Shown here in pieces: positions 1 through 64,000 of a DNA stretch of 64,000 bases (position 1 is its first letter; the number at the start of each line of letters is the position of its first letter). The position numbers and the translations under genes were made by a program. The notes below the pieces were generated by a model. It saw only the letters and a program-made list of their open reading frames with translations, was not told the DNA's origin and searched no databases. Source of the stretch: Nitrospirota bacterium (GTDB taxonomy: Bacteria; Nitrospirota; Thermodesulfovibrionia; Thermodesulfovibrionales; Dissulfurispiraceae); the NCBI GenBank assembly GCA_040752355.1, contig JBFMHE010000001.1, forward strand, positions 186,001 to 250,000. The letters run 5' to 3'.

Positions 1-363
1 AGTGTGCCCGAGCATTTATGCAAGATCGGCAGTCGCATACAAAGGCTCTGGCAGAAGACAGCAAAGAAATACGGCCTGAAGATGAAATTGCACGGAATTC
101 CGCCCCTGAGTATCTTTGCCCTGGATTACGGTGAGCAATCGCCGGCGCTCCACACCCTGTTTACCCAGGAAATGGTGCAACGGGGATTTATCGCATCCAA
201 GGCGTTTTACGCAACGTACGCTCACAAAAGCAAGCACCTGTCGGCCTACGCGGCGGCCCTGGACGAGGTGTTCTCCGTACTCGCCGATGCCCTGAACAAA
301 GGCAGGATAGCTGAAGCGCTGCGGGGACCTGTGGCGCACAGCGGATTTAAACGATTAGCATAG
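1..363 (+). CDS. Class III aminotransferase (glutamate-1-semialdehyde aminotransferase-like), C-terminal part
   Basis: The reading frame is open from the first base of the window, so this is the 3' end of a longer gene. The roughly 120 residues visible resemble the C-terminus of PLP-dependent class III aminotransferases of the glutamate-1-semialdehyde mutase type (the LFTQEMVQRGF segment, then a helical AYAAALDEVFSVLADAL tail). The PLP lysine lies outside the window. Such enzymes occur in surface-glycan and flagellin-modification clusters, and the glycosyltransferases just downstream favour that role over tetrapyrrole synthesis. The substrate cannot be told from this fragment. Confidence 0.75.
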   Translation, partial: SVPEHLCKIGSRIQRLWQKTAKKYGLKMKLHGIPPLSIFALDYGEQSPALHTLFTQEMVQRGFIASKAFYATYAHKSKHLSAYAAALDEVFSVLADALNKGRIAEALRGPVAHSGFKRLA

Positions 364-420
364 CAAAGTTATGGCCGGTCTATGGTAGTATAGAGAGGCT
401 TTCAATCCCGAGGAGGATGA

Positions 421-990
421 ATGATGGAAAAAACAACTCCCTACGCGGCAAATTACAATTCCGCTCTTTCTTTTCTGAAGCTGGACCAGAAAGAGCCTGC
501 AATAGAGACATTGAAAAGGGCACTGTCCCAGGTGCCCGAAGCCGACAAGAGCGAAGACAATGCAACCTACTTGGGTATATTGGCGTCGCTCGCTTTCTTG
601 TCACTGGAAAAGCGTGAATCCCGACAAGCAGCGGCCTATGTGGACGAGGGTCTCACGGTGAAAAAGAACCACGCAGACCTGCTGTTTGTGAGGGCACTTT
701 TGCTTGTTGATGCGCAACGCTTCGATGAAGTGCTCGAGACAGCCGTTCATTATTTATTGGCGTTGCAAGAGAGTGATGCGCCTCGGTACGGCTATAGGTA
801 CACCCATCCCGGGGCTCTAAAAGAAGTGTATGATACGCTTATCCCCATGGCCTGCCGCTATGCTTTACAGTATGATCAGATTAAAGATATTGTAGACAAA
901 CTGTGGCATTCTACAAAGAGTGAATGGATAAAGAGAGCGCATGAAGCGATGGAGAAGGCCGGTGCCGCACGGAACTGCCAAACGAATTGA
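421..990 (+). CDS. TPR-like helical protein, function unknown
   Basis: This is a 189-residue soluble protein with no signal peptide or membrane segment. It looks like two or three degenerate tetratricopeptide-type helical pairs (ATYLGILASLAFLSLEK, AAAYVDEGLTVKKNHADLLFVRALLLVDAQR), so a protein-interaction role is likely. AGGAGG lies at 411-416. ATG is present at both 421 and 424, and the second has the better 7-base spacing, so the true start may be 424. The stop overlaps the ATG of the next gene (TGATG), which implies translational coupling. By context it probably assists glycan modification of flagellin. I do not recognise a specific family. Confidence 0.6.
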   Translation: MMEKTTPYAANYNSALSFLKLDQKEPAIETLKRALSQVPEADKSEDNATYLGILASLAFLSLEKRESRQAAAYVDEGLTVKKNHADLLFVRALLLVDAQRFDEVLETAVHYLLALQESDAPRYGYRYTHPGALKEVYDTLIPMACRYALQYDQIKDIVDKLWHSTKSEWIKRAHEAMEKAGAARNCQTN

Positions 991-2162
991 TGAAAAAAAT
1001 ATTTGTGCCTATAAGCGAACGGGACTATCTTTCCACAGACAGGAGGTTTTTTTATCTCCTTAAAAGATTGTCCGCTCACTTCATTATAGAGTTCGCCACA
1101 ATTTCGAAGGAAGTTTTCGATGATGTAAATAAGCGGATTCAGGGTGCTGCAAACATAAAAATAACCCTACTCGAGTCAAAAAATCTGCCCCTCACCCTTG
1201 ATTTCAGGACAAATCTCGTAAAGGCTTTTGTCCAATACACGTATGATATCGCTATCCCCCGGACAGATCTCAAACTGTGGAAGGTGGCGGCATTCGATGA
1301 TTTCTGGGGGCATGTTGCAACTACGTCTTTTGAGGAGTTCCCTCCCATTGATGCCGATGTTATCTTGCTCCCGCTTATGTCCTATGATGACACGCCTTGG
1401 GAAGACATGGATGTCTTTTATACGTCCGTAGCATTCAAGGCGAAAGAGGCCGGTATCAAAGTGATTGGCTTTCAGTTGTATCCTGTTTTTCAGGGGCTCA
1501 AATTGATGCCGCTTCTTATGGATGCACTCGTGGTCAGAAAAGAGTACGAGAGACAGTATTACATTGACAGAGGTATTGATCAAGAGAGAATTTATCTCTT
1601 GACAGAGAAGCGGGACATCTATTCTATTTCTCCTATTGACGATATGTATAAAAATCATATTTATAACGATCAAATAGACATCGGTCGGGATGAACTGGCA
1701 GTCGTCGTGTATAATCATACGCGATACCGGCCGCTTGTGAAGCAGATTATCGCAACGATCGGCAGTGCTCATTTCCCGATAGTGCTCTCGCTGATAAAGC
1801 GGGACTATCAAGTGAGAGATCTCAACGAATCTACCGTCATACAGGATTTTTATCTTGATGAGGCTCAGAGTGCAGGATGCCGATTCTATGTCGTCGATGC
1901 GGGCAGCACCGTTCCTATTGTGATGATATCCGACGTGATCTTGTCGCCGACGTATATCGCTCCCGTTGAATTTGCCGCACGGTACGGCAAAAGAGCGCTG
2001 GTCTATAATCCCTTTTATGATGCGTTCCCCGATGTGGAGGGAACTACATTCATCAATAATCCTCGGGATCTCCTGGCAGAGTTGAAAAAAGCTTACGACG
2101 AAAAAGCAAGAGCCGTCGAAATGTCGGATGTCATACATGCAGTTTTCGGGAAAACGTCATGA
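990..2162 (+). CDS. Putative glycosyltransferase-like protein of unknown family
   Basis: A protein of about 390 residues with an alternating strand/helix layout and no transmembrane segment. The second half (VVYNHTRYRPLVKQIIATIG, then RFYVVDAGSTVPIVMISDVILSPTY, EFAARYGKRALVYNPF) resembles the nucleotide-binding half of GT-B fold enzymes such as UDP-GlcNAc 2-epimerase or CDP-glycerol-type transferases. ATG at 990 overlaps the previous stop; a TTG at 987 is the alternative start. The stop overlaps the next ATG (ATGA at 2159), so the three genes are one operon. It sits directly before flagellin and is probably a flagellin glycosylation or sugar-nucleotide enzyme. Substrate and activity are not identifiable. 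Confidence 0.5.
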   Translation: MKKIFVPISERDYLSTDRRFFYLLKRLSAHFIIEFATISKEVFDDVNKRIQGAANIKITLLESKNLPLTLDFRTNLVKAFVQYTYDIAIPRTDLKLWKVAAFDDFWGHVATTSFEEFPPIDADVILLPLMSYDDTPWEDMDVFYTSVAFKAKEAGIKVIGFQLYPVFQGLKLMPLLMDALVVRKEYERQYYIDRGIDQERIYLLTEKRDIYSISPIDDMYKNHIYNDQIDIGRDELAVVVYNHTRYRPLVKQIIATIGSAHFPIVLSLIKRDYQVRDLNESTVIQDFYLDEAQSAGCRFYVVDAGSTVPIVMISDVILSPTYIAPVEFAARYGKRALVYNPFYDAFPDVEGTTFINNPRDLLAELKKAYDEKARAVEMSDVIHAVFGKTS

Positions 2163-4153
2163 CACTTAAAGGGAAACGGATTGCCTGCTTTATCGCGATG
2201 CCCCAGCATACCCGGTTCTTTCTGCCCATTCGAGAAAGGATAATAAAAGAGGGTGGAGAGCTGCTTTTTATTGTTCCCCTTGCGGAGTATCCTTTTGAGT
2301 TGGACCTCATCAGGAGGAAACTTCCCTTCAAGTACTACTCCGATTATATGAACGAGCGGGTGAGGGAGAGCGTGAAGGATGTCACCCTGAGACTCTTATC
2401 GGAGTGGACGAAGACCTGCTATAAATGGGATGGTTTCAGCCGGTGGCCGTTGTTCAAGCAGAGCTGGTTTTTCGAGCAGCTCGTAGAGGAATATTTCTGT
2501 ATGGAGCGCTTTATCGAGGTTGAGCGGCCTGACCTGTTTATAGCCAACCACGAGTGCTCGCGGTGGGGCAAGACTATAGGCCATCTTGCCTACAGGAGAG
2601 GTATCCCCTTCGTGACCTTTCAAGAGGGCGACTATCACACCGACCAGATGGCTTTTACCATTCATACGGAGTTCTCGACCGTTGACCTGCTCTGGGGCCA
2701 AAGGACCATAAACTTTCTGAGCAAATACAAAAACTCTTCCGATAAAATGATTCCTATCGGTAACACCCACATCGATGGAGCGGTGCATGAATACAGCACC
2801 CCTGACATGAGAGCAACCATCAGGAAAGAGCTGAATATTCCCTCCGCTAAAAAGGTCGTACTTTTCTTTCTCGATATTCTTTACGGCGGCATGGAGGATA
2901 AGGAGAACTGGCGTTCCATACTTAAGGGCCTTGAGGAAATGAGCGGCGAAGTGGCGTACGTCTTCAAGTGGCATCCGCTCGTCTACCAGCATGCCTTCGA
3001 AAATATCAAGAACATATTTAAGGAGCTTTGTCCCTCGGCACTCATCCTTTATACCTATGAGCCGTACAAGCTGCTGGCAATAGCCGACTATTGCGTTACC
3101 TTCGGCAAGACAACGCTGGCGGTCGAGGCGATTGCCTTCGGCAAACCGTTATTCTCCTTTCCCAATAGCAACGCAACTGATGATATGTATGTAGGCATGG
3201 GTGTTGCCCAGTCGGTCTTTCCCCCGGGGAATTGGTCTCCGCTCTTCGACACTGTCAAGAACGGAGTACCTCGGGACATCCTTGCTAACGTCAAACGATA
3301 CGTGGAAGAGTACTTCTACAAACTTGACGGGAAATCGGTCGAAAGGACAATCGACATAATGAACTTTGTTCTTGATGTGAAAATGCACCTTAAGGATGTC
3401 AGGCCGGTGGTGATGAGGGAAGCGGCAGTTGCAGGGCGGGTGAGCTTTGTTGTCCCTTCAGGCGACGACCCGGAAGCACTCCTCGCAACGCTTACCTCGC
3501 TGGCTCAAAACGTGAAGCATCCGGACTGGGAGGCGGTGATACCGGTAGGCTGTTGTTCCGAGATGAGGGAAGTCCTCGCCGGAGTTTCAGGCGATATGAC
3601 GATCGTCGATGTCGATGTTCCCGGTCTTGCACACGCCTACAACAAAGGCACCGGGGCTGCCTCGGGCGAGCATCTCGTTTTTATGCGGCCGGGGATCGTT
3701 TATTTTAATGATGCAGGGCTTGTTGAAGCGACAAAGGCCGGCATAGCCGGTGTCCCGCTCAAGAATGCCGATATGACGCCGTACTGCTTGGGCATCGGAT
3801 ACGACTTCAACTTCACTCCCTATAGGATCACCGAAGAAGGGAAACAGCCAGAGGCGGTCGGCGGCGGGCTTGTCGCAATGAGCCGGTCCTCCTTTGATCG
3901 ACTCTCCGGCTTCGATGAGGAGATTGCCAATCATCTGATCGAGCCCGACCTCTGCCTGAAGGCAAAGGATGCCGGCATTCCGGTCCACTACCTTCCGGAT
4001 TGCCTTGCCATCAACTATAAAGAAACTTTTTTCGGCAGCGACGTCTCGGACGACACCTGGCGGAACAGGGCCAGATTCTTTGCAAAGTGGGTGGGCAAAC
4101 TGCCCAAGGACGATGATTTCCTCAGCTTTGTCAGCAACTTGTTAAAGATTTAG
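2159..4153 (+). CDS. Two-domain glycosyltransferase (GT-B-like N-terminus, GT2-like C-terminus)
   Basis: This 664-residue protein has two parts. Residues 1 to about 415 resemble polysaccharide-modifying GT-B proteins of the CDP-glycerophosphotransferase or UDP-GlcNAc epimerase type (KRIACFIAMPQHTRFFLPI, FKWHPLVYQ, ADYCVTFGKTTLAVEAIAFGKP). Residues from about 425 resemble GT2 enzymes (VSFVVPSGDDPEALLATLTSL, AYNKGTGAASGEHLVF, GGGLVAMSRSSFDRLSGFDEEI, EPDLCLKAKDAGIPVHYLP). Where GT2 enzymes normally have DxD the sequence is MRPG, so the second domain may be inactive or use another mechanism. It is the last gene of the putative flagellin-modification operon. Confidence 0.65.
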   Translation: MTLKGKRIACFIAMPQHTRFFLPIRERIIKEGGELLFIVPLAEYPFELDLIRRKLPFKYYSDYMNERVRESVKDVTLRLLSEWTKTCYKWDGFSRWPLFKQSWFFEQLVEEYFCMERFIEVERPDLFIANHECSRWGKTIGHLAYRRGIPFVTFQEGDYHTDQMAFTIHTEFSTVDLLWGQRTINFLSKYKNSSDKMIPIGNTHIDGAVHEYSTPDMRATIRKELNIPSAKKVVLFFLDILYGGMEDKENWRSILKGLEEMSGEVAYVFKWHPLVYQHAFENIKNIFKELCPSALILYTYEPYKLLAIADYCVTFGKTTLAVEAIAFGKPLFSFPNSNATDDMYVGMGVAQSVFPPGNWSPLFDTVKNGVPRDILANVKRYVEEYFYKLDGKSVERTIDIMNFVLDVKMHLKDVRPVVMREAAVAGRVSFVVPSGDDPEALLATLTSLAQNVKHPDWEAVIPVGCCSEMREVLAGVSGDMTIVDVDVPGLAHAYNKGTGAASGEHLVFMRPGIVYFNDAGLVEATKAGIAGVPLKNADMTPYCLGIGYDFNFTPYRITEEGKQPEAVGGGLVAMSRSSFDRLSGFDEEIANHLIEPDLCLKAKDAGIPVHYLPDCLAINYKETFFGSDVSDDTWRNRARFFAKWVGKLPKDDDFLSFVSNLLKI

Positions 4154-4163
4154 CATCATTTTA

Positions 4164-4225
4164 GTGACGGTGGTCACATTTTCTTCACAAAGCTCCGGGG
4201 CTCAACCTCCCTGAGCTTTATTACT
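4164..4225 (+). terminator. Stem-loops ending the glycosyltransferase operon
   Basis: Two stem-loops lie between the glycosyltransferase stop and the flagellin promoter. One is GTGAC/GTCAC (4164-4168 with 4173-4177) followed by ATTTTCTTC. The other is AAAGCTC/GAGCTTT (4189-4195 with 4213-4219) with an inner GGGG/CCTCCC pairing, followed by ATTAC. Neither has a long T-run, so termination strength is uncertain. Their place just before a new promoter supports the call. Confidence 0.4.
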
Positions 4226-4273
4226 GCTTAAAAAACAATAGTATAACCGCCCCTGCCGTTCATGGAAAATGAT

Positions 4274-4300
4274 TAAAGTCCTCACCTTCCGCCCCGATAA
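4274..4300 (+). promoter_or_regulatory. Sigma-28 (FliA) promoter of flagellin
   Basis: TAAA at 4274-4277, exactly 15 bases, then CCCGATAA at 4293-4300. This matches the FliA consensus TAAA-N15-GCCGATAA at all but one base. Transcription should start near 4307, giving a leader of about 190 bases before the flagellin ATG. A fliA gene is present at 44080. Confidence 0.8.
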
Positions 4301-4341
4301 CAATCTCAGAGGCCGAAAGGGTCTTGAACAAAGAGTGGGTA

Positions 4342-4412
4342 AAAGGAGGTGATTTCGGCAGGAAGCCCACAGTTCCAGCTCCCTCAAGCTTCTACATAAG
4401 GGCAGGATGCCC
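4342..4412 (+). promoter_or_regulatory. Flagellin mRNA leader with orphan SD and two GGA hairpins (candidate CsrA target)
   Basis: AAAGGAGGTGAT at 4342-4353 is a 12-base perfect complement of the usual 16S rRNA 3' tail, but no ATG follows. Two small hairpins present GGA in their loops: GGC-AGGAA-GCC at 4357-4367 and GGGCA-GGA-TGCCC at 4400-4412. GGA in a hairpin loop is the known CsrA recognition signature, and CsrA with FliW controls flagellin translation in many bacteria. Regulation by CsrA here is inference; csrA and fliW are not in the window. Confidence 0.5.
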
Positions 4413-4443
4413 GAAAAAACAATAGTCAGTAAGCAGAGAGCAG

Positions 4444-4484
4444 TTACGCTATAACGCAGAACGCTCAACGCTGAACGCTAACAT
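4444..4484 (+). repeat. Partial copy of the intergenic ACGC(T/G)-type repeat
   Basis: Just before the flagellin SD (GGAGG near 4489) there is a run of short units such as CGCTATAACGCAGAACGCT followed by CAACGCTGAACGCTAAC. It resembles one arm of the larger opposed-arm elements at 9693, 11988, 34802 and 36769, without the opposite arm. Confidence 0.5.
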
Positions 4485-4498
4485 TCACGGAGGAAGAA

Positions 4499-6037
4499 AT
4501 GGCTCTTACCATTAACACCAACCTGTATGCCCTCAACACCCAGAGAAACCTGAGAAAATCCGAATCGCCTCTCGCTTCAGCAATGCAGAGATTGTCGTCG
4601 GGCTTGAGGATCAACTCATCCAAGGACGACGCGGCCGGTCTCGCTATTGCAACCAGAATGACCCGCCAGATCACCGGTCTGTCGGTCGCGATGAGAAACG
4701 CCAACGACGGCGTGTCCTTTGCTCAGACCGCTGAAGGCGCGATGGATGAAATGGTGACCGCGCTCCAGAGAGTGTATGAGCTGGCCAACCAGTCGGCGAG
4801 CTACAACACCTCGCTGGACAGAAGCTCGATGAACACGGAAGTCACGGAGCTCGTGTCCGAGCTGAACCGTATCGTTTCACAGACCAGATATAATGGTGAG
4901 CAGTTCCTGAACAAGTCGACCAGTATCGCCATCCAGGTCGGTATTGAAGTCAATGAGACGCTGACCATCGCCACGAGCAACGTTTCGCCTACTGCTTATG
5001 GCGTCCAGTCCTCACGGACCAACTTCGATGATACCACGACAAACCTGCAGAGTATAGCAAGTAGTGTAGCCGGTATCAGTTGGGCCAAGAGTAACGGTAT
5101 GGCTGCCGGCACTACTCTTGCTGGAGTGTCCCTCGGCGACCAGATCTCTTCCGATACTTTGGTCAACAATAGCAACGCGATGATCACCCGCATCAATCAG
5201 TACACGGCCCAGACGAATGTTACGGCCTTCTCATTCGGAAACACGTACGTTTCGACGGCAAATGTCGGCACCGTCGATACCGCTGCTGGCGGCGTTAATG
5301 TGCTTGCGGGCTATTTCAGCATCAACGGTATCGCCATTGGCTCAACAACCAACACTGCTTCAACCTCGGTTGGCTTGGCGAGCGCCGTTATAACGGCAAT
5401 CAATGCCAAGACTTCCCAGACCGGCGTTACCGCTGTGTTCCTGGGCACCGCCGATACCGGCGCTACCACCTACGGTATCGCCCTGGTCAATACGAACGGA
5501 GCAGAGATCAAAGTGTCAGTATCCACCGCCAACTCCGGCACCGCGAGCGCTGCAGCGGCATACTTCGGCACCGCCGGCGGTTCTATTGCAGCGGGGCAGA
5601 ATGGACAGATCATCTACAGCGCACCGTTGGGCGAGTCGTCCAAGGCCGTCTCCAGCGCCACCGCGGCGGCTGCATTCGGCATCTCGACCTCTCTGACAGC
5701 AATCGCTTTGAACAACTCGAAGTCGATCAACGATATCGGTATTACCACCGTTGGCGACTCGAACATCGCCATCCTCGCCGTAAAGCAGGGTCTCGAGACG
5801 ATCAACAGCGAAAAGGCAAAGCTCGGCGCCAAACTGAACAGGCTCGAGTCCACTATCAGAAACCTTGACAACGTGCGCGAGAACATCAGCGCTGCTAAGT
5901 CGAGGACCATGGACGCCGACTTCGCCGTGGAGACCGCGAACCTGACGAAGTCGCAGATCATGCAGCAGGCCGGTATCTCGATGCTGGCCCAGGCGAACAC
6001 GCTGCCGCAGCAGGTGCTCTCACTGCTCGGCAGGTAA
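4499..6037 (+). CDS. fliC: Flagellin
   Basis: This is the filament subunit, exported by the flagellar type III system and assembled under the FliD cap. Its 512 residues show the conserved N-terminal D0/D1 helices (MALTINTNLYALNTQRNL, LSSGLRINSSKDDAAGLAIA, residues 1 to about 165) and the C-terminal helices (NLDNVRENISAAKSRTMDADFA to LPQQVLSLLGR). The centre, about 165-410, is a variable Ala/Thr/Ser-rich surface region that includes a hook-IN-like stretch (GYFSINGIAIG). GGAGG precedes the ATG by 5-6 bases. It is transcribed from the sigma-28 promoter at 4274, and the upstream glycosyltransferases may modify it. Confidence 0.95.
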   Translation: MALTINTNLYALNTQRNLRKSESPLASAMQRLSSGLRINSSKDDAAGLAIATRMTRQITGLSVAMRNANDGVSFAQTAEGAMDEMVTALQRVYELANQSASYNTSLDRSSMNTEVTELVSELNRIVSQTRYNGEQFLNKSTSIAIQVGIEVNETLTIATSNVSPTAYGVQSSRTNFDDTTTNLQSIASSVAGISWAKSNGMAAGTTLAGVSLGDQISSDTLVNNSNAMITRINQYTAQTNVTAFSFGNTYVSTANVGTVDTAAGGVNVLAGYFSINGIAIGSTTNTASTSVGLASAVITAINAKTSQTGVTAVFLGTADTGATTYGIALVNTNGAEIKVSVSTANSGTASAAAAYFGTAGGSIAAGQNGQIIYSAPLGESSKAVSSATAAAAFGISTSLTAIALNNSKSINDIGITTVGDSNIAILAVKQGLETINSEKAKLGAKLNRLESTIRNLDNVRENISAAKSRTMDADFAVETANLTKSQIMQQAGISMLAQANTLPQQVLSLLGR

Positions 6038-6078
6038 TCCGGCAACAGCCATCGGCTGAGTAAGTAATAACAAGAGGA

Positions 6079-6106
6079 CCCTTCCTCCTCGAAAGAGGGG
6101 GAAGGG
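6079..6106 (+). terminator. 12-bp GAAA-tetraloop hairpin between fliC and flaG
   Basis: Bases 6079-6090 pair with 6095-6106 over 12 base pairs (one G-U) around a GAAA loop, ten bases before the flaG ATG. There is no T-run, so it is not a classical terminator. Its 3' arm (GAGGGGGAAGGG) is also the only SD-like sequence for flaG. It may stabilise the flagellin mRNA 3' end or limit flaG translation. Confidence 0.55.
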
Positions 6107-6115
6107 CTCAAAAAA

Positions 6116-6469
6116 ATGAATATAACGGCGATAAACATATCAGGTACGAAGGCTGTCAACAGTGCCGAGGATGTCTCGGCAGGTACTGCCCGGCAGACGA
6201 AAGAGAAGCCGAACCGGTCCTTGCTTATCGCTCCGGAAGCAAAGTCTTCGCAGGAGTCCGGTGAGCCGGAGAAGAAGGCCGAGGTTATCGAGCCGGTCAA
6301 AGCGGATATGCTCAAGGCCTTTTTTGCGGTCGATAGGGACGATAATGTGGTGATCCGGTTCGTCGATAGTGAAGGCAAGATCGTCAAGCAGTTTCCGCCG
6401 GAAGAGTATCTCGAGATGATGAAACAGCTCGAGGAGACTGTTGAGAGCCTTTTCAGCGTGAAGGTGTAG
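6116..6469 (+). CDS. flaG: FlaG family flagellar protein
   Basis: A 117-residue protein with a Lys/Glu-rich N-terminal half and the FlaG domain in the second half (LKAFFAVDRDDNVVIRFVD, then KIVKQFPPEEYLEMMKQLEE). FlaG is known to affect filament length and is usually encoded between flagellin and fliD, as here. The likely ribosome site lies inside the stem at 6079-6106. After the stop, AGCGCTCC at 6468-6475 can pair with GGAGCGCT at 6493-6500, but no T-run follows. Confidence 0.88.
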   Translation: MNITAINISGTKAVNSAEDVSAGTARQTKEKPNRSLLIAPEAKSSQESGEPEKKAEVIEPVKADMLKAFFAVDRDDNVVIRFVDSEGKIVKQFPPEEYLEMMKQLEETVESLFSVKV

Positions 6470-6625
6470 CGCTCCCGCGGCATTTGCAACCAGGAGCGCT
6501 CCAGCCCGAGCACTGACATAATGTTGGAATCGAACGGTTCCAGGCGGGAGAGGTACATTCCTGACCGGCTTGGAACATATCTATAGATTTATAAAAAACA
6601 GTGACTGCACTGGAGGAGGGTGGAT

Positions 6626-8392
6626 ATGGCAACGAGTCCCACGGGTGGATCAGGGCTTGATATAAACTCGATCGTCAGCCAGCTGATGCAGATCGAGCAG
6701 CGGCCGCTCCAGCGGCTGCAGCAGCGGCAGGCCGATTATCAAGCTAAGATAAGCGCCTATGCCACGCTGTTGAACGGCATCACTACCCTGAAGGGCGCTG
6801 TTTCCGCTCTGAAAGGGGCCTCTCTGGGGATGTCCGCCTCGCTCTCCGACTCCACCTATCTTACCGCCTCCGCTTCCAGCACCGCTGCGGCGGGGACCCA
6901 TACTGTCCAGGTAGGCGCTCTGGCGAGCGCTCAAAGCGTGTACTCGATCCGCTTCGGCTCATCGAGCGGCGCTGTTGCGGACCTCTCAACGGTGATGAGT
7001 CAGAAGTTGAAACTCCAGGTGGGGACCGGCACGGCGAAAGAGATAACCATAGACTCGACCAATAACACCCTTTCGGGAATCAGGGACGCCATCAACACCG
7101 CCAACGCCGGCGTTACGGCGGCTATTGTGAAGGAAACCGATAAATTCATTATAGAAGCGGGCAAGAACGACACTGTCCAATTCAGCGACGGGTCAGCAAG
7201 GACAGCGACTATTGCCGCAGGGACCTACACCGGTGCCGAGCTCGCCACGGCTCTGCAGACGGCCCTGAACGGGGCAGGCTCGACAAACACCTTTGCGGTG
7301 GACTACAATTCAACCTCACTGAACAAGTTCACCATCAAGAACGATGGGGGACCGGCTGCAGTGGATCTCCTCTGGTCCGACGCCGGGAGCACCGCACGCC
7401 AGATGCTGGGGTTCAATGTTCCTACCAGCACCGTCGCCGTCGGCGCGTCGGCTACTGCCGACAGCACGGCTGACGGAACCTATAAGCTTACCCTCGCCAG
7501 CTCGATGGGCGCCAGCAACAGGATTGTGCTGCAGGTCGATGAAGACAACGATGGCACATATACCGATGCGGGTGCAGAGGCGGACACCTTCGGGCTGTCG
7601 GCGCTCGCCTTTAACCCGACGTACGATGCCGAGGGCGCAACGAACGGCGGGATAAGAAACATGGAGCAGTCCGCCAAGGGAGTCGATGCGAAAGTAAAGG
7701 TCAACGGCATCGAGCTGTTCAGGGGAACCAACAGCATTAGTGACGTGATTGAAGGAATTACCCTGAATCTCGTAAAAGCGGACAGCAACTATCCCAACGG
7801 TACCGCTGCGACATTGACAGTCACCCAGGACACCGGTGCCCTATCGGTGAAAATCTCGTCGTTCATGGGCGCTTATAATCAGGCAATGACTGCCATAAAG
7901 GGCTTGAAGGGGACTACGGGCCAATTCGGCGTGCTGCGAGGTGATTCGATCCTGACCACTCTGGCAAGTACGATGAAGTCCATAACGACCACACGGTACG
8001 GCAATTACGAGACGAACAATACACTCACCTGGCTGGGCATTACCCACGACAAAACAGGGGTCCTGAGCTTTGATTCAGCCAAGTTGACCGCCGCCCTTAC
8101 GGCTGACCCGAGCAAGGTGACCGACATGCTCGATAAGATGGCGACCGCCTACGAGTCGACATTGAACGGCTATATCAACACGAGTATCCCGTCCGGGCAG
8201 GATGGCTACAAGACGCGGATGAAGAGTGTACAGCTCGATATGGAGAACATGACGAAGCGATTGGAGAAGACCGAGGCCGGCCTTCGGAAGAAATTCATCA
8301 ATCTCGATACGCTGCTCACGCAGCTCCAGGGAACCGGCAATTACGTAACGCAGCAGATGGACTGGTTAAAGAAGTCCTTTGGAGGGAAGTAA
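6626..8392 (+). CDS. fliD: Flagellar filament cap protein FliD
   Basis: This is the capping protein that folds flagellin at the filament tip. The N-terminus carries the FliD motif (GGSGLDINSIVSQLMQIEQRPLQRLQ) and the C-terminus the coiled-coil segment (MENMTKRLEKTEAGLRKKFINLDTLLTQLQGTGNYVTQQM). About 588 residues makes it longer than many FliD proteins; the extra length is a central module (nt about 7150-7450) that also occurs in the second hook protein at 32952. GGAGGAGGG ends at 6620, five bases before ATG 6626; a GTG at 6620 lies inside the SD and is less likely. No clear promoter is seen in 6470-6610. Confidence 0.93.
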   Translation: MATSPTGGSGLDINSIVSQLMQIEQRPLQRLQQRQADYQAKISAYATLLNGITTLKGAVSALKGASLGMSASLSDSTYLTASASSTAAAGTHTVQVGALASAQSVYSIRFGSSSGAVADLSTVMSQKLKLQVGTGTAKEITIDSTNNTLSGIRDAINTANAGVTAAIVKETDKFIIEAGKNDTVQFSDGSARTATIAAGTYTGAELATALQTALNGAGSTNTFAVDYNSTSLNKFTIKNDGGPAAVDLLWSDAGSTARQMLGFNVPTSTVAVGASATADSTADGTYKLTLASSMGASNRIVLQVDEDNDGTYTDAGAEADTFGLSALAFNPTYDAEGATNGGIRNMEQSAKGVDAKVKVNGIELFRGTNSISDVIEGITLNLVKADSNYPNGTAATLTVTQDTGALSVKISSFMGAYNQAMTAIKGLKGTTGQFGVLRGDSILTTLASTMKSITTTRYGNYETNNTLTWLGITHDKTGVLSFDSAKLTAALTADPSKVTDMLDKMATAYESTLNGYINTSIPSGQDGYKTRMKSVQLDMENMTKRLEKTEAGLRKKFINLDTLLTQLQGTGNYVTQQMDWLKKSFGGK

Positions 8393-8395
8393 GTA

Positions 8396-8776
8396 ATGAT
8401 CAACCCTGCCTACGCGCTCAATGCCTACAAGCAGACGCAGGTGGAGACGACGACCAATCCCATGGAGCTGATCGTCATGCTGTACGACGGCGCAATGGAG
8501 TCTCTCGACAAAGCCGCTGCCGCCATGATGATGAAGGAGCTCCCGGTCAAGATCAAGTATATCGATAAGGGGCTGGCGATCATCGAGGAGCTTCTCAATT
8601 CACTCAATGCTGAAGCGGGCGGTGAAATAGCGCTGCAGCTCGAAGACCTCTATTTTTACATGATTAAGGAAATAACGCTTGCGAACATAAGCAACGACCC
8701 TGAAAAAATCAGGCATATAATAGTTCTCCTCAAGGAATTGCGGGAAGCGTGGGTCCATATACGAAATACGCTGTAG
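8396..8776 (+). CDS. fliS: Flagellin export chaperone FliS
   Basis: A 126-residue, all-helical cytoplasmic protein with the FliS signature (YALNAYKQTQVETTTNPMEL, then LIVMLYDGAMESLDKAAAAM). FliS binds the flagellin C-terminus and prevents early polymerisation. It starts four bases after the fliD stop, with GGAGGG nine bases upstream inside the fliD end, so it is translated from the same message. The operon then ends at a strong terminator. Confidence 0.93.
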   Translation: MINPAYALNAYKQTQVETTTNPMELIVMLYDGAMESLDKAAAAMMMKELPVKIKYIDKGLAIIEELLNSLNAEAGGEIALQLEDLYFYMIKEITLANISNDPEKIRHIIVLLKELREAWVHIRNTL

Positions 8777-8808
8777 AAGTGCAACAAACAGTCGATTATA
8801 TAGTAGAG

Positions 8809-8839
8809 AGCAGCAGAAGCCTTTCTGCTGCTTTTATTT
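8809..8839 (+). terminator. Rho-independent terminator after fliS
   Basis: A perfect 10-bp stem, AGCAGCAGAA (8809-8818) with TTCTGCTGCT (8823-8832), has a GCCT loop and is followed by TTTATTT. This is a textbook intrinsic terminator closing the flagellin-fliS unit. Confidence 0.9.
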
Positions 8840-8924
8840 GATCTTCAGAGCGATTGGCGAAGCGTAAGAGGCGGTTTATGCGTACCCCGAATTCAGCGGC
8901 ATCTGAAAGGACACGACCGGCGTC

Positions 8925-9683
8925 ATGGACATAGCGGCAGTCATCGGGCTCCTTCTCGGCATCAGTGCGGTGGTGGGAGGCAATATTATCGAGGGCGGCA
9001 CCACGGCGCATCTGGTCCAAGGGGCTGCGGCGCTGATCGTCCTCGGCGGCACCTTCGGCGCGACCCTGCTCAGCTTTTCCACCCATGACATCATCAACGC
9101 CTTCAAAGCCCTCGGTTTTGTCTTCGGCAGGAAGTCCTGCGAGCCGACGGAAGTGATCGAAGATATCCTGGGGCTCCTCGTGAAGGCGAGGAAGATGGGC
9201 CTCATCGCGATGGAGTCCCAGGTGAAGAATATCGAGAACGAGTTCCTCCGGAAGGGGCTCAACCTCGTGATCGACGGTATGACCCCTGCGATGATCAAGG
9301 AGATCCTCTACCAGGAGATCACCACCTACGAGGAGACGCTCAAGAAGGCGTCGAAGGTCTACGAATCGGCGGGAGGATATGCCCCTACCATAGGAATCCT
9401 CGGGGCGGTACTGGGGTTGATTCAGGTGATGAGAAACGTGGCCGACCCCTCGAAAATAGGCGGCGGTATCGCTGTCGCGTTCGTGGCGACCATCTACGGG
9501 GTCGGTTCGGCGAACCTGATCTTCCTGCCGATAGGGAAGAAGATCATGAACAGGCTGAAGGAAGAGATCTTCATCCGCGAGCTCATCGTCGAGGGGGTGC
9601 TCGGTGTCGAGAGCGGGGTGAACCCTTACTTCCTGAAGGCGCGGCTGAATGCGTTCCTGGCGGAACACGACAAAGAGGAATAA
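8925..9683 (+). CDS. motA: Flagellar motor stator protein MotA (first pair)
   Basis: The stator channel subunit that couples ion flow to rotor torque. Its 252 residues show two N-terminal membrane segments (MDIAAVIGLLLGISAVVGG, AALIVLGGTFGATLLSF), a cytoplasmic loop with charged residues, and two C-terminal segments (GGYAPTIGILGAVLGLIQVM, GIAVAFVATIYGVGSANLIF). It looks like the MotA/PomA lineage often annotated as MotC or MotP in two-stator organisms, so a Na+-type motor is possible. The SD is weak. It forms a pair with the MotB at 9821 across an inverted-repeat element. Confidence 0.9.
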   Translation: MDIAAVIGLLLGISAVVGGNIIEGGTTAHLVQGAAALIVLGGTFGATLLSFSTHDIINAFKALGFVFGRKSCEPTEVIEDILGLLVKARKMGLIAMESQVKNIENEFLRKGLNLVIDGMTPAMIKEILYQEITTYEETLKKASKVYESAGGYAPTIGILGAVLGLIQVMRNVADPSKIGGGIAVAFVATIYGVGSANLIFLPIGKKIMNRLKEEIFIRELIVEGVLGVESGVNPYFLKARLNAFLAEHDKEE

Positions 9684-9692
9684 ACACGGTAG

Positions 9693-9806
9693 AGCGTTTA
9701 TCGCATTATAGCGCCATAGTGTTCATCGCGTTTATTGAGTTGAGGAGCTCATCTTTATGCTATAACGCTACAGACGCGATAAACGCTATACCGCGATAAA
9801 CGCGAA
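9693..9806. repeat. Opposed-arm 9-bp repeat element, copy A (core inverted relative to other copies)
   Basis: The left arm has units GCGTTTATCGC and TATAGCG. The right arm (9757-9806) has CGCTATA and GCGATAAACGC, the reverse complements. The core at 9737-9756 (GAGTTGAGGAGCTCATCTTT) is the reverse complement of the core of copies C and D, so this copy is in the other orientation. It fills the gap between motA and motB and can fold into a long imperfect hairpin. Confidence 0.75.
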
Positions 9807-9820
9807 ACGGAGAGTACGAT

Positions 9821-10480
9821 ATGAGAGGAAGGCACAGAGGAGAGGAAGAGCACGATAACCACGAGCGGTGGCTCATCTCGTACGCGGATTTCATCACGCT
9901 CATGTTCACCTTTTTCGCCGCGCTCTATGCTCTCTCCTCGGTCGATAAGGCGAAGATGGAGAAGTTTTCTGGATCGCTGAAGCAGACGTTCAAAGTCATC
10001 GACGAGCCGATCCATGTCTACGAGGACAAAAGCAAGAGCATCGTCGAAGAGATGCAGAACCTCGTGAAGGGAGTAGAAGGCGTTACGGTGAAGAGCGAGC
10101 CGCGGGGCGTCGTGGTGACTTTTTCCGATCAGGCGCTCTTTGCCTCGGGCTCTGCTGAAATGAAGCAGGAGGCCTCTGCCGTGCTCGAGAAGATCGCCGC
10201 CAAGCTCCCGGCGATCTCAGGCCGTATCACTATAGAAGGGCATACGGATAATGTGCCGATTTCGGGCAGGTACACGTCGAACTGGGAGCTTTCCACCGCG
10301 AGGGCGGCGAGCATGCTCCATGCGCTCGTCGCAAAGGGCGCTGATCCCAACAGGTTCACCATAGCCGGGTATGCGGAATACCGGCCTGTGGCGAGCAACG
10401 ATACGGAAGAGGGGAGGACGCGCAACCGCAGGGTCGAAATGATCATCGGCCAGAAGGCCGAGGTGGCCAGCGGGTTATAG
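9821..10480 (+). CDS. motB: Flagellar motor stator protein MotB (first pair)
   Basis: A 219-residue stator subunit. A single membrane helix follows the signature WLISYADFITLMFTFFAALYAL, and Asp23 in YADF is the ion-binding aspartate. The C-terminal half is an OmpA-like peptidoglycan-binding domain (FASGSAEM, IEGHTDNVPISG, NWELSTARAASMLHAL, TRNRRVEM). GGAGAG lies before the ATG. It partners the MotA at 8925. It is shorter than the second MotB at 12124 because it lacks a C-terminal tail. Confidence 0.92.
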   Translation: MRGRHRGEEEHDNHERWLISYADFITLMFTFFAALYALSSVDKAKMEKFSGSLKQTFKVIDEPIHVYEDKSKSIVEEMQNLVKGVEGVTVKSEPRGVVVTFSDQALFASGSAEMKQEASAVLEKIAAKLPAISGRITIEGHTDNVPISGRYTSNWELSTARAASMLHALVAKGADPNRFTIAGYAEYRPVASNDTEEGRTRNRRVEMIIGQKAEVASGL

Positions 10481-10513
10481 TACCAGCACATAGCGAGAAC
10501 CGGAGAGGATGCC

Positions 10514-11056
10514 ATGGGTACAGGTATGGATGAAGAGAAATACATGAGGATGAGGGAGTTCTCCCGCGTTGACGCGCATCTGCCCTTTGCCGTACGCCTC
10601 GTTCCTCTGGATGAGAGGAAGACCCTCCGCAGCAGGGTATCGGGAGAGAGGGTGCTCGCCGAGTCACAGGTGCTGCCCGATCTCCAGGATAAGCTCCTCA
10701 ATGACTGGATAAAGCTCCTGAATGCGAAGCTCGATACCGTTATCAGCATCCTCACCTTCCAGAAGGAGGGGTTCGGGTCGCTGCCGATCGCATCGGTGAA
10801 CATCAGCGGCGCCGGCATTGGATTCGCTTCGGCGGAAAAATACACTGCCGGCGACGTGCTCGAGATAAAGATGATCCTCCCCATGATGCCGCCGGTGGCG
10901 CTCTATGTCTACGGGGAGGCGGTCAATATCGAGAAGAGGATGGACAGCTATTATATCGGTACGAAGTTTATCGCCATCGATGAAGAGATACGGGACGAGA
11001 TCGTCAAGTTCGTATTCAGGAGACAGCGGGAGATACTGAGGGAGAAGAGGAGGTAG
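10514..11056 (+). CDS. PilZ domain protein (c-di-GMP receptor)
   Basis: A 180-residue soluble protein with the two PilZ signatures. RxxxR is Arg14-Arg18 in REFSRVDAHLPF, and (D/N)xSxxG is NISGAGIGF near residues 96-104, followed by the beta-barrel pattern (GDVLEIKMILPMM, YGEAVNIEKR, YYIGTKFIAID). About 75 residues, mostly helical, separate the motifs, which is longer than in simple PilZ domains. It sits between two stator pairs, so a YcgR-like role as a c-di-GMP motor brake is a reasonable inference. GGAGAGGA precedes the ATG. Confidence 0.85.
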   Translation: MGTGMDEEKYMRMREFSRVDAHLPFAVRLVPLDERKTLRSRVSGERVLAESQVLPDLQDKLLNDWIKLLNAKLDTVISILTFQKEGFGSLPIASVNISGAGIGFASAEKYTAGDVLEIKMILPMMPPVALYVYGEAVNIEKRMDSYYIGTKFIAIDEEIRDEIVKFVFRRQREILREKRR

Positions 11057-11125
11057 TTTCAGCGGTCGGTTGCAGCGGCCGGCCATCGGGCCGAAGGCCG
11101 GGGATTGAACGCTGAACAGTGAACT

Positions 11126-11983
11126 ATGTTTGCTCTTATCGGCGCAATGGTGGTCCTCGGGTCGGTTCTCGGCGGCTATTTATGGCACGGCGGCAACCTC
11201 CACGTCCTCTTTCAGCCATCCGAGTACCTCATCATCGGCGGCGCGGCCATCGGCGGGTTCATCATAGCCTCTCCTCCCAAGGTTATGAGATCGGTTTTTC
11301 AGGGACTGCTGAATATCCTTAAGGGCAAGGCGTATACAAAGGCCGACTACATGGAGGTCCTGCTCCTCATGAGCGAAATATTCTCCAAGATCAGGAAAGA
11401 GGGGCTCGTCTCGATCGAGGCCGATGTGGACAACCCCGAGGCGAGCAAAATCTTCAGCGCCTACCCCAAGTTCCTCAAGAACCACCACGCCGTCGCACTG
11501 GTGACGGACACGCTCAGGACGGTCATGACGACCAGCATAGCTCCCCATGAGCTCGAGTCGCTCCTCGACAGCGAGCTCGAGGCGCACCACGAGGAGCTCA
11601 TGATTCCGTCGAAGAGCATCAATAACGTTGCCGACGCGCTCCCGGGGCTCGGTATCGTCGCAGCGGTCGTCGGCGTTATCCTCACCATGGCGAAGATCAG
11701 CGAGCCCCCCGAGGTGCTGGGGCACAGCATCGGCGCGGCGCTCGTGGGAACGTTTCTCGGCGTTCTCATGTGCTACGGATTCGTGGGGCCCGCGGCCAGG
11801 AACCTCGAGCATATAGCAGGGGAAGAGCGCGAGTACATGAATGTCCTGAAAGTCGCGCTGGTATCCTTCGTCGGCGGCGCAGCGCCCCAGATAGCGGTCG
11901 AATTCGCGCGAAGGATTATTCCGGGCAACGTGAAGCCCAGCTTCATAGAGGTCGAAGACGCGCTCAGAGAGCTTAAAAAATAA
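11126..11983 (+). CDS. motA: Flagellar motor stator protein MotA (second pair)
   Basis: A 285-residue MotA of the E. coli/H+-type length, with four membrane segments (MFALIGAMVVLGSVLGGYL, YLIIGGAAIGGFIIA, LPGLGIVAAVVGVILTM, GAALVGTFLGVLMCYGFV). The cytoplasmic loop carries the conserved segment around ADVDNPEASKIFSAYP and the ALVTDTLRTVM helix. The start is preceded by GAACGCTGAACAGTGAAC, a short repeat-like string, and no good SD is visible. It is paired with the MotB at 12124. Its sequence differs clearly from the MotA at 8925, so this is not a recent duplication. Confidence 0.92.
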   Translation: MFALIGAMVVLGSVLGGYLWHGGNLHVLFQPSEYLIIGGAAIGGFIIASPPKVMRSVFQGLLNILKGKAYTKADYMEVLLLMSEIFSKIRKEGLVSIEADVDNPEASKIFSAYPKFLKNHHAVALVTDTLRTVMTTSIAPHELESLLDSELEAHHEELMIPSKSINNVADALPGLGIVAAVVGVILTMAKISEPPEVLGHSIGAALVGTFLGVLMCYGFVGPAARNLEHIAGEEREYMNVLKVALVSFVGGAAPQIAVEFARRIIPGNVKPSFIEVEDALRELKK

Positions 11984-11987
11984 AAAT

Positions 11988-12120
11988 CGTTATAGCGTTT
12001 ATAGCGTTATAGCGTTTGTAGCGTAAAAAAATACCGACACAAGCAACGCGATAAACGCGATAGACACGATGAACGCAATAAACGCAATAAACGCGATAAA
12101 CGCGATAAACGCGATAAACG
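11988..12120. repeat. Opposed-arm 9-bp repeat element, copy B
   Basis: The left arm (11988-12023) repeats GCGTTTATA, GCGTTATA and GCGTTTGTA. The right arm (about 12045-12120) has eight units in perfect 9-base register, GCGATAAAC with one- or two-base variants. The central 12024-12044 is A-rich. The last unit ends three bases before the start codon of the second motB, so the element occupies the place of its ribosome-binding site. Confidence 0.8.
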
Positions 12121-12123
12121 AGC

Positions 12124-13215
12124 ATGGCCGATAAGTCGAAGATAATCATTATAAAGAAGATCAAGAAGGGCCACGACGGGCACCACGGCGGCAGCTGGAA
12201 AGTCGCGTATGCCGACTTCGTCACTGCCATGATGGCCTTTTTTCTTCTCATGTGGCTGCTCGCCATGGTCTCACCCGAAAAGCGGGCCGCGGTTTCGTAT
12301 TACTTCAAACACTTCAATCTCTTCGAGAAGGAGAACAGGAGCTCCGGGCAGTCGTTTATGCAGGAGTCGACACAGATATTCGAGCAGGCGGGAGGCGATG
12401 TCCAGTCATCCACCGCGGCCTTCGGCAAAGGCGGGCGGGAGCTCACTGCCGAGGAGCTCAAGGAGAAGCTCAAGAAGGATATCGAGGAGAAGCTGAAGGC
12501 CCTGAAGGACCAGGCCATTGTCGATACCATCGAGGGTGGTGTCAGGGTTCAGCTGGTCGATATGGACGGGAGGCCGATGTTCCAGTCGGGGAGCGCCCAA
12601 CTGACCGACCGGGCCAGGGAAATACTGAGACTGCTGAGTGAAAACATGAGGGACCTGCCGAACCGGATCGCGATCGAAGGGCATACCGACGCAGCGCCCC
12701 TCAAGACGGGCCAGATCACCAACTGGGAGCTCTCGACGCAGCGGGCGTCGACCGCGAGACGGGAGCTCGAGGCCTACGGGGTAGACCCGGGGAGGGTCGC
12801 CCGGGTAGTGGGCTATGCCGATACCGAGCTGCTCCTCAAGGATAAACCCCACGATCCGCGAAACCGGCGTATCAGCATCATCCTCCTGCAGCAGAAGGAC
12901 CGTCCCGCTGCCCCGGCTCATGCTCCTGCAGCTGAGCCGAAAGCGGTATCCGCTCCGGAACCGCCTGCCGCCGTGCCCGCAGCGCCGCTGCCCCAGGAAA
13001 AGCCGCCGGCCCGACAGATAGCGCCTGTCAGACAGAGGCCGCCTGCAGCCGCGGCGCAGGACACCGGCACTATCAGACAGCCTCAGCAGAGGAGCGCGCC
13101 GCAGCAGGAGCACAAGAGCAACTCTCTGGAGCAGGATATCGGCATCAGGGAGGCTCCCATCGATATGAGGAAACCCTCGATCGCCCCGGACCTCGGCAGG
13201 AGAAAAGAGCACTAG
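12124..13215 (+). CDS. motB: Flagellar motor stator protein MotB (second pair), with Pro/Ala/Gln-rich tail
   Basis: A 363-residue MotB. A basic N-terminus is followed by SWKVAYADFVTAMMAFFLLMWLL, with Asp31 as the ion-binding residue. The periplasmic part has a plug/linker helix, then the OmpA domain (MFQSGSAQLTDRAREIL, IAIEGHTDAAPLKTG, WELSTQRASTARREL, DPRNRRISIIL). After about residue 260 there is a tail of roughly 100 residues rich in Pro, Ala and Gln, which most MotB proteins lack. No SD is visible: a repeat element runs to within three bases of the ATG. Confidence 0.92.
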   Translation: MADKSKIIIIKKIKKGHDGHHGGSWKVAYADFVTAMMAFFLLMWLLAMVSPEKRAAVSYYFKHFNLFEKENRSSGQSFMQESTQIFEQAGGDVQSSTAAFGKGGRELTAEELKEKLKKDIEEKLKALKDQAIVDTIEGGVRVQLVDMDGRPMFQSGSAQLTDRAREILRLLSENMRDLPNRIAIEGHTDAAPLKTGQITNWELSTQRASTARRELEAYGVDPGRVARVVGYADTELLLKDKPHDPRNRRISIILLQQKDRPAAPAHAPAAEPKAVSAPEPPAAVPAAPLPQEKPPARQIAPVRQRPPAAAAQDTGTIRQPQQRSAPQQEHKSNSLEQDIGIREAPIDMRKPSIAPDLGRRKEH

Positions 13216-13380
13216 GCTCTGCTCCTCGCAAGTCATTGAAGAAGAACTGAGCCTGACTGTGGTCCCCGCTCGCGCCCCTTACCGGAAACGGGTGTATGGT
13301 CCTCTTCGCGGAGGGTGTAAAAATATTCCTGTTTATTGTAAAATTGAGTAGGTAAAAATCCTTTTGAAGGAGGGTGCCGC

Positions 13381-13605
13381 ATGACAGAGCAGGAAGTCGT
13401 AGAGACCCTGAAGAGGGAGAACGAGGAGTTCAGGAAACTGTACCAGGAGCACCGCGAGCTCGATACGATGCTCTCTGAGCTGAACAAGAAGCACTATCTC
13501 TCGCCCGAAGAAGAGGTAGAGGTCCATAGACTCAAGAAAGAAAAGCTCTATAAAAAGGATAAAATAGCAGAGCTGGTAAAGAGCTACAAGGCTACCGTAC
13601 ACTAA
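13381..13605 (+). CDS. DUF465 (YdcH-like) small coiled-coil protein
   Basis: A 74-residue charged helical protein with the DUF465 pattern (EFRKLYQEHRELDTMLSELNKKHYLSPEEEVEVHRLKKEKLYKKDKIAELV). The family is common and of unknown function. AAGGAGG lies seven bases before the ATG. A TAAAAT box near 13340 may be a promoter, but no good -35 is seen. The preceding 165 bases hold no other gene that I can support. Confidence 0.85.
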   Translation: MTEQEVVETLKRENEEFRKLYQEHRELDTMLSELNKKHYLSPEEEVEVHRLKKEKLYKKDKIAELVKSYKATVH

Positions 13606-13702
13606 GACGATCGCAGCGCACGCATCATTGGTACGGTAGAGCGCCTGCCTCTCTCACCATAGTCGCGCACCGGAATTTCGTCGAGAAACGGAAAGGGGTA
13701 GT

Positions 13703-15367
13703 ATGGCCATAAGGAGCACAACGATAAAAAAAGGGCTCGAGCGGGTTCCGCACCGCGCGCTCTTATACGCGACAGGCATTCCTAAGAGTGAAATGGAGAA
13801 GCCCTTCATAGGGGTGGCGACCAGCTTTACCGATATCATTCCCGGGCATATCGGGATGCGCGATCTCGAACGGTTCATCGAGAAAGGGGTACACTCCGGA
13901 GGAGGGTACCCTTTCTTTTTCGGGATCCCGGGCATCTGCGACGGCATCGCCATGGGGCATAAGGGCATGCACTACTCCCTCGCATCGAGGGAGCTGATCG
14001 CCGATATGGTAGAAACGATCGCCGAAGCGCATCGGCTCGACGGCCTCGTCCTGCTCACCAATTGCGATAAAATTACGCCCGGCATGCTCATGGCCGCCGC
14101 CCGTCTGAACATCCCCAGCATCGTCGTCACTGCAGGGCCGATGCTCTCGGGCCGCTACCGTGGCCGGAGGCTGAATTTGACGAGCGATGCCTTCGAGGCG
14201 GTGGGGAAGTACCGGCAGGGGCTGATAACCGACAGCGAGCTTGCGGCGCTCGAAATGTGCGCCTGTCCCGGCGCCGGCTCGTGCCAGGGCATGTATACGG
14301 CGAACACGATGGCGTGCGTGACCGAGTCGCTCGGCATGAGCCTCCCCGGCTGCGCCACGGCGCCGGCGGTCCTCGCCCAGAAGCGGCGCCTCGCTTTCGA
14401 GAGCGGGGCCAGGATCGTCAGCCTGATCAAGAAGAATATGACCCCGAGGAAGATAATGACCGCGAAGGCCTTCCAGAATGCCATCATGGTCGATCTCGCC
14501 CTCGGCGGCTCCACGAATACGGTGCTCCACATCCCGGCAATCGCGCATGAGGCCGGTATTACACTCCCCCTGGAGATCTTTGACGAGCTCAGCAGGAAGA
14601 CCCCCCACATCACCAACATGATTCCCGGCGGGGTGTATTACATGGAAGACCTCGACGCAGCCGGAGGCATTCCTGCGGTGCTCAAACGCCTCAAGCCGAT
14701 GCTCAACGCCAATCCCACCGTCTCCGGGAAGAGCATAACAGAAATCGCGGCTGCTGCTGAAGTAACTGATGATGATGTTATACGACCTCTCGAAAAGGCG
14801 TACCATAAAGAAGGCGGCATCGCGATACTGAAAGGAAATCTCGCTCCCCAGGGCGCGGTGGTCAAACAGACGGCGGTGAGCAGGAACATGATGAAGTTCG
14901 AGGGCACGGCCAGGATATTCGATTCGGAAGAGGCGGGGATGAAGGCCATCCTCGGCGGCGAGATCAAGGCGGGCGATGTCATGGTGATCCGCTATGAAGG
15001 ACCCAAGGGCGGCCCCGGCATGAGGGAGATGCTGTCGCCGACCGCTGCCATCGCCGGAATGGGCCTCAGCGAGTCGGTGGCGCTGATTACCGATGGCCGG
15101 TTCTCGGGCGGCACCCGCGGCCCCTGCATCGGGCATGTCTCTCCCGAGGCGATGGAGGGAGGCCCTATCGCAGTGCTGAAGAACGGGGACCGCGTAAGGA
15201 TCGATATCCCGAAGCGCTCGATAGAAGTGCTGCTCTCCGAAAAAGAGATCGATGACCGGCTTTCGAAGTGGCGCCAGCCGAAGCCGAAGATCCGGCACGG
15301 GTATCTCGCCCGCTATGCGAAGCTCGTGAGCTCTGCCGGCAGCGGCGCGATCATGCGCGACGAATAA
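13703..15367 (+). CDS. ilvD: Dihydroxy-acid dehydratase
   Basis: This is an Fe-S enzyme of branched-chain amino acid synthesis, converting 2,3-dihydroxy-3-methylvalerate and 2,3-dihydroxyisovalerate to the 2-keto acids. The full-length 554 residues include the family motifs [47 protein letters not shown] and [21 protein letters not shown]. The start is supported by GAAAGGGG about seven bases before the ATG. It is a monocistronic housekeeping gene inside a motility region, with no other ilv gene nearby. Confidence 0.96.
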
Positions 15368-15370
15368 AAG

Positions 15371-15498
15371 GCCGTAATCGGTAACGCGTAACGCGTGATC
15401 AGCAAAAGAATTATTGTAACGAAAAGTCTTTTTTTGATAATATAGTTGATATCCTTTTTTCAGTTCACCGATCACGCGTTACGGATTACGCGTTACGG
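15371..15498. repeat. Inverted GTAACGCGTAA-type repeats flanking the tRNA promoter
   Basis: The left arm, 15372-15400, contains GTAACGCGTAACGCGTGATC. The right arm, about 15470-15498, contains GATCACGCGTTAC and GATTACGCGTTACGG, the reverse complement with internal repeats. About 70 AT-rich bases separate the arms. The architecture is like that of the 9-bp repeat elements but with a different unit. Confidence 0.65.
15414..15441 (+). promoter_or_regulatory. Possible sigma-70 promoter for tRNA-Gly
   Basis: TTGTAA at 15414-15419, 16 bases, then GATAAT at 15436-15441, within the AT-rich gap of the inverted repeat. This predicts a leader of about 55 bases before the tRNA. Confidence 0.4.
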
Positions 15499-15503
15499 TT
15501 GTT

Positions 15504-15575
<72 letters not shown>

Positions 15576-15680
15576 TTTTGAAATCTCCCTGTCCCCTTCC
15601 TTAAAGGTCGCTCTTCAGCTACAGGAATGCGCTCTCCATCCCGCCGCTGCCGTCGTTGCAACGCCGCGGTGAAATGTACA

Positions 15681-15708
15681 TCGACATATTCTGAAGAGTT
15701 GCTATAAT
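15681..15708 (+). promoter_or_regulatory. Sigma-70-type promoter upstream of the FliL-domain gene
   Basis: TCGACA at 15681-15686, a 16-base spacer, then TATAAT at 15703-15708. The predicted start is near 15715, about 47 bases before the gene at 15762. It may also supply the FleQ-like gene downstream. Confidence 0.6.
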
Positions 15709-15761
15709 TAGAGGCATAGAGATACCTGCTCCTTTATTAACCCTTCTCCTGTCTCACTGTG

Positions 15762-16994
15762 ATGACTATGTCCGCTGATGTGAATGTCTTTGTGCTCAGT
15801 GACTGCGAAGAATCTCCTCTCCTGGATGAGACGACGGAGGACCTCATTGCGCTGATTCAATCCTGTCTCGATGATACCCGGACCGTCTTCATGGTCTGCT
15901 CGACGAGCGCTCCGATAATCAAGGACGGGTTCTTCATCATGCGCGGCGGCGACGGGGGCGGGTGCAGGGCTCTTGCCGTCGACCGGCGGTGCATAGGCGA
16001 GGTCCGGGCCGAGGCCTCCTACGCGCTCGAGACGTTTCATCTCTTCATTTTAGAGGACCGGGATGCTGCTTCCGGCAGCAGCGCCTTTCGGGTTGCGGAG
16101 CGCCTTACGGAGGCCGCGGGTGCGGGCAGGGATGTCCTCCTGATAACGAACGAGGGATCGCCCCCGGAGCTCTTTTCCGATACGCGCTTCGACCGTGTGG
16201 TATGCATTAACAAGATGAATCGCGACGGTGCGGTGAGGGAGGCGCTGCAGTCGCTGTGGAGGCTCCCTCAGCGGGGCGCCGGCATCCCGACCGTGGCGAG
16301 CGGTGGTACGAAGTCTCCGGCGGAGGATGCAGGAGCTGCCGGAGGCCGTGCGTGTCCGCGTGAGAGGGCGCATCCGCTGTCGCTTATACGTGCGGAGTTT
16401 CTGGCGCTCATCGCCGTGATCGCGGCGGGATTCGTCGTTTCGGTCCTGATGAGCGGAGGTCCGGAAGTCAGATACACTGCACCGTCCTCTGTACCTCTGC
16501 GGGTAGATCCGCAGGCGCCTGCAGCACCGGCAGTGAGCCGGCAGATCCAGAGAGATGATAAGGGCGGTGCAGAGCGGAGGCCTGCCGCGCTTCTTCCCTT
16601 GCGGCCCTTCACCGTGAGTCTCTCTGAAGCGACGAAAAAAGCGTATGTCGAGCTGCAGGTGCAGCTCGACGGAAGAGTACGCGGATACGATATGGGACGG
16701 AGAATGAGACAGCTCAATGCCGCCTTTGCCGAATGTATCCGCGCTCAATCGAGCGCAGCGCTGCTCTCGCCGTCCGGGAGAGAGCAGTTGAAGCGGTCTC
16801 TGGTACACAGGGGAAACCAGGTGCTCGGGACCCCTGCGATAAAGAATATCGTCATCACCAGGCTCGTCCTCCAGGAGCGGTTCCATCCCCGCACGGTCAA
16901 GCGCCAGCGCAATCCCGTACCGCCACGAGACCGCTGGTTTATCGTGGATGACAGGAGGGCGTTGCGGAAGAGCTTTGCGCCGCCCCAGGGATAG
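15762..16994 (+). CDS. Membrane protein with unknown cytoplasmic domain and periplasmic FliL-like domain
   Basis: About 410 residues in three parts. Residues 1-165 have a Rossmann-like alternating pattern (VNVFVLSDCEESPLL, TVFMVCSTSAPII, DVLLITNEG) that I cannot assign. One membrane helix follows near 210-230 (FLALIAVIAAGFVVSVLM). After a Pro-rich linker, a C-terminal domain parallels the FliL at 34926: PFTVSLSEATKKAYVELQVQL against PFVVNLSDQSGNRFLKVSMQL, then LLSPSGREQLKRSL and KNIVITRLVLQ. FliL stabilises stators at the basal body. No SD is visible; starts at 15759 (GTG), 15762 and 15768 are possible. It lies 80 bases before the FleQ-like gene. Confidence 0.6.
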   Translation: MTMSADVNVFVLSDCEESPLLDETTEDLIALIQSCLDDTRTVFMVCSTSAPIIKDGFFIMRGGDGGGCRALAVDRRCIGEVRAEASYALETFHLFILEDRDAASGSSAFRVAERLTEAAGAGRDVLLITNEGSPPELFSDTRFDRVVCINKMNRDGAVREALQSLWRLPQRGAGIPTVASGGTKSPAEDAGAAGGRACPRERAHPLSLIRAEFLALIAVIAAGFVVSVLMSGGPEVRYTAPSSVPLRVDPQAPAAPAVSRQIQRDDKGGAERRPAALLPLRPFTVSLSEATKKAYVELQVQLDGRVRGYDMGRRMRQLNAAFAECIRAQSSAALLSPSGREQLKRSLVHRGNQVLGTPAIKNIVITRLVLQERFHPRTVKRQRNPVPPRDRWFIVDDRRALRKSFAPPQG

Positions 16995-17014
16995 TCTGTA
17001 AGGAACAGACGAGC

Positions 17015-17074
17015 GTCAAAAAATTTATAAAAAAGGTGTTGACGTTTTAAATTATCGTATGTCATATTTATGAC
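17015..17074 (+). promoter_or_regulatory. Promoter and FleQ-box-like palindromes at the FleQ-like gene
   Basis: GTCATATTTATGAC at 17061-17074 is a near-perfect palindrome directly abutting the GTG start. GTCAAAAAATTTAT at 17015-17028 is a weaker copy. Both resemble the FleQ operator of Pseudomonas as I recall it (GTCaNTAAAtTGAC). TTGACG at 17039-17044 with TCATAT 17 bases later gives a sigma-70 promoter overlapping the palindrome, which suggests autoregulation. Confidence 0.5.
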
Positions 17075-18073
17075 GTGGAAAATACGAACGGTTCGGCGAA
17101 TAACGGTTTTTTACAGATTATCGGCACCTCTCAGGCTATCAAACAGATATATGATCTCACCTCAAAAGTATCGAATTGCCAGAGCACCGTTCTTATTTTA
17201 GGCGAGAGCGGCACCGGCAAAGAGCTGATCGCCAAAGCGATTCACTACAACAGCGACAGGGCTGAAAAGCCCTTCATACCGGTAAACTGCGGCGCCATTC
17301 CCACCGAGCTCCTCGAGTCGGAGCTCTTCGGACACGAAAAAGGCGCCTTCACGAACGCGATCGCTACCCGTATCGGCAGGTTCGAGCTCGCCGACGGCGG
17401 CACCATATTCCTCGACGAGATAGGAGAGATGCCGCCGATCCTCCAGGTGAAGCTCTTGCGGGTAATACAGGAGCGGTCGTTCGAACGCATCGGCGGCGCG
17501 AAGACGGTCAACGTCGATGTCAGGATCGTTGCAGCCACCAACCGGAATCTCGAAGAGGCCGTGAAAGAGGGCAAGTTCAGGGAGGACCTCTTCTACCGCC
17601 TCAATGTCATCCCGATAGAGATACCGCCGCTCCGGGAGCGCAAAGAGGACATCCCGCTGCTCTGCGCCTTCTTCGTCGAGAAGCACGCCAAACGTTTCGG
17701 CAGGCCGCCCATGACGATAAGCAGCGAGGCAATGAGGCTCCTGACGCACTATCCCTGGCCGGGGAATGTCAGAGAGCTCGAAAATACGATAGAACGGCTG
17801 CTCGTCCTTAAAGATAATAACATGGTGACTCCTCTGGACCTCCCCGAAAAGATGACGGGACAGAGGATCTCCGAGATGCCCGACCTCGAGATGGACGATG
17901 ATCTCAATCCCTTTGTCGGGGGAGTCGATCTGAATGCTGCACTCGAAGGATACGAGAAGAGGCTCATCCTCCACGCGCTCGAGCTGCATAATGGGGTGAA
18001 GAGCCAGGCGGCAAGATACCTCAATATCAACCGCACGACGCTCATCGAAAAGATGAAGCGTCTGAGCCTCTGA
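17075..18073 (+). CDS. Receiver-less sigma-54 activator, FleQ/FlrA-like flagellar master regulator
   Basis: A 332-residue AAA+ enhancer-binding protein. The ATPase core has Walker A GESGTGKE (43-50), GAFTNA at 90-95 where sigma-54 activators normally have GAFTGA, Walker B TIFLDEIGEM and the GNVREL motif. The C-terminal Fis-type helix-turn-helix (AARYLNINRTTLIEKMKRL) is close to that of FleQ/FlrA. There is no N-terminal receiver or FleQ domain. GTG is the only usable start in frame, there is no SD, and the predicted transcription start is close to it, so a leaderless mRNA is possible. It sits upstream of an flrBC-like pair, as in gamma-proteobacterial flagellar clusters. Confidence 0.85.
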   Translation: MENTNGSANNGFLQIIGTSQAIKQIYDLTSKVSNCQSTVLILGESGTGKELIAKAIHYNSDRAEKPFIPVNCGAIPTELLESELFGHEKGAFTNAIATRIGRFELADGGTIFLDEIGEMPPILQVKLLRVIQERSFERIGGAKTVNVDVRIVAATNRNLEEAVKEGKFREDLFYRLNVIPIEIPPLRERKEDIPLLCAFFVEKHAKRFGRPPMTISSEAMRLLTHYPWPGNVRELENTIERLLVLKDNNMVTPLDLPEKMTGQRISEMPDLEMDDDLNPFVGGVDLNAALEGYEKRLILHALELHNGVKSQAARYLNINRTTLIEKMKRLSL

Positions 18074-18099
18074 CCCCCCTCTGCTTTCTCTTTCTATCC

Positions 18100-18157
18100 G
18101 TCATAAAAGTAACACCTCTCTGCATTATATTACGATATAAAACGTCATATAATTGAC
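18100..18157 (+). promoter_or_regulatory. FleQ-box-like palindrome over a -10 box, upstream of the TPR/kinase operon
   Basis: GTCATATAATTGAC at 18144-18157 matches the recalled FleQ box at 11 of 13 defined positions and contains a perfect TATAAT (18148-18153). A second, weaker copy, GTCATAAAAGTAAC, lies at 18100-18113. Overlap with the -10 box would suit repression. The 195-base gap holds no gene. Confidence 0.5.
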
Positions 18158-18268
18158 TTCTATCATGCGCTCCTTTCCCCTTCATTAAGGAGTGCATCAG
18201 GTCAATTCCGGGCCGTAACGTACGACAATTACTGCTAAAGACAATAAATGGGATAAGGAAGCGCAGGG

Positions 18269-19975
18269 TTGGCACAATTCTTTCTTTTAAAAGTCGAGAT
18301 GGATTCTGCACAGGCATGGGTAAAGCGCCGTATGACTTGCCGGCTAGCGGTCGTCCTTGTGCTCCTGCTCTCCACCATGGGAGCGGCTGCCGGGGGAGCG
18401 GCTGCTGTTCCGACTGCTGAAGATACGCTCAAGAGCGCCGACCGTTTCTTGAAGTCGAGAGAGTATGCAAAGGCGCAGGAGCTCTACCGCTCCGTGTATC
18501 TCGCCGCGCCGAAAGGTCCTCAGGCCGCGCGGGCGCTCCTCGGGTCTGCAAAGGCGTACTTCAGACTGAGGCGTTTTCAGGAGGCGCGGCTGACCATTCA
18601 GCGGCTTCAGGCTGCCAATCCCCGGCCGGAGTACCTTAATGAGGCGTATCTCATGCTGGGCTATATTGCGCTCTATTCACCGAAGGTCGATGAGGCGGCG
18701 CAGTACTTCGAAAAGGTACACGAGCCCCTGCACGAAAAGGCGCTTATCGCAAGGGCCGAGGTCGCCCTCAAGCGCGGCGATATGGCCGGCGCCGAGTCGC
18801 TCCTCCAGGGGCTGGGCAAGCGCACGGCCGAGACCGACCCGCGTGCGCTTGCTGTCCGTGCGATGGTGTACAGCAGGAAAGGTATGCATACCGAGGCCAT
18901 AGCGTCGATCAATAAGGTCCTCGATCCGGTGCTCAAGGAGGAAGACCTCAGGCCGGAAAAGGTCGAGATCCTCTTCAATGCCGGAAGGCTCGGCGACGCC
19001 GATCGCGTCGGCCAGACTATTATGAAGAATCCCCTTTCCCAGGGCGAGCGCCGGAGGGCGGCGCGGCTCCTCGCCCGTATCTACGAGATGCAGGGGCGGG
19101 TCGAGACAGCGCTGAAGCTGAACCTCGAGATTCTTCCCTACGAGACCGATGACGGGGTGAAGATGAGCATCGTGAGGCTTTACGAGCGGCAGGGCGATAC
19201 CGGTAGTGCCCTCAAGTACCTGAACCTGCTCAAGGACCGGACGGTGAAAGCGGCCGAGATCGAGAAGCGGCTCAGGCATGTCGTTGCTTCGGGAAGTGCA
19301 AAAGATATCGAGCTCCTCACGAAGTATTCCGGATACCTGAGCCCCGACAGCTCCTTCACCGTTCAAGCGGCGCGCTTCCTGCTTGCGCAGGGAAAAAGAG
19401 CCGAAGGGACGAGACTGCTCAAGAGCGCTCTTATGGGGCTCGCCGGCGGAGAGGCGGCGGTCCACCTTGCAGAAGTATATCTCGCCGACGAGCGGTATGA
19501 GGAGACGAAGAAATTGCTGGAGCCGGTGGCGCTCGATACGCGCTATTTCGTGAGGGCCTCCGCGCTCCTCGCCGAAACTCATCGGCGCCAGGGGAGTTAT
19601 GCGCAGGCGATCCGGTATCTCGAGAGGGCGGTCAGGCGGTCCGCCGATTCCCGGCTCACCACACGGCTCGGGGATATTTACTGGGAGTCGGGAGACCGTG
19701 CGACTGCGGTGAAATACTACGCCAAAGCTTCCGCTAAAGGCGATGGCAGCGCTGCGCTGAAGGCGGGCGATTACTATTACCTTACCGGCAATACGGCCCA
19801 GGCCCGCACGTTTTACAAGAGGGCGTTGACGCTGGGCGCCGGCAACCCCGAAACGCTCCAGTGGGCCCGCTACCAGTACGGGAAGCTCTCGGGGAACAAA
19901 GAGTACCTCAGGAAGGCGGCAGAGGGCGGCGGTATCGTCGGCAGCGCCGCAACCGTGCTGGCGGGAGAGGAGTAA
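18269..19975 (+). CDS. Secreted multi-TPR protein
   Basis: About 568 residues with an N-terminal hydrophobic export segment (LAVVLVLLLSTMGAAAGGAAA) followed by at least ten TPR-type helical repeats (for example KSREYAKAQELYRSVYLAAP, YAQAIRYLERAVRRSA, GNTAQARTFYKRALTLGA). The start is uncertain. TTG 18269 follows a weak GGAAG, while ATG 18299 or ATG 18332 would place the signal sequence closer to the N-terminus. It ends six bases before the histidine kinase gene, so the two are co-transcribed. The role is unknown; a periplasmic scaffold tied to flagellar regulation or assembly is inference. Confidence 0.7.
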   Translation: MAQFFLLKVEMDSAQAWVKRRMTCRLAVVLVLLLSTMGAAAGGAAAVPTAEDTLKSADRFLKSREYAKAQELYRSVYLAAPKGPQAARALLGSAKAYFRLRRFQEARLTIQRLQAANPRPEYLNEAYLMLGYIALYSPKVDEAAQYFEKVHEPLHEKALIARAEVALKRGDMAGAESLLQGLGKRTAETDPRALAVRAMVYSRKGMHTEAIASINKVLDPVLKEEDLRPEKVEILFNAGRLGDADRVGQTIMKNPLSQGERRRAARLLARIYEMQGRVETALKLNLEILPYETDDGVKMSIVRLYERQGDTGSALKYLNLLKDRTVKAAEIEKRLRHVVASGSAKDIELLTKYSGYLSPDSSFTVQAARFLLAQGKRAEGTRLLKSALMGLAGGEAAVHLAEVYLADERYEETKKLLEPVALDTRYFVRASALLAETHRRQGSYAQAIRYLERAVRRSADSRLTTRLGDIYWESGDRATAVKYYAKASAKGDGSAALKAGDYYYLTGNTAQARTFYKRALTLGAGNPETLQWARYQYGKLSGNKEYLRKAAEGGGIVGSAATVLAGEE

Positions 19976-19981
19976 GCGTGT

Positions 19982-21129
19982 ATGGCTGATGTGGAGCTCC
20001 TCAATAAAGCGATAGAGAGTTTCAATGCGGCATCGACGACCCTGATGCAGTATTACCGCTCCCTCGAAGACAAGGTCCTGCTCCTCACCGACGAGGTAGA
20101 GCACAAGAAGCAGCTCCTCGACAGCATTCTCGACAGCGTCGATGTCGGCGTCGTCTTCTTCGACAAGGACGGAACGATACAGCTCGTCAATACGGCGGCG
20201 GAACAGCTGCTCGCGATACGGGCGCAGGAGGTCATCGGCGGTACCTCGCTTCATGCCACGATCAACGAGGAAGTGATCACCCCCGAACGGGGCGCGCCCT
20301 TCTATGCCCTCGTCTCGCGTTCCGAGGTGAGGGACCGTGAGGGAAAGGCCGTCGGGTACGTCCTCCTCTTCAAGGATATGACGCGGCTCAAACAGCTCGA
20401 GGCGGAGAATGAGCGTAACCGGCGTTTGACCGCCATGGGAGAGCTGGTATTGAAGATCGCCCACGAGATCAGGAACCCCCTGGGGAGCATCGAGCTCTTC
20501 GCCAGCCTCCTTTCGAGCGACCTGCGGGATACGCCGCAGGGCGAGTACGCGCACCGGATATCCAATTCCGTCAAATCGCTGGTCAATACCCTGGACAACA
20601 TGCTGCGGTTCTCGCGGGGGATACGGCCGAAGCTGGAGCCCTGCTGCCTCAACGAGATCGTCGGAGAGCTCTGCGCCGAGTTCAGGGAGCTCTTCGCTTC
20701 GAACAGGATCACGATCACGCAGACCGATGACGTGAAGGCGGTGCTCGCCATCGACAAAGGGCTCCTCCGGCAGGCGCTTATGAACATACTGCTGAATGCG
20801 GTGCAGGCGATGCCTGACGGCGGCGGCGTCACTATAGGCATTGCCGCAGCCGAAGCGCCCTTGCGGGGGACCGCGCTGGTCATCAGGGATACCGGCGCCG
20901 GGATGGATGAGGAGACGAGGTCGCGCATCTTCGAGCCCTTCTTTTCGACCAAGGACCGCGGCACCGGGCTCGGCATGTCGATCACCGCGGGAATCATCGC
21001 CGCCCATAGGGGGACCATTGCGGTGACGAGCGAGCCGGGGAGGGGAACCGAGTTCATTATCACGCTGCCCCATGAGACGGGAAGCGAATCCGCCCTGAGC
21101 GGCGAGGGTCTCTGCGCGGAGGGAAATGG

Positions 21130-21133
<4 letters not shown>
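19982..21133 (+). CDS. PAS-containing sensor histidine kinase, FlrB/FleS/FlgS-like
   Basis: A 383-residue cytoplasmic kinase without membrane segments. It has a coiled-coil N-terminus, a PAS domain (about 45-135, DSVDVGVVFFDKDGTIQLVN), a HisKA box with phospho-acceptor His161 (KIAHEIRNPLGSIELFASLL) and an HATPase domain (NILLNAVQAM, RDTGAGMD, KDRGTGLGMSI). Its overlap (ATGA) with the response regulator shows they are cognate. In polar flagellates this pair responds to export-gate and basal-body status and activates the sigma-54 hook and basal-body genes. Here those would be the flgB, fliK, fliL and flgF promoters. Confidence 0.85.
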
Positions 21134-22428
<1,295 letters not shown>

Positions 22429-22451
22429 GGTTCTCCCCTCTCCGGTATAAC

Positions 22452-22467
22452 GGGAATGGAAATTGCA
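22452..22467 (+). promoter_or_regulatory. Candidate sigma-54 promoter of flgB operon
   Basis: GGGAATGGAAATTGCA has GG (22453-22454) and GC (22465-22466) separated by the required 10 bases, with a good TTGCA -12 element and a partial -24 element. The predicted start is about 35 bases before flgB. Confidence 0.6.
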
Positions 22468-22513
22468 TATTTATTAAAAGGATAGGCTCGAAAACGCCGT
22501 AAGGAGGAAAAAA

Positions 22514-22855
22514 TTGCCGGATCAGACACTGCACCGTCTCGAAAAAATGCTCGATGTTGCCGCATTCAGGCACCGGGTCCTCGCCTCCAATATCGCCAAT
22601 GCCGATACCCCGGGCTACAAGGCGAAAGATATTTCATTCCATCAGGAGCTCGAAAAGGCGGTGCAGCAGGATGCGCCACCCTCCTGCGAGGTACGGGAAA
22701 CGGTGACGACGATGCCCAACAGGGACGGCAATACGGTCAACCTCGATATAGAGATGGCGAAGGTGGCGGAAAATACGCTTCTGTACAATACGGCGACGCA
22801 GCTGATGACCATGAAGGTGAGAATGCTCAAAGATGTCTTGAAGGGAGGCAGATAA
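22514..22855 (+). CDS. flgB: Flagellar proximal rod protein FlgB
   Basis: A 113-residue rod protein with the family N-terminal rod motif (HRVLASNIANADTPGYKAKDISF) and C-terminal helix (ENTLLYNTATQLMTMKVRMLKDVLKGG). The start codon is TTG, supported by AGGAGG six bases upstream; no ATG fits. It is the first gene of the flgBC-fliEFGHIJ run behind the sigma-54 promoter, and its stop overlaps the flgC start (TAATG). Confidence 0.93.
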   Translation: MPDQTLHRLEKMLDVAAFRHRVLASNIANADTPGYKAKDISFHQELEKAVQQDAPPSCEVRETVTTMPNRDGNTVNLDIEMAKVAENTLLYNTATQLMTMKVRMLKDVLKGGR

Positions 22856-23262
22856 TGAACGAGATGTTCCTGACGCTGAAGGTGAGCGCCACGGCCCTCG
22901 AGGCGCAGAAGGTGAGAATGAACGTTATCGCTTCCAATATAGCGAACATCAACTCGACGAGCACCCCTGAAGGCGGGCCGTACCGGAGAAAGGACGTGCT
23001 CTTCAAATCCTATCTCTTCGACGAAAGCGCGGCAGGGGTCGATATCCCGCAGATCGTCGAGGACCTGCGGCCGTTCAAACTGGTGTTCGAGCCGGGGCAT
23101 CCCGATGCGGACAAGGACGGCTATGTCAGGTACCCCAATGTCAATACCATCGAGGAGACGGTCAACCTCATGAACGCCGCGCGGGCGTACGAGGCGAACC
23201 TCTCGATCATTCAATCGTACAAGGAAATGTTCACCAAGACGCTGGATATAACCAGGGTATAA
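22855..23262 (+). CDS. flgC: Flagellar proximal rod protein FlgC
   Basis: A 135-residue rod protein with the FlgC pattern: the N-terminal KVSATALEAQKVRMNVIASNIANINST, the YRRKDVLF segment, then GYVRYPNVNTIEETVNLMNAARAYEANLSII at the C-terminus. It overlaps flgB by one base and shares its GGAGG-type SD with the flgB end. Length and motifs are ordinary for the family. Confidence 0.95.
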   Translation: MNEMFLTLKVSATALEAQKVRMNVIASNIANINSTSTPEGGPYRRKDVLFKSYLFDESAAGVDIPQIVEDLRPFKLVFEPGHPDADKDGYVRYPNVNTIEETVNLMNAARAYEANLSIIQSYKEMFTKTLDITRV

Positions 23263-23287
23263 GGGTGCGGCGAGGGAGGAGGACGGC

Positions 23288-23581
23288 ATGACCGAGATCA
23301 GGAACATAGGCGATAGGGGGCAGGGGCTCCCCGAACCGGTGAAGGGCGGCCAGAAGGGCGGCGCTTCGTTCGAGGCGGCGATCAACGATGCGCTCAAGGA
23401 AGTCACGGCAGTGCAGAGCGAAGCCGAGAAGGCGATCGAGGACTTCTCGAAGGGTGAGATCAAGGATATCCACACCGTCGTCGTCGCCATGGAGAAGGCC
23501 GACGTCTCGCTGCAGACCCTGCTGCAGGTGAGGAACAAGCTCCTCACGGCGTATGAAGAGATCATGAGGATGCAGGTATAG
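23288..23581 (+). CDS. fliE: Flagellar hook-basal body protein FliE
   Basis: A 97-residue protein that links the MS-ring/export gate to the rod. The C-terminal half carries the FliE signature (FSKGEIKDIHTVVVAMEKADVSLQTLLQVRNKLLTAYEEIMRMQV). GGGAGGAGG lies about seven bases upstream of the ATG. It follows flgC by 25 bases in the same operon. The 84 bases after it, before fliF, contain no promoter that I can recognise. Confidence 0.94.
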   Translation: MTEIRNIGDRGQGLPEPVKGGQKGGASFEAAINDALKEVTAVQSEAEKAIEDFSKGEIKDIHTVVVAMEKADVSLQTLLQVRNKLLTAYEEIMRMQV

Positions 23582-23665
23582 CGCAGGAGAATCCTCCGCT
23601 CCTCATCGATGCGCCGTAACGGAGACGCCGTGACATGGTATCATAGACTCGGGTAAGGGGATGGC

Positions 23666-25189
23666 ATGGCCGTTAGAGACAGTATTGAACAGATAAAGTC
23701 CTGGCCTCTGAAAAAGAAGATCGCCCTCGTTTCGCTCCTCGTGCTGACCGCTGCCGTGATGGCGGGCATCATGCTCTGGAGCCAGCGCGTCGATTACCAG
23801 GTGCTCTACAGCAATCTCACGAACGAGGATGCGGGACAGGTCATCACCAGGCTGAAAGAGCTCAAGATCCCCTACCGCGTCGACGGGCATGCCATTTACG
23901 TGCCCAGCACCAAGGTCTACGAGCTCAGGCTCGAGCTCGCTGCGCAGGGAATGCCCCAGGGCGGCGGCGTGGGCTTCGAGATCTTCGACAAGACCCAGAT
24001 CGGGGTCACCGAGTTCGTTCAACGGCTCAACTATATACGCGCCCTCCAGGGCGAGCTGTCGCGGACCATCCGGCAGCTCTCCGAGGTCGAGCATGCGCGC
24101 GTACACATCGCCATCCCCGAGAGGACCCTCTTCAGCGAGAAGGAGGACAAGCCCACCGCGTCGGTCGTGGTGAAGCTGAAGGCGGGCAGGGTGCTCAGCC
24201 AGGGCCAGATCGGCGGCATGGTCCACCTCATCTCGAGCAGCGTCGAGGGCATGTCGCCGAACAACGTGACGGTCATCGACAACATGGGAAACCTCCTCTC
24301 GAAGCCGACGGAAGGCGATGTCATCGCCGATGCCAAGCAGCTGGGCTACCAGAAGAATGTCGACAAGGAGTACGAGGGCAGGCTCCAGAGCATGCTCGAA
24401 GGCATTCTCGGCAGGGGGAAGGCGATCGTCAGGGTGGCGACGAAGATCGACTTCTCCCAGGTCGAGCGCACCGAGGAAAAGTTCGATCCCGACACGGTTG
24501 CGGTGAGGAGCGAGCAGCGCAACCAGGAGAAGTCGACGGGACCGGTGAACGGCGGCATCCCGGGGGTCGTCTCGAACCAGCCGGGCCAGCAGCCCGCGGC
24601 AACGGGCGGTTCGCCTTCCTCGTCGCAGAAGCAGACGGAAAATATAAACTACGAAGTGAGCAGGAGCGTCAGCAAGATTATCCAGCCCCGCGGCGAGGTG
24701 AAGAGCGTTTCGGTCGCGGTGCTGGTCGACGGCACCTACAAGAAAGAGAAGGACAAGAATATCTACAAGCCGCGGGCGCCCGAGGAGCTGCAGAAGTACG
24801 AGGACCTGGTCAAGGCGGCCATAGGGTTCAATGCCGAGCGCGGGGATCAGGTGATCGTGCAGAGCATGCCGTTCGAGGCCGCGCTCGAGGAGCTGCCGGC
24901 AGAGAAGCCGGATTATCTCAAGATCGTGGCAGCGCTGCTCAAGTTCCTCGTGCCGATCGCGGCGGTGGTGCTGCTCATCCTCTTTGTTATCAAGCCCCTC
25001 CTCGCGACGCTGAAGGCGCCGGCAACGGTTCCGCAGCTCTCCGGCCAGCCGGTCGTCCCGGCTGTGCCGGTGCTCACCGAGCCCGAGACATCGGCGCAGG
25101 AGATCATGAGAGAGCAGGTGGTGGACCTGGTGAAGAAGGACCCCCGGCGGGCGGCGATGATCATCAAGGAATGGCTTTCGGAGGGGTAG
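23666..25189 (+). CDS. fliF: Flagellar MS-ring protein FliF
   Basis: The 507-residue MS-ring subunit in the inner membrane. The first membrane helix is ALVSLLVLTAAVMAGIMLW (about residues 20-40) and the ring-building domains follow (YQVLYSNLTNEDAGQVITRL, RALQGELSRTIRQLSEVEHARVHIAIPE). The second helix is FLVPIAAVVLLILFVIKPLL near residue 435. The C-terminal tail that binds FliG is intact (QEIMREQVVDLVKKDPRRAAMIIKEWL). AAGGGG lies five bases before ATG 23666. The stop is followed at once by a nine-codon ORF that overlaps the fliG start. Confidence 0.96.
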   Translation: MAVRDSIEQIKSWPLKKKIALVSLLVLTAAVMAGIMLWSQRVDYQVLYSNLTNEDAGQVITRLKELKIPYRVDGHAIYVPSTKVYELRLELAAQGMPQGGGVGFEIFDKTQIGVTEFVQRLNYIRALQGELSRTIRQLSEVEHARVHIAIPERTLFSEKEDKPTASVVVKLKAGRVLSQGQIGGMVHLISSSVEGMSPNNVTVIDNMGNLLSKPTEGDVIADAKQLGYQKNVDKEYEGRLQSMLEGILGRGKAIVRVATKIDFSQVERTEEKFDPDTVAVRSEQRNQEKSTGPVNGGIPGVVSNQPGQQPAATGGSPSSSQKQTENINYEVSRSVSKIIQPRGEVKSVSVAVLVDGTYKKEKDKNIYKPRAPEELQKYEDLVKAAIGFNAERGDQVIVQSMPFEAALEELPAEKPDYLKIVAALLKFLVPIAAVVLLILFVIKPLLATLKAPATVPQLSGQPVVPAVPVLTEPETSAQEIMREQVVDLVKKDPRRAAMIIKEWLSEG

Positions 25190-25216
25190 CATGGCTGAAG
25201 GGGTGACGGCGAACGC

Positions 25217-26197
25217 ATGAGAAAGCTCTCGGGTGTCGAAAAAGTGGCCGCCTTCCTCTCGATTATCGGGGAGGACGCGGCGACGCAAGTCTTCAAGCAT
25301 CTCGATCCGCTCGAACTCGCCCGCGTCGTTCCGATGATGGCGCGCGTCAAGCTCGCTCCTGACGTGGCCGAAACGCTGATGAGCGACTTCTCCGATAAAG
25401 TCGGCACCGCGCTCCTCTCGGTGGACGAGGACTACATCAGGAAGATCCTGATCAAGGCGTTCGGCGAAGACCACGCGAAGAAGCTGATGGACAAGATCGA
25501 GAGCGGCGCCAGCGCCTTCGATATCCTGCGCTGGCTCGATTCAGGCGCCATTGCGAACATGCTCGCGAGGGAGCATCCCCAGACCATCGCCATCATCATC
25601 GCCTACCTCGAACCGACCCAGGCCGCCGAGGTGCTCTCGAAGCTGCCGGAGCACCTGAAGATCGACGTCTCGCTCAGGATCGCGAGCCTCGATCAGATCT
25701 CGCCCTCCATCCTCGGCGAGCTCGAAGACGTGCTCCAGTCGCAGCTCCAGAGCTACACGCGCGGCAGGAAGATCGGCGGCATCCGGACCGTGGCCGAGAT
25801 CCTGAACCAGCTCGACCGGGGGACCGAGGACCTGATCCTGAAGAATATCGAGGAGAAGGACCAGATCCTCGCCGACGAGATCAGGAAGCTCATGTTCACG
25901 TTCGACGACCTCGTCAATATCGACGACCGGGGCATACAGATGGTGCTGAAAGAGATCACCACCGACGACCTCGCCCTGGCGCTGAAGATGGCCTCGGACG
26001 ACCTCAAGGCGAAGATATTCAAGAACATGTCCCAGCGGGCGGTGCAGATACTGAAGGAGGAGATGGAGTCGAAGGGCGCCGTGAGGGTGTCGGATGTCGA
26101 AAAGGCGCAGATGAACGTGGTGCGCGTCGCCCGCCGTCTCGAGGAAGAGGGGAAGATCGTGATCGGAGGCAAAGGTGGCGAAGAAGTCATTCTCTAA
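25217..26197 (+). CDS. fliG: Flagellar motor switch protein FliG
   Basis: The 326-residue rotor protein that contacts the stators. The N-terminal FliF-binding domain (LSGVEKVAAFLSIIGEDAA), the middle domain with the EHPQTIAIIIAYLEPTQAAEVLS (EHPQ) motif, and the C-terminal torque domain (MFTFDDLVNIDDRGIQMVLKEI, ALKMASDDLKAKIFKNMSQRA) are all present. The ATG overlaps the TGA of a nine-codon ORF starting at 25191 that has its own SD, so fliG translation may be coupled to it. Confidence 0.96.
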   Translation: MRKLSGVEKVAAFLSIIGEDAATQVFKHLDPLELARVVPMMARVKLAPDVAETLMSDFSDKVGTALLSVDEDYIRKILIKAFGEDHAKKLMDKIESGASAFDILRWLDSGAIANMLAREHPQTIAIIIAYLEPTQAAEVLSKLPEHLKIDVSLRIASLDQISPSILGELEDVLQSQLQSYTRGRKIGGIRTVAEILNQLDRGTEDLILKNIEEKDQILADEIRKLMFTFDDLVNIDDRGIQMVLKEITTDDLALALKMASDDLKAKIFKNMSQRAVQILKEEMESKGAVRVSDVEKAQMNVVRVARRLEEEGKIVIGGKGGEEVIL

Positions 26198-26864
26198 GGC
26201 CGAGGCCCCGTCGATTCAGCCCTACACCCCGCTCCCCTTTGACGAGGAGGAGCTCTCCCGTACGGTCCCCGCGCCGCAGGAGGGAACGGGCGTCGGGCAG
26301 CGGGCGCAGATCAGCGAAGAAGAGCAGCAGGCCCGGCTGCACGCCCAGGTTGCAGCCCGCGAAAAAGAGGGATACGAAAAGGGCTACGAGACCGGTTTTG
26401 CGAAAGGCAGCGCCGAGGGCAGGCAGGAGATGCAGCATGCCGCGCAGCGGCTCGAAGCGGTCATGCGCTCCCTCGAAGCATATAAGGAGAAGGGAATCGA
26501 CGAGCTGGCGCCGGCCATCGTAGCGCTTTCGCTCGAGATCGCGAAGAAGATCATCCATAAAGAGGTGGAGCTTGACCGGGAGGTGGTCCTCGCCGTTGCG
26601 CAGGACGCGCTCAAAAGGGTGGGCGAGAAGGAGGAGTCGGTCGTGATCAAGGTCAATCCTCTCGATTACGAGGTGATGATCTCGCAGATCGATTTCCTCA
26701 AGAGCCAGTCGGGCATAAAAGGCATATCCGTGGAGCCGTATGCGGCGATTACTCCCGGAGGGTGCTATATCGAGACCCAGACCGGAGAGGTCGATGCGCG
26801 GATCGAAGAGCAGCTGAGGGAAGTGCAGGATGTCATCAGCACAGCAACTGATAGAGAGATGTAG
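26175..26864 (+). CDS. fliH: Flagellar export ATPase regulator FliH
   Basis: A 229-residue cytoplasmic protein that dimerises and holds FliI. It has the FliH glycine-repeat segment (EGYEKGYETGFAKGSAEGRQE) around residues 63-83 and a C-terminal FliH/V-ATPase E-subunit-like domain (LALEIAKKIIHKEVELD-type helix, GGCYIETQTGEVDARIEEQL). The start is GTG with GGAGG five bases upstream, overlapping the fliG 3' end by 23 bases. It overlaps fliI by 35 bases at its own end, which indicates tight coupling. Confidence 0.93.
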   Translation: MAKKSFSKAEAPSIQPYTPLPFDEEELSRTVPAPQEGTGVGQRAQISEEEQQARLHAQVAAREKEGYEKGYETGFAKGSAEGRQEMQHAAQRLEAVMRSLEAYKEKGIDELAPAIVALSLEIAKKIIHKEVELDREVVLAVAQDALKRVGEKEESVVIKVNPLDYEVMISQIDFLKSQSGIKGISVEPYAAITPGGCYIETQTGEVDARIEEQLREVQDVISTATDREM

Positions 26865-28179
26865 CGACTTTCTGCGGGACGCCGACCCCGTCAAGGTGTA
26901 CGGCCGGGTGAGCAGGGGCGTCGGCATCGTCATCGAGGGCCTGGGCCCGAACGCGAATATCGGCGACATCTGCCAGATACAGCCGAGCGGAGGCGGGAAC
27001 GGTTCAGCGGCGGGCGATGAGGCGCCGCTCGTCGAGGCCGAAGTCATAGGGTTCAAGGAAGACAAGATCCTCCTCATGCCCCTCGGCGAGATCATGGGGA
27101 TCGGCCCCGGCTCCCGCATCATCGCCAAGGGAAGGCAGCGGTACATACGCGCCAGCGAAGAGCTGCTCGGGAGAGTCCTCGACGGCCTCGGCACTCCGAT
27201 GGACGGCAAGGGGCCGGTCACCGGCCAGCTCTTTCCCGTCTATAACGAACCCATCAATCCCCTGCTGCGGCGCAGGATCATGACCCCCCTCGACCTCGGC
27301 GTGCGGTCGATCAATACCATGCTCACCTGCGGCAAGGGGCAGCGGATCGGGATCATGGCCGGGAGCGGCGTCGGCAAGAGCGTGCTGCTCGGCATGATGG
27401 CGCGCCACACGGCTGCGGAGGTGAATGTCATCGCCCTGATCGGCGAACGGGGCAGGGAGGTGAGGGAGTTCATCGAGAAGGACCTCGGCGAAGAGGGGCT
27501 TAAGCGCTCGGTGATCGTCGTAGCGACCTCCGACACCTCTCCCCTGATCCGCATACGCGGCGCCTTTGTCGCCACGGCGCTGGCAGAGTATTTCCGGTCC
27601 GCAGGCAAGAGCGTGCTCTTCATGATGGACTCGGTGACGCGCTTTGCCATGGCGCAGCGGGAGATCGGCCTCGCCGCAGGAGAGCCGCCGACCACGAAGG
27701 GTTATCCTCCCTCGGTCTTCAATCTCCTGCCGAAGCTCCTCGAGCGGGCGGGCACCGGCGACGGCGAGGGCGCCATAACGGGACTCTACACCGTGCTCGT
27801 CGAAGGCGACGATATGAACGAGCCCATAGCGGATGCCGTGAGGTCGATCCTCGACGGCCATATCGTGCTCTCCCGCGACCTGGCGAACCATAACCATTAC
27901 CCTGCCATCGACATCCTGCAGAGCATCAGCAGGCTCATGAAAGATATTACGGATGACGACCACAAGGCCTACGTGGAGAGAGTGATGGACACCATGGCCC
28001 TCTACAAGCGCTACGAGGATGTCATCACTATCGGGGCGTACAAGGAAGGCACGAACCCGAAGCTCGATTACGCCATACGGATGATGGACCGGATAAAGGC
28101 TTTCCTGAAGCAGGGGATCAACGAAAAGGTGACCTTCGAGCAGGCGAGAGAAGAGCTCTTCCGCCTGTTCAAAGAATAA
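26830..28179 (+). CDS. fliI: Flagellar type III export ATPase FliI
   Basis: A 449-residue F1-beta-like ATPase that drives substrate unloading at the export gate. Walker A is GIMAGSGVGKSVLLGMMA, and the type III-specific segment DSVTRFAMAQREIGLAAGEPPTTKGYPPSVF is complete. The N-terminal region begins within the fliH end (ATG at 26830), and the aligned start VKVYGRVSRGVGIVIEG is typical. All expected motifs are intact. Confidence 0.97.
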   Translation: MSSAQQLIERCSDFLRDADPVKVYGRVSRGVGIVIEGLGPNANIGDICQIQPSGGGNGSAAGDEAPLVEAEVIGFKEDKILLMPLGEIMGIGPGSRIIAKGRQRYIRASEELLGRVLDGLGTPMDGKGPVTGQLFPVYNEPINPLLRRRIMTPLDLGVRSINTMLTCGKGQRIGIMAGSGVGKSVLLGMMARHTAAEVNVIALIGERGREVREFIEKDLGEEGLKRSVIVVATSDTSPLIRIRGAFVATALAEYFRSAGKSVLFMMDSVTRFAMAQREIGLAAGEPPTTKGYPPSVFNLLPKLLERAGTGDGEGAITGLYTVLVEGDDMNEPIADAVRSILDGHIVLSRDLANHNHYPAIDILQSISRLMKDITDDDHKAYVERVMDTMALYKRYEDVITIGAYKEGTNPKLDYAIRMMDRIKAFLKQGINEKVTFEQAREELFRLFKE

Positions 28180-28209
28180 AAAACGAGAGGGCGAGATAAT
28201 CCGATTGCT

Positions 28210-28653
28210 ATGAGGACCCCGTTACAGAGCCTCCTCAACCTGAAGAAGTGGAAAGAGGATGAGGCGAAGAATATCTTTGCGGTGCTGATAAAGGAGCTCG
28301 AGGCTGAGGAAAAGGAGCTCGCCCTGCTCGAAGAGCAGTTCCAGGCGCTCGGCAGGCGGTTCGAGTGCACCGACGAGCTGATCTCGATAGACGAAATAAA
28401 GAAGTTGAACGAGTTCCTCGACCATCTCTGTATCAGGATACGGCGTCAGCAGCAGGTGGTCGAGGGAAAAGAGCGGCAGGTCGAGGAGGCGCGGGTGGCG
28501 CTGGTCGAAGCCTCGAAGGATAAGAAAGTGTTCGAGCGGCTCGACGAAAAGCAGAAGAAGCAGTCTGCAAAAGAGTCGAAGCGAAAAGAGCAGATAGGAA
28601 CGGACGAGCATGCCGTGACCGGGCATAACCGGCATAACAACCGTAACAGGTGA
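28210..28653 (+). CDS. fliJ: Flagellar export chaperone FliJ
   Basis: A 147-residue, almost entirely coiled-coil protein whose start (LQSLLNLKKWKEDEAKNIFAVLIKELEAEEKEL) is typical of FliJ. FliJ inserts into the FliI ring and interacts with FlhA and the chaperones. The SD is weak (GAGAGG about 20 bases upstream). The His/Asn/Arg-rich last 20 residues look like low-complexity extension. Identification rests on coiled-coil content and position after fliI. Confidence 0.82.
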   Translation: MRTPLQSLLNLKKWKEDEAKNIFAVLIKELEAEEKELALLEEQFQALGRRFECTDELISIDEIKKLNEFLDHLCIRIRRQQQVVEGKERQVEEARVALVEASKDKKVFERLDEKQKKQSAKESKRKEQIGTDEHAVTGHNRHNNRNR

Positions 28654-28659
28654 CCCGCA

Positions 28660-29190
28660 ATGAGCAGCGCATATCGAACGACAGAAAAGGACGGAGCCGT
28701 GCTCGCGAGAGTCTTCTCTCTCGTCATCGCTCTTTCATTGTGTATCGGGGCGGGCCCCCTGAGCGGCTATGCCGAGGAGAAAAAGCAGTCGAAGAGCGCC
28801 TCCTCCCCGAAGAGCGCTCCCGAGAGGAAGTCGCCCGAAAGGAAGTCGATCGACGAGGAGCGGCTGAATATCCTGAGGACCGATATCCAGCGCGAGCTCG
28901 AGCAGTACAAGAAGCTGAGGAAAGAGCTGGACGATACGAAGCGGGCCGTCGATGCAAAGGAGCAGGAGCGGCTGATGAAGGTCGCCAAGATATACGAAGC
29001 CATGCGTCCTGAAGAGGCCGCAAACACACTGACAAAGCTCGACGAGCGTACGGCGGTGGATATATTGGGCGCGCTCAAGCCGAAGACCGCCGGCAAGATA
29101 CTCTCCCAGATGGAAAGCGACAAGGCCGCTGTGCTCTCGCAAAAGCTGCTCGCCAAAGAGAAGGTCTCCACGGAAAAAGGTTCCCGATAG
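28660..29190 (+). CDS. motE: MotE-like periplasmic flagellar protein (MgtE-N-like domain)
   Basis: A 176-residue protein with a signal or anchor segment (VFSLVIALSLCIGAGPLSGYAEE), a basic, Ser/Lys-rich linker, a coiled coil, and a C-terminal MgtE_N-like domain (VAKIYEAMRPEEAANTLTKLDERTAVDILGALKPKTAGKILSQME). MotE is known as a chaperone for a motility protein at the stator/periplasm in Rhizobium, and homologues sit after fliJ in many flagellar clusters. ATG 28660 follows the fliJ stop by six bases. Function here is by family only. Confidence 0.75.
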   Translation: MSSAYRTTEKDGAVLARVFSLVIALSLCIGAGPLSGYAEEKKQSKSASSPKSAPERKSPERKSIDEERLNILRTDIQRELEQYKKLRKELDDTKRAVDAKEQERLMKVAKIYEAMRPEEAANTLTKLDERTAVDILGALKPKTAGKILSQMESDKAAVLSQKLLAKEKVSTEKGSR

Positions 29191-29265
29191 GAAAAAACTT
29201 CCCCTGATCGTAAGCGGTCACTACGAAGTCCTCGACTCTAAACCGCCCTCAATACAGACCGCAAA

Positions 29266-29287
29266 GGGTTGCTGCCCTCTTTTTTCC
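29266..29287 (+). terminator. Weak terminator-like stem after motE
   Basis: AGGG-TTGCTG-CCCT followed by CTTTTTT in the motE-fliK gap. The stem is only four pairs, so strength is doubtful, but it precedes a new sigma-54 promoter. Confidence 0.35.
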
Positions 29288-29353
29288 CCTCTTTTATATA
29301 TCGGCGCACATTTTTAGTGTTTAGATAGTGAAATTTCGGATTTGCTGCTGAGC

Positions 29354-29369
29354 TGGCATGTTGATTGCT
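29354..29369 (+). promoter_or_regulatory. Sigma-54 promoter of fliK operon
   Basis: TGGCATGTTGATTGCT fits TGGCACG-N4-TTGCT with a single mismatch; the GG to GC spacing is correct. The predicted start near 29381 lies 23 bases before the fliK ATG. It should drive fliK, flgD and the two hook genes. Confidence 0.85.
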
Positions 29370-29403
29370 TTATCCCTTTAACAACTATGATGCGGAGGCT
29401 CGA

Positions 29404-30762
29404 ATGCTCGAAACGATAATGACACAGTTGCCGATAAGCGGTATGGCGGCGGACAGCACCGCCTGCTGCGTGCAGGGAGGGCAAACCTCCACCGGGGATA
29501 CGTCTTCAGGAAGCTTCGCCTCCATCCTCTCCGCGCTCGTATCGGGCCTCGAAAAGGGAATGGACGACCTGAAGAACGGGGTGCTGGAGGACGGTGCGGG
29601 ACAGACGATCACCCTTGAAGAGCTCGCCCGGACCCTGCTCGGTGAAGGCGCGGACGAAGCCGAGGGCGGGGGAGATCCGCTCGCGCTGCTTGAGCAGATG
29701 ATCGCCCAGCTCCAGGCAGCTATGACCCAGCCGGCCGTCATGCCGCACCCGGCGCATCCGCAAAAGGGTGGCGCCGGCGGTTCCGATGAATTCCTGAAGA
29801 TCAATTTCCATGCGCATAATGATCATGGTGTTCTCATCGCAAAGATGAGAAACGAAGAAGGTTCCGCAAAGATCAACCTCCATGTCAATGGAGATTCGAT
29901 GGCGCAGGTGAAGATCAAAACCGCCTTCGATGCCGCACTCGCTGCTCCCGGCCAGCCGCCCGCGGAGACAGGGAATGAGCAGTCCTCCATGGCTGTAATG
30001 GCGCCGGTTCAGGCTGACGAGGCAGAATCGTCATTAGAGGTCGCGAGACCTCTCGATCCTCACCAGGCGACAAAGGGCGCGCCGGTCGCTGCTGCCGGGC
30101 AGAAAGAGAGCCTCCCTAATCCCGGCATCCTCGCCCCGAATGCGAGCAGCCCCCGACCGGAAGCGGTGACGGCACCGGCCGCTATGGAGCAATCGACAGA
30201 AAAGAACGTTTCGGTTCTGGTCGGACAGGAGACCACTGCAGCATCCGGCGCAGCGTCCGGGAGCAGCGCGGATACCGGCAGCGAGACGTCGCCGGTGAAC
30301 GACATCGCTCCCGAGGAGCCCTCCCACCTCCCCGCGGCTGCTCTGCATGCTCACCAGACATACGGCAAGGAGAAGATAGCGGCCAGGGAGACCGTCCATA
30401 TCAGCAGGCTGCACGACGTGAGCGAGCCGATGATGAAGACCCTCGGAGCTGGAGAAAAGCATCTGGTCATAAAGCTCTCTCCCCCGGACCTCGGCGATAT
30501 CCAGATAAGATTGAAGATGGAGAACGGCGTGCTCACCGCCGACTTCAAAGTCGAGTCGAACGCGGTAAAGGAGCTCTTCTCGCTCGCGCTCCCGCAGATC
30601 AGGAGCTCGATCGAGAGCTCGGGGATCAGGGCCGGCGAGTTCTTCGTCGACCTGCATGAAGAGGGCTATTCCGACGGAAGGACGGCCCAGGATCAGGAGC
30701 GCCAGCAGCAGCACAAACGCCAGAGAGAGCCGGAATCGCGGTTCTTCGACTACTTCGCGTAA
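29404..30762 (+). CDS. fliK: Flagellar hook-length control protein FliK
   Basis: About 450 residues. The first 340 are low-complexity (Ala/Pro/Ser/Glu-rich), as expected for the molecular-ruler part. The C-terminal FliK domain is clear (KHLVIKLSPPDLGDIQIRLKMENGVLTADFKVESNAVKELFSLALPQIRSSIESSGI). GGAGG ends six bases before ATG 29404. A longer frame opens at TTG 29365, but that codon lies inside the sigma-54 promoter and upstream of its start point, so it is rejected. Confidence 0.88.
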   Translation: MLETIMTQLPISGMAADSTACCVQGGQTSTGDTSSGSFASILSALVSGLEKGMDDLKNGVLEDGAGQTITLEELARTLLGEGADEAEGGGDPLALLEQMIAQLQAAMTQPAVMPHPAHPQKGGAGGSDEFLKINFHAHNDHGVLIAKMRNEEGSAKINLHVNGDSMAQVKIKTAFDAALAAPGQPPAETGNEQSSMAVMAPVQADEAESSLEVARPLDPHQATKGAPVAAAGQKESLPNPGILAPNASSPRPEAVTAPAAMEQSTEKNVSVLVGQETTAASGAASGSSADTGSETSPVNDIAPEEPSHLPAAALHAHQTYGKEKIAARETVHISRLHDVSEPMMKTLGAGEKHLVIKLSPPDLGDIQIRLKMENGVLTADFKVESNAVKELFSLALPQIRSSIESSGIRAGEFFVDLHEEGYSDGRTAQDQERQQQHKRQREPESRFFDYFA

Positions 30763-30774
30763 GGGAGAGATATC

Positions 30775-31578
30775 ATGGCTACTGCCAATTCAGCACCGAT
30801 CTACAGCAACGCTTCATATTACAGCGCCAGCGAGACGAAGCCGGCAGCGAAGAAGGACGAGATGGGAAAGGAGGACTTTCTCATGCTCCTGATCGCGCAG
30901 CTCAAAAACCAGGACCCGCTCAACCCGATGAAGGACACCGAATTCATTGCCCAGCTCGCCACCTTCAGCAGCCTCGAGCAGTCCCGGGCCACTGCCAGGA
31001 GCACTGCGCAGGCTGCAGCCACGGGGATGATAGGCAAGATCGTAATGGATAACAGGAATGCGGGCATGGTAACGGAAGTAACCATGGATGAGAGCGGCCC
31101 TCAGCTCGTGATAGATGTTCTGAAGACCGACAGCAAAGGGAAGGTGGTCCTGGATGCCAATGGCCTGCCTCAATACGTTTACGAGAAAGACAAGGACGGC
31201 AAGCTGGTGCTGGACAGCAAGGGCCTTCCGGTGCGCGCCACCGAAGTAGTTGCTTATGCGTCGGTGAAAGAGGTCAAGTCGCACAACACGACCAGGAGCA
31301 CCGAGCAGGCTGCCGCGGTAGGAATGATAGGCAGAATTGTAAAGGACAGCAAGGACTCGGGCCTGGTGACGAAAATAACCATGGATAACGACGGCGCTCA
31401 TCTCGCCGTCAATGTTCTGAAGACCGACGACAAAGGGAATTTAGTCCTGGATGACAACGGCCTGCCTCAATTCGTCTACAAGACGGATAAGGACGGCGAG
31501 CCGGTGCTGGATAGCAAGGGCCTTCCGGTGCATGTTACGAAAGCAATCGACTATAAAGCAGTACAGGAAATCCTATAG
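30775..31578 (+). CDS. flgD: Hook assembly scaffold FlgD with duplicated C-terminal module
   Basis: The N-terminal FlgD domain is standard ([40 protein letters not shown], residues 30-69) and provides the hook-cap function. The rest is unusual: residues 72-167 and 171-266 are two tandem copies of one module (both with [38 protein letters not shown]). This replaces the usual single Tudor/FnIII-like part. GGGAGAG precedes the ATG. It is in the fliK-flgD-flgE operon. Confidence 0.92.
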
Positions 31579-31593
31579 GAACGGGGGAAGGCA

Positions 31594-32907
31594 ATGGGTC
31601 TGTCATCGGGATTCTATAACAGCCTCAGCGGTCTCAATGCGAGCGGCGCCGGTTTATCGGTCATCGGCAACAACATCGCGAACATAAACACTGTCGGCTT
31701 CAAAAGCAGCCGGTCCCTCTTCGGTGATATCCTCAATTCGACGGTGAACGGCGACGCCTCCATGCAGGTCGGCAGGGGAGTCGGCCTCGACGGCGTACAG
31801 ACCCTGTTCGGGCAGGGCACGGTCCTCGGCACGGGCAACGCCCTCGACTTCGCTATCCAGGGAGAGGGATTTTTTACGGTCAGTGATGCGAGCAGGAACA
31901 ATGCGCTTTTCTATACCCGCGACGGACAGTTCGTGCTCGATGAGGACCATTATATCGTCAACGCCAACGGCCTGCGGCTCCAGGGTACTGCCGGCGATAT
32001 ACAGATACCGGTCAATGCGCTCGGCGAGACGGTGATGCCGCCGCTCGCAACAGGAGCGGTAAGCATGCAGGTAAACCTCAGCGCCAATAGCGCACTGCCC
32101 ACCATGGACTGGGACAATCCCCTGAACCCGCCCAACAACAGGTTCAGCAGCGCCACCGGCCCGGTGCCGGGATCGTATAATTTCACCAGCTCGGTAACGG
32201 TGTACGACAGCGCGGGGAACAGCCATCTGATGGACGTCTTCTTCCGCAAGACGACCACGAATCTCCAGTGGGAGGCATTCGCCGTATGGGACGCCAACGG
32301 ACAGAATACGAATGGTCTGATCACCCACGACTACCGCTACCAGGCGCTCGGAGCCCTCACCTTCGGGACCACCCTCGACGCGCAGGGCAGAACGCTCGTG
32401 AACCTTGCCAGCCCGGCAGGCCCGGTGAGCGCTGCCTTGCAGTGGGACCCGGTCTGGCAGGCAGGTCCGCAGACCGTCACCATAGACTTTTCGGGCTCGA
32501 CGCAGTACGGACTGCCGAGCGCAGCCAACTTCCTCACTGCGGACGGATACCCCGAGGGCGGGCTTACCAACTTCCGGATCGATAGGGAAGGGCAGCTCTT
32601 CGGCCTCTACTCGAACGGCCAGGAGATGCGGCTCGACCAGCTCCGGATAGCCCGCTTTGCCGCGCCGACAGAGCTGAGCAAGGCAGGGAAAAACCTGTTC
32701 GCCCGATCCGAAACATCGGGTGCTCCCGTAGAGACCGTGGCGGGCTCGGGCGGGGCCGGGCTGATCTTCGGCAACTCGCTCGAGATGAGCAACATCAATC
32801 TCGCCGACGAGTTCGTGACCATGATCGCCATGCAGCGCGCCTTCCAGGCGAACGCCCAGGCGATGACGACGACGAACGAAATGCTTATCAAGCTGACGCA
32901 GATTTAA
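31594..32907 (+). CDS. flgE: Flagellar hook protein FlgE (first copy)
   Basis: A 437-residue hook/basal-body family protein. It has the N-terminal rod motif (GFYNSLSGLNASGAGLSVIGNNIANINTVGFKSSRSLF), the FlgE D2 region (TVYDSAGNSHLMDVFFRKT), and the C-terminal motif (NSLEMSNINLADEFVTMIAMQRAFQANAQAM). GGGGGAAGG precedes the ATG. It is followed after 44 bases by a second, longer hook-like gene. Which copy forms the bulk of the hook cannot be told from sequence. Confidence 0.9.
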   Translation: MGLSSGFYNSLSGLNASGAGLSVIGNNIANINTVGFKSSRSLFGDILNSTVNGDASMQVGRGVGLDGVQTLFGQGTVLGTGNALDFAIQGEGFFTVSDASRNNALFYTRDGQFVLDEDHYIVNANGLRLQGTAGDIQIPVNALGETVMPPLATGAVSMQVNLSANSALPTMDWDNPLNPPNNRFSSATGPVPGSYNFTSSVTVYDSAGNSHLMDVFFRKTTTNLQWEAFAVWDANGQNTNGLITHDYRYQALGALTFGTTLDAQGRTLVNLASPAGPVSAALQWDPVWQAGPQTVTIDFSGSTQYGLPSAANFLTADGYPEGGLTNFRIDREGQLFGLYSNGQEMRLDQLRIARFAAPTELSKAGKNLFARSETSGAPVETVAGSGGAGLIFGNSLEMSNINLADEFVTMIAMQRAFQANAQAMTTTNEMLIKLTQI

Positions 32908-32951
32908 CTATTTTTGAGTTTATAGCGACATAGCACAAAAGGAGGATCATC

Positions 32952-34616
32952 ATGGGATTATCAACAGCGCTTTTTACAGGGGTCAGCGGTCTTAACATCA
33001 ATGGTACAGGGCTGTCCGTTGTCGGCGACAACATCGCCAACACCAACACCACCGGCTTCAAGGGCTCCCGCGCCGCCTTCGGCGATATCCTGAGCTCATC
33101 CCTGGGAGGCGGCTCGTCATTCCAGATCGGCAGAGGCGCAGCGCTCCAGGCGGTGCAGACCAACTTTACCCAGGGCACCCTCGAAACGACGAGCAATCCC
33201 CTCGACCTCGCGATCGAAGGCGATGGCTTCTTCATAGTCAGAGATCAGAACGGCGCCCAGTTCTACACCCGGGCAGGGCAGTTCAAGCTCGATAAGAGTG
33301 GTGATATCGTTAACCCTGAAGGATTGAGACTGCAGGGCTACCTGTCGCAGCAGGGCGGCGTTCTGGGGACCATCAATGTCTCGTCGCTGAACAGCCCGGC
33401 GAATGATACCAGTGCCATTACCATATCGGCAAACCTGAGCTCGGGAACCCATATTAAGCGATTGGCCCCAAGTACCGAGAATTTTTATATCGATAATACA
33501 AATCAAACAATCGTATATGATGAGGTTGCGGGTGGGGCGGGCATAGTAACGACTATTGCACCGGGATCCTATACAGGAGCTCAACTTGCTAATCAGATCA
33601 AGATTGCCCTTGAGGCTGCTGCTGTTGGTAAAACTAACACCAATACCTATACGGTTAATTACGTTCCTGCGAGTAATACGTTCAGCATTCAAAATGACCT
33701 TGGCGGTAGCCATACTATCAATTTCCGCTGGGATAACGTACAGACGACTGCTGAACATGTTTTGGGCTTTTCATCTACAGCGCTTGATGCTGTCGCAGTC
33801 GGCGCCACGCTGCCAAGTGATTTTGCCGCGATAGGGTTTGATCCGGCACAGGCAACGAATACCTCGGATTTTTCCACATCGATTACGACGTATGATTCAT
33901 TGGGAAATAGTCATTTGATCACTGTATATTTCAGGAAGACCGGTGAGAGCACCGTGATTACGGGTGGAGGAACAGGAAACAGATGGGATTGGTACGCGGT
34001 AGTGCCGTCTACGGATGCAACCAGTGGTGTGAGCACTGTTGCCGCACATGGTAGTCTTGAATTCGATACGACGGGTAAGCTGGTTAGCGATTCTCAAGGG
34101 ATAAATGACTTTGATTTTGCGGGTGGTGTTACCCAGAGTCAGCTTATTAGCTTTAATTTCGGCACAAGCCTCGGTGAGGGCGGCAGCGGTCTTGACGGCA
34201 CCACCCAGTTCGGTACCCCGAACTCGGTTCTCTTCCAGAGCCAGGATGGATACACGGCAGGCAGCTTGCAGAGTCTGATTGTTGCCCAGAACGGCGCCAT
34301 GACCGGCGTGTTCACGAATGGTCAGACCCAGAAGGTAGCCGACGTTGCGCTCGCCAGGTTCATCGCTCCTACAGAGCTCACCAAGACAGGGAGAAACCTC
34401 TTTACCGAATCGAACGGCTCGGGTGTCCCGATCATCGGTACCGCCGGCACCTCGGGCAGAGGCAGGATATTCGCCAACTCCCTCGAGGCGAGCAACGTCG
34501 ACCTTGCGGACGAGTTCGTCAAGATGATCGCCATGCAGCGCGGCTTCCAGGCGAACACCAAGGTCATCTCCGCCACCGATGAGCTGCTGACGGAGCTGGG
34601 GAATATCAAACGGTAG
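32952..34616 (+). CDS. flgE: Flagellar hook protein FlgE (second, larger copy)
   Basis: 554 residues, with N- and C-terminal hook motifs as in the first copy ([70 protein letters not shown]). The middle, nt about 33440-34140, encodes an inserted module ([51 protein letters not shown]) that resembles the central module of FliD. This stretch is visibly more AT-rich, with codons unlike its neighbours, which suggests acquisition or recombination of the exposed domain. AAAGGAGG lies eight bases upstream of the ATG. Confidence 0.9.
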
Positions 34617-34686
34617 TCAGCTATAGCTGATAGTCCTAAGCTCATAGCCTAAGACACACGGTAATATACATAAGCAGTTGACACTT

Positions 34687-34730
34687 TGACGGTTAGATCG
34701 GGCGAAGCCCTGTCTAGCCGTCATTTTATT
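34687..34730 (+). terminator. Rho-independent terminator after the hook operon
   Basis: An 11-bp stem, TGACGGTTAGA (34687-34697) with TCTAGCCGTCA (34713-34723, one G-U), encloses a second GGGC-GAA-GCCC hairpin and is followed by TTTTATT. It is a strong intrinsic terminator separating the hook genes from the fliL operon. Confidence 0.88.
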
Positions 34731-34774
34731 GACCTGGCCCTTAAAATCACTTCCTAAATCAAATAGTTGTTTAT

Positions 34775-34790
34775 TGGCATAGTCTGTGCT
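34775..34790 (+). promoter_or_regulatory. Sigma-54 promoter of the fliL operon
   Basis: TGGCATAGTCTGTGCT has a correct -24 (TGGCA), 10 bases between GG and GC, and a near-consensus -12 (GTGCT). The predicted start near 34802 falls at the beginning of repeat element C, so that element would form the 5' leader of the fliL mRNA. Confidence 0.75.
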
Positions 34791-34801
34791 AATTGCGTAC
34801 A

Positions 34802-34910
34802 GAGTTAAGGGTTATAGCGTTATTGCGCAGAAGGATGCCCCCCTTAACTCAATGAGCGCGATAAACGCTATAACGCAGAACGCGATGAACGCTATAACGC
34901 TATACGCGAA
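34802..34910. repeat. Opposed-arm 9-bp repeat element, copy C
   Basis: The left arm is GGTTATAGCGTTATTGCGC (34810-34828). The core is AAGGATGCCCCCCTTAACTC and following bases. The right arm, 34857-34910, carries GATAAACGCTATAACGC and GCGATGAACGCTATAACGC. In addition GAGTTAAGG (34802-34810) pairs perfectly with CCTTAACTC (34842-34850). It ends just before the fliL SD (ACGGAGG). Confidence 0.75.
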
Positions 34911-34925
34911 GTTACGGAGGTATAT

Positions 34926-35420
34926 ATGGTTGACGAGCCCAAGGACGAACAGCTCGGTGAGGAAGAGGGAAAAGAGCCCAAAAAGAAGAAGAGCAAAAAG
35001 CTGATCTTGATCGTTGTCGTTGCCGTGGCGGTGCTGCTGGGCGGCACGGGCGCTTTTTTCTTCGTGACCAAGTCGGGCGGGGCCAAGGAGAGCAAGAAGG
35101 AAGAGGCGCAGAAGGAGGAGGTCGTCATGTTCGCCCTCGACCCCTTTGTGGTGAACCTGAGCGACCAGAGCGGCAATAGGTTCCTGAAGGTCTCGATGCA
35201 GCTCGAGCTCGCGGGTCCGGCGGTGATGGAGAAGGCGAAGGTGAAGACGCCCCAGCTGAGGGACGCCATCATCACCCTGCTGACCAGCAAGACCTCGGAC
35301 ACCCTCATGCTGCCCGAGGGCAAGCTCCAGCTCAAGGACGAGATCAATATCATGGTGAACCAGATCCTCGGCGATAATTCGGTCAAGAACGCATACCTGA
35401 CCGAGTTCGTAATGCAATAG
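34926..35420 (+). CDS. fliL: Flagellar basal body-associated protein FliL
   Basis: A 164-residue inner-membrane protein around the stators. It has an acidic/lysine-rich cytoplasmic N-terminus, one membrane helix (LILIVVVAVAVLLGGTGAFFFV, about residues 24-46) and the periplasmic FliL domain (ALDPFVVNLSDQSGNRFLKVSMQLEL, LRDAIITLLTSKTSDTL, KLQLKDEINIMVNQIL). GGAGG lies eight bases before the ATG. It is the first gene of the fliLMN-fliOP-fliQR-flhBAFG-fliA run. Confidence 0.93.
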   Translation: MVDEPKDEQLGEEEGKEPKKKKSKKLILIVVVAVAVLLGGTGAFFFVTKSGGAKESKKEEAQKEEVVMFALDPFVVNLSDQSGNRFLKVSMQLELAGPAVMEKAKVKTPQLRDAIITLLTSKTSDTLMLPEGKLQLKDEINIMVNQILGDNSVKNAYLTEFVMQ

Positions 35421-35439
35421 CGCTATGGACGAGGAGTAG

Positions 35440-36426
35440 ATGGAAGATATTCTCTCACAAGATGAAGTCGATGCCCTGCTGAAGGGCATATCCGAAGGTG
35501 AAATAGAGACCGAAAAGCTCGAAGAGACGGCGGGCGTCAAGGTCTACGATTTCACCGGGCAGGAGAAGATCGTCCGGGGGAGGATGCCCTCCCTCGATAT
35601 CGCCAACGAGCGGCTCGCCCGCAACTTCAGGCTCTCCCTGTCTGCGGCAATTCGGCACATGGTCGATGTGACGAACGTCAATGTGAACATAACGAAGTTT
35701 TACGACTTCATGCGCGGCATCCCGTTCCCTTCGAGCATCAACATCTTCAAGATGGAGCCGCTCAGGGGGTTCGGCCTGCTCGTCTTCGATGCGCCGATGA
35801 TCTTCAGCCTGATAGAGTACTTCTTCGGCGGGACCGGCAAAGGATATTACAAGCCGGAGGGCCGGGAGTTTACGCCTATAGAGCAGAAGATCATCCACAA
35901 GGTCGTCCTGATGTTTTTCGATGACATGGAAGAGGCGTGGAAGCCCGTCTATCCGATAAAGCCCGTCTATGTGCGCTCTGAAATGAACCCGCAGTTCGTC
36001 ACTATCGTGACCCCGGTCGATGTGGTCATCAAGGTGGAGTTCGTGCTCGAGATCGAGGGCAAGCAGTGCAAGGCCTTTCTCTGCATCCCCTACGGTTCGG
36101 TGGAGCCCATAAAAGAAAAGCTCTACAGCGCTTTTTCGGCTGACCGCGACGAGCTCGACATCAAGTGGATCGAGCGCTTGAAGGAGGGCCTGAAGGATAT
36201 CCCGGTCACCCTGAGCGGTGAGCTGGGCAGGTCGTCGATAACGGTGAACGACGTGCTGCACATGAACACGGGGGATGTCATCGTGCTCAACTCGCGGGCT
36301 GAGGACGAGCTCAATGTGCTCGTCGAAGGGGTCCCCAAGTTCAGGGCGCGCTTCGGCATATTCAGGGGGACCAAGGCGCTCAAGATCATGAAAGTACTCC
36401 AAACGACCGGCAAGGAAGGGAGATAG
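35440..36426 (+). CDS. fliM: Flagellar motor switch protein FliM
   Basis: The 328-residue C-ring protein that binds CheY-P. The N-terminal CheY-binding peptide is present (EDILSQDEVDALLKGI), followed by the CheC-like middle domain (NERLARNFRLSLSAAIRHMVDV, FGGTGKGYYKPEGREFTPIEQKII) and the C-terminal SpoA domain. The start fits the conserved peptide exactly, although GAGGAG is only three bases away. A four-codon ORF (35424) ends at the TAG just before the ATG. Confidence 0.96.
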   Translation: MEDILSQDEVDALLKGISEGEIETEKLEETAGVKVYDFTGQEKIVRGRMPSLDIANERLARNFRLSLSAAIRHMVDVTNVNVNITKFYDFMRGIPFPSSINIFKMEPLRGFGLLVFDAPMIFSLIEYFFGGTGKGYYKPEGREFTPIEQKIIHKVVLMFFDDMEEAWKPVYPIKPVYVRSEMNPQFVTIVTPVDVVIKVEFVLEIEGKQCKAFLCIPYGSVEPIKEKLYSAFSADRDELDIKWIERLKEGLKDIPVTLSGELGRSSITVNDVLHMNTGDVIVLNSRAEDELNVLVEGVPKFRARFGIFRGTKALKIMKVLQTTGKEGR

Positions 36427-36428
36427 GT

Positions 36429-36761
36429 ATGGCGGAAGAGGTAAAGGATCTCGATGTGCAGGAGTTCAATGGCGAGGCGGCGCAGCAGCCCAAGCCGACC
36501 CAGAGGGATATCAATTTCATTCTCGATGTACCCCTCGAGATGTCGGTGGTGATCGGCAGCACCAAGATATTGATTCAAGAGCTCCTGCAGCTGGGGCAGG
36601 GGTCGGTGATCGCCCTCGACAAGCTCGCCGGCGAGCCGATGGAGGTGTATGTCAACCACAAGCTCATCGGACGGGGCGAGGTGGTGGTGGTCAATGAGAA
36701 GTTCGGCATCAGACTCACCGACATCATCAGCCCGACCGAACGGGTCAGGCAGTTGGGGTGA
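36429..36761 (+). CDS. fliN: Flagellar motor switch protein FliN
   Basis: A 110-residue protein with a short variable N-terminus and a complete SpoA domain (INFILDVPLEMSVVIGSTKILIQELLQLGQGSVIALDKLAGEPMEVYVNHKLIGRGEVVVVNEKFGIRLTDIISPTER). FliN forms the base of the C-ring and contacts FliH and CheY-P. GGGAGATAGG precedes the ATG. A repeat element follows the stop and separates it from the fliO-fliP gene. Confidence 0.97.
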   Translation: MAEEVKDLDVQEFNGEAAQQPKPTQRDINFILDVPLEMSVVIGSTKILIQELLQLGQGSVIALDKLAGEPMEVYVNHKLIGRGEVVVVNEKFGIRLTDIISPTERVRQLG

Positions 36762-36768
36762 ACAAGAC

Positions 36769-36890
36769 CGTTATAGCGTTCATAGCGTTTGTAGCGTTAC
36801 CGCGTAAAAAGATGACCTCCTTAATTCAAGGAGCGCGATGAACGCTAGAACGCGATAAACGCAATGAACGCTATAGACGCTATAAACGCA
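36769..36890. repeat. Opposed-arm 9-bp repeat element, copy D
   Basis: The left arm is CGTTATAGCGTTCATAGCG and onward (36769-36803). The core is AAAGATGACCTCCTTAATTC followed by AAGGAGCGCG (36808-36837), in which CTCCTT pairs with AAGGAG. The right arm (36838-36890) has GCGATAAACGC and GCTATAAACGC units. It lies between fliN and the fliO-fliP gene, ending at its SD. Confidence 0.78.
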
Positions 36891-36904
36891 TTCGGAGGCA
36901 GCTG

Positions 36905-37957
36905 TTGGGATTCGAGGTCGTAAAAGTAGCGCTCGCTCTGCTGGTCGTGCTGGGAGGCATCTATGTTCTCATGCGCTTTCTCAAGCAGCGGGTCTTTCCG
37001 CAGAAAGGGGTCATCGAGATGCTCCACTACCAGCCCTTCGGCCCCAAGAAAGGGATCGCTATCGTCAAAGTGGTCCGGGAGTACATGGTCATCGGCGTGA
37101 CCGACGAGAATATCTCGCTGCTGAGCAAGCTGAATCCGGCTGACGTGCAGGAGGCGTTGCCGCAGGAGGCGCTGCCTGTTCCCGAGCCGGGGACGAGGAT
37201 ACGCGATCTGATGAAGAGAGGATTCTTTGTGGCGCTCCTCGTCCCGGGCGCTCTCCTCGGCATGGCCGCGCTTCCGGCATCTTCCTATGCGCAGCCGGCC
37301 CCTCCGGCAGCACCGACCGGCAGCCTTTTCGGCCTGAGCACGCCGATCGAGATCATGCTCTTCCTGACGCTCCTGTCGATCCTCCCCTCGATCCTCGTCA
37401 TGGTCACCTCCTTCACCAGGATCGTCGTCGTGCTCTCCTTTCTCAGGCAGGCCCTCGGCACCCCCCAGGTGCCCCCGACGCAAGTCGTGATCGGGCTCTC
37501 GCTCTTCATAACCTTTTTCATTATGTCCCCGGTCATCGACCGTATCTACTCCGAGGCCTATACGCCGTACACCAAAAAGGAGATCAACGCCGAGGACGCC
37601 CTCTCCAGAGCGGGGGTCCCTCTCAAGGAATTCATGCTGAAACAGACCAAGGAGAAGGACCTCGCCCTTTTCCTGAAAATGTCGAAGCTCGAGCGGCCGG
37701 CGCGTCCCATGGATCTCCCCATGCGTGTGGTTATCCCGGCCTTCGCGATCGGCGAGCTCAAGAAGGCTTTCGAGATCGGTTTCCTCATCTTCCTGCCCTT
37801 TCTCGTCATCGACATGGTGGTGTCGAGCATACTGCTGTCCATGGGAATGATGATGCTGCCGCCGGTCATGATCTCGATGCCGTTCAAGCTGCTCCTCTTC
37901 GTCCTCGTCGACGGCTGGGACCTGCTTATCGGCTCGCTCGTAGGAGGGTACCGATGA
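36905..37957 (+). CDS. fliP: FliO-FliP fusion (flagellar type III export gate)
   Basis: One uninterrupted 350-residue frame. Residues 1-100 look like FliO: a membrane helix (VALALLVVLGGIYVLMRFL), then MLHYQPFGPKKGIAIVKVVREYMVIGVTDENISLLSKL. From Met103 it is a complete FliP, with its own signal-like helix (RGFFVALLVPGALLGMAALPASSYAQ), IEIMLFLTLLSILPSILVMVTSFTRIVVVLSFLRQALGT and the C-terminal helices. The start is TTG 36905, with CGGAGG six bases upstream. FliP might also be made separately from ATG 37211, where only a weak GAGG is seen. FliO helps FliP ring assembly, so a fusion is plausible. Confidence 0.88.
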   Translation: MGFEVVKVALALLVVLGGIYVLMRFLKQRVFPQKGVIEMLHYQPFGPKKGIAIVKVVREYMVIGVTDENISLLSKLNPADVQEALPQEALPVPEPGTRIRDLMKRGFFVALLVPGALLGMAALPASSYAQPAPPAAPTGSLFGLSTPIEIMLFLTLLSILPSILVMVTSFTRIVVVLSFLRQALGTPQVPPTQVVIGLSLFITFFIMSPVIDRIYSEAYTPYTKKEINAEDALSRAGVPLKEFMLKQTKEKDLALFLKMSKLERPARPMDLPMRVVIPAFAIGELKKAFEIGFLIFLPFLVIDMVVSSILLSMGMMMLPPVMISMPFKLLLFVLVDGWDLLIGSLVGGYR

Positions 37958-38223
37958 CCGTTGAGCTGCTCGGCCAGATTTCTAAGCAGACGTTCGAGAC
38001 GATCCTGCTGGTAGGAGGGCCCGTGCTCGTAGTGAGTCTCGTCGTAGGAGTCCTGATCAGCATCTTCCAGGCGGTGACCCAGCTGCAGGAGATGACCCTG
38101 ACCTTTGTTCCCAAGATCCTGGCGGTGTTCCTGACCTTGCTGGTGGCGCTGCCGTGGATGGTGAAGGTGCTCGTCGAGTTCACCAGGAGCATCCTGGTGA
38201 ACATACCCCAGTATGTGCGGTGA
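37954..38223 (+). CDS. fliQ: Flagellar export gate protein FliQ
   Basis: An 89-residue protein with two membrane helices (TILLVGGPVLVVSLVVGVLISIFQAVTQLQEMTLTFVPK, then ILAVFLTLLVALPWMVKVLVEF), the conserved FliQ layout. It overlaps the fliP stop by four bases (ATGA). FliQ forms part of the FliPQR export channel in the MS-ring. Confidence 0.96.
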   Translation: MTVELLGQISKQTFETILLVGGPVLVVSLVVGVLISIFQAVTQLQEMTLTFVPKILAVFLTLLVALPWMVKVLVEFTRSILVNIPQYVR

Positions 38224-38225
38224 GT

Positions 38226-38963
38226 ATGGAGCTTTATAATCTGATAAATCTCTATTCCGAGAAGTTCATCCCGATCTTCATCAGGATCGCGATCATGCTC
38301 TCGTTCATTCCCTTCATCGGCGGCAGGACGACGCCGATCATGGCGCGGGGCGGCATCGCGCTCGCCCTCACCCTTATGCTGCTCCCCGTAGTCAGAGTCG
38401 AGACCGAGAACCAGGTCAGGGCGATCTTCGAAGCCGTCTTCATCGGCATCGCCATGGGGCTGGCGGCCCGGATCATTCTCGGCGCCGTCGAGATGGCGGG
38501 ACAGTGGATGAGCCTCCAGATGGGACTGAGTGCCGCAGCCATATTCAACCCCCAGTTCGGAGAGGTCCTGGGGCCGCTGAGCCTCTTCTATACCCTCGTC
38601 TCGATGGGGCTCTTCTTCATTCTCGATATGCACTACTATTTTATCGAGGGCATCGTACGGAGCTTCGATGTCAGGGTGGTGCAGTACGAGGGCATATTCA
38701 GCGCCATCATCAAGCTCAACTCTTTTCTCTTCCCCCTCGCCTTCAAGATCGCGGCGCCGATCATACTGGTCCAGCTGCTGGTGAATCTGGCCATGGGATT
38801 CCTTTCGAGGGCGCTGCCGCAGGCGAACATATTCTTTATCAGCATGCCCCTCCTCATCGTGATGGGCATCGTTTTCATCGCCTTGTCGCTCCCCCTGACC
38901 TTCATGGTGATCTCGAAGGGCTTCATGCATGTAAAGGATGCCCTTATGGCGTTCACGAGGTAA
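38226..38963 (+). CDS. fliR: Flagellar export gate protein FliR
   Basis: About 245 residues with multiple membrane helices typical of FliR (FIPIFIRIAIMLSFIPFIGGR, FEAVFIGIAMGLAARIILGAVEMAGQWMSLQMG, MPLLIVMGIVFIALSLPLTFMVI). ATG 38226 is two bases after the fliQ stop. An in-frame ATG at 38154 lies within fliQ and would add 24 hydrophilic residues not typical of the family, so it is rejected. Confidence 0.95.
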   Translation: MELYNLINLYSEKFIPIFIRIAIMLSFIPFIGGRTTPIMARGGIALALTLMLLPVVRVETENQVRAIFEAVFIGIAMGLAARIILGAVEMAGQWMSLQMGLSAAAIFNPQFGEVLGPLSLFYTLVSMGLFFILDMHYYFIEGIVRSFDVRVVQYEGIFSAIIKLNSFLFPLAFKIAAPIILVQLLVNLAMGFLSRALPQANIFFISMPLLIVMGIVFIALSLPLTFMVISKGFMHVKDALMAFTR

Positions 38964-38966
38964 CGG

Positions 38967-40031
38967 ATGCCCGAAGAATTTGATGAACGAACAGAGCAAG
39001 CGACACCCCGAAGGCGGCAGCAGGCCCGGGAAAAGGGCGATGTCCCCCGAAGCAGGGACCTTACCGGTCTCATGCCCCTCTGGGTGGTCTTCATGTTCAT
39101 CTCCTTCGGGGGCTTCATGTACACCACCCTGCTTTCGTATATGAGAGCGTCCCTGAAGAGAGGGTTCGAGGTCCCCCTGACCGACGCCTCGTTCATCGAC
39201 ATATTCCGTGCCGATTCCCTGCAGATAGGAGCGATCATGCTGCCGCTCTTCGGGGCGATGCTGCTGCTGATTACCGTCGTTCACTTCTTGCAGACCGGCT
39301 TTCTGCTCACCGCCCAGCCGCTGACGCCCGATCTCTCGAAGATAAACCCGCTCCAGGGGATCAAGAAGCTCTTCAGCCTCAACAGCGTCGTCGAGGCGCT
39401 CAAGGGGTTTCTCAAGATCGTCGTCCTCGGCTGGATACTGTACCTGATGCTGAAAAAGGAGATCGTCACGCTCCCGAATCTCGTGGATATGGATGTCATG
39501 TCGATTGCCGACTTCTCGTATGTGCAGCTCAAGAAGCTCCTGCTCATAGCGGCCGTCGTCCTCACCGTGTTTGCCGCTGCCGACTACGGGTACCAGCGCT
39601 GGCAGTTCGAGCGCAACCTGCGCATGACCAAACAGGAGGTGAAGGAGGAGTACAAGGAGACCGAGGGCGACCCGCGCGTCAAGGCCCGGATAAAGAGCCT
39701 CCAGCGTGAAGCGGCCCGCAAGAGGATGATGCAGGAGGTGCCCAAGGCGGATGTGGTGATCACGAACCCCACCCACTACGCCGTTGCCCTGAAGTACGAT
39801 GCAGCGAAGATGGCGGCGCCCGCTGTAGTGGCGAAAGGGGCCAACCTGGTCGCTGAGAAGATAAAGGAGGTGGCGAAGGCGAGCGGCGTGCCGGTCTTCG
39901 AGGACAAGCCGCTTGCGCGGTCGCTCTTCAAGCTGAAGCTGGGCGAGGAGATCCCCGAGGCGTTCTACAAGGCCCTGGCGACCATCCTCGCCAATGTCTA
40001 CAAGATGAAAAAGAGCGGAGTGAGAGGATAG
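38967..40031 (+). CDS. flhB: Flagellar export switch protein FlhB
   Basis: A 354-residue protein. The N-terminus EEFDERTEQATPRRRQQAREKGDVPRS is typical, and four membrane helices follow. The cytoplasmic autocleavage motif NPTH is intact (VVITNPTHYAVALKYD), so the normal substrate-specificity switch from rod/hook to filament proteins is expected. It starts four bases after fliR. Confidence 0.97.
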   Translation: MPEEFDERTEQATPRRRQQAREKGDVPRSRDLTGLMPLWVVFMFISFGGFMYTTLLSYMRASLKRGFEVPLTDASFIDIFRADSLQIGAIMLPLFGAMLLLITVVHFLQTGFLLTAQPLTPDLSKINPLQGIKKLFSLNSVVEALKGFLKIVVLGWILYLMLKKEIVTLPNLVDMDVMSIADFSYVQLKKLLLIAAVVLTVFAAADYGYQRWQFERNLRMTKQEVKEEYKETEGDPRVKARIKSLQREAARKRMMQEVPKADVVITNPTHYAVALKYDAAKMAAPAVVAKGANLVAEKIKEVAKASGVPVFEDKPLARSLFKLKLGEEIPEAFYKALATILANVYKMKKSGVRG

Positions 40032-40034
40032 GGT

Positions 40035-42086
40035 ATGCTCGAGAGACTTTTGCGACAGAGCGACATGGTGCTGGCCGTAGGCATCGTCGTCATTCTGGGT
40101 CTCATGATCCTGCCCATGCCCCCGCTGCTGCTCGACCTGTTCCTCTCCTTCAGCATCACGCTCTCGGTGGTCATCCTGCTCGTGTCTGCATACACGAACA
40201 AGCCGCTCGACTTTTCGGTCTTTCCTTCGGTGCTCCTGATATCGACGCTGCTCAGGCTCTCGCTGAATATCGCCTCGACGCGGCTTATCCTGATGAAGGG
40301 CGAGGAGGGCATCGAGGCTGCGGGACAGGTCATCCGCGCGTTCGGGGAGTTCGTGGTCGGGGGCAACTTCGTCGTCGGTTTCATCGTCTTCTTTATCCTG
40401 ATCATCATCAACTTCGTCGTCATTACCAAGGGCGCCGGCAGGGTCGCCGAAGTCTCGGCCCGGTTCACTCTCGACGCCATGCCCGGGAAACAGATGAGTA
40501 TCGACGCGGACCTGAATGCCGGCCTCATCGATGATGCCGAGGCACGGCGGCGGAGGCAGGAGATCAGCAGGGAGGCGGACTTCTACGGCGCGATGGACGG
40601 CGCGAGCAAGTTCGTCAGGGGCGATGCGATCGCCGCCATCGTGATCATGGTCATCAACATTGTCGGCGGGTTCCTGATCGGTGTGCTCCAGAAGGGCATG
40701 CCCATCGCCGACGCAGCCAAGACCTATACGGTCCTGACCGTCGGCGAAGGGCTCGTCGCGCAGATCCCGGCGCTGATCACCTCGACTGCGGCCGGTATCA
40801 TCGTAACCAGGGCCGCGTCGGACGCCAATCTCGGGTCCGACGTCGTACGCCAGCTCTTTGCTAATCCCAAGGCCATGGGCACCACCGCAGGCATCCTCGC
40901 CTTTTTCGGGCTGATCCCCGGCCTGCCCCATATTCCGTTCCTGATGCTCGCCTCGATCACCGGAACGGGGGCTTATTTCATGAGCAGGGCGGCGAAGGGA
41001 GAAGAGGCTGCTGCCGCGGCCGCTCCCCCTGCAGAAGAGAGCAGGCAGCCGGAAAGCCTCGAATCCTATCTCCCCATCGATCCGCTCTCTCTCGAGATCG
41101 GCTACGGCCTCATCCCGCTCGTCGAAGAGGGCGGCCCGCTCCTTTCGAGGATCAAGGCGATCCGGAAGCAGATGGTCACCGATATGGGCTTCATCGTCCC
41201 GCCGGTGCATATCAAAGACAACCTGTCGCTCAAGCCGACCGGCTACTCGCTCCTCATCAAAGGGATCGAGGTCGCTTCGGCCGAGGTGATGCTGAACAAA
41301 TACCTCGCCATATCACCCGGAACGGAAAAGGAGGTCATCGAGGGAATCCCGACAAAAGATCCCGCCTTCGGACTCCAGGCGGTCTGGATCGATGAACGCG
41401 ATATGGAGCGGGCCCAGCTCGCAGGGTACACGGTCGTGGATGTGCCGTCGGTCATCACGACCCATCTGACCGAGGTGATCAAGAACCACGCCCATGAGCT
41501 CCTCGGCAAGCAGGATGTCCAGAAGCTGCTCGACACCGTGGCGAAGACGCATCCCAAAGTCGTCGAGGATGTGATTCCCGGCCTTCTGAGCCTGAGCGCC
41601 GTACAGCGCACGCTCCAGAATCTCATGAAAGAGAAGATCTCTATCAGGGACCTCCAGACCATCCTCGAGACGCTCTCCGACTACGCGACGGTCACCAAGG
41701 ACCCCGAGGTGCTGACCGAATATGTACGGCAGTCGCTCTCCCGGAACATCACCAAGCAGCTCCAGGGCATCGACGGCTCGATCGCGGTTATCGTCATGGA
41801 CCCCAAAGTCGAGCGCACGATCATCGAGTCCATTCAGACAACGGCACAGGGGTCCTACCTGGGGCTCGATCCGGGGACTGCGGACAAGATCGCCGAGAAC
41901 CTGAGGAAGAACTACGAGGCAGGGGTGCTGAAGGGATACCAGCCGGTGCTCCTCTGTTCGCCGGCGATACGGAGATTCGTGAAGAAACTGGCCGAGCGGG
42001 TCTCGAACAGCGTCATGGTCGTCTCTCATAGCGAAATAGCACCCACGACGAAGGTGTATTCAATAGGAACGCTGAGGATAGAATAG
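40035..42086 (+). CDS. flhA: Flagellar export gate protein FlhA
   Basis: A 683-residue export gate subunit. Eight N-terminal membrane helices include the conserved FHIPEP-region segments (KPLDFSVFPSVLLISTLLRLSLNIASTRLIL, FVRGDAIAAIVIMVINIVGGFLIGV). The cytoplasmic domain that docks chaperone-substrate complexes is complete (PLSLEIGYGLIPLV, LLGKQDVQKLLDTV, IRRFVKKLAERV). GAGAGG precedes the ATG. The family-typical length indicates no truncation. Confidence 0.97.
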   Translation: MLERLLRQSDMVLAVGIVVILGLMILPMPPLLLDLFLSFSITLSVVILLVSAYTNKPLDFSVFPSVLLISTLLRLSLNIASTRLILMKGEEGIEAAGQVIRAFGEFVVGGNFVVGFIVFFILIIINFVVITKGAGRVAEVSARFTLDAMPGKQMSIDADLNAGLIDDAEARRRRQEISREADFYGAMDGASKFVRGDAIAAIVIMVINIVGGFLIGVLQKGMPIADAAKTYTVLTVGEGLVAQIPALITSTAAGIIVTRAASDANLGSDVVRQLFANPKAMGTTAGILAFFGLIPGLPHIPFLMLASITGTGAYFMSRAAKGEEAAAAAAPPAEESRQPESLESYLPIDPLSLEIGYGLIPLVEEGGPLLSRIKAIRKQMVTDMGFIVPPVHIKDNLSLKPTGYSLLIKGIEVASAEVMLNKYLAISPGTEKEVIEGIPTKDPAFGLQAVWIDERDMERAQLAGYTVVDVPSVITTHLTEVIKNHAHELLGKQDVQKLLDTVAKTHPKVVEDVIPGLLSLSAVQRTLQNLMKEKISIRDLQTILETLSDYATVTKDPEVLTEYVRQSLSRNITKQLQGIDGSIAVIVMDPKVERTIIESIQTTAQGSYLGLDPGTADKIAENLRKNYEAGVLKGYQPVLLCSPAIRRFVKKLAERVSNSVMVVSHSEIAPTTKVYSIGTLRIE

Positions 42087-42167
42087 CATGGGGCGTTATC
42101 ACGGCATAGCAGCGATGAGCAGAAGAAGCGATGCCCTGCTGCATACCGCGGTGAACGCGCGGGGGCT

Positions 42168-42203
42168 CAGAGGCCCCAGAGGTCCCAGAGGCCCCAGAGG
42201 GAG
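42168..42203. repeat. Short tandem repeat (CCAGAGGCC-type) upstream of flhF
   Basis: About four copies of a 9-10 base unit (CAGAGGCCCC, AGAGGTCCC, AGAGGCCCC, AGAGGG) run directly into the flhF SD (GGGAGG). The 126-base flhA-flhF gap otherwise holds no gene or clear promoter. Confidence 0.6.
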
Positions 42204-42212
42204 GATGCCTGC

Positions 42213-43274
42213 ATGAAGATCAAGAAGTTTGTCGGCAAGAGCTTTAAAGAAGCGCTCGAGGCGGTAAAGAAGGAGCTGGGATCGGATGCGATCATCCTCT
42301 CGAGCAAGACCGTCAAGGCGGGGCCTTTCGGTATTCTGAATAAAGATGCGGTAGAGGTGACCGCCGCGATCGACGAGCGGGGCGGCGACGGCCCGGCGGC
42401 GCCGCAGGCGCTTCGTTCGGACATGGCGGACATGGCGAAAATGGCTGACATGGCGGATGTCGTGAAGGAGATCAGGGGCCTGCGCGAAGAGATCGGGTTC
42501 CTCAAGGAGACGCTGAAACCGATCGTCCCCACCCTCAGGATAGGAAGAGACAAGAAGGGCCTCTACAATCTGCTGGTGCGCCAGGGCGTTGATACCCAGT
42601 TCGCCATCATCCTCCTCGAGCGGTCCCGAGAGTCGGTCGACAGCCTCAAGAGCGTCATAAAGAGCGATGTCAAGATCCAGGGGCTCCTCCCCGGCGATGA
42701 TCGGGGCGTCATGTTCTTCGGCCCTCCCGGCGTCGGCAAGACCACCACGATCTCGAAAGTGGCGCACCTGTATGCAGCAAAGAAGAAACCGATCAGCATT
42801 ATCTCCCTCGACGCCTACCGGATAGGGTCGATCGCCTCGCTGAAGGACCTGTCGCAGCAGGTGCGCTGTCCCCTGCGCGTGGTGAAAAAGGTGAGCGATC
42901 TCCCGAAAATCGTCTATAAGGAGATGCAGCGAGGTCCGCTGCTCATCGATACCCCCGGCTACGAGTACAGCGGCATGCTGAAGGACATCAAGGATATCTT
43001 CGTTTCCGGGTTCCCCCTGAAAAAGTGCTTTCTCCTCGATGCGTCGATGAGCACCCCGTCGGCGATCAAGGCATGGCAAAGCTGTCATACCGACATGATC
43101 GACTCCATCGGCTTTACGAAGGTCGATATGGCGACGCAGTACGGCAGCCTCTACAACCTCTCCTTGCTGACGAGCCGTCCCCTTTCGTTTATCACTACAG
43201 GACCTGGTATTCCCGATGACATCCGAATTCCCTCATCAGAATTCCTTGCCGGCCTGATAATTGGAGGTGTGTAA
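42213..43274 (+). CDS. flhF: Signal-recognition-particle-type GTPase FlhF
   Basis: A 353-residue GTPase that sets flagellar position at the cell pole. It has an N-terminal B domain (KIKKFVGKSFKEALEAVKKELGSDAIILSSKTVK), a linker containing a small Met-Ala-Asp repeat near residues 69-82, and the NG GTPase domain (FFGPPGVGKTTTISKVAHLYAAKKKPISIISLDAYRIG, LIDTPG). Its stop overlaps flhG (TAATG). Its presence argues for polar rather than peritrichous flagella. Confidence 0.94.
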   Translation: MKIKKFVGKSFKEALEAVKKELGSDAIILSSKTVKAGPFGILNKDAVEVTAAIDERGGDGPAAPQALRSDMADMAKMADMADVVKEIRGLREEIGFLKETLKPIVPTLRIGRDKKGLYNLLVRQGVDTQFAIILLERSRESVDSLKSVIKSDVKIQGLLPGDDRGVMFFGPPGVGKTTTISKVAHLYAAKKKPISIISLDAYRIGSIASLKDLSQQVRCPLRVVKKVSDLPKIVYKEMQRGPLLIDTPGYEYSGMLKDIKDIFVSGFPLKKCFLLDASMSTPSAIKAWQSCHTDMIDSIGFTKVDMATQYGSLYNLSLLTSRPLSFITTGPGIPDDIRIPSSEFLAGLIIGGV

Positions 43275-44083
43275 TGAGCGCAAAAGGACCACGCATTATT
43301 GCGGTTTCGAGTGGAAAGGGGGGGGTGGGGAAGACCAATTTCGTCGCCAATCTCGCCTTGTTCTATGCCAGCCTCAATAAGAAGGTGCTCATTCTCGACG
43401 CCGATCTCGGCCTGAGCAACATCGATGTCCTCTTCGGTATCGCCCCGAAGTACAACCTCAAGCACGTGCTGTTCGGCGACAAGCGGCTCAAGGACATTAT
43501 CGTCAACGGTCCCATGGGCATCATGCTCTTTCCCGCGAGCTCCGGGGTGAGAGAATTGACCCGGCTCAAGGAAGAGCACCGGATGAAGCTGGTCGCCGAG
43601 CTCGACACCTTTGATCTCCCGTTCGATATATTTCTCATCGACACCGGGGCGGGGATATCCGACAACGTCCTCTTCTTCTGCAGCGCGGCCCAGGAGACGA
43701 TCGTGATCGTCACCCCCGAGCCGACCTCGATCGCCGACGCTTATGCGCTCATTAAAGTGCTTTCGAGGGATTTCGGGGAGAAGCACTTCAGGATACTGGT
43801 CAATACCGCTCGCTCCGAAAAGGAAGCATTCGATACCTTCAGGAAGCTCGCCATCGTGGCGGACAAGTTCCTCAACCTCTCGATCGACTATATCGGCTAC
43901 CTGCCGTTCGATCAACATGTCAAGGACGCGATTATCGCCCAGAAAGGGTATATCGCTCTGTATCCGAACAGCGCGTTCACCAAGAAGCTGGCGGCCATCG
44001 GTAAAAAGCTGGTCGATGACCCCCTTAACGATGTTAAGGGAAATATTCAATTCTTCTTAAAGAAGGCATTGAGGATAAAATGA
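43274..44083 (+). CDS. flhG: MinD-like ATPase FlhG (FleN), flagellar number regulator
   Basis: A 269-residue ParA/MinD-type ATPase. It has the deviant Walker A IAVSSGKGGVGKTNFVANLA and LILDADLGLSNIDVLFG, then FLIDTGAGISDNVLFF. The C-terminal basic/aromatic tail (IQFFLKKALRIK) looks like a MinD-type membrane-binding helix. FlhG/FleN limits flagellar number and antagonises FleQ-type regulators, which suits the FleQ-like gene at 17075. It overlaps fliA by four bases. Confidence 0.93.
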   Translation: MSAKGPRIIAVSSGKGGVGKTNFVANLALFYASLNKKVLILDADLGLSNIDVLFGIAPKYNLKHVLFGDKRLKDIIVNGPMGIMLFPASSGVRELTRLKEEHRMKLVAELDTFDLPFDIFLIDTGAGISDNVLFFCSAAQETIVIVTPEPTSIADAYALIKVLSRDFGEKHFRILVNTARSEKEAFDTFRKLAIVADKFLNLSIDYIGYLPFDQHVKDAIIAQKGYIALYPNSAFTKKLAAIGKKLVDDPLNDVKGNIQFFLKKALRIK

Positions 44084-44826
44084 AAACGAGCACGCGGACA
44101 ACCACGGGTAGAGTAACGGAGAAACAGAAGGAGAAGATCATCGAGCAGTTCCTGCCGAGGGTGAAGTACTATGCGAGCAAGCACAGCTTCTGCCTGCCGC
44201 CGGAACTCAGCACCGACGACCTCGTCTCGGCAGGCATCGTCGGCCTGCTCGAAGCGATCGAGCGCTACAACCCGAACATGAATACCAGCCTGAGCACCTT
44301 TGCCGACTTCAGGATCAAGGGCGCCATCATCGACCAGATACGCTCCATGCAGTGGGCGTCCAAGGACGCCCGCAAGAAGCTCGAAGAGGTCCGGAATACG
44401 TATGCGGCGCTCGAGAAGAGGTATAACCGGGGCGCCCTGGACGAGGAGGTTGCCGAGGAATTGAATATCACCCTTGATGAGTTATACAAGACGCTTTCCA
44501 TCGCCAACACCATCAATATGGTGAACCTCGAGGACCTCGGGGTCAACACCGAAGGCGAGTCCCTGGATATCCTCGAGTGCATTTCCGGCGAAAGCGACAA
44601 GGATGTCCTCGATGAGTTGAACCTGAAAGAACTGAAACAGGCCCTCGGAACGCACATCGACGAGCTGCCAGAGAACGAGCGCATGGTCGTCACGTTGTAC
44701 TACTACGAAGAGCTCACCATGAAAGAGATAGGGAAGGTGCTCGACATCAGCGAATCGAGAGTCTGCCAGCTGCACGGAAAGGCGATCATAAAGCTGAGGA
44801 ACAAGATGGAACAGTTCAGGGGCTGA
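44080..44826 (+). CDS. fliA: RNA polymerase sigma-28 factor FliA
   Basis: A 248-residue sigma factor with region 2 (LSTDDLVSAGIVGLLEAIERYNPNMNTSLSTFADFRIKGAIIDQIRSMQWASKDARKK), region 3 (LDEEVAEELNITLDEL) and region 4 (LPENERMVVTLYYYEELTMKEIGKVLDISESRVCQLHGKAI). It is the source of the sigma-28 specificity seen at the 4274, 44901 and 62779 promoters. FlgM, encoded at 62850, should inhibit it until hook completion. Its ATG overlaps the flhG stop. Confidence 0.97.
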   Translation: MKTSTRTTTGRVTEKQKEKIIEQFLPRVKYYASKHSFCLPPELSTDDLVSAGIVGLLEAIERYNPNMNTSLSTFADFRIKGAIIDQIRSMQWASKDARKKLEEVRNTYAALEKRYNRGALDEEVAEELNITLDELYKTLSIANTINMVNLEDLGVNTEGESLDILECISGESDKDVLDELNLKELKQALGTHIDELPENERMVVTLYYYEELTMKEIGKVLDISESRVCQLHGKAIIKLRNKMEQFRG

Positions 44827-44900
44827 TCCGTCGTTTCAGCATGGCCGTGCAGTTCTTTCGCGCTCTCCCTCTCTCTTTCTCGAACGATATGCAAAAAACT

Positions 44901-44927
44901 TAAGTCCCTACGTGGTTACGACGATAC
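44901..44927 (+). promoter_or_regulatory. Candidate sigma-28 promoter of the chemotaxis operon
   Basis: TAAG at 44901-44904, 15 bases, then GACGATAC at 44920-44927 (6 of 8 against GCCGATAA, exact spacing). A perfect palindrome ATACTATATAGTAT overlaps it at 44924-44937 and could be an operator. It precedes the HEAT-repeat/che genes. Confidence 0.6.
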
Positions 44928-44965
44928 TATATAGTATTGAACTACCGGTGCGGGAGGACTGCTGA

Positions 44966-46837
44966 GTGGCCAAGAGCATAAAGAGAACCATAGAGAAGCT
45001 CGCAGCGGCCGACCCCTCCGTGCGGAGGGGCGCCGCCGAAGAGCTGGCCGAAGGCGATGAGCGGGCCATCTACCCCCTCGTCCGGGCGCTGAGCGATGCG
45101 AATGCCGGGGTCCAGGACGCCGCCATGAGGGCGCTTATCCGTATAGGCGGCGAGGTGACCGCCTACATGGTGCTTCCGCTCCTGAGGGAGAGCTCCCTGC
45201 TGCGGAACACGGCGCTGATCATCCTGAAAGAGCTCGGCAGGAGCAGCGTCCCGCTGCTGTATCCCCTTCTCAAAGACAAGGACCCCGATATACGGAAGTT
45301 CGCCCTCGATCTGCTGGGCGAAATAAAAGAGGGTGTCGAGCCGGCCCCTATCGTCCCCTACCTGAAGGACCCGAACGCGAACGTCAGGGCCGCAGCCGCG
45401 AAGACCGTAAGCGAGCTCGGATACAAGGCGGCGATCCCGGAGCTCATCAATGCGCTGCATGACGATGAGTGGGTCTGCTTCTCGGCCCTCGAGGCGCTCG
45501 GCGAGCTGAGGGCCGAGAACGCGATCGAGCATATCGCACAACTGCTGCCGTCATCCTCGGCCCATATCCGGAACGCGGTCTCGGATGCGGTGCGGCTTGC
45601 GGTGATCGAGACGCTGGGAAAGCTCGGCTCCGAGAGGTCCATCGGCGTCCTGAGATCCTACCTGCCCAGGACCGATGCCGACGAGCGGTACGCCGTCATC
45701 AAGAGCCTGATTCAGATCGGCATTACGCCCGACATGGCGGACCTCACCGGCTCTATCATCACCATGATCCGGGAGGGGGACTGGGAGGACAGGAAGATCG
45801 CCCTCAGGGGGCTGGCCACGCTGAACTGCAGGGAGGCGGTCCCTCTCCTTGTCGATCTTGCGGGGTCGCTGGACCCCTCCCTGCCCGAGAACGAAGAGCG
45901 GATAGTTGCGGTGCGGGCCGCCATAGGCGCCATGGATGCCGAAGAGGAGCTGCTGAAGCTGCTCGATGCCGCTGACCTCAAATTCCGCGGGAAGCATATC
46001 GCCATCGAGTTGCTGGGAGAGCTGAACAGCAGGAAGGCGGTCCCGCGCCTCATTGAGTACCTCAATGACGTGCGAAGGGATCTCCGGCGCGCCTCATCGC
46101 AGGCGCTGGGCGATATCGGGGCGACGGAATCTATCGAATCGCTCCTCGAGACGTCGCAGCGGGATGCCGATGCCCATGTGCGCCGGTCGGCCATCGAGGC
46201 GCTGGGCACGATACGATCGAAGGATGCCTTCAGACCGCTCCTGGATATGCTCGACCTGGAACGCTACCCGGATGTTATCGAGCGCATTGTCGGAGCGCTC
46301 CTCAAGATCGATGCGCCTGCCTTCCTGTCGAATCTCGCTCGCTACGGCGATACCGTGCGCGAGCTGGTCGCCAAGACCGTGCAGGAGATCGACATCCTCC
46401 TCACCCTCGCCGACGACGGAAACAAGAAGGTCAGGAGCGCCGCCCTCTACGGGCTGGGCCGTGCGGGGACCGACCGGGCGCGCTCCCGGCTTATCGGGTT
46501 CCTGGGGGACCGCGATCCCGAAATACGGAAGGCGGCGGTGGTGGGCCTCGGCGAGGCGCGCTACTGCTCCCCGGAACTGTTCAACGCCCTCATCGACCCC
46601 GACCAGTGGGTCAGGTTCTATGCCGTCAAGGCGGTCGCCTCCTCCTGCGACAGAGAGGAGGCGATCCGGGAGATAAGCGCCCTCTTGCACGATGCGTCCA
46701 TTCCCGTCGTCATGTCCGTAATCGATGCCGTTGCCGCCCTGGGCGGACGGGAAGCGTATGAGACGCTCTCGGCCCACGGGGAGCACCCCAACCCGGATGT
46801 GCGGGATAAGATAAAGGAGGCCCTGGGCTCCCTATGA
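44966..46837 (+). CDS. HEAT-repeat protein of the chemotaxis operon
   Basis: A 623-residue soluble protein made almost wholly of HEAT/PBS-lyase-type repeats: about 15 units of 30-38 residues such as AAAKTVSELGYKAAIPELINALHDDEWVCF, RRASSQALGDIGATESIESLLE and RKAAVVGLGEARYCSPELFNALID. It has no enzymatic motif, signal peptide or membrane segment. The start is GTG with GGGAGG eight bases upstream. It overlaps cheR by four bases and is first in the operon, so it probably serves as a scaffold within the chemosensory apparatus. That role is inference. Confidence 0.85.
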   Translation: MAKSIKRTIEKLAAADPSVRRGAAEELAEGDERAIYPLVRALSDANAGVQDAAMRALIRIGGEVTAYMVLPLLRESSLLRNTALIILKELGRSSVPLLYPLLKDKDPDIRKFALDLLGEIKEGVEPAPIVPYLKDPNANVRAAAAKTVSELGYKAAIPELINALHDDEWVCFSALEALGELRAENAIEHIAQLLPSSSAHIRNAVSDAVRLAVIETLGKLGSERSIGVLRSYLPRTDADERYAVIKSLIQIGITPDMADLTGSIITMIREGDWEDRKIALRGLATLNCREAVPLLVDLAGSLDPSLPENEERIVAVRAAIGAMDAEEELLKLLDAADLKFRGKHIAIELLGELNSRKAVPRLIEYLNDVRRDLRRASSQALGDIGATESIESLLETSQRDADAHVRRSAIEALGTIRSKDAFRPLLDMLDLERYPDVIERIVGALLKIDAPAFLSNLARYGDTVRELVAKTVQEIDILLTLADDGNKKVRSAALYGLGRAGTDRARSRLIGFLGDRDPEIRKAAVVGLGEARYCSPELFNALIDPDQWVRFYAVKAVASSCDREEAIREISALLHDASIPVVMSVIDAVAALGGREAYETLSAHGEHPNPDVRDKIKEALGSL

Positions 46838-47664
46838 TGTCACCGCTCGCCGAGGAGGTCTTCAGGCAGTTCAGGGATTTCATTTACGAGAAGTGCGGGA
46901 TATTCATCCCCGACAACAAGAAATACTTTCTCGAGAACCGCCTGAGCAGAAGGATACAGGAAAAGAATCTCAAGGGGTATGGAGACTACCTCTACAACCT
47001 CAAGTACGACGCGGACAAGAGCGAGCTGTTCAAGCTCTATGACCTGATCACCACGAACGAGACCTTCTTCTTCCGCGAGCCGCAGCAGTTCGACGTGTTC
47101 AGCGGCGAGCTGCTGGACAGGGTCGTCGCGGAAAACGCGCAGTCGGGACGGCGGGAGCTGAAGGTCTGGTCGGCCGCCTCATCGACGGGTGAAGAGGCCT
47201 ATACCGTTGCCATGATGCTGCTCGAGAAGCCCGAGCTCAACGGCATGAGAAAAGAGATACTCGCTTCCGACATCAGCGATCTGGTGCTGCAATCGGCAAA
47301 GACGGCTGTCTACGGGTCTTATTCGGTCAGGAATATTCCCGAGGTGTATCTCAAGAAGTACTTTACGAATACCGACCAGCAGTACGCCCTGGCGGCTCCC
47401 GTCAAGGCGATGGTGAAGTTCATGAGAATGAACCTCATCGACGAGCGGGAGATGAGGACGATGCGGGGCGTCGATGTCATCTTCTGCAGGAATGTCCTGA
47501 TCTATTTCGACGATAAGGCCAAGCAGAAGGCGGTATCGCTGCTCTACGACGCCTTGCGGCCCAACGGGTATCTGATCATCGGCACCTCGGAAAGCCTTCA
47601 CAACATAACGCGCGCTTTCCGGCCCGTGGTTATCAATAAGGTCATCATTTATCAGAAGGTATGA
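46834..47664 (+). CDS. cheR: Chemotaxis protein methyltransferase CheR
   Basis: A 276-residue SAM-dependent glutamate methyltransferase acting on MCPs. It has an N-terminal helical domain (FIYEKCGIFIPDNKKYFLENRLSRRI, TNETFFFREPQQF), SAM-binding segment KVWSAASSTGEEAYTVAMML, and FCRNVLIYFDDKAKQKAVSLLYDALRPNGYLIIGTSESL. Tandem ATGs at 46834 and 46837 are both possible starts; AAGGAGG lies 13-16 bases upstream inside the previous gene. It works against CheB (54983). Confidence 0.96.
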   Translation: MMSPLAEEVFRQFRDFIYEKCGIFIPDNKKYFLENRLSRRIQEKNLKGYGDYLYNLKYDADKSELFKLYDLITTNETFFFREPQQFDVFSGELLDRVVAENAQSGRRELKVWSAASSTGEEAYTVAMMLLEKPELNGMRKEILASDISDLVLQSAKTAVYGSYSVRNIPEVYLKKYFTNTDQQYALAAPVKAMVKFMRMNLIDEREMRTMRGVDVIFCRNVLIYFDDKAKQKAVSLLYDALRPNGYLIIGTSESLHNITRAFRPVVINKVIIYQKV

Positions 47665-47688
47665 ACACTGCACCAGGGGAGCATAACC

Positions 47689-48078
47689 ATGAAGCTATTG
47701 ATAGTTGACGACGATAAGACGACGCGCAAGCTTCTGAGCCTTTACCTGAAGGGAAAAGGCTACGAGGTCGTCACCGCGGAGAACGGGCTCGACGCCCTGG
47801 AGAAGCTGGGCACCGAGAGCATCAACCTCGTCATAACCGACATGAATATGCCCTACATGGACGGTATCGAGCTGGCTAGGACGCTGCGGGCGGACCCCGC
47901 GTGGAAGGCGATGCCCCTCATCATGGTGACCACCGAGGCAGACGACGATGAACGGAGCAAGGCGTATGAGGCGGGGGTCGACGACTACCTCGTGAAGCCG
48001 ACGAATGCGGACAAGATACACGACAGTATCCGGGGAATTTTCGACAGGATTATTGACGGAGGTGAGAGCAATGTTTAA
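47689..48078 (+). CDS. CheY-like single-domain response regulator (first)
   Basis: A 129-residue receiver-only protein: acidic pocket [14 protein letters not shown], phospho-acceptor Asp in [12 protein letters not shown], Thr in [11 protein letters not shown] and Lys in [10 protein letters not shown]. There is no output domain. It is followed, with an 8-base overlap, by another receiver protein, and both precede cheA. Which of the two binds FliM cannot be decided from sequence. The [17 protein letters not shown] style is common to CheY-type adaptors. Confidence 0.9.
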
Positions 48079-48478
48079 CCTGACCCTGAAAGTGCTGGTA
48101 GTTGACGATTTCCCCACCATGCGGAGAATTGTGAAGAACCTCCTCAAGCAGCTGGGATTCGAGCATATCGATGAGGCTGAAGACGGGTCCCAGGCCCTCA
48201 CCAAATTACGGAGCGGGAATTACGGCCTCGTCGTCTCGGACTGGAACATGCCGAATATGGAGGGAATAGAGCTCCTGCGGAATGTGAGGAAAGAGCCGGA
48301 GCCGCTGCGGGATGTCCCCTTTCTCATGGTAACCGCCGAGGCCGAGAAAGAGAAGGTGATCGAGGCGATCAAGGCGGGCGTCGATAACTACATCGTCAAG
48401 CCCTTTACCGCTGAAATTCTCAAAGAGAAGCTCGAAAAGATAGCAGAAAAGAAGAAATCGCTCAAAGCGGGGGCATGA
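48071..48478 (+). CDS. cheY: Chemotaxis response regulator CheY (second receiver)
   Basis: A 135-residue receiver closely matching canonical Che[42 protein letters not shown], Asp in [57 protein letters not shown]. The start at 48071 is set by GGAGG about ten bases upstream; a longer reading frame into the previous gene lacks an SD. It lies directly before cheA and is the best candidate for switching the motor via FliM and for dephosphorylation by the CheZ domain at 50345. Confidence 0.93.
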
Positions 48479-48479
48479 G

Positions 48480-50312
48480 ATGGCCGACGAGATGGATGAG
48501 ATAATAACCGAGTTCGTAACCGAGGCCGAAGAAACCCTCGAGAAGATCGACCCCCTGTTCGTCGAGCTGGAGGCGAAGGGATACGATAAAAACATGCTGA
48601 ACGAGATCTTCCGCGGCATGCATACGCTCAAGGGGGCCGCGGGGTTTTTAGGGTTCCAGCCGATCGTCGATGTCGCCCACCGCGCGGAGAGTATCATGAA
48701 GAAGCTCCGCGATGCCGAGATCGGGCTCACGCGCGAGCTCATGGATGTCATCCTGAAAAGCGTCGACCACCTGCGTCTGCTCATCTTTCATATCAAGCTC
48801 AAGGACGGCATCGAAGAGGATATCTCTTTGCTGTTGAAAGAGCTCGACGCGGCGCTCCTCTCCTCCGGGGCGTCGGCCCGGGCAGATGCTCCGGGAGCGC
48901 CGGGAGCGCCGGGAGGAGACGGCGGACAGGGAGAGCCTCCCGCCGTCGACGCCGAGGAGAAGGCTGAGATCGAGACCGATGAGCACGAGGCAGGGTCCTC
49001 TCACCCGCAGCCCCCGGCCGAGCCGGAACCCCGGGCCAGGGCTGCGGCCGTTTCCCCCTCCCCCGGACCCTCCTCCGATGAGCAGGTGCAGCAGCTGTCG
49101 AAAGAGCGGGAGGTGGTCTCGACGCTTCGCGTCGATGTTGCGAGGATCGACAAGGTAATGGACCTCGCCGGCGAGATCGTGCTGGCGCGGAACAGGCTTC
49201 TCAACCTGGCGACGAAGCTCGATCTGAGCTACTCCGACGACCCCCATGTCGAGAGCCTCGTCGAGACAACCGGATTCCTGGACAGGGTCACCTCGGACCT
49301 GCAGCTGGCGGTCATGAAGATGAGGATGCAGCCCATCCAGAAGGTCTTCGGGAAGTTCCCCCGCATGGTGCGGGACATGTCGAGGACCCTCGGCAAGGAT
49401 ATCGATCTCGAGATGTTCGGTGAGGATACGGAGGTGGACAAGACGGTCATCGAGAGCATCGGGGACCCCCTTGTCCATATTATAAGGAATTCCATAGACC
49501 ACGGCATCGAGTCCGCTGGAGAGCGTGCGCAGAAGGGGAAGCCCCCGAAGGGGCGGATCATCATGAGCGCCTACCAGAAGGGTACGCATATCGTCATCGA
49601 GGTTTCGGATGACGGGAAGGGCATCGATGTGGAGGCGGTCAAGAGAAAGGCCCTCGCGAGGGGCCTCATCACGGACGAGGAAGCGCAGAAGATGTCGGAC
49701 GACGCCGCGATCAACCTCATCTTTCTTCCCGGGTTTTCGACGAAAGAGATCTCTACCGAGCTCAGCGGCCGCGGCGTCGGCATGGATGTGGTGAAGACCA
49801 ACGTGGCGAAGCTGAACGGGTACGTCGAGGTGATCACGAAAAAGGACGTGGGGAGCACCTTCAAGATCAGTCTCCCCCTGACCCTCGCCATCCTGCAGGC
49901 AATGATGGTCAGGATAGGGAGGGAGTTCTATGCGCTGCCGCAATCGATGATCGAGGAGACGCTCCGAGTGAAGAAGAGCGATATAAAGGATATTACCGGC
50001 CAGAAGGTACTGACCATCCGGGGACGGGTGATCCCCATGTTCGAGCTTGCCGAGGTGCTGGGCGTTGCGATGGACACCGGCGTCGGCCGCGATCACTGTT
50101 ATGTCCTGGTCGCCCTCGTCGGGGACCGGAGGTTCTGCCTCGCCGTAGACGAGCTGCTCGGCCAGGAAGAGATCGTCATCAAAACGATCAACGGGATAGA
50201 GTCCGAGGAGTGCGGCATCCTGGGGGCGACGATCACGGGAGACGGGAGGGTTGTGCTCATCCTCGACTTTGCGGTCCTGTCCAGGAACGTTTTTGCGGGA
50301 GCCGCGAAGTAG
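48480..50312 (+). CDS. cheA: Chemotaxis histidine kinase CheA
   Basis: 610 residues. The P1/HPt domain has phospho-acceptor His48 (FRGMHTLKGAAGFLGF). It is followed by an acidic, Pro/Gly/Ala-rich linker (about 125-205), a P3 dimerisation helix pair (LRVDVARIDKVMDLAGEIVLARNRLLNLA), a P4 ATPase (IIRNSIDHGIESAGER, VSDDGKGID, ELSGRGVGMDVVKTNV) and a P5 CheW-like domain. No P2 CheY/CheB-docking domain is recognisable; the low-complexity linker takes its place. It starts one base after the cheY stop. Confidence 0.96.
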   Translation: MADEMDEIITEFVTEAEETLEKIDPLFVELEAKGYDKNMLNEIFRGMHTLKGAAGFLGFQPIVDVAHRAESIMKKLRDAEIGLTRELMDVILKSVDHLRLLIFHIKLKDGIEEDISLLLKELDAALLSSGASARADAPGAPGAPGGDGGQGEPPAVDAEEKAEIETDEHEAGSSHPQPPAEPEPRARAAAVSPSPGPSSDEQVQQLSKEREVVSTLRVDVARIDKVMDLAGEIVLARNRLLNLATKLDLSYSDDPHVESLVETTGFLDRVTSDLQLAVMKMRMQPIQKVFGKFPRMVRDMSRTLGKDIDLEMFGEDTEVDKTVIESIGDPLVHIIRNSIDHGIESAGERAQKGKPPKGRIIMSAYQKGTHIVIEVSDDGKGIDVEAVKRKALARGLITDEEAQKMSDDAAINLIFLPGFSTKEISTELSGRGVGMDVVKTNVAKLNGYVEVITKKDVGSTFKISLPLTLAILQAMMVRIGREFYALPQSMIEETLRVKKSDIKDITGQKVLTIRGRVIPMFELAEVLGVAMDTGVGRDHCYVLVALVGDRRFCLAVDELLGQEEIVIKTINGIESEECGILGATITGDGRVVLILDFAVLSRNVFAGAAK

Positions 50313-50344
50313 CCGGGGAGAGGCGTTGACGAAAAGGAGGCGTT

Positions 50345-51523
50345 ATGCAATATATCGGTTTTACCATGGACACGAATGAGTTTACCATCCCGATCCTCAA
50401 GGTGCAGGAGATAGTGAATCTTCCCCAGCTGACCAGGCTGCCCCAGGTGCCCGACTATATCGAGGGGATAACCAACCTCAGGGGCAAGGTCATCCCCATC
50501 ATAAACCTGAGGCGGCTCGCCGGGATAGCGGGCGATTCGGTGGGGGAAAAGGTCATCGTCATTACCAGCGGACGCATCACCTTCGGCATACTCGTCGACG
50601 GTATCACCGGAGTGATCGCCCTGGACGAGTCGGAGATCGAGCCGCCCACGGACTTCAATACGTCCGCTATCGTTTCCGGCGTCGCCAGAGTAGACGACCG
50701 GCTCGTGGTGCTCCTCGATACGAAAAAGCTCATTCCCATGGAAGACGTGAGTATTTTTGAAGACGAGATATTCGAAGTGAAAGACAACGGCGACCAGGTC
50801 GAGGTGGTGAAGAGGATAGAGGGAATAGGCGGGGATATGATCGTCAAGGAGGTCCTCGACGCAAAGCACTTCTTCCAGAGGCGGGGGATCGATACCCAGG
50901 ACCCGCGCTATGCCCTCTTCGACGAGATGATCGCCTTCATGAATGCGGTGAATAACCAGGAATACGAAAAGGCCGACGAGGCCATTCAGAATATCCTGAA
51001 GAAAGGCCAGAACGACCTGTTCCAGGAGGTCGGCAAGGTGACCCGGAAGCTGCACGACGCGATCAGGAGCTTCAAGGAGGCCCTCGACCCCAAGCTCAAG
51101 GATATGGCCACCACCGAAATGCCCAATGCCGTCGACAAGCTGCAGTTCGTCATCGAAAAGACGGAAGAGGCCGCCAACAAGACGATGGGGATCGTCGAAA
51201 AATACATATTGAGCATGGACGACCTCGCAGCGCATATACGGAGCCTGAAAGAGCCGGAAGAGTCGGTGAGCTATCTGAGGGAGTTCAAGAAGAGCCTCGA
51301 GGACGACCTCACCGAGATCCTGACGACGCAATCGTTTCAGGATTTGACGGGGCAGTCGATAAAGAAGGTAATCAAGCTCGTCGGCGATGTCGAGGAGGAG
51401 CTGGTGAAGATGATCACGACCTTCGGCGTCAAGATGGAGCAGGGGACGCCGAGCGAGAGCGTGGAGCATGAACAGATCGGCCAGTCCGACGTCGATGACC
51501 TGCTCAAGGAGTTCGGATTCTGA
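50345..51523 (+). CDS. cheW: CheW-CheZ fusion protein (coupling protein joined to CheY-P phosphatase)
   Basis: 392 residues. The first 140 form a CheW domain (FTIPILKVQEIVNLPQLTRLPQVPDYIEGITNLRGKVIPIINLRRL, ITSGRITFGILVDGITGVI, VVLLDTKKLI). The rest is a long helical CheZ-like part containing ILTTQSFQDLTGQSIKKVI, where Asp333 and Gln337 correspond to the catalytic Asp and Gln of E. coli CheZ (DLTGQ), and ending in SDVDDLLKEFGF, the CheY-binding tail. AAGGAGG precedes the ATG. No separate cheW or cheZ exists in the window. Confidence 0.9.
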   Translation: MQYIGFTMDTNEFTIPILKVQEIVNLPQLTRLPQVPDYIEGITNLRGKVIPIINLRRLAGIAGDSVGEKVIVITSGRITFGILVDGITGVIALDESEIEPPTDFNTSAIVSGVARVDDRLVVLLDTKKLIPMEDVSIFEDEIFEVKDNGDQVEVVKRIEGIGGDMIVKEVLDAKHFFQRRGIDTQDPRYALFDEMIAFMNAVNNQEYEKADEAIQNILKKGQNDLFQEVGKVTRKLHDAIRSFKEALDPKLKDMATTEMPNAVDKLQFVIEKTEEAANKTMGIVEKYILSMDDLAAHIRSLKEPEESVSYLREFKKSLEDDLTEILTTQSFQDLTGQSIKKVIKLVGDVEEELVKMITTFGVKMEQGTPSESVEHEQIGQSDVDDLLKEFGF

Positions 51524-51589
51524 GAGGAACGGCACCACGCATCCGGGAACATCCCGATAGACGCATAACCTGCAAGGAGGGGAAATACC

Positions 51590-52354
51590 ATGAAGACGGT
51601 AGGAAAGATTCTGGGGGTAGCAGCGCTGTTCATGCTGGTATGGGCGCTGAATGCGTACGCGAGCGAGATCAAGGTAGGGGCGGGAGCAGCGCCGACCGAA
51701 AATGTACTGAAGCCGATCAAGGAGCCCTTCGAAAAGGCCACGGGGCTGAAGCTCACGATCATCGCCTCGGGCCCGAAGATCGCGCTCCAGGACCTCGAAA
51801 AAGGGGCTGTCGATGCCGCGGCTGCCGGGCTGAGCTTCGATGACTGGATGGCGCTCATGAAAAAAGAGGGCGTCGAGGTGAGGGATGCCGGGGGATTCCA
51901 GCAGGCGCTTATCGGAAAGGACAAGATCGTTACTCTCGTACATAAAGAAAACACCGTGGCAAAACTCTCAAAAGACCAGCTCAAGGGAATTTTCACCGGG
52001 AAGATAACGAACTGGAAAGAGGTGGGGGGAAAGGATGCCCCGATCATCGTGGTATGGGGCAAGCTGATCCCGGGCACCAACAGCATGTATACAAAGCATA
52101 TATTCGATGGAGAACCGGTGACGAAGGATATCCTCGACGCCACGACCGCCGAGGATGTGCGGCAGAACGTCGCCGCGAACCCCGAAGCGGTCGGCATCGG
52201 CCCGATGGCGGTCATCGATGCATCGGTGAGGTCGCCCGAGACGCCGGAGGTCGCGCGGCCTATCACCTTGCTCACCAAGGGGAATCCCGCTCCGAACATC
52301 CAGAAGCTCCTCGACTTCATAAAGGGTGAGGGGCAGAAGTATATCAAGCAGTAG
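51590..52354 (+). CDS. Periplasmic substrate-binding protein (PstS/PBP-like)
   Basis: A 254-residue exported protein with a signal peptide (ILGVAALFMLVWALNAYAS, cleavage near residue 25) and a type II periplasmic-binding fold of the phosphate/molybdate family (IKVGAGAAPTENVLKPI, LSKDQLKGIFTGKITNWKEVGG, GTNSMYTKHIFDG, VGIGPMAVID). AAGGAGGGG precedes the ATG. There is no ABC permease or ATPase nearby, and an MCP gene follows, so a ligand-presenting chemoreceptor partner is more likely than transport. The ligand is unknown. Confidence 0.8.
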   Translation: MKTVGKILGVAALFMLVWALNAYASEIKVGAGAAPTENVLKPIKEPFEKATGLKLTIIASGPKIALQDLEKGAVDAAAAGLSFDDWMALMKKEGVEVRDAGGFQQALIGKDKIVTLVHKENTVAKLSKDQLKGIFTGKITNWKEVGGKDAPIIVVWGKLIPGTNSMYTKHIFDGEPVTKDILDATTAEDVRQNVAANPEAVGIGPMAVIDASVRSPETPEVARPITLLTKGNPAPNIQKLLDFIKGEGQKYIKQ

Positions 52355-52473
52355 CATGAAAACAACGGGCGAAGGCAGACCCGGTCTCTCCTGTCTTTGC
52401 CCGGAAGCCCTCATCGTATCTATACGGAAATAAGAGCGAATCGGGTCGGGGTGCGGGGGGAAGAGGTGATGGA

Positions 52474-54972
52474 ATGACCATAAAAACAAAACTGACACTC
52501 AATGTCGTTATCGTAACGGTGATTGTCGCGGCCGTTGCGGTAACGAGTTTTATAGGAATGGGATCCGTCAGGAGCAAGCTCCATTACCTTACCGAGCGCA
52601 GTACCCCATTCCAGATGAGGACGGTAGAGTTCCAGAGGGTTATACAGGGGGCGACGGCAGACTTTACTAAAGTAGGCGTGTCAAGAACAAGAGAGGAGTA
52701 CAAAACCTGTCGTGCAGAGGCCGAAAAGTCTCTTGCGGAGGTGAGAAAGACCCAGGGAGCGCTCGAGGCGCTTGCCGGCGATGCCAGGATGGAGACCGCC
52801 GATGAGCTCGGCAGGGTTGCGCAGGAGCTGTTTACTATCACCGAGGGAAGACTGAAAGCCGAAGAGGAGGCCCTGGCTGCAGCTGCCACGATTGCCCAGA
52901 GGCTCAAGGAGACATCACAGCGGCTGAGAGAGCTGGATTCCAAGATCAAGGGTCTTCAGCTGAACCGCTCGGCGGCGTTTGTCACCTCGCTGGAAGATAC
53001 GAAAGGCATTTCTTCAAAGCTGCGGAACATAGAGACCCTGAAGGTCATCCTCAAGGACCTGCAGCTCGCGATATTCGAGATACAGCGGGCCGCGGACAAG
53101 AAAGCCCTCATCATCGCCAGGGGCAAGGCCAATGCCGCCGCGAGCAAGGCGTTCCAGAGCGATTATCTCAAGGACTGGATATCGAGGAACTTCTATTCCG
53201 ATATAAAAGCGCTCACCGAGAAAGTCGAGGAGCTGGTAACGATACAGACCGCTCTCATGTCCCCTGCCGCTCCTGTCCCCGGGCAGCCGCTCCAGGCGAA
53301 TGACGAAGCAAGAAAGAAGTTCGAGGCGGCCGGCAGCGAGGTCAGCGAGCGGCTTTCGGCAATCATGCTCGCCGTCGAGCAGGAGGTGCTGCTGGCAAGC
53401 GACAAGTACGGGGTCGAGACCGGGAGGCAAGGGGATGTCTTTACCCAGTCGAACATCGCAAACAGCGTATTGACGAGCAACTCCGAGCTGGTGGCCCTCG
53501 GCCTGTCGGCCGAAGGGCTGTCTACGAAACTCTTCACGCTTACGTCCGTTAAGGACGTCGATACGGTAAGCGCCGAGCTCGGGAAGGTCTTCGAGAGGGT
53601 AGGGAATGTCGAAAAGAATCTCGAGAGGGCGCTCCTGAAGCTCAATGCGAAAGAGGAGATGAAGCTGCTTAGCAGCGCCGAAGCTGCGCTCAATGCCGTA
53701 CGCGGGACGCTGTTCGCCCAGGACGGCATTGTCGCGAAGATCCGCCATCAGCTCAGTATGAATGAAAAGGCGCTGCAGGCGATGGCGCGGCTCAGGGAGA
53801 TCGTTGTCAGGCAGGCAGAAAAAGGGAAACAGACGGTGTCCACAGCCCAGGGAGAACAGGAGAAGGCGATCGGCACGGTCAACAGGATGGTCCATTTCAG
53901 CATGGGGCTCATCGGCGCCATCAGCCTCGGTGCGATCGTGTTCGGTATTCTCTTCGGCATATGGGTCTACCGCTCCATTGCCAACCCCCTGGCGCAGCTG
54001 ATCACGGTCTCTGACAAGGTTGCGCAGGGGGATCTCGCCGTCGGCCTGAAGACGACGGCCCGGGACGAGATCGGCATGGTGCAGACCTCCATGGGGAAGA
54101 TGGTGGACAACCTGAGGAATATTGTCGGGAAGATACGCACTGCCACGGGCAGCCTTGCGAGCAGCTCCGAGGAGCTGTCGGCTACCGCCGTAACGCTCGA
54201 GAAGGGGTCGCAGGACCAGGCCTTGCAGGTCGAGCAGTCGGCAACGGCGATGACCGAGATGTCGCAGACGACCCTCGATGTTGCGAAGAACGCCGCCGAC
54301 ACCTCCGGTGCTGCGCAGAAGATGAAGACCACGGCGATGCAGGGCAAAGAGGCGATGCATACGACCGTCCAGGAGCTGACGAAGTTCGCCGAGACCGTGA
54401 AGGAGTCGGCGGTCAAGGTCGAGTCGCTCGGCAGGAAGTCGGAAGAGATCAACGACATCGTCACGCTCATCAAGGAGATTGCCGACCAGACGAACCTGCT
54501 CGCCCTCAATGCGGCCATCGAGGCAGCCAGGGCGGGAGAGCAGGGGAGGGGGTTCGCGGTCGTTGCCGACAGCGTCAGGCAGCTCGCCGAGCGGACGACG
54601 GTGGCCGCAAACGATATCGCGAGCACGGTCCATACCATGCAGAGCGAAGTTGCCGACTCGGTAACCTTCATGAAAGAAGAGCGGGACTCGGTCGGTAAAG
54701 TGCTCGACCACGTCAACAGCACACTGAAGTCGATCGACGATATCGTGGCGTACGTAGAAGGGGTTGCGGATATGGTGCAGAGGATTGCGGCCGCCACCGA
54801 AGAGCAGTCGTCGGCTTCGGAAGAGGTCTCGCACAACATGGAAACCATCGCCGTTATCACGAGGCAGTTGAGCAGCTCGATATCCGAGATCAAGCGCGCC
54901 TCGGGCGATCTCTCCCATCTCGCGACCGAATTGAACGGCACGGCGAGCTGGTTTAAAGTGCAGGAGCGTTAA
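52474..54972 (+). CDS. Methyl-accepting chemotaxis protein
   Basis: An 832-residue transmembrane receptor. TM1 lies at about 7-29 ([20 protein letters not shown]). A very long, helical periplasmic domain (about 30-472) follows, then TM2 at about 474-500 ([23 protein letters not shown]), a HAMP domain ([21 protein letters not shown]) and a signalling domain. The hairpin tip lies near residue 670 ([42 protein letters not shown]). The C-terminus ([10 protein letters not shown]) lacks a CheR-docking pentapeptide. It sits beside the binding protein at 51590, a likely ligand partner. Confidence 0.95.
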
Positions 54973-54982
54973 GAGAGGTCCC

Positions 54983-56047
54983 GTGATCGTAAAGGTGCTT
55001 ATCGTAGACGATTCCGCTTTCATGAGGAATGCATTGACCGCTATGCTTTCCTCCGACCCGGAAATAAAGATCGTCGGTACCGCGCGGGACGGCCTCGAGG
55101 CGATCGAAAAGGTGCAGAGCCTCAAGCCCGACATCGTCACGATGGATGTCGAAATGCCGCGGATGGACGGCATCGAGGCGCTCCGGCATATCATGGGGAC
55201 GAATCCTCTGCCGGTCATCATGGTCAGCTCCATCACGACCGAGGGCGCAAAAGTCACTCTCGATGCCCTCGACCTGGGCGCCGTCGACTTCATTCCTAAA
55301 AATCTCTCTGAGCTCTCCGTCAATATCGTCAAGATAAAAGAGATTCTCATAGACAAGATAAAGCATATGGGGCGGAGAGGCATCGCCAGTAAAGGGGCAC
55401 GGCCGACGCTGCGCCGCCCTGTCATGAAGAGCGTTGAGCCGGTGGAGCAGATGCCGGCCAGGACCACGGGAGAGCGCAGGATCGGCATCGTCTCTATCGG
55501 GACGTCGACAGGGGGGCCCAAGGCGCTGCAGGAGATCATTCCCAGGCTCCCGAAGGATTTCCCTGTCCCCATCGTCATCGCCCAGCACATGCCGCCGAAT
55601 TTCACCGCACCCTTCGCCGAGCGGCTCGACCAGCTGAGCCGGATCAGGGTAAAGGAGGCGGAAGAGGGGGAGGTCGTAAGACCCGGCGTCGCCCTCGTCG
55701 CCCCCGGCCGCGGGCATATGAGAGTGGCGAGGAGGAGGTCCCTCGAGACGGTGGTGACGATCTCGGAAAATAAAGACGACTTCATCTACAGGCCCTCCGT
55801 TGATGCGCTGATGTTCTCTATTGCCGAGTTCTTTCCCGGCCGGGCCCTCGGCGTGATCCTGACGGGAATGGGAAACGACGGGTGCAAGGGACTGGCAGCC
55901 CTGAAAAAGACGGGAGGAAGGATATTCGCACAGAACGAGGAGACCTGTGTCGTCTACGGCATGCCGAAGGCAGTGGTTGATGCGGGGATCGCGGATAAAG
56001 TATTATCTCTTGACGAGATCGCAGGTGAAATCGTCAATTCGGTTTAG
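54983..56047 (+). CDS. cheB: Chemotaxis methylesterase CheB
   Basis: 354 residues. The receiver has its phospho-acceptor Asp in VTMDVEMPRMDG. The CheB esterase/deamidase domain has Ser in SIGTSTGGPKALQEII, His in VIAQHMPPNFTAPFAERL and Asp in LTGMGNDGCKGL. It removes methyl groups added by CheR and can deamidate MCP glutamines. The start is GTG with AGAGG about six bases upstream; no ATG fits the receiver start (KVLIVDDSAFMRNAL). It is 11 bases after the MCP gene. Confidence 0.96.
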   Translation: MIVKVLIVDDSAFMRNALTAMLSSDPEIKIVGTARDGLEAIEKVQSLKPDIVTMDVEMPRMDGIEALRHIMGTNPLPVIMVSSITTEGAKVTLDALDLGAVDFIPKNLSELSVNIVKIKEILIDKIKHMGRRGIASKGARPTLRRPVMKSVEPVEQMPARTTGERRIGIVSIGTSTGGPKALQEIIPRLPKDFPVPIVIAQHMPPNFTAPFAERLDQLSRIRVKEAEEGEVVRPGVALVAPGRGHMRVARRRSLETVVTISENKDDFIYRPSVDALMFSIAEFFPGRALGVILTGMGNDGCKGLAALKKTGGRIFAQNEETCVVYGMPKAVVDAGIADKVLSLDEIAGEIVNSV

Positions 56048-56057
56048 GTGAGGGCTC

Positions 56058-56447
56058 ATGCCGGGAAAGTCGGCAGGGGGAAGAAGAAGGATACTGGTTA
56101 TCGATGATGAGCCCGACATCGCGGGACTGCTGAAGCTGTTTCTTGCCGGCCTGCACTACGAGGTCGATACGTTTCTGTCGCCGAGAGCGGGGCTCGATGC
56201 TCTGAAAGAGAACGGCTACTGGGCCGTCTTCTGCGATTATATGATGCCGCATCTGACCGGCGACAGGGTATACAGGGCGATAAAGGAGCTGGATAGCGCG
56301 CTGCTGGAACGGTTTGTACTGGTGACCGGCGCTGTTCTGGATGAACGGCTCGAACGATTTGTGGAGAGCGAGGGAGCACGCGTGCTGAACAAGCCGTTCA
56401 GGCTGGACGAAATCAAAGCTGTTCTGAAGGAGTTCGAAACATCATGA
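56058..56447 (+). CDS. Single-domain response regulator
   Basis: A 129-residue receiver: RILVIDDEPDIAGLLKLFL, phospho-acceptor Asp in VFCDYMMPHLTG, LVTGAVLDERLERF, VLNKPFRLDEI. It differs from the two CheY-like proteins and resembles receivers paired with complex sensor kinases. It overlaps the HDOD gene by four bases (ATGA), so the pair is probably a functional unit, with the receiver perhaps controlling the HDOD output. The cognate kinase is not evident, though CheA is possible. Confidence 0.88.
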   Translation: MPGKSAGGRRRILVIDDEPDIAGLLKLFLAGLHYEVDTFLSPRAGLDALKENGYWAVFCDYMMPHLTGDRVYRAIKELDSALLERFVLVTGAVLDERLERFVESEGARVLNKPFRLDEIKAVLKEFETS

Positions 56448-57286
56448 GAGAGGATGCACTCGAAAAGATCATCATGGAGACCGTGGACGTGCCGAGTCTC
56501 CCTCCCATTGCGGCGAAGGTGATGCAGCTGATCAGCAGCGATTACTCTTCCATAACCGAGCTCGAACGGCTCATAGAGAGGGACCAGGCTTTTTCGGCCC
56601 GGCTGCTGAGGATCGCCAACTCTCCTTACTACGGCCGGGGGAGGAGTATCGATACCGTATCAGCAGCCATTATTCTCATCGGTTTCAATTCGATGAAGTC
56701 GCTCGTCGCCGCCGCTTCGATGAAAGATATCCACCGCAGGTTCGGGCTCTTCGAGCAGCGCCACTGGGAGCACAGCCTCGGTGTCTCCCTCGCGGCGACG
56801 CTGCTCGCCAACGAGACCCAGATGATCTCCGGTGAAGAGGCGATGATCGGAGGACTGATCCACGATATGGGAAAGATCATCCTCAATAACAGCGTTCCCG
56901 AAACATACAGCCTGATCATAGAGCGCGTGTATGAGGAGGGACTCTCCTCGATACATGCCGAGAGCGAGATGCTCGGCTTCAACCACTGCAATGTAGGCGG
57001 GCTTATCGCGAGGAAATGGAAGCTGCCCAGGAGCCTCGAAGCGGCAATCGAGTACCATCATGCCGATACGTTCCCTCCGTTCGAGGATCAAAATTACGAG
57101 ATACTCTGCCAGATCATACGGGTCGCCGACGCCATGTGTCTCCATTTAGGCATAGGGCTCAGGGCGGTGGTCGATCCCGATACCATAGGATTCTCGCAGA
57201 TAGGATTGACCGGAAAGCAGTTCACCAGCCTCACGGAGCGCCTGAAGAAGGATTACATCGAGCAGAAGTCGCAGCTGCTCGAATAG
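56444..57286 (+). CDS. HDOD domain protein
   Basis: A 280-residue protein with the HDOD (metal-dependent phosphohydrolase-related) signature: VDVPSLPPIAAKVMQLISSDYSSITELERLIERDQAFSARLLRIANSPYYG, then IILIGFNSMKSLVAAASM and GLIHDMGKIILNNSVPETY. It retains an HD pair in IHDMGK. Such proteins occur in chemotaxis and c-di-GMP signalling loci as outputs or scaffolds. It is translationally coupled to the receiver at 56058. Confidence 0.88.
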   Translation: MREDALEKIIMETVDVPSLPPIAAKVMQLISSDYSSITELERLIERDQAFSARLLRIANSPYYGRGRSIDTVSAAIILIGFNSMKSLVAAASMKDIHRRFGLFEQRHWEHSLGVSLAATLLANETQMISGEEAMIGGLIHDMGKIILNNSVPETYSLIIERVYEEGLSSIHAESEMLGFNHCNVGGLIARKWKLPRSLEAAIEYHHADTFPPFEDQNYEILCQIIRVADAMCLHLGIGLRAVVDPDTIGFSQIGLTGKQFTSLTERLKKDYIEQKSQLLE

Positions 57287-57325
57287 AGGTGAAGAAGCTC
57301 GCTGCTGCCCCGATAAGAAAAGCGG

Positions 57326-57526
57326 ATGACACCTGATGAAAGCATACGAGGGCCTTACAGTATACCGGGTTTGAGACCTGCGGACCAGACCCACGGCTTC
57401 CCGAGGAGACGCAGCCCCAAAGAGGGAAAAAGGGAGCGGAAGAAAGAGGAAGAGCCGCCGCCTCCCCGGGAAGACGATGACGCCCCTCCCGGAGGCAAGC
57501 CGCACCGCGTTGATATAAAGGTATAA
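57326..57526 (+). CDS. Small charged Pro/Lys/Glu-rich protein, hypothetical
   Basis: A 66-residue frame: a short N-terminus, then a strongly charged, proline-rich middle (KEGKRERKKEEEPPPPREDDD), then HRVDIKV at the end. The HVDI(K)V-type ending recurs, as I recall, in small uncharacterised flagellar-cluster proteins, but I cannot verify that. The SD is poor (GAAAAGCGG). Low-complexity composition makes chance possible. It lies in the 490-base gap between the HDOD gene and flgF. Confidence 0.4.
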   Translation: MTPDESIRGPYSIPGLRPADQTHGFPRRRSPKEGKRERKKEEEPPPPREDDDAPPGGKPHRVDIKV

Positions 57527-57728
57527 CTTTCCCCGCTGCGGAAAATATTTCCCAGCGCCTGCCCATCGCCTGCAAGGAAAAAAGACCGCCCCCTTCCGCT
57601 GCGATGCATGCATGCCTGAGTGTAACTGTCCTGCAAGTCCTTGAACTCTCGTGATAAGCCGCGTTCAGAGCTGAAAAAGAAAACGATACCGCCGGATTCA
57701 CCGTCATAACAGAAGAGCACTGCTTCTC

Positions 57729-57744
57729 TGGCATCAATATTGCT
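57729..57744 (+). promoter_or_regulatory. Sigma-54 promoter of the flgF operon
   Basis: TGGCATCAATATTGCT: -24 TGGCA, exact 10-base GG to GC spacing and a perfect TTGCT -12. The predicted start near 57756 is 23 bases before the flgF ATG at 57779. Apart from a possible small gene, the preceding 57527-57728 shows no feature I can name. Confidence 0.85.
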
Positions 57745-57778
57745 TTTTAGAGAGCAATTCAGAGAGGAGCGTGCCGGA

Positions 57779-58498
57779 ATGTACAAAGGTTCTTATATAG
57801 CAATGACGGGAGCGGTGCTGAGACGTCAAGAACTGGACAACGTAGCCAATAATTTGGCAAACGCCAGTACGACCGGGTATAAGAAGACCTCGTTCTCTTC
57901 CCGCCTCTATCCTCTCATGGAAGGGACCTCACAGAGCCAGAGCTCCCTCTATCCCGATGCGCGGGCGATGAGCTATTACGGCGCCTACTCGATCGATACT
58001 TCGGAAGGCAACGTCAAGACCACCGGGAACCCCCTCGATATCGCCCTCAGGGGAGAGGGCTTTCTGGCTGTCCAGGGCGAGGGGGAGATACTCTATACGC
58101 GGAACGGCGCCCTGTCCATGGACAAGGAGGGATTCATCACGACCGGGAACGGGATGAAGGTACTCGATACGAACAACCGGCCCATACGGATCGAAGGCTC
58201 TTCCGTAACGATACATGCCGACGGTACCGTCTATGCTGATGCCAACCAGGCGGGCAGGCTGAAGCTGGTCGCCCTTGCCGGTATCCAGCACGCCGGCAAC
58301 TCGCTCTTTTCGGGCAATGAGAACGGCGCTGCAAAGGCTGAAGTAGTGCAGGGAAGCATCGAGATGTCGAATGTGAACCCGGTGAGCGAGCTGGTCGGGC
58401 TCATCAGCGCACTGCGCGAGTACGAGGCTGCGCAGAAGATCATCCAGAATTTCCAGGACCTGTCGCAGAAGACGGTCTCCGAGCTCCCGAGGGTCTAA
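57779..58498 (+). CDS. flgF: Flagellar rod protein FlgF
   Basis: A 240-residue proximal/distal-rod protein with the N-terminal rod motif (SYIAMTGAVLRRQELDNVANNLANASTTGYKKTSF), the FlgF/G middle (LDIALRGEGFLAVQGEGEILYTRNGALSMDKEGFITT) and the C-terminal VQGSIEMSNVNPVSELVGLISALREYEAAQKIIQNF. ATG 57779 has AGAGGAG nine bases upstream. A TTG 39 bases earlier lies within the sigma-54 promoter and is rejected. Confidence 0.94.
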   Translation: MYKGSYIAMTGAVLRRQELDNVANNLANASTTGYKKTSFSSRLYPLMEGTSQSQSSLYPDARAMSYYGAYSIDTSEGNVKTTGNPLDIALRGEGFLAVQGEGEILYTRNGALSMDKEGFITTGNGMKVLDTNNRPIRIEGSSVTIHADGTVYADANQAGRLKLVALAGIQHAGNSLFSGNENGAAKAEVVQGSIEMSNVNPVSELVGLISALREYEAAQKIIQNFQDLSQKTVSELPRV

Positions 58499-58551
58499 AG
58501 GATAGCGGAATAAAAGCAGTGCTCGAAGTTTTCGATAAAGGAGGCGTTTAG

Positions 58552-59340
58552 ATGATTCGCTCACTCTTCACCGCAGCAACAGGCATGCAGGCCCAGCAGC
58601 TGAATGTGGATGTCATATCGAACAATATCGCCAACGTCAATACCGTCGGGTTCAAGCGGAGCCGGGCCGATTTCCAGGACCTCCTCTACCAGACGCTGAA
58701 GGCGCCGGGTGTCCCGTCTGCGGAAGGAATACAGGTCCCCTCCGGCATACAGGTGGGGCTCGGAGTGCGGCCGGTGGCGGTCCAGAAGCTCTTTACGCAG
58801 GGCGACTTCATCCCTACCGGCAATGATCTTGATCTCGTTATCGAGGGTGACGGCTTCTTCCAGGTGACGAGACCGGACGGCACGATCGCCTATACGAGGG
58901 CAGGGGCATTCAAGCTCGACCGGGACGGGAGGATCGTCAACTCCGACGGGTTTCCTATCGAACCTGCCATCACGATCCCGGCCGATACTACCAAGGTGAC
59001 GGTCGGGTTCGACGGCCGCGTCACGGTCCTGCAGCCCGGCAACACCGCGCCGGTAGACATCGGCACGATCGAGATAGCCCGTTTTGTGAACCCCGCCGGA
59101 CTCCAGGCTATCGGGAAGAACCTCTTCCTCGCCACCGATGCTTCAGGGGAAGCGATTATCGGCGCGCCGAGCGCCGAGGGCAGGGGAACGCTGAGCCAGG
59201 GGTTCCTCGAGAACTCGAATGTCAATGTCGTCGAGGAGCTCGCGAATCTGATCACCGCCCAGAGAGCGTTCGACCTCAACTCCAGGGCGATTCAAGCCTC
59301 TGACGAGATGCTCCAGACCACCTCGGGGCTGAAGCGGTAA
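58552..59340 (+). CDS. flgG: Flagellar distal rod protein FlgG
   Basis: A 262-residue distal-rod subunit and close match to canonical Flg[86 protein letters not shown], and [45 protein letters not shown] lies seven bases before the ATG. It follows flgF in the same operon. Confidence 0.97.
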
Positions 59341-59344
59341 GACG

Positions 59345-60067
59345 ATGAAAAGAGCTATTCTTCATAATGCCTCGGCGCTGCTGATCTGCTTTGTCTTTTT
59401 GTTCGCGGCGGGTGGCGCACGCGCGGCAGGCAAGCCCGCGGTGCTGTCCGCCGTTGAAGAGCGCGTGCGCAACGAGCTGCTACAGACCCTGTCTCCCGAT
59501 GTCGAGCTCATGAGTCTCAGGCTGGTCAGGGGAGGAGATGTCCTTGTGAATGAAAGGATATACTCGATAGCCGGTCTCTCGGTGAACGGATACAGCGGGA
59601 GGAACAGGATTACCTATCTCGTGTCGCTCATCGACGAGAAGGGCCGGACGGAGAGTATCACGGTCGAGGCATCCTACGATCTCCTCAAGGAGGTCCTGGT
59701 CGCCTCGAAGCGGCTTCCGGCCGGTACCCTCCTGAGCGGCGATGATTTTTATTCGGTGAGACAGAGGGGGTCCCGTCTGCCCGCGGGTGCGGTAACCGAG
59801 CGGAGCGAGGTGGAAGGCAAGATGCTCAAGACCGCTCTCGGCCAGGGAGTCGTCATAAAGGCCGATCACCTGACCTCCCAATTGACCGTAAAGCGGGGAC
59901 AGAAAGTTGAAGTTGTTGTTGAAGGAGCCAGCGTAGTCGTCGCGACAAAAGGCATGTTGAGAAGCGATGCGGTGATCGGAGGCGGTGCTCGGGTCATGTG
60001 CGACATCTCGAAGAAGGAGATCAACGGTATCCTCATCTCGCCCCAGACCGTTAAGGTGAAGCTATGA
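59345..60067 (+). CDS. flgA: Flagellar P-ring assembly chaperone FlgA
   Basis: A 240-residue periplasmic protein with a signal peptide (ILHNASALLICFVFLFAAGGARA) and a C-terminal SAF domain (EVLVASKRLPAGTLLSGDDFYSVRQ, VVIKADHLTSQLTVKRGQKVEVVVEGASVVVATKGMLRSDAVIGG) characteristic of FlgA. It assists FlgI ring assembly. It starts four bases after flgG and overlaps flgH by four bases. Only a weak SD is visible, so coupling to flgG is likely. Confidence 0.92.
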   Translation: MKRAILHNASALLICFVFLFAAGGARAAGKPAVLSAVEERVRNELLQTLSPDVELMSLRLVRGGDVLVNERIYSIAGLSVNGYSGRNRITYLVSLIDEKGRTESITVEASYDLLKEVLVASKRLPAGTLLSGDDFYSVRQRGSRLPAGAVTERSEVEGKMLKTALGQGVVIKADHLTSQLTVKRGQKVEVVVEGASVVVATKGMLRSDAVIGGGARVMCDISKKEINGILISPQTVKVKL

Positions 60068-60825
60068 AGGAGAAACGCTCAATGCTGCCTGTCACGTTGA
60101 AGAAAGAGGCCGGAACCGTCTCAAATATCAGGAGGAGTATGGTGCTGGTTACCGCTTCGGTAGCGGTGCTGGCAGCCTCTGCCGGATGCTCGGGGCTCAG
60201 GGAGGCCCGCGATATCAAGGATGCCCCCATGCCTCCCAAATATGTGGAGAGCAGGCAGAGAGAATTCCAGCCCTCGGAGGGCTCGCTCTGGAAAGACAGC
60301 GCCTCCCTTTTCGAGGACCGCAAGGCACGGAGAATCAACGATCTGGTGACGATACTGGTGACAGAGAGGACGACGGCATCCAAGACGGCGACGACCAATG
60401 CGAACCGCGAGTCCTCGGCAGATTATGCCATCACCCAGCTGCCGTCCGGCATGCGGATCAATAATCTTCCCCTGGTCAATGACCTGACCAACGGGGTGAG
60501 GGGAAACGGGACCTCTGATTTTGCCGGCAAGGGCGACACCTCGCGGGAAGGGAGAATGACGGCGACCATAACCGCCAAGGTGATCGAAGTCCTCCCCAAC
60601 GACAATCTCGTGCTCGAGGCGCGCAAAGAGGTGGTCGTGAACAATGAAAAAGAGATCATCGTCTTCCGGGGAATCGTACGGCCCGATGATATCTCGCCGA
60701 CCAATACGATCCTTTCCCAGAATGTGGCGGATGCGCAGATCTACCTCGTCGGCGACGGTGTTCTGAACGATAAGCAGTCCCAGGGATGGCTGGTGCGGCT
60801 CCTGGATCAGGTCTGGCCGTTCTAA
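60064..60825 (+). CDS. flgH: Flagellar L-ring lipoprotein FlgH
   Basis: A 253-residue outer-membrane L-ring protein. The lipobox LAASAGC places the lipidated Cys at about residue 42. The start at 60064 gives a long n-region; an internal ATG at 60139 would make a more usual signal peptide. The family core is clear: GSLWKDSASLFEDRKARRINDLVTILVTERTTASKTATTN, GRMTATITAKVIEVLPNDNLVLEARKEVVVNNEKEIIVFRGIVRPDDISPTNTI. Its presence shows a diderm envelope with an outer membrane. Confidence 0.94.
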   Translation: MKEKRSMLPVTLKKEAGTVSNIRRSMVLVTASVAVLAASAGCSGLREARDIKDAPMPPKYVESRQREFQPSEGSLWKDSASLFEDRKARRINDLVTILVTERTTASKTATTNANRESSADYAITQLPSGMRINNLPLVNDLTNGVRGNGTSDFAGKGDTSREGRMTATITAKVIEVLPNDNLVLEARKEVVVNNEKEIIVFRGIVRPDDISPTNTILSQNVADAQIYLVGDGVLNDKQSQGWLVRLLDQVWPF

Positions 60826-60847
60826 AAATACGGAAAGGGTGATGCTC

Positions 60848-62014
60848 ATGGCGCGTCAGATTAGATCATTGATAAAAAAAGATAAAGCTGATAAAACACC
60901 AATGTTGGTTACTTTATTCCTTGCCATAATCGGCGCCCTCATCATGCTCCCTGCATCGTATGGAACTTCTCATGCCGAAAGGATCAAGGATATCGCTACC
61001 TTTTCCGGGGTGAGGGAGAATGAGCTTTTCGGTTACGGCATCGTCGTCGGCCTCAACGGCACCGGGGATAAGGACGGCACCTATATATTCCAACCTTTTG
61101 CAAATATGCTTACGAAGATGGGAATCAGTGTCAATCCCGCTGATGTAAAAGGAAAGACGAAAAACGTTGCCGCGGTCATGGTGACGGCCAAGCTCCCCAC
61201 CATGACCAAGCCCGGCTCGAAATTCGACGTCCAGGTGGCGTCCATCGGCGATGCCAAGAGCCTGCAGGGAGGAATGCTGGTGATGACCCCCCTGAAGGGG
61301 CCTGACGGCAATGTCTACGCCGTTGCCCAAGGGTCGGTCTCGATCGGCGGCTTCGTTGCGGGCGGAGGCGGCGCACAGACGATCAAGAACCATCCCAACT
61401 CCGGCGTGGTTCCGAACGGGGCGATCGTGGAGCGGGAGGTGCCGGTGCAGCTGAACCGCAAGAACAGGCTCGATGTTATGCTGATGACGCAGGACCTGAC
61501 CACGGCAAAACGCATTGCAGACAGCATTAACGGGCAATTGCAGGGGAACTACGCCAAAGCCGAAGGTCCTTCGACGGTCGCCGTGAATGTACCGGAATCG
61601 TATACCGATAAGGTTGTAGACCTTATGTCTGCTATCGAATTGATCACTGTGGATGTCGATGTGCCGGCGCGGGTAGTCATTAATGAGCGTACCGGTACGG
61701 TCGTCATCGGCGAGAATGTCACTATCAGCCCTGTCGCCCTGGCCCACGGCGGGCTTACTATTGAAATAAAAACCGAATTCCAGGTATCCCAGCCTCCTCC
61801 CTTTGCACCCGGGAGCGCAGAGACCGTCGTTGTTCCGAAGCAGGAGACCAAGGTCGAAGAGAAGAAGGCCGCTCTTGTCGAGGTCAAGGGAGCGACGATA
61901 GGCGAGCTGGTCAAGGCCCTCAATGCCCTGGGCATCACGCCGAAGGACCTCGTCGCGATCCTGCAGGCGATCAAGACTTCGGGAAGTCTCAAGGCGGAAC
62001 TGGTGATAATGTGA
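60848..62014 (+). CDS. flgI: Flagellar P-ring protein FlgI
   Basis: About 388 residues with a signal segment (MLVTLFLAIIGALIMLPASYGTSHA) and the complete FlgI domain (ERIKDIATFSGVRENELFGYGIVVGLNGTGDKDG, TKNVAAVMVTAKLPTMTKPGSKFDVQVASIGDAKSLQGGMLVMTPLKG, KALNALGITPKDLVAILQAIKTSGSLKAELVIM). GGAAAGG at 60832 favours ATG 60848; ATG 60842 and GTG 60839 are too close to it. It overlaps the flgJ start by four bases. Confidence 0.96.
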   Translation: MARQIRSLIKKDKADKTPMLVTLFLAIIGALIMLPASYGTSHAERIKDIATFSGVRENELFGYGIVVGLNGTGDKDGTYIFQPFANMLTKMGISVNPADVKGKTKNVAAVMVTAKLPTMTKPGSKFDVQVASIGDAKSLQGGMLVMTPLKGPDGNVYAVAQGSVSIGGFVAGGGGAQTIKNHPNSGVVPNGAIVEREVPVQLNRKNRLDVMLMTQDLTTAKRIADSINGQLQGNYAKAEGPSTVAVNVPESYTDKVVDLMSAIELITVDVDVPARVVINERTGTVVIGENVTISPVALAHGGLTIEIKTEFQVSQPPPFAPGSAETVVVPKQETKVEEKKAALVEVKGATIGELVKALNALGITPKDLVAILQAIKTSGSLKAELVIM

Positions 62015-62781
62015 AACCGATTGACAATATGACCAACAATATGGCAAAAGAACTGTCGTCTCCACAAAAGGGCGGGCAGGCCCCTGATCAGAAGGCGTTT
62101 GCCAGGGAGGTCGAGACCGTCTTCTTGAACGAATTTCTGAAGATCATGATGGAACAGACCTCATTCGGCAAGGACAAGGTCATCTCGTCGTTTATGCCCT
62201 TAATCACCACCGAGATCGCCCGGTCTTTGGCAGAGCGTGGAATGGGCATAGGAGACTTTATCAGCAAAGGAGCAGAAATAAAAGGGACGTCTGAAGCATT
62301 CCCGCTTCCCGAAAGCAGTACTTTAACAAATCGTGGCCGTACGGAGAACGATGTGCCGGGTGACAACGGCAATCCTGCTCCGGACTCTGAACGTAACGTT
62401 ATACTCAGGCTTCCTGTAGAAGGGAGGATATCGTCCGGCTTCGGGCTGAGGCATGACCCGATCGACGGCAGACTGCGACCCCATCACGGTATGGATATCG
62501 CGGTACCTGAAGGGACCCCGGTTGCTGCCGCTGCGTCTGGAATTGTAATATTCAGCGGATATTCAAATACTTATGGAAACTGTATTATAGTGAAACATGA
62601 AGACGGTCGTACTACCCTCTATGCGCACAACGCGGTCAACAGGGTGAAGGCAGGAGATTCGATAAAAGCCGACGATATTATTGCACTTTCAGGATCAACG
62701 GGGAAATCTACAGGACCCCACCTGCACTTCGAGGTGCGGAAAGACGGAGTACCGATAAACCCGATGGGGGAGATAGGCTAA
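62011..62781 (+). CDS. flgJ: FlgJ-type rod-binding domain fused to an M23 (LytM) peptidase domain
   Basis: 256 residues. The N-terminal Rod-binding domain (ETVFLNEFLKIMMEQTSFGKDKVISSFMPLITTEIARSLAERGMGIGDFI, about 33-85) is that of FlgJ. After a linker, residues about 130-253 form an M23/LytM domain (GRISSGFGLRHDPIDGRLRPHHGMDIAV, HLHFEVRKDG), with His159/Asp162 and His237/His239 matching the zinc ligand and catalytic positions. Enterobacterial FlgJ instead carries a glucosaminidase. It would cut peptide cross-links to let the rod through peptidoglycan. The start is GTG, overlapping the flgI stop; the SD is weak. Confidence 0.88.
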   Translation: MKPIDNMTNNMAKELSSPQKGGQAPDQKAFAREVETVFLNEFLKIMMEQTSFGKDKVISSFMPLITTEIARSLAERGMGIGDFISKGAEIKGTSEAFPLPESSTLTNRGRTENDVPGDNGNPAPDSERNVILRLPVEGRISSGFGLRHDPIDGRLRPHHGMDIAVPEGTPVAAAASGIVIFSGYSNTYGNCIIVKHEDGRTTLYAHNAVNRVKAGDSIKADDIIALSGSTGKSTGPHLHFEVRKDGVPINPMGEIG

Positions 62782-62805
62782 TGTTTTTTTAGAATCCTCC
62801 GATAT
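62779..62805 (+). promoter_or_regulatory. Sigma-28 promoter of flgM-flgN-flgK
   Basis: TAATGTTT at 62779-62786, 11 bases, then TCCGATAT at 62798-62805. Against TAAAGTTT-N11-GCCGATAA this is 7/8 and 6/8 with exact spacing. The -35 overlaps the flgJ stop. A TATAAT at 62803-62808 could additionally serve sigma-70. Confidence 0.7.
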
Positions 62806-62849
62806 AATGTAATAAGGACATGTATACAAACGATAAGGAGGATATGACC

Positions 62850-63143
62850 ATGAGGATTAACGACAAGATCGACAATGTAGGTGGAGTACAGAGGCCGGAT
62901 ATTCCCCGGGAAAAAGCGGCGGTTGAGAAGCCCGAGGCGGCGGCAAAGACCGATCAGGTGACCTTCTCCGAGAAGGCGAAGGAGATCGCGAAGCTTCAGG
63001 CCGAGGCCGGCACTGTTCCCGAGATCAGGGCCGATCGGGTTGAAGAGGTTAAAAAAGCTATCACTTCAGGGACGTACACGGTAAAAGGTGAAGCGGTAGC
63101 AGGGAAATTGCTGAAGGAGGCTATCATTGACTCACTTGTATGA
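62850..63143 (+). CDS. flgM: Anti-sigma-28 factor FlgM
   Basis: A 97-residue protein with a disordered, charged N-terminus and the C-terminal FliA-binding region (QVTFSEKAKEIAKLQAEAG, IRADRVEEVKKAITSGTYTVKGEAVAGKLLKEAIIDSL). FlgM holds FliA inactive until it is exported through the finished hook. AAGGAGG is eight bases before ATG 62850; ATG 62844 is too close to it. The gene overlaps flgN by 17 bases. Confidence 0.92.
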   Translation: MRINDKIDNVGGVQRPDIPREKAAVEKPEAAAKTDQVTFSEKAKEIAKLQAEAGTVPEIRADRVEEVKKAITSGTYTVKGEAVAGKLLKEAIIDSLV

Positions 63144-63564
63144 CGAGCTGATCGGTGTTCTCGAGAAAGAGTTTGCGTTATGCACCAGTCTCGTGGAGCT
63201 GCTGCAGAGAGAGAAAGAGGTGATCGTCAAACTCGATCCGGGCGCCCTTGAGCAGCTGCTCACCGAAAAAGAAGTGCTCACGACCAGTATTCGCGCGTGC
63301 GACGAGGCTCGTGAGCGGATACTCGATACCTTGCAGCTGAAGAACAAGACCCTCTCCGAGGTCGCCGCCTCTGCGGGCGAGCTTTACCGGGACAGGCTCG
63401 CCGACCTCTCGACGAAGTTTACGTCCATTATCGAAAGCATAACGGAGCTCAATGCTTTCAATAGCAAGCTTATCGAAAAGTCCCTTCACTACATAAAAAC
63501 ATCGTACAGATTTTTGAATACCTTCGATGTAGACGTCCGTCAAAAAGTTTCTCTGGAGGCGTGA
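63127..63564 (+). CDS. flgN: Flagellar export chaperone FlgN
   Basis: A 145-residue all-helical protein (LYDELIGVLEKEFALCTSLVELLQREKEVIVKLDPGALEQLLTEKEVL) matching FlgN, the chaperone for the hook-filament junction proteins FlgK and FlgL. The start is TTG, set by AAGGAGG six bases upstream inside flgM. flgK follows directly, as in most flagellar clusters. Confidence 0.9.
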   Translation: MTHLYDELIGVLEKEFALCTSLVELLQREKEVIVKLDPGALEQLLTEKEVLTTSIRACDEARERILDTLQLKNKTLSEVAASAGELYRDRLADLSTKFTSIIESITELNAFNSKLIEKSLHYIKTSYRFLNTFDVDVRQKVSLEA

Positions 63565-63565
63565 T

Positions 63566-64000
63566 ATGTCCATACTCGGTGTTTTCGACATCGGAAAGAC
63601 CGCGATGTACGTGACGAGGAAATCCCTCGATACGACGGCCCATAACGTTGCCAACATCAATACTCCCGGCTATACGAGACAGGAGCTCCTGCTCGAAAAC
63701 GTCCCTTCGGGAGCCTTCTCGAGCACGGGATTGAGCGGTCGCGGTGTCAAGACCACCGGGGTAACACGGCTCTACGACTCCTTCGTGTCGCTCCAGATAA
63801 AGACCGAGAAGTCGAATCTCGCCTACTGGGAGGCCTATGAGCAGGGCATTCTCAAGATCGAGAACGTCTTCAACGAGGCGTCCGAATCAGGCCTCTCTAC
63901 AGCGATGACCGATTTTTTCAATGCCTGGCAGGAGCTCGCCAATAATCCCGAAGGATATGCGGAAAGATCCCTGCTCATCAAAAAGGCCGAGTACCTCGCC
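63566..64000 (+). CDS. flgK: Hook-filament junction protein FlgK, N-terminal part
   Basis: The first 145 codons run off the end of the window. The N-terminal rod/hook motif (FDIGKTAMYVTRKSLDTTAHNVANINTPGYTRQELLLEN) and FlgK-specific continuation (GRGVKTTGVTRLYDSFVSLQIKTEKSNLAYWEAYEQGILKIENVFNE, GLSTAMTDFFNAWQELANNPEG) are clear. GGAGG lies eight bases before ATG 63566. It is the third gene behind the sigma-28 promoter. Confidence 0.94.
   Translation, partial: MSILGVFDIGKTAMYVTRKSLDTTAHNVANINTPGYTRQELLLENVPSGAFSSTGLSGRGVKTTGVTRLYDSFVSLQIKTEKSNLAYWEAYEQGILKIENVFNEASESGLSTAMTDFFNAWQELANNPEGYAERSLLIKKAEYLA

Follow-up and report, generated by a model that had tools for sequence, protein, structure and literature searches.

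In E. coli, the phosphatase CheZ joins the chemoreceptor array through an aromatic hairpin tip that binds short CheA (PMC7750401). The window analysed here, a stretch of 64,000 nucleotides from a Nitrospirota genome, raises the question of whether a CheY-P phosphatase can also be placed at the array by being built into an array protein. Its chemotaxis operon contains a gene that encodes both the adaptor CheW and CheZ.

Genomic context and domain architecture

The operon has the order HEAT-repeat protein, cheR, response regulator, cheY, cheA, cheW::cheZ, periplasmic-binding-protein-like gene, chemoreceptor, cheB (Table 1), and the order HEAT-cheR-RR-cheY-cheA-[cheW::cheZ]-cheB is conserved in relatives. 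A flagellar block comprising fliM, fliN, fliR, flhB, flhA, flhF, a MinD-like gene and a flagellar-type sigma factor directly precedes it; the names of the last genes in this block are taken from Pfam domains and gene order. The HEAT-repeat protein, first in the operon, is kept in almost all relatives of both fusion groups described below. The periplasmic-binding-protein-like gene, located between the fusion and the chemoreceptor, occurs in many relatives, not all, and its product is a possible sensing partner of the adjoining chemoreceptor.

Table 1. Coordinates of the fusion gene, its domains and neighbouring genes within the window
Feature	Coordinates	Strand	Evidence
cheW::cheZ fusion gene, 392 aa	50345..51523	+	single uninterrupted ORF, ATG 50345 to TGA 51523; Pfam CheW and CheZ
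CheW domain, residues 2-131	50348..50737	+	PF01584; model match to CheW 2qdl; conserved residues
Linker, residues 136-217, predicted beta-hairpin and helices, low confidence	50750..50995	+	AlphaFold2 model
CheZ domain, residues ~218-392	50996..51520	+	PF04344; HMM envelope; 1kmi_Z E 1.9e-10
Predicted helical hairpin of CheZ, residues 249-299 and 305-360, with shortened tip	51089..51424	+	model; alignment
Catalytic motif DLTGQ (D333, Q337)	51341..51355	+	D and Q invariant in all CheZ rows
C-terminal CheY-binding tail QSDVDDLLKEFGF, residues 380-392	51482..51520	+	conserved with E. coli SQDQVDDLLDSLGF
fliM, flagellar switch, within linked flagellar block	35440..36426	+	
HEAT-repeat protein	44966..46837		
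cheR	46834..47664	+	Pfam
Second single-domain response regulator	47689..48078	+	Pfam; operon position conserved in relatives
cheY, likely substrate	48071..48478	+	Pfam; 62% identical to E. coli CheY
cheA: Hpt, dimerisation, ATPase and CheW-like P5 domains	48480..50312	+	Pfam
Periplasmic-binding-protein-like gene	51590..52354		PF12849
Chemoreceptor, HAMP and MCP signalling domain	52474..54972	+	Pfam
cheB	54983..56047	+	Pfam

The fusion gene follows cheA at a distance of about 33 nt, and an AGGAGG-like ribosome-binding site lies shortly before its ATG. Its product is a genuine two-domain protein of CheW and CheZ. The sequence-only reading had described a complete CheW domain joined to a CheZ part and had made this depend on the C-terminal region aligning with a CheZ profile. 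It does align, and both Pfam families score well above their cut-offs: CheW (PF01584) spans residues 2-131 at 117.6 bits against a cut-off of 23.5 (E 4e-34), and CheZ (PF04344) matches in two stretches at 124.6 bits against 30.7 (E 6e-36). NCBIfam finds the same two families with scores below the equivalog cut-offs. A sequence search of the PDB recovers CheW structures at E 6.5e-22 and, as the sole CheZ match, E. coli CheZ 1kmi at E 2.1e-9. Pfam gives no match to a receiver domain within the protein, which thus lacks the architecture of CheV.

Structural modelling adds detail to both halves. The modelled CheW domain matches CheW 2qdl with a Z score of 20.7 and 1.7 A over 139 residues. In the CheZ half, AlphaFold2 predicts a long helical hairpin, in a model with an overall pLDDT of 69 and pTM of 0.36 and with a linker below 50. 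A structure search with the hairpin returns no CheZ entry, with 1kmi absent from the match list, so the identity of the hairpin as CheZ rests on sequence profiles.

Distribution and evolutionary history

The architecture is widespread in the class to which the window belongs, Thermodesulfovibrionia. Searching for it across genomes, as had been proposed for this locus, recovers the full two-domain protein in 60 genomes of the class and in one Nitrospirota genome outside it, from a sample of 295 Nitrospirota genomes. CheZ is detected above the Pfam cut-off in 62 genomes of the class, and only G180, where it lies in a 387-aa frame with no detectable CheW, and G287, where a 62-aa frame holds just a fragment, depart from the fused form. 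The fusion is therefore the usual form of CheZ across this class related to Thermodesulfovibrio. In genomes outside the class, CheZ is mostly a standalone protein, of about 200-225 aa in family f27.

A chance read-through, or an assembly join of two genes, could in principle create such a frame, and one relative does carry an in-frame stop in the linker. However, an unbroken frame is seen in 60 genomes of the class, which represent many assemblies, several closed ones among them. The linker is also near-constant, its length ranging only from 81 to 87 aa in all but one of 36 group A rows. Recurrence on this scale refutes an artefact, and we regard its probability as negligible.

The fusions fall into two groups: group A, which includes the window's protein and in which cheA precedes the fusion, and group B, mostly arranged as cheY-fusion-cheA. 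Family f20 also contains more distant fusions (L147-149), as do two genomes (L165 and L166) in a sample of another phylum. Copies of the same fusion in MAGs named Methylococcaceae (L071) and Desulfuromonas (L077), which share similar isolate names (MnB_9 and MnB_14), most likely lie on misbinned contigs. In family f28, L150 (6625-7665, minus strand) encodes a CheZ with a degenerate CheW-like N-terminus that scores 22.6 bits for PF01584, just below the cut-off, and is perhaps a decayed fusion. Loci L079-L084 and L092, which 1.7-kb matches had presented as separate cheW and cheZ genes, are full fusions with an extra standalone cheW on their 3' side.

Phylogenetic analyses suggest that some relatives have lost the CheW domain again. 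In the CheZ tree, the standalone proteins L086/L088/L089, L090 and L172 nest inside the fusion groups, and the AU test rejects a tree that excludes them from a clade of fusions (p 3.5e-9). Three of these proteins (L086, L088 and L089) retain the linker, and L088 has 61% identity from residue 144 on. This nesting, together with the retained linkers, points to the CheW domain having been lost secondarily, and tethering would thus not be indispensable. The trees also suggest independent origins for L147-149, L165 and L166, but the case is not clear-cut: when the nested standalone proteins may join the clade, AU tests do not reject a single origin (p 0.26 and 0.14 on the CheW tree, 0.09 on the CheZ tree). 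The distant fusions are compatible with one origin as well as with several.

Two further observations concern individual relatives. L086 and L089 have identical CheZ domains in MAGs named Thermodesulfovibrionales and Desulfobacterales, reflecting either misbinning or very recent transfer. The single in-frame stop noted above (L064:8517-8519) divides the fusion into separate CheW and CheZ frames and reflects either a genuine division of the gene or an error in sequencing.

A proposed array-tethered phosphatase

We consider it probable, at roughly 0.8, that the protein is a two-headed adaptor whose CheW domain sits in the array while a linker-borne CheZ dimer hydrolyses CheY-P beside the kinase. 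The CheW domain would take up one of the CheW positions of the array formed by receptors and CheA. On its linker of about 80 residues, the CheZ domain is predicted to dimerise into a shortened four-helix bundle, whose C-terminal tail would capture CheY-P so that D333 and Q337 could hydrolyse the phosphate. Such a protein would hard-wire a CheY-P phosphatase to the flagellar-chemotaxis kinase array, as a covalent counterpart of short CheA.

The CheW half carries the residues expected for this role. V20, E22, I23, G41, R46, G81, D85, V90 and G112 are conserved in the fusion as in standalone CheW, and the positions that are near-invariant in standalone CheW (E. coli V36, E38, G57, R62, G99, D103, V108 and G133) are kept in the fusions. 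Equivalents of V36, E38, G57, R62 and V108, which we take to be the CheA- and receptor-contact residues of E. coli CheW, are conserved across groups A and B. At the same time, the fused CheW domains form a lineage separate from standalone CheW, with fixed differences at P16, G89 and G5. This separation lends some weight to another arrangement, in which the CheW domain stays outside the P5/CheW rings and, by binding receptors or CheA, acts only as a tag for docking the phosphatase, for instance on a subset of receptors; receptor-biased adaptors have a precedent in CheV (PMC4742279). Retention of the invariant standalone-CheW residues, including the NLRG arginine, argues against this arrangement, which we consider possible but doubtful.

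How the fusion might share the array with other adaptors can be judged from the CheW complement of the genome. The sequence-only reading noted that no separate cheW or cheZ is present in the window. This holds for the window, and for CheZ it extends to the entire 3.57-Mb genome, where a genome-wide search finds the fusion as the only CheZ and finds no CheX. It does not extend to CheW: the genome has 11 CheW-domain stretches, including several standalone CheW genes on other contigs and a CheW-receiver (CheV-like) protein, L009. In all 10 related genomes checked, several of them closed single-contig assemblies, at least one canonical standalone CheW accompanies the fusion, and in many relatives it lies within the fusion's operon. 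The CheW on contig 14 of the window's genome groups in the tree with these operon-located proteins. Given this orthologous standalone CheW on another contig, the fusion probably works beside standalone CheW as an extra adaptor, like CheV, and not as its replacement. The opposite view, that the fusion is the array's principal or sole CheW and places a phosphatase at every CheW position, draws on the absence of a standalone cheW from the window, the position of the fusion after cheA and the retention of universally conserved CheW residues. The canonical CheW in 10 of 10 relatives, and the membership of the contig 14 protein in the clade found in relatives' operons, make it improbable.

The CheZ half appears equipped for catalysis. 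D333 and Q337, equivalent to E. coli D143 and Q147, are invariant in every CheZ row aligned, and the DLTGQ motif lies at residues 333-337, which confirms the numbering first proposed for the two residues. The C-terminal tail VDDLLKEFGF, likewise recognised at the outset, aligns with E. coli VDDLLDSLGF and is retained in all fusion groups, apart from L165, which is cut off, and L166, which ends differently. The likely substrate is the operon's cheY product, as it resembles E. coli CheY (62% identity). The operon's second response regulator is conserved in position, and the CheZ half might act on it instead; alternatively, the CheW-tethered dimer might be mainly structural. Both ideas are very unlikely, since the second regulator is only 43% identical to E. 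coli CheY, against 62%, and the catalytic residues and CheY-binding tail are conserved.

The predicted hairpin of the CheZ half is shorter than that of E. coli CheZ. The segment matching E. coli residues 60-143 has 83 residues in E. coli and seven gammaproteobacteria, 71-73 in group B and 62 in 48 of 48 group A rows of the alignment. The aromatic tip (E. coli W94/W97/F98 region) is a gap in all 48 group A rows, and in the alignment the other fusions have no matching aromatics at W97/F98. The CheZ profile match is split in two because about 21 hairpin-tip residues are missing. Pfam detects no recognisable P2 domain in the operon's CheA, while a control with E. coli CheA gives PF09078. With the tip absent in every fusion and no P2 recognised in this CheA, the earlier proposal that the phosphatase is tethered covalently, and not through short CheA, appears strengthened. 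Loss of the tip is not specific to fusions, as the aligned Desulfobacterota CheZ rows likewise lack it, and a passage in PMC7750401, citing Wuichet 2007, describes alpha- and delta-proteobacterial CheZ as also without short-CheA-binding sequences. The absence of the tip therefore fits covalent tethering but does not prove that the fusion replaced short-CheA binding.

Other unusual CheZ proteins occur in the Desulfobacterota sample. Four CheZ proteins of 397-683 aa (L169:4970-6580; L170:6960-9008, minus strand; L171:1343-3277, minus strand; L173:1892-3082) match the CheZ profile in two segments with a long stretch between them, resembling an inserted domain or extended coiled coil at the hairpin tip, which is the short-CheA-binding site of E. 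coli CheZ. A further CheZ type of 430-540 aa (L154-L164) also occurs there, with two such genes in each of four sampled genomes, and its N-terminal ~230-300 residues show no Pfam family over cut-off in the three proteins scanned.

As CheZ acts as a dimer, each bundle of the proposed two-headed adaptor would join two CheW units of the array. A stronger version, in which each dimer ties two CheW units and the state of the array switches the phosphatase or sets the dimer geometry, seems unlikely. If true, one protein would both cross-link the array structurally and act as a phosphatase under array control, and the same lattice would govern kinase and phosphatase.

Comparison with known systems

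The purpose of CheZ localisation to the array is still debated. According to the account of Vaknin and Berg given in PMC2673030, array-bound CheZ sharpens the response in E. coli, and its shift to the cytoplasm blunts it. The open-access papers searched contain no description of a CheW-CheZ fusion, and none mentions CheZ and CheW together with Thermodesulfovibrio or Nitrospirota, though an earlier mention in a census table is possible. The CheW fusion would add to the modes by which a CheY-P phosphatase is placed, alongside short CheA, ChePep and the CheA-CheC/CheX fusion. A whole class appears to have fixed this placement in the gene, and some descendants seem to have reversed it, offering natural paired cases in which to study the benefit of an array-bound phosphatase.

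Like E. coli CheZ (1kmi, PF04344), the fusion has the catalytic D/Q pair, a predicted hairpin and the C-terminal CheY-binding tail. The E. coli protein, however, stands alone at 214 aa, and its longer hairpin ends in the short-CheA-binding aromatic tip that the fusion lacks. It shares the complete fold and conserved residues of CheW (PF01584; 2qdl, 2ho9), but differs in its C-terminal phosphatase and in belonging to a lineage apart from the standalone CheW of the same genomes. The nearest precedent for such use of CheW is CheV, which fuses CheW to a receiver and works alongside CheW (PMC4742279). In both, a CheW domain would put a second CheY-related activity at the array beside standalone CheW; in CheV this is a receiver domain, a proposed phosphate sink, and in the fusion a CheY-P phosphatase domain. 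For covalent attachment of a phosphatase, the closest precedent is the CheA-CheC/CheX fusion of Leptospirae-class spirochaetes (PMC10782961). There, too, a CheY-P phosphatase is carried covalently on an array component, but it belongs to an unrelated phosphatase family and is joined to the kinase, whereas here CheZ is joined to the adaptor.
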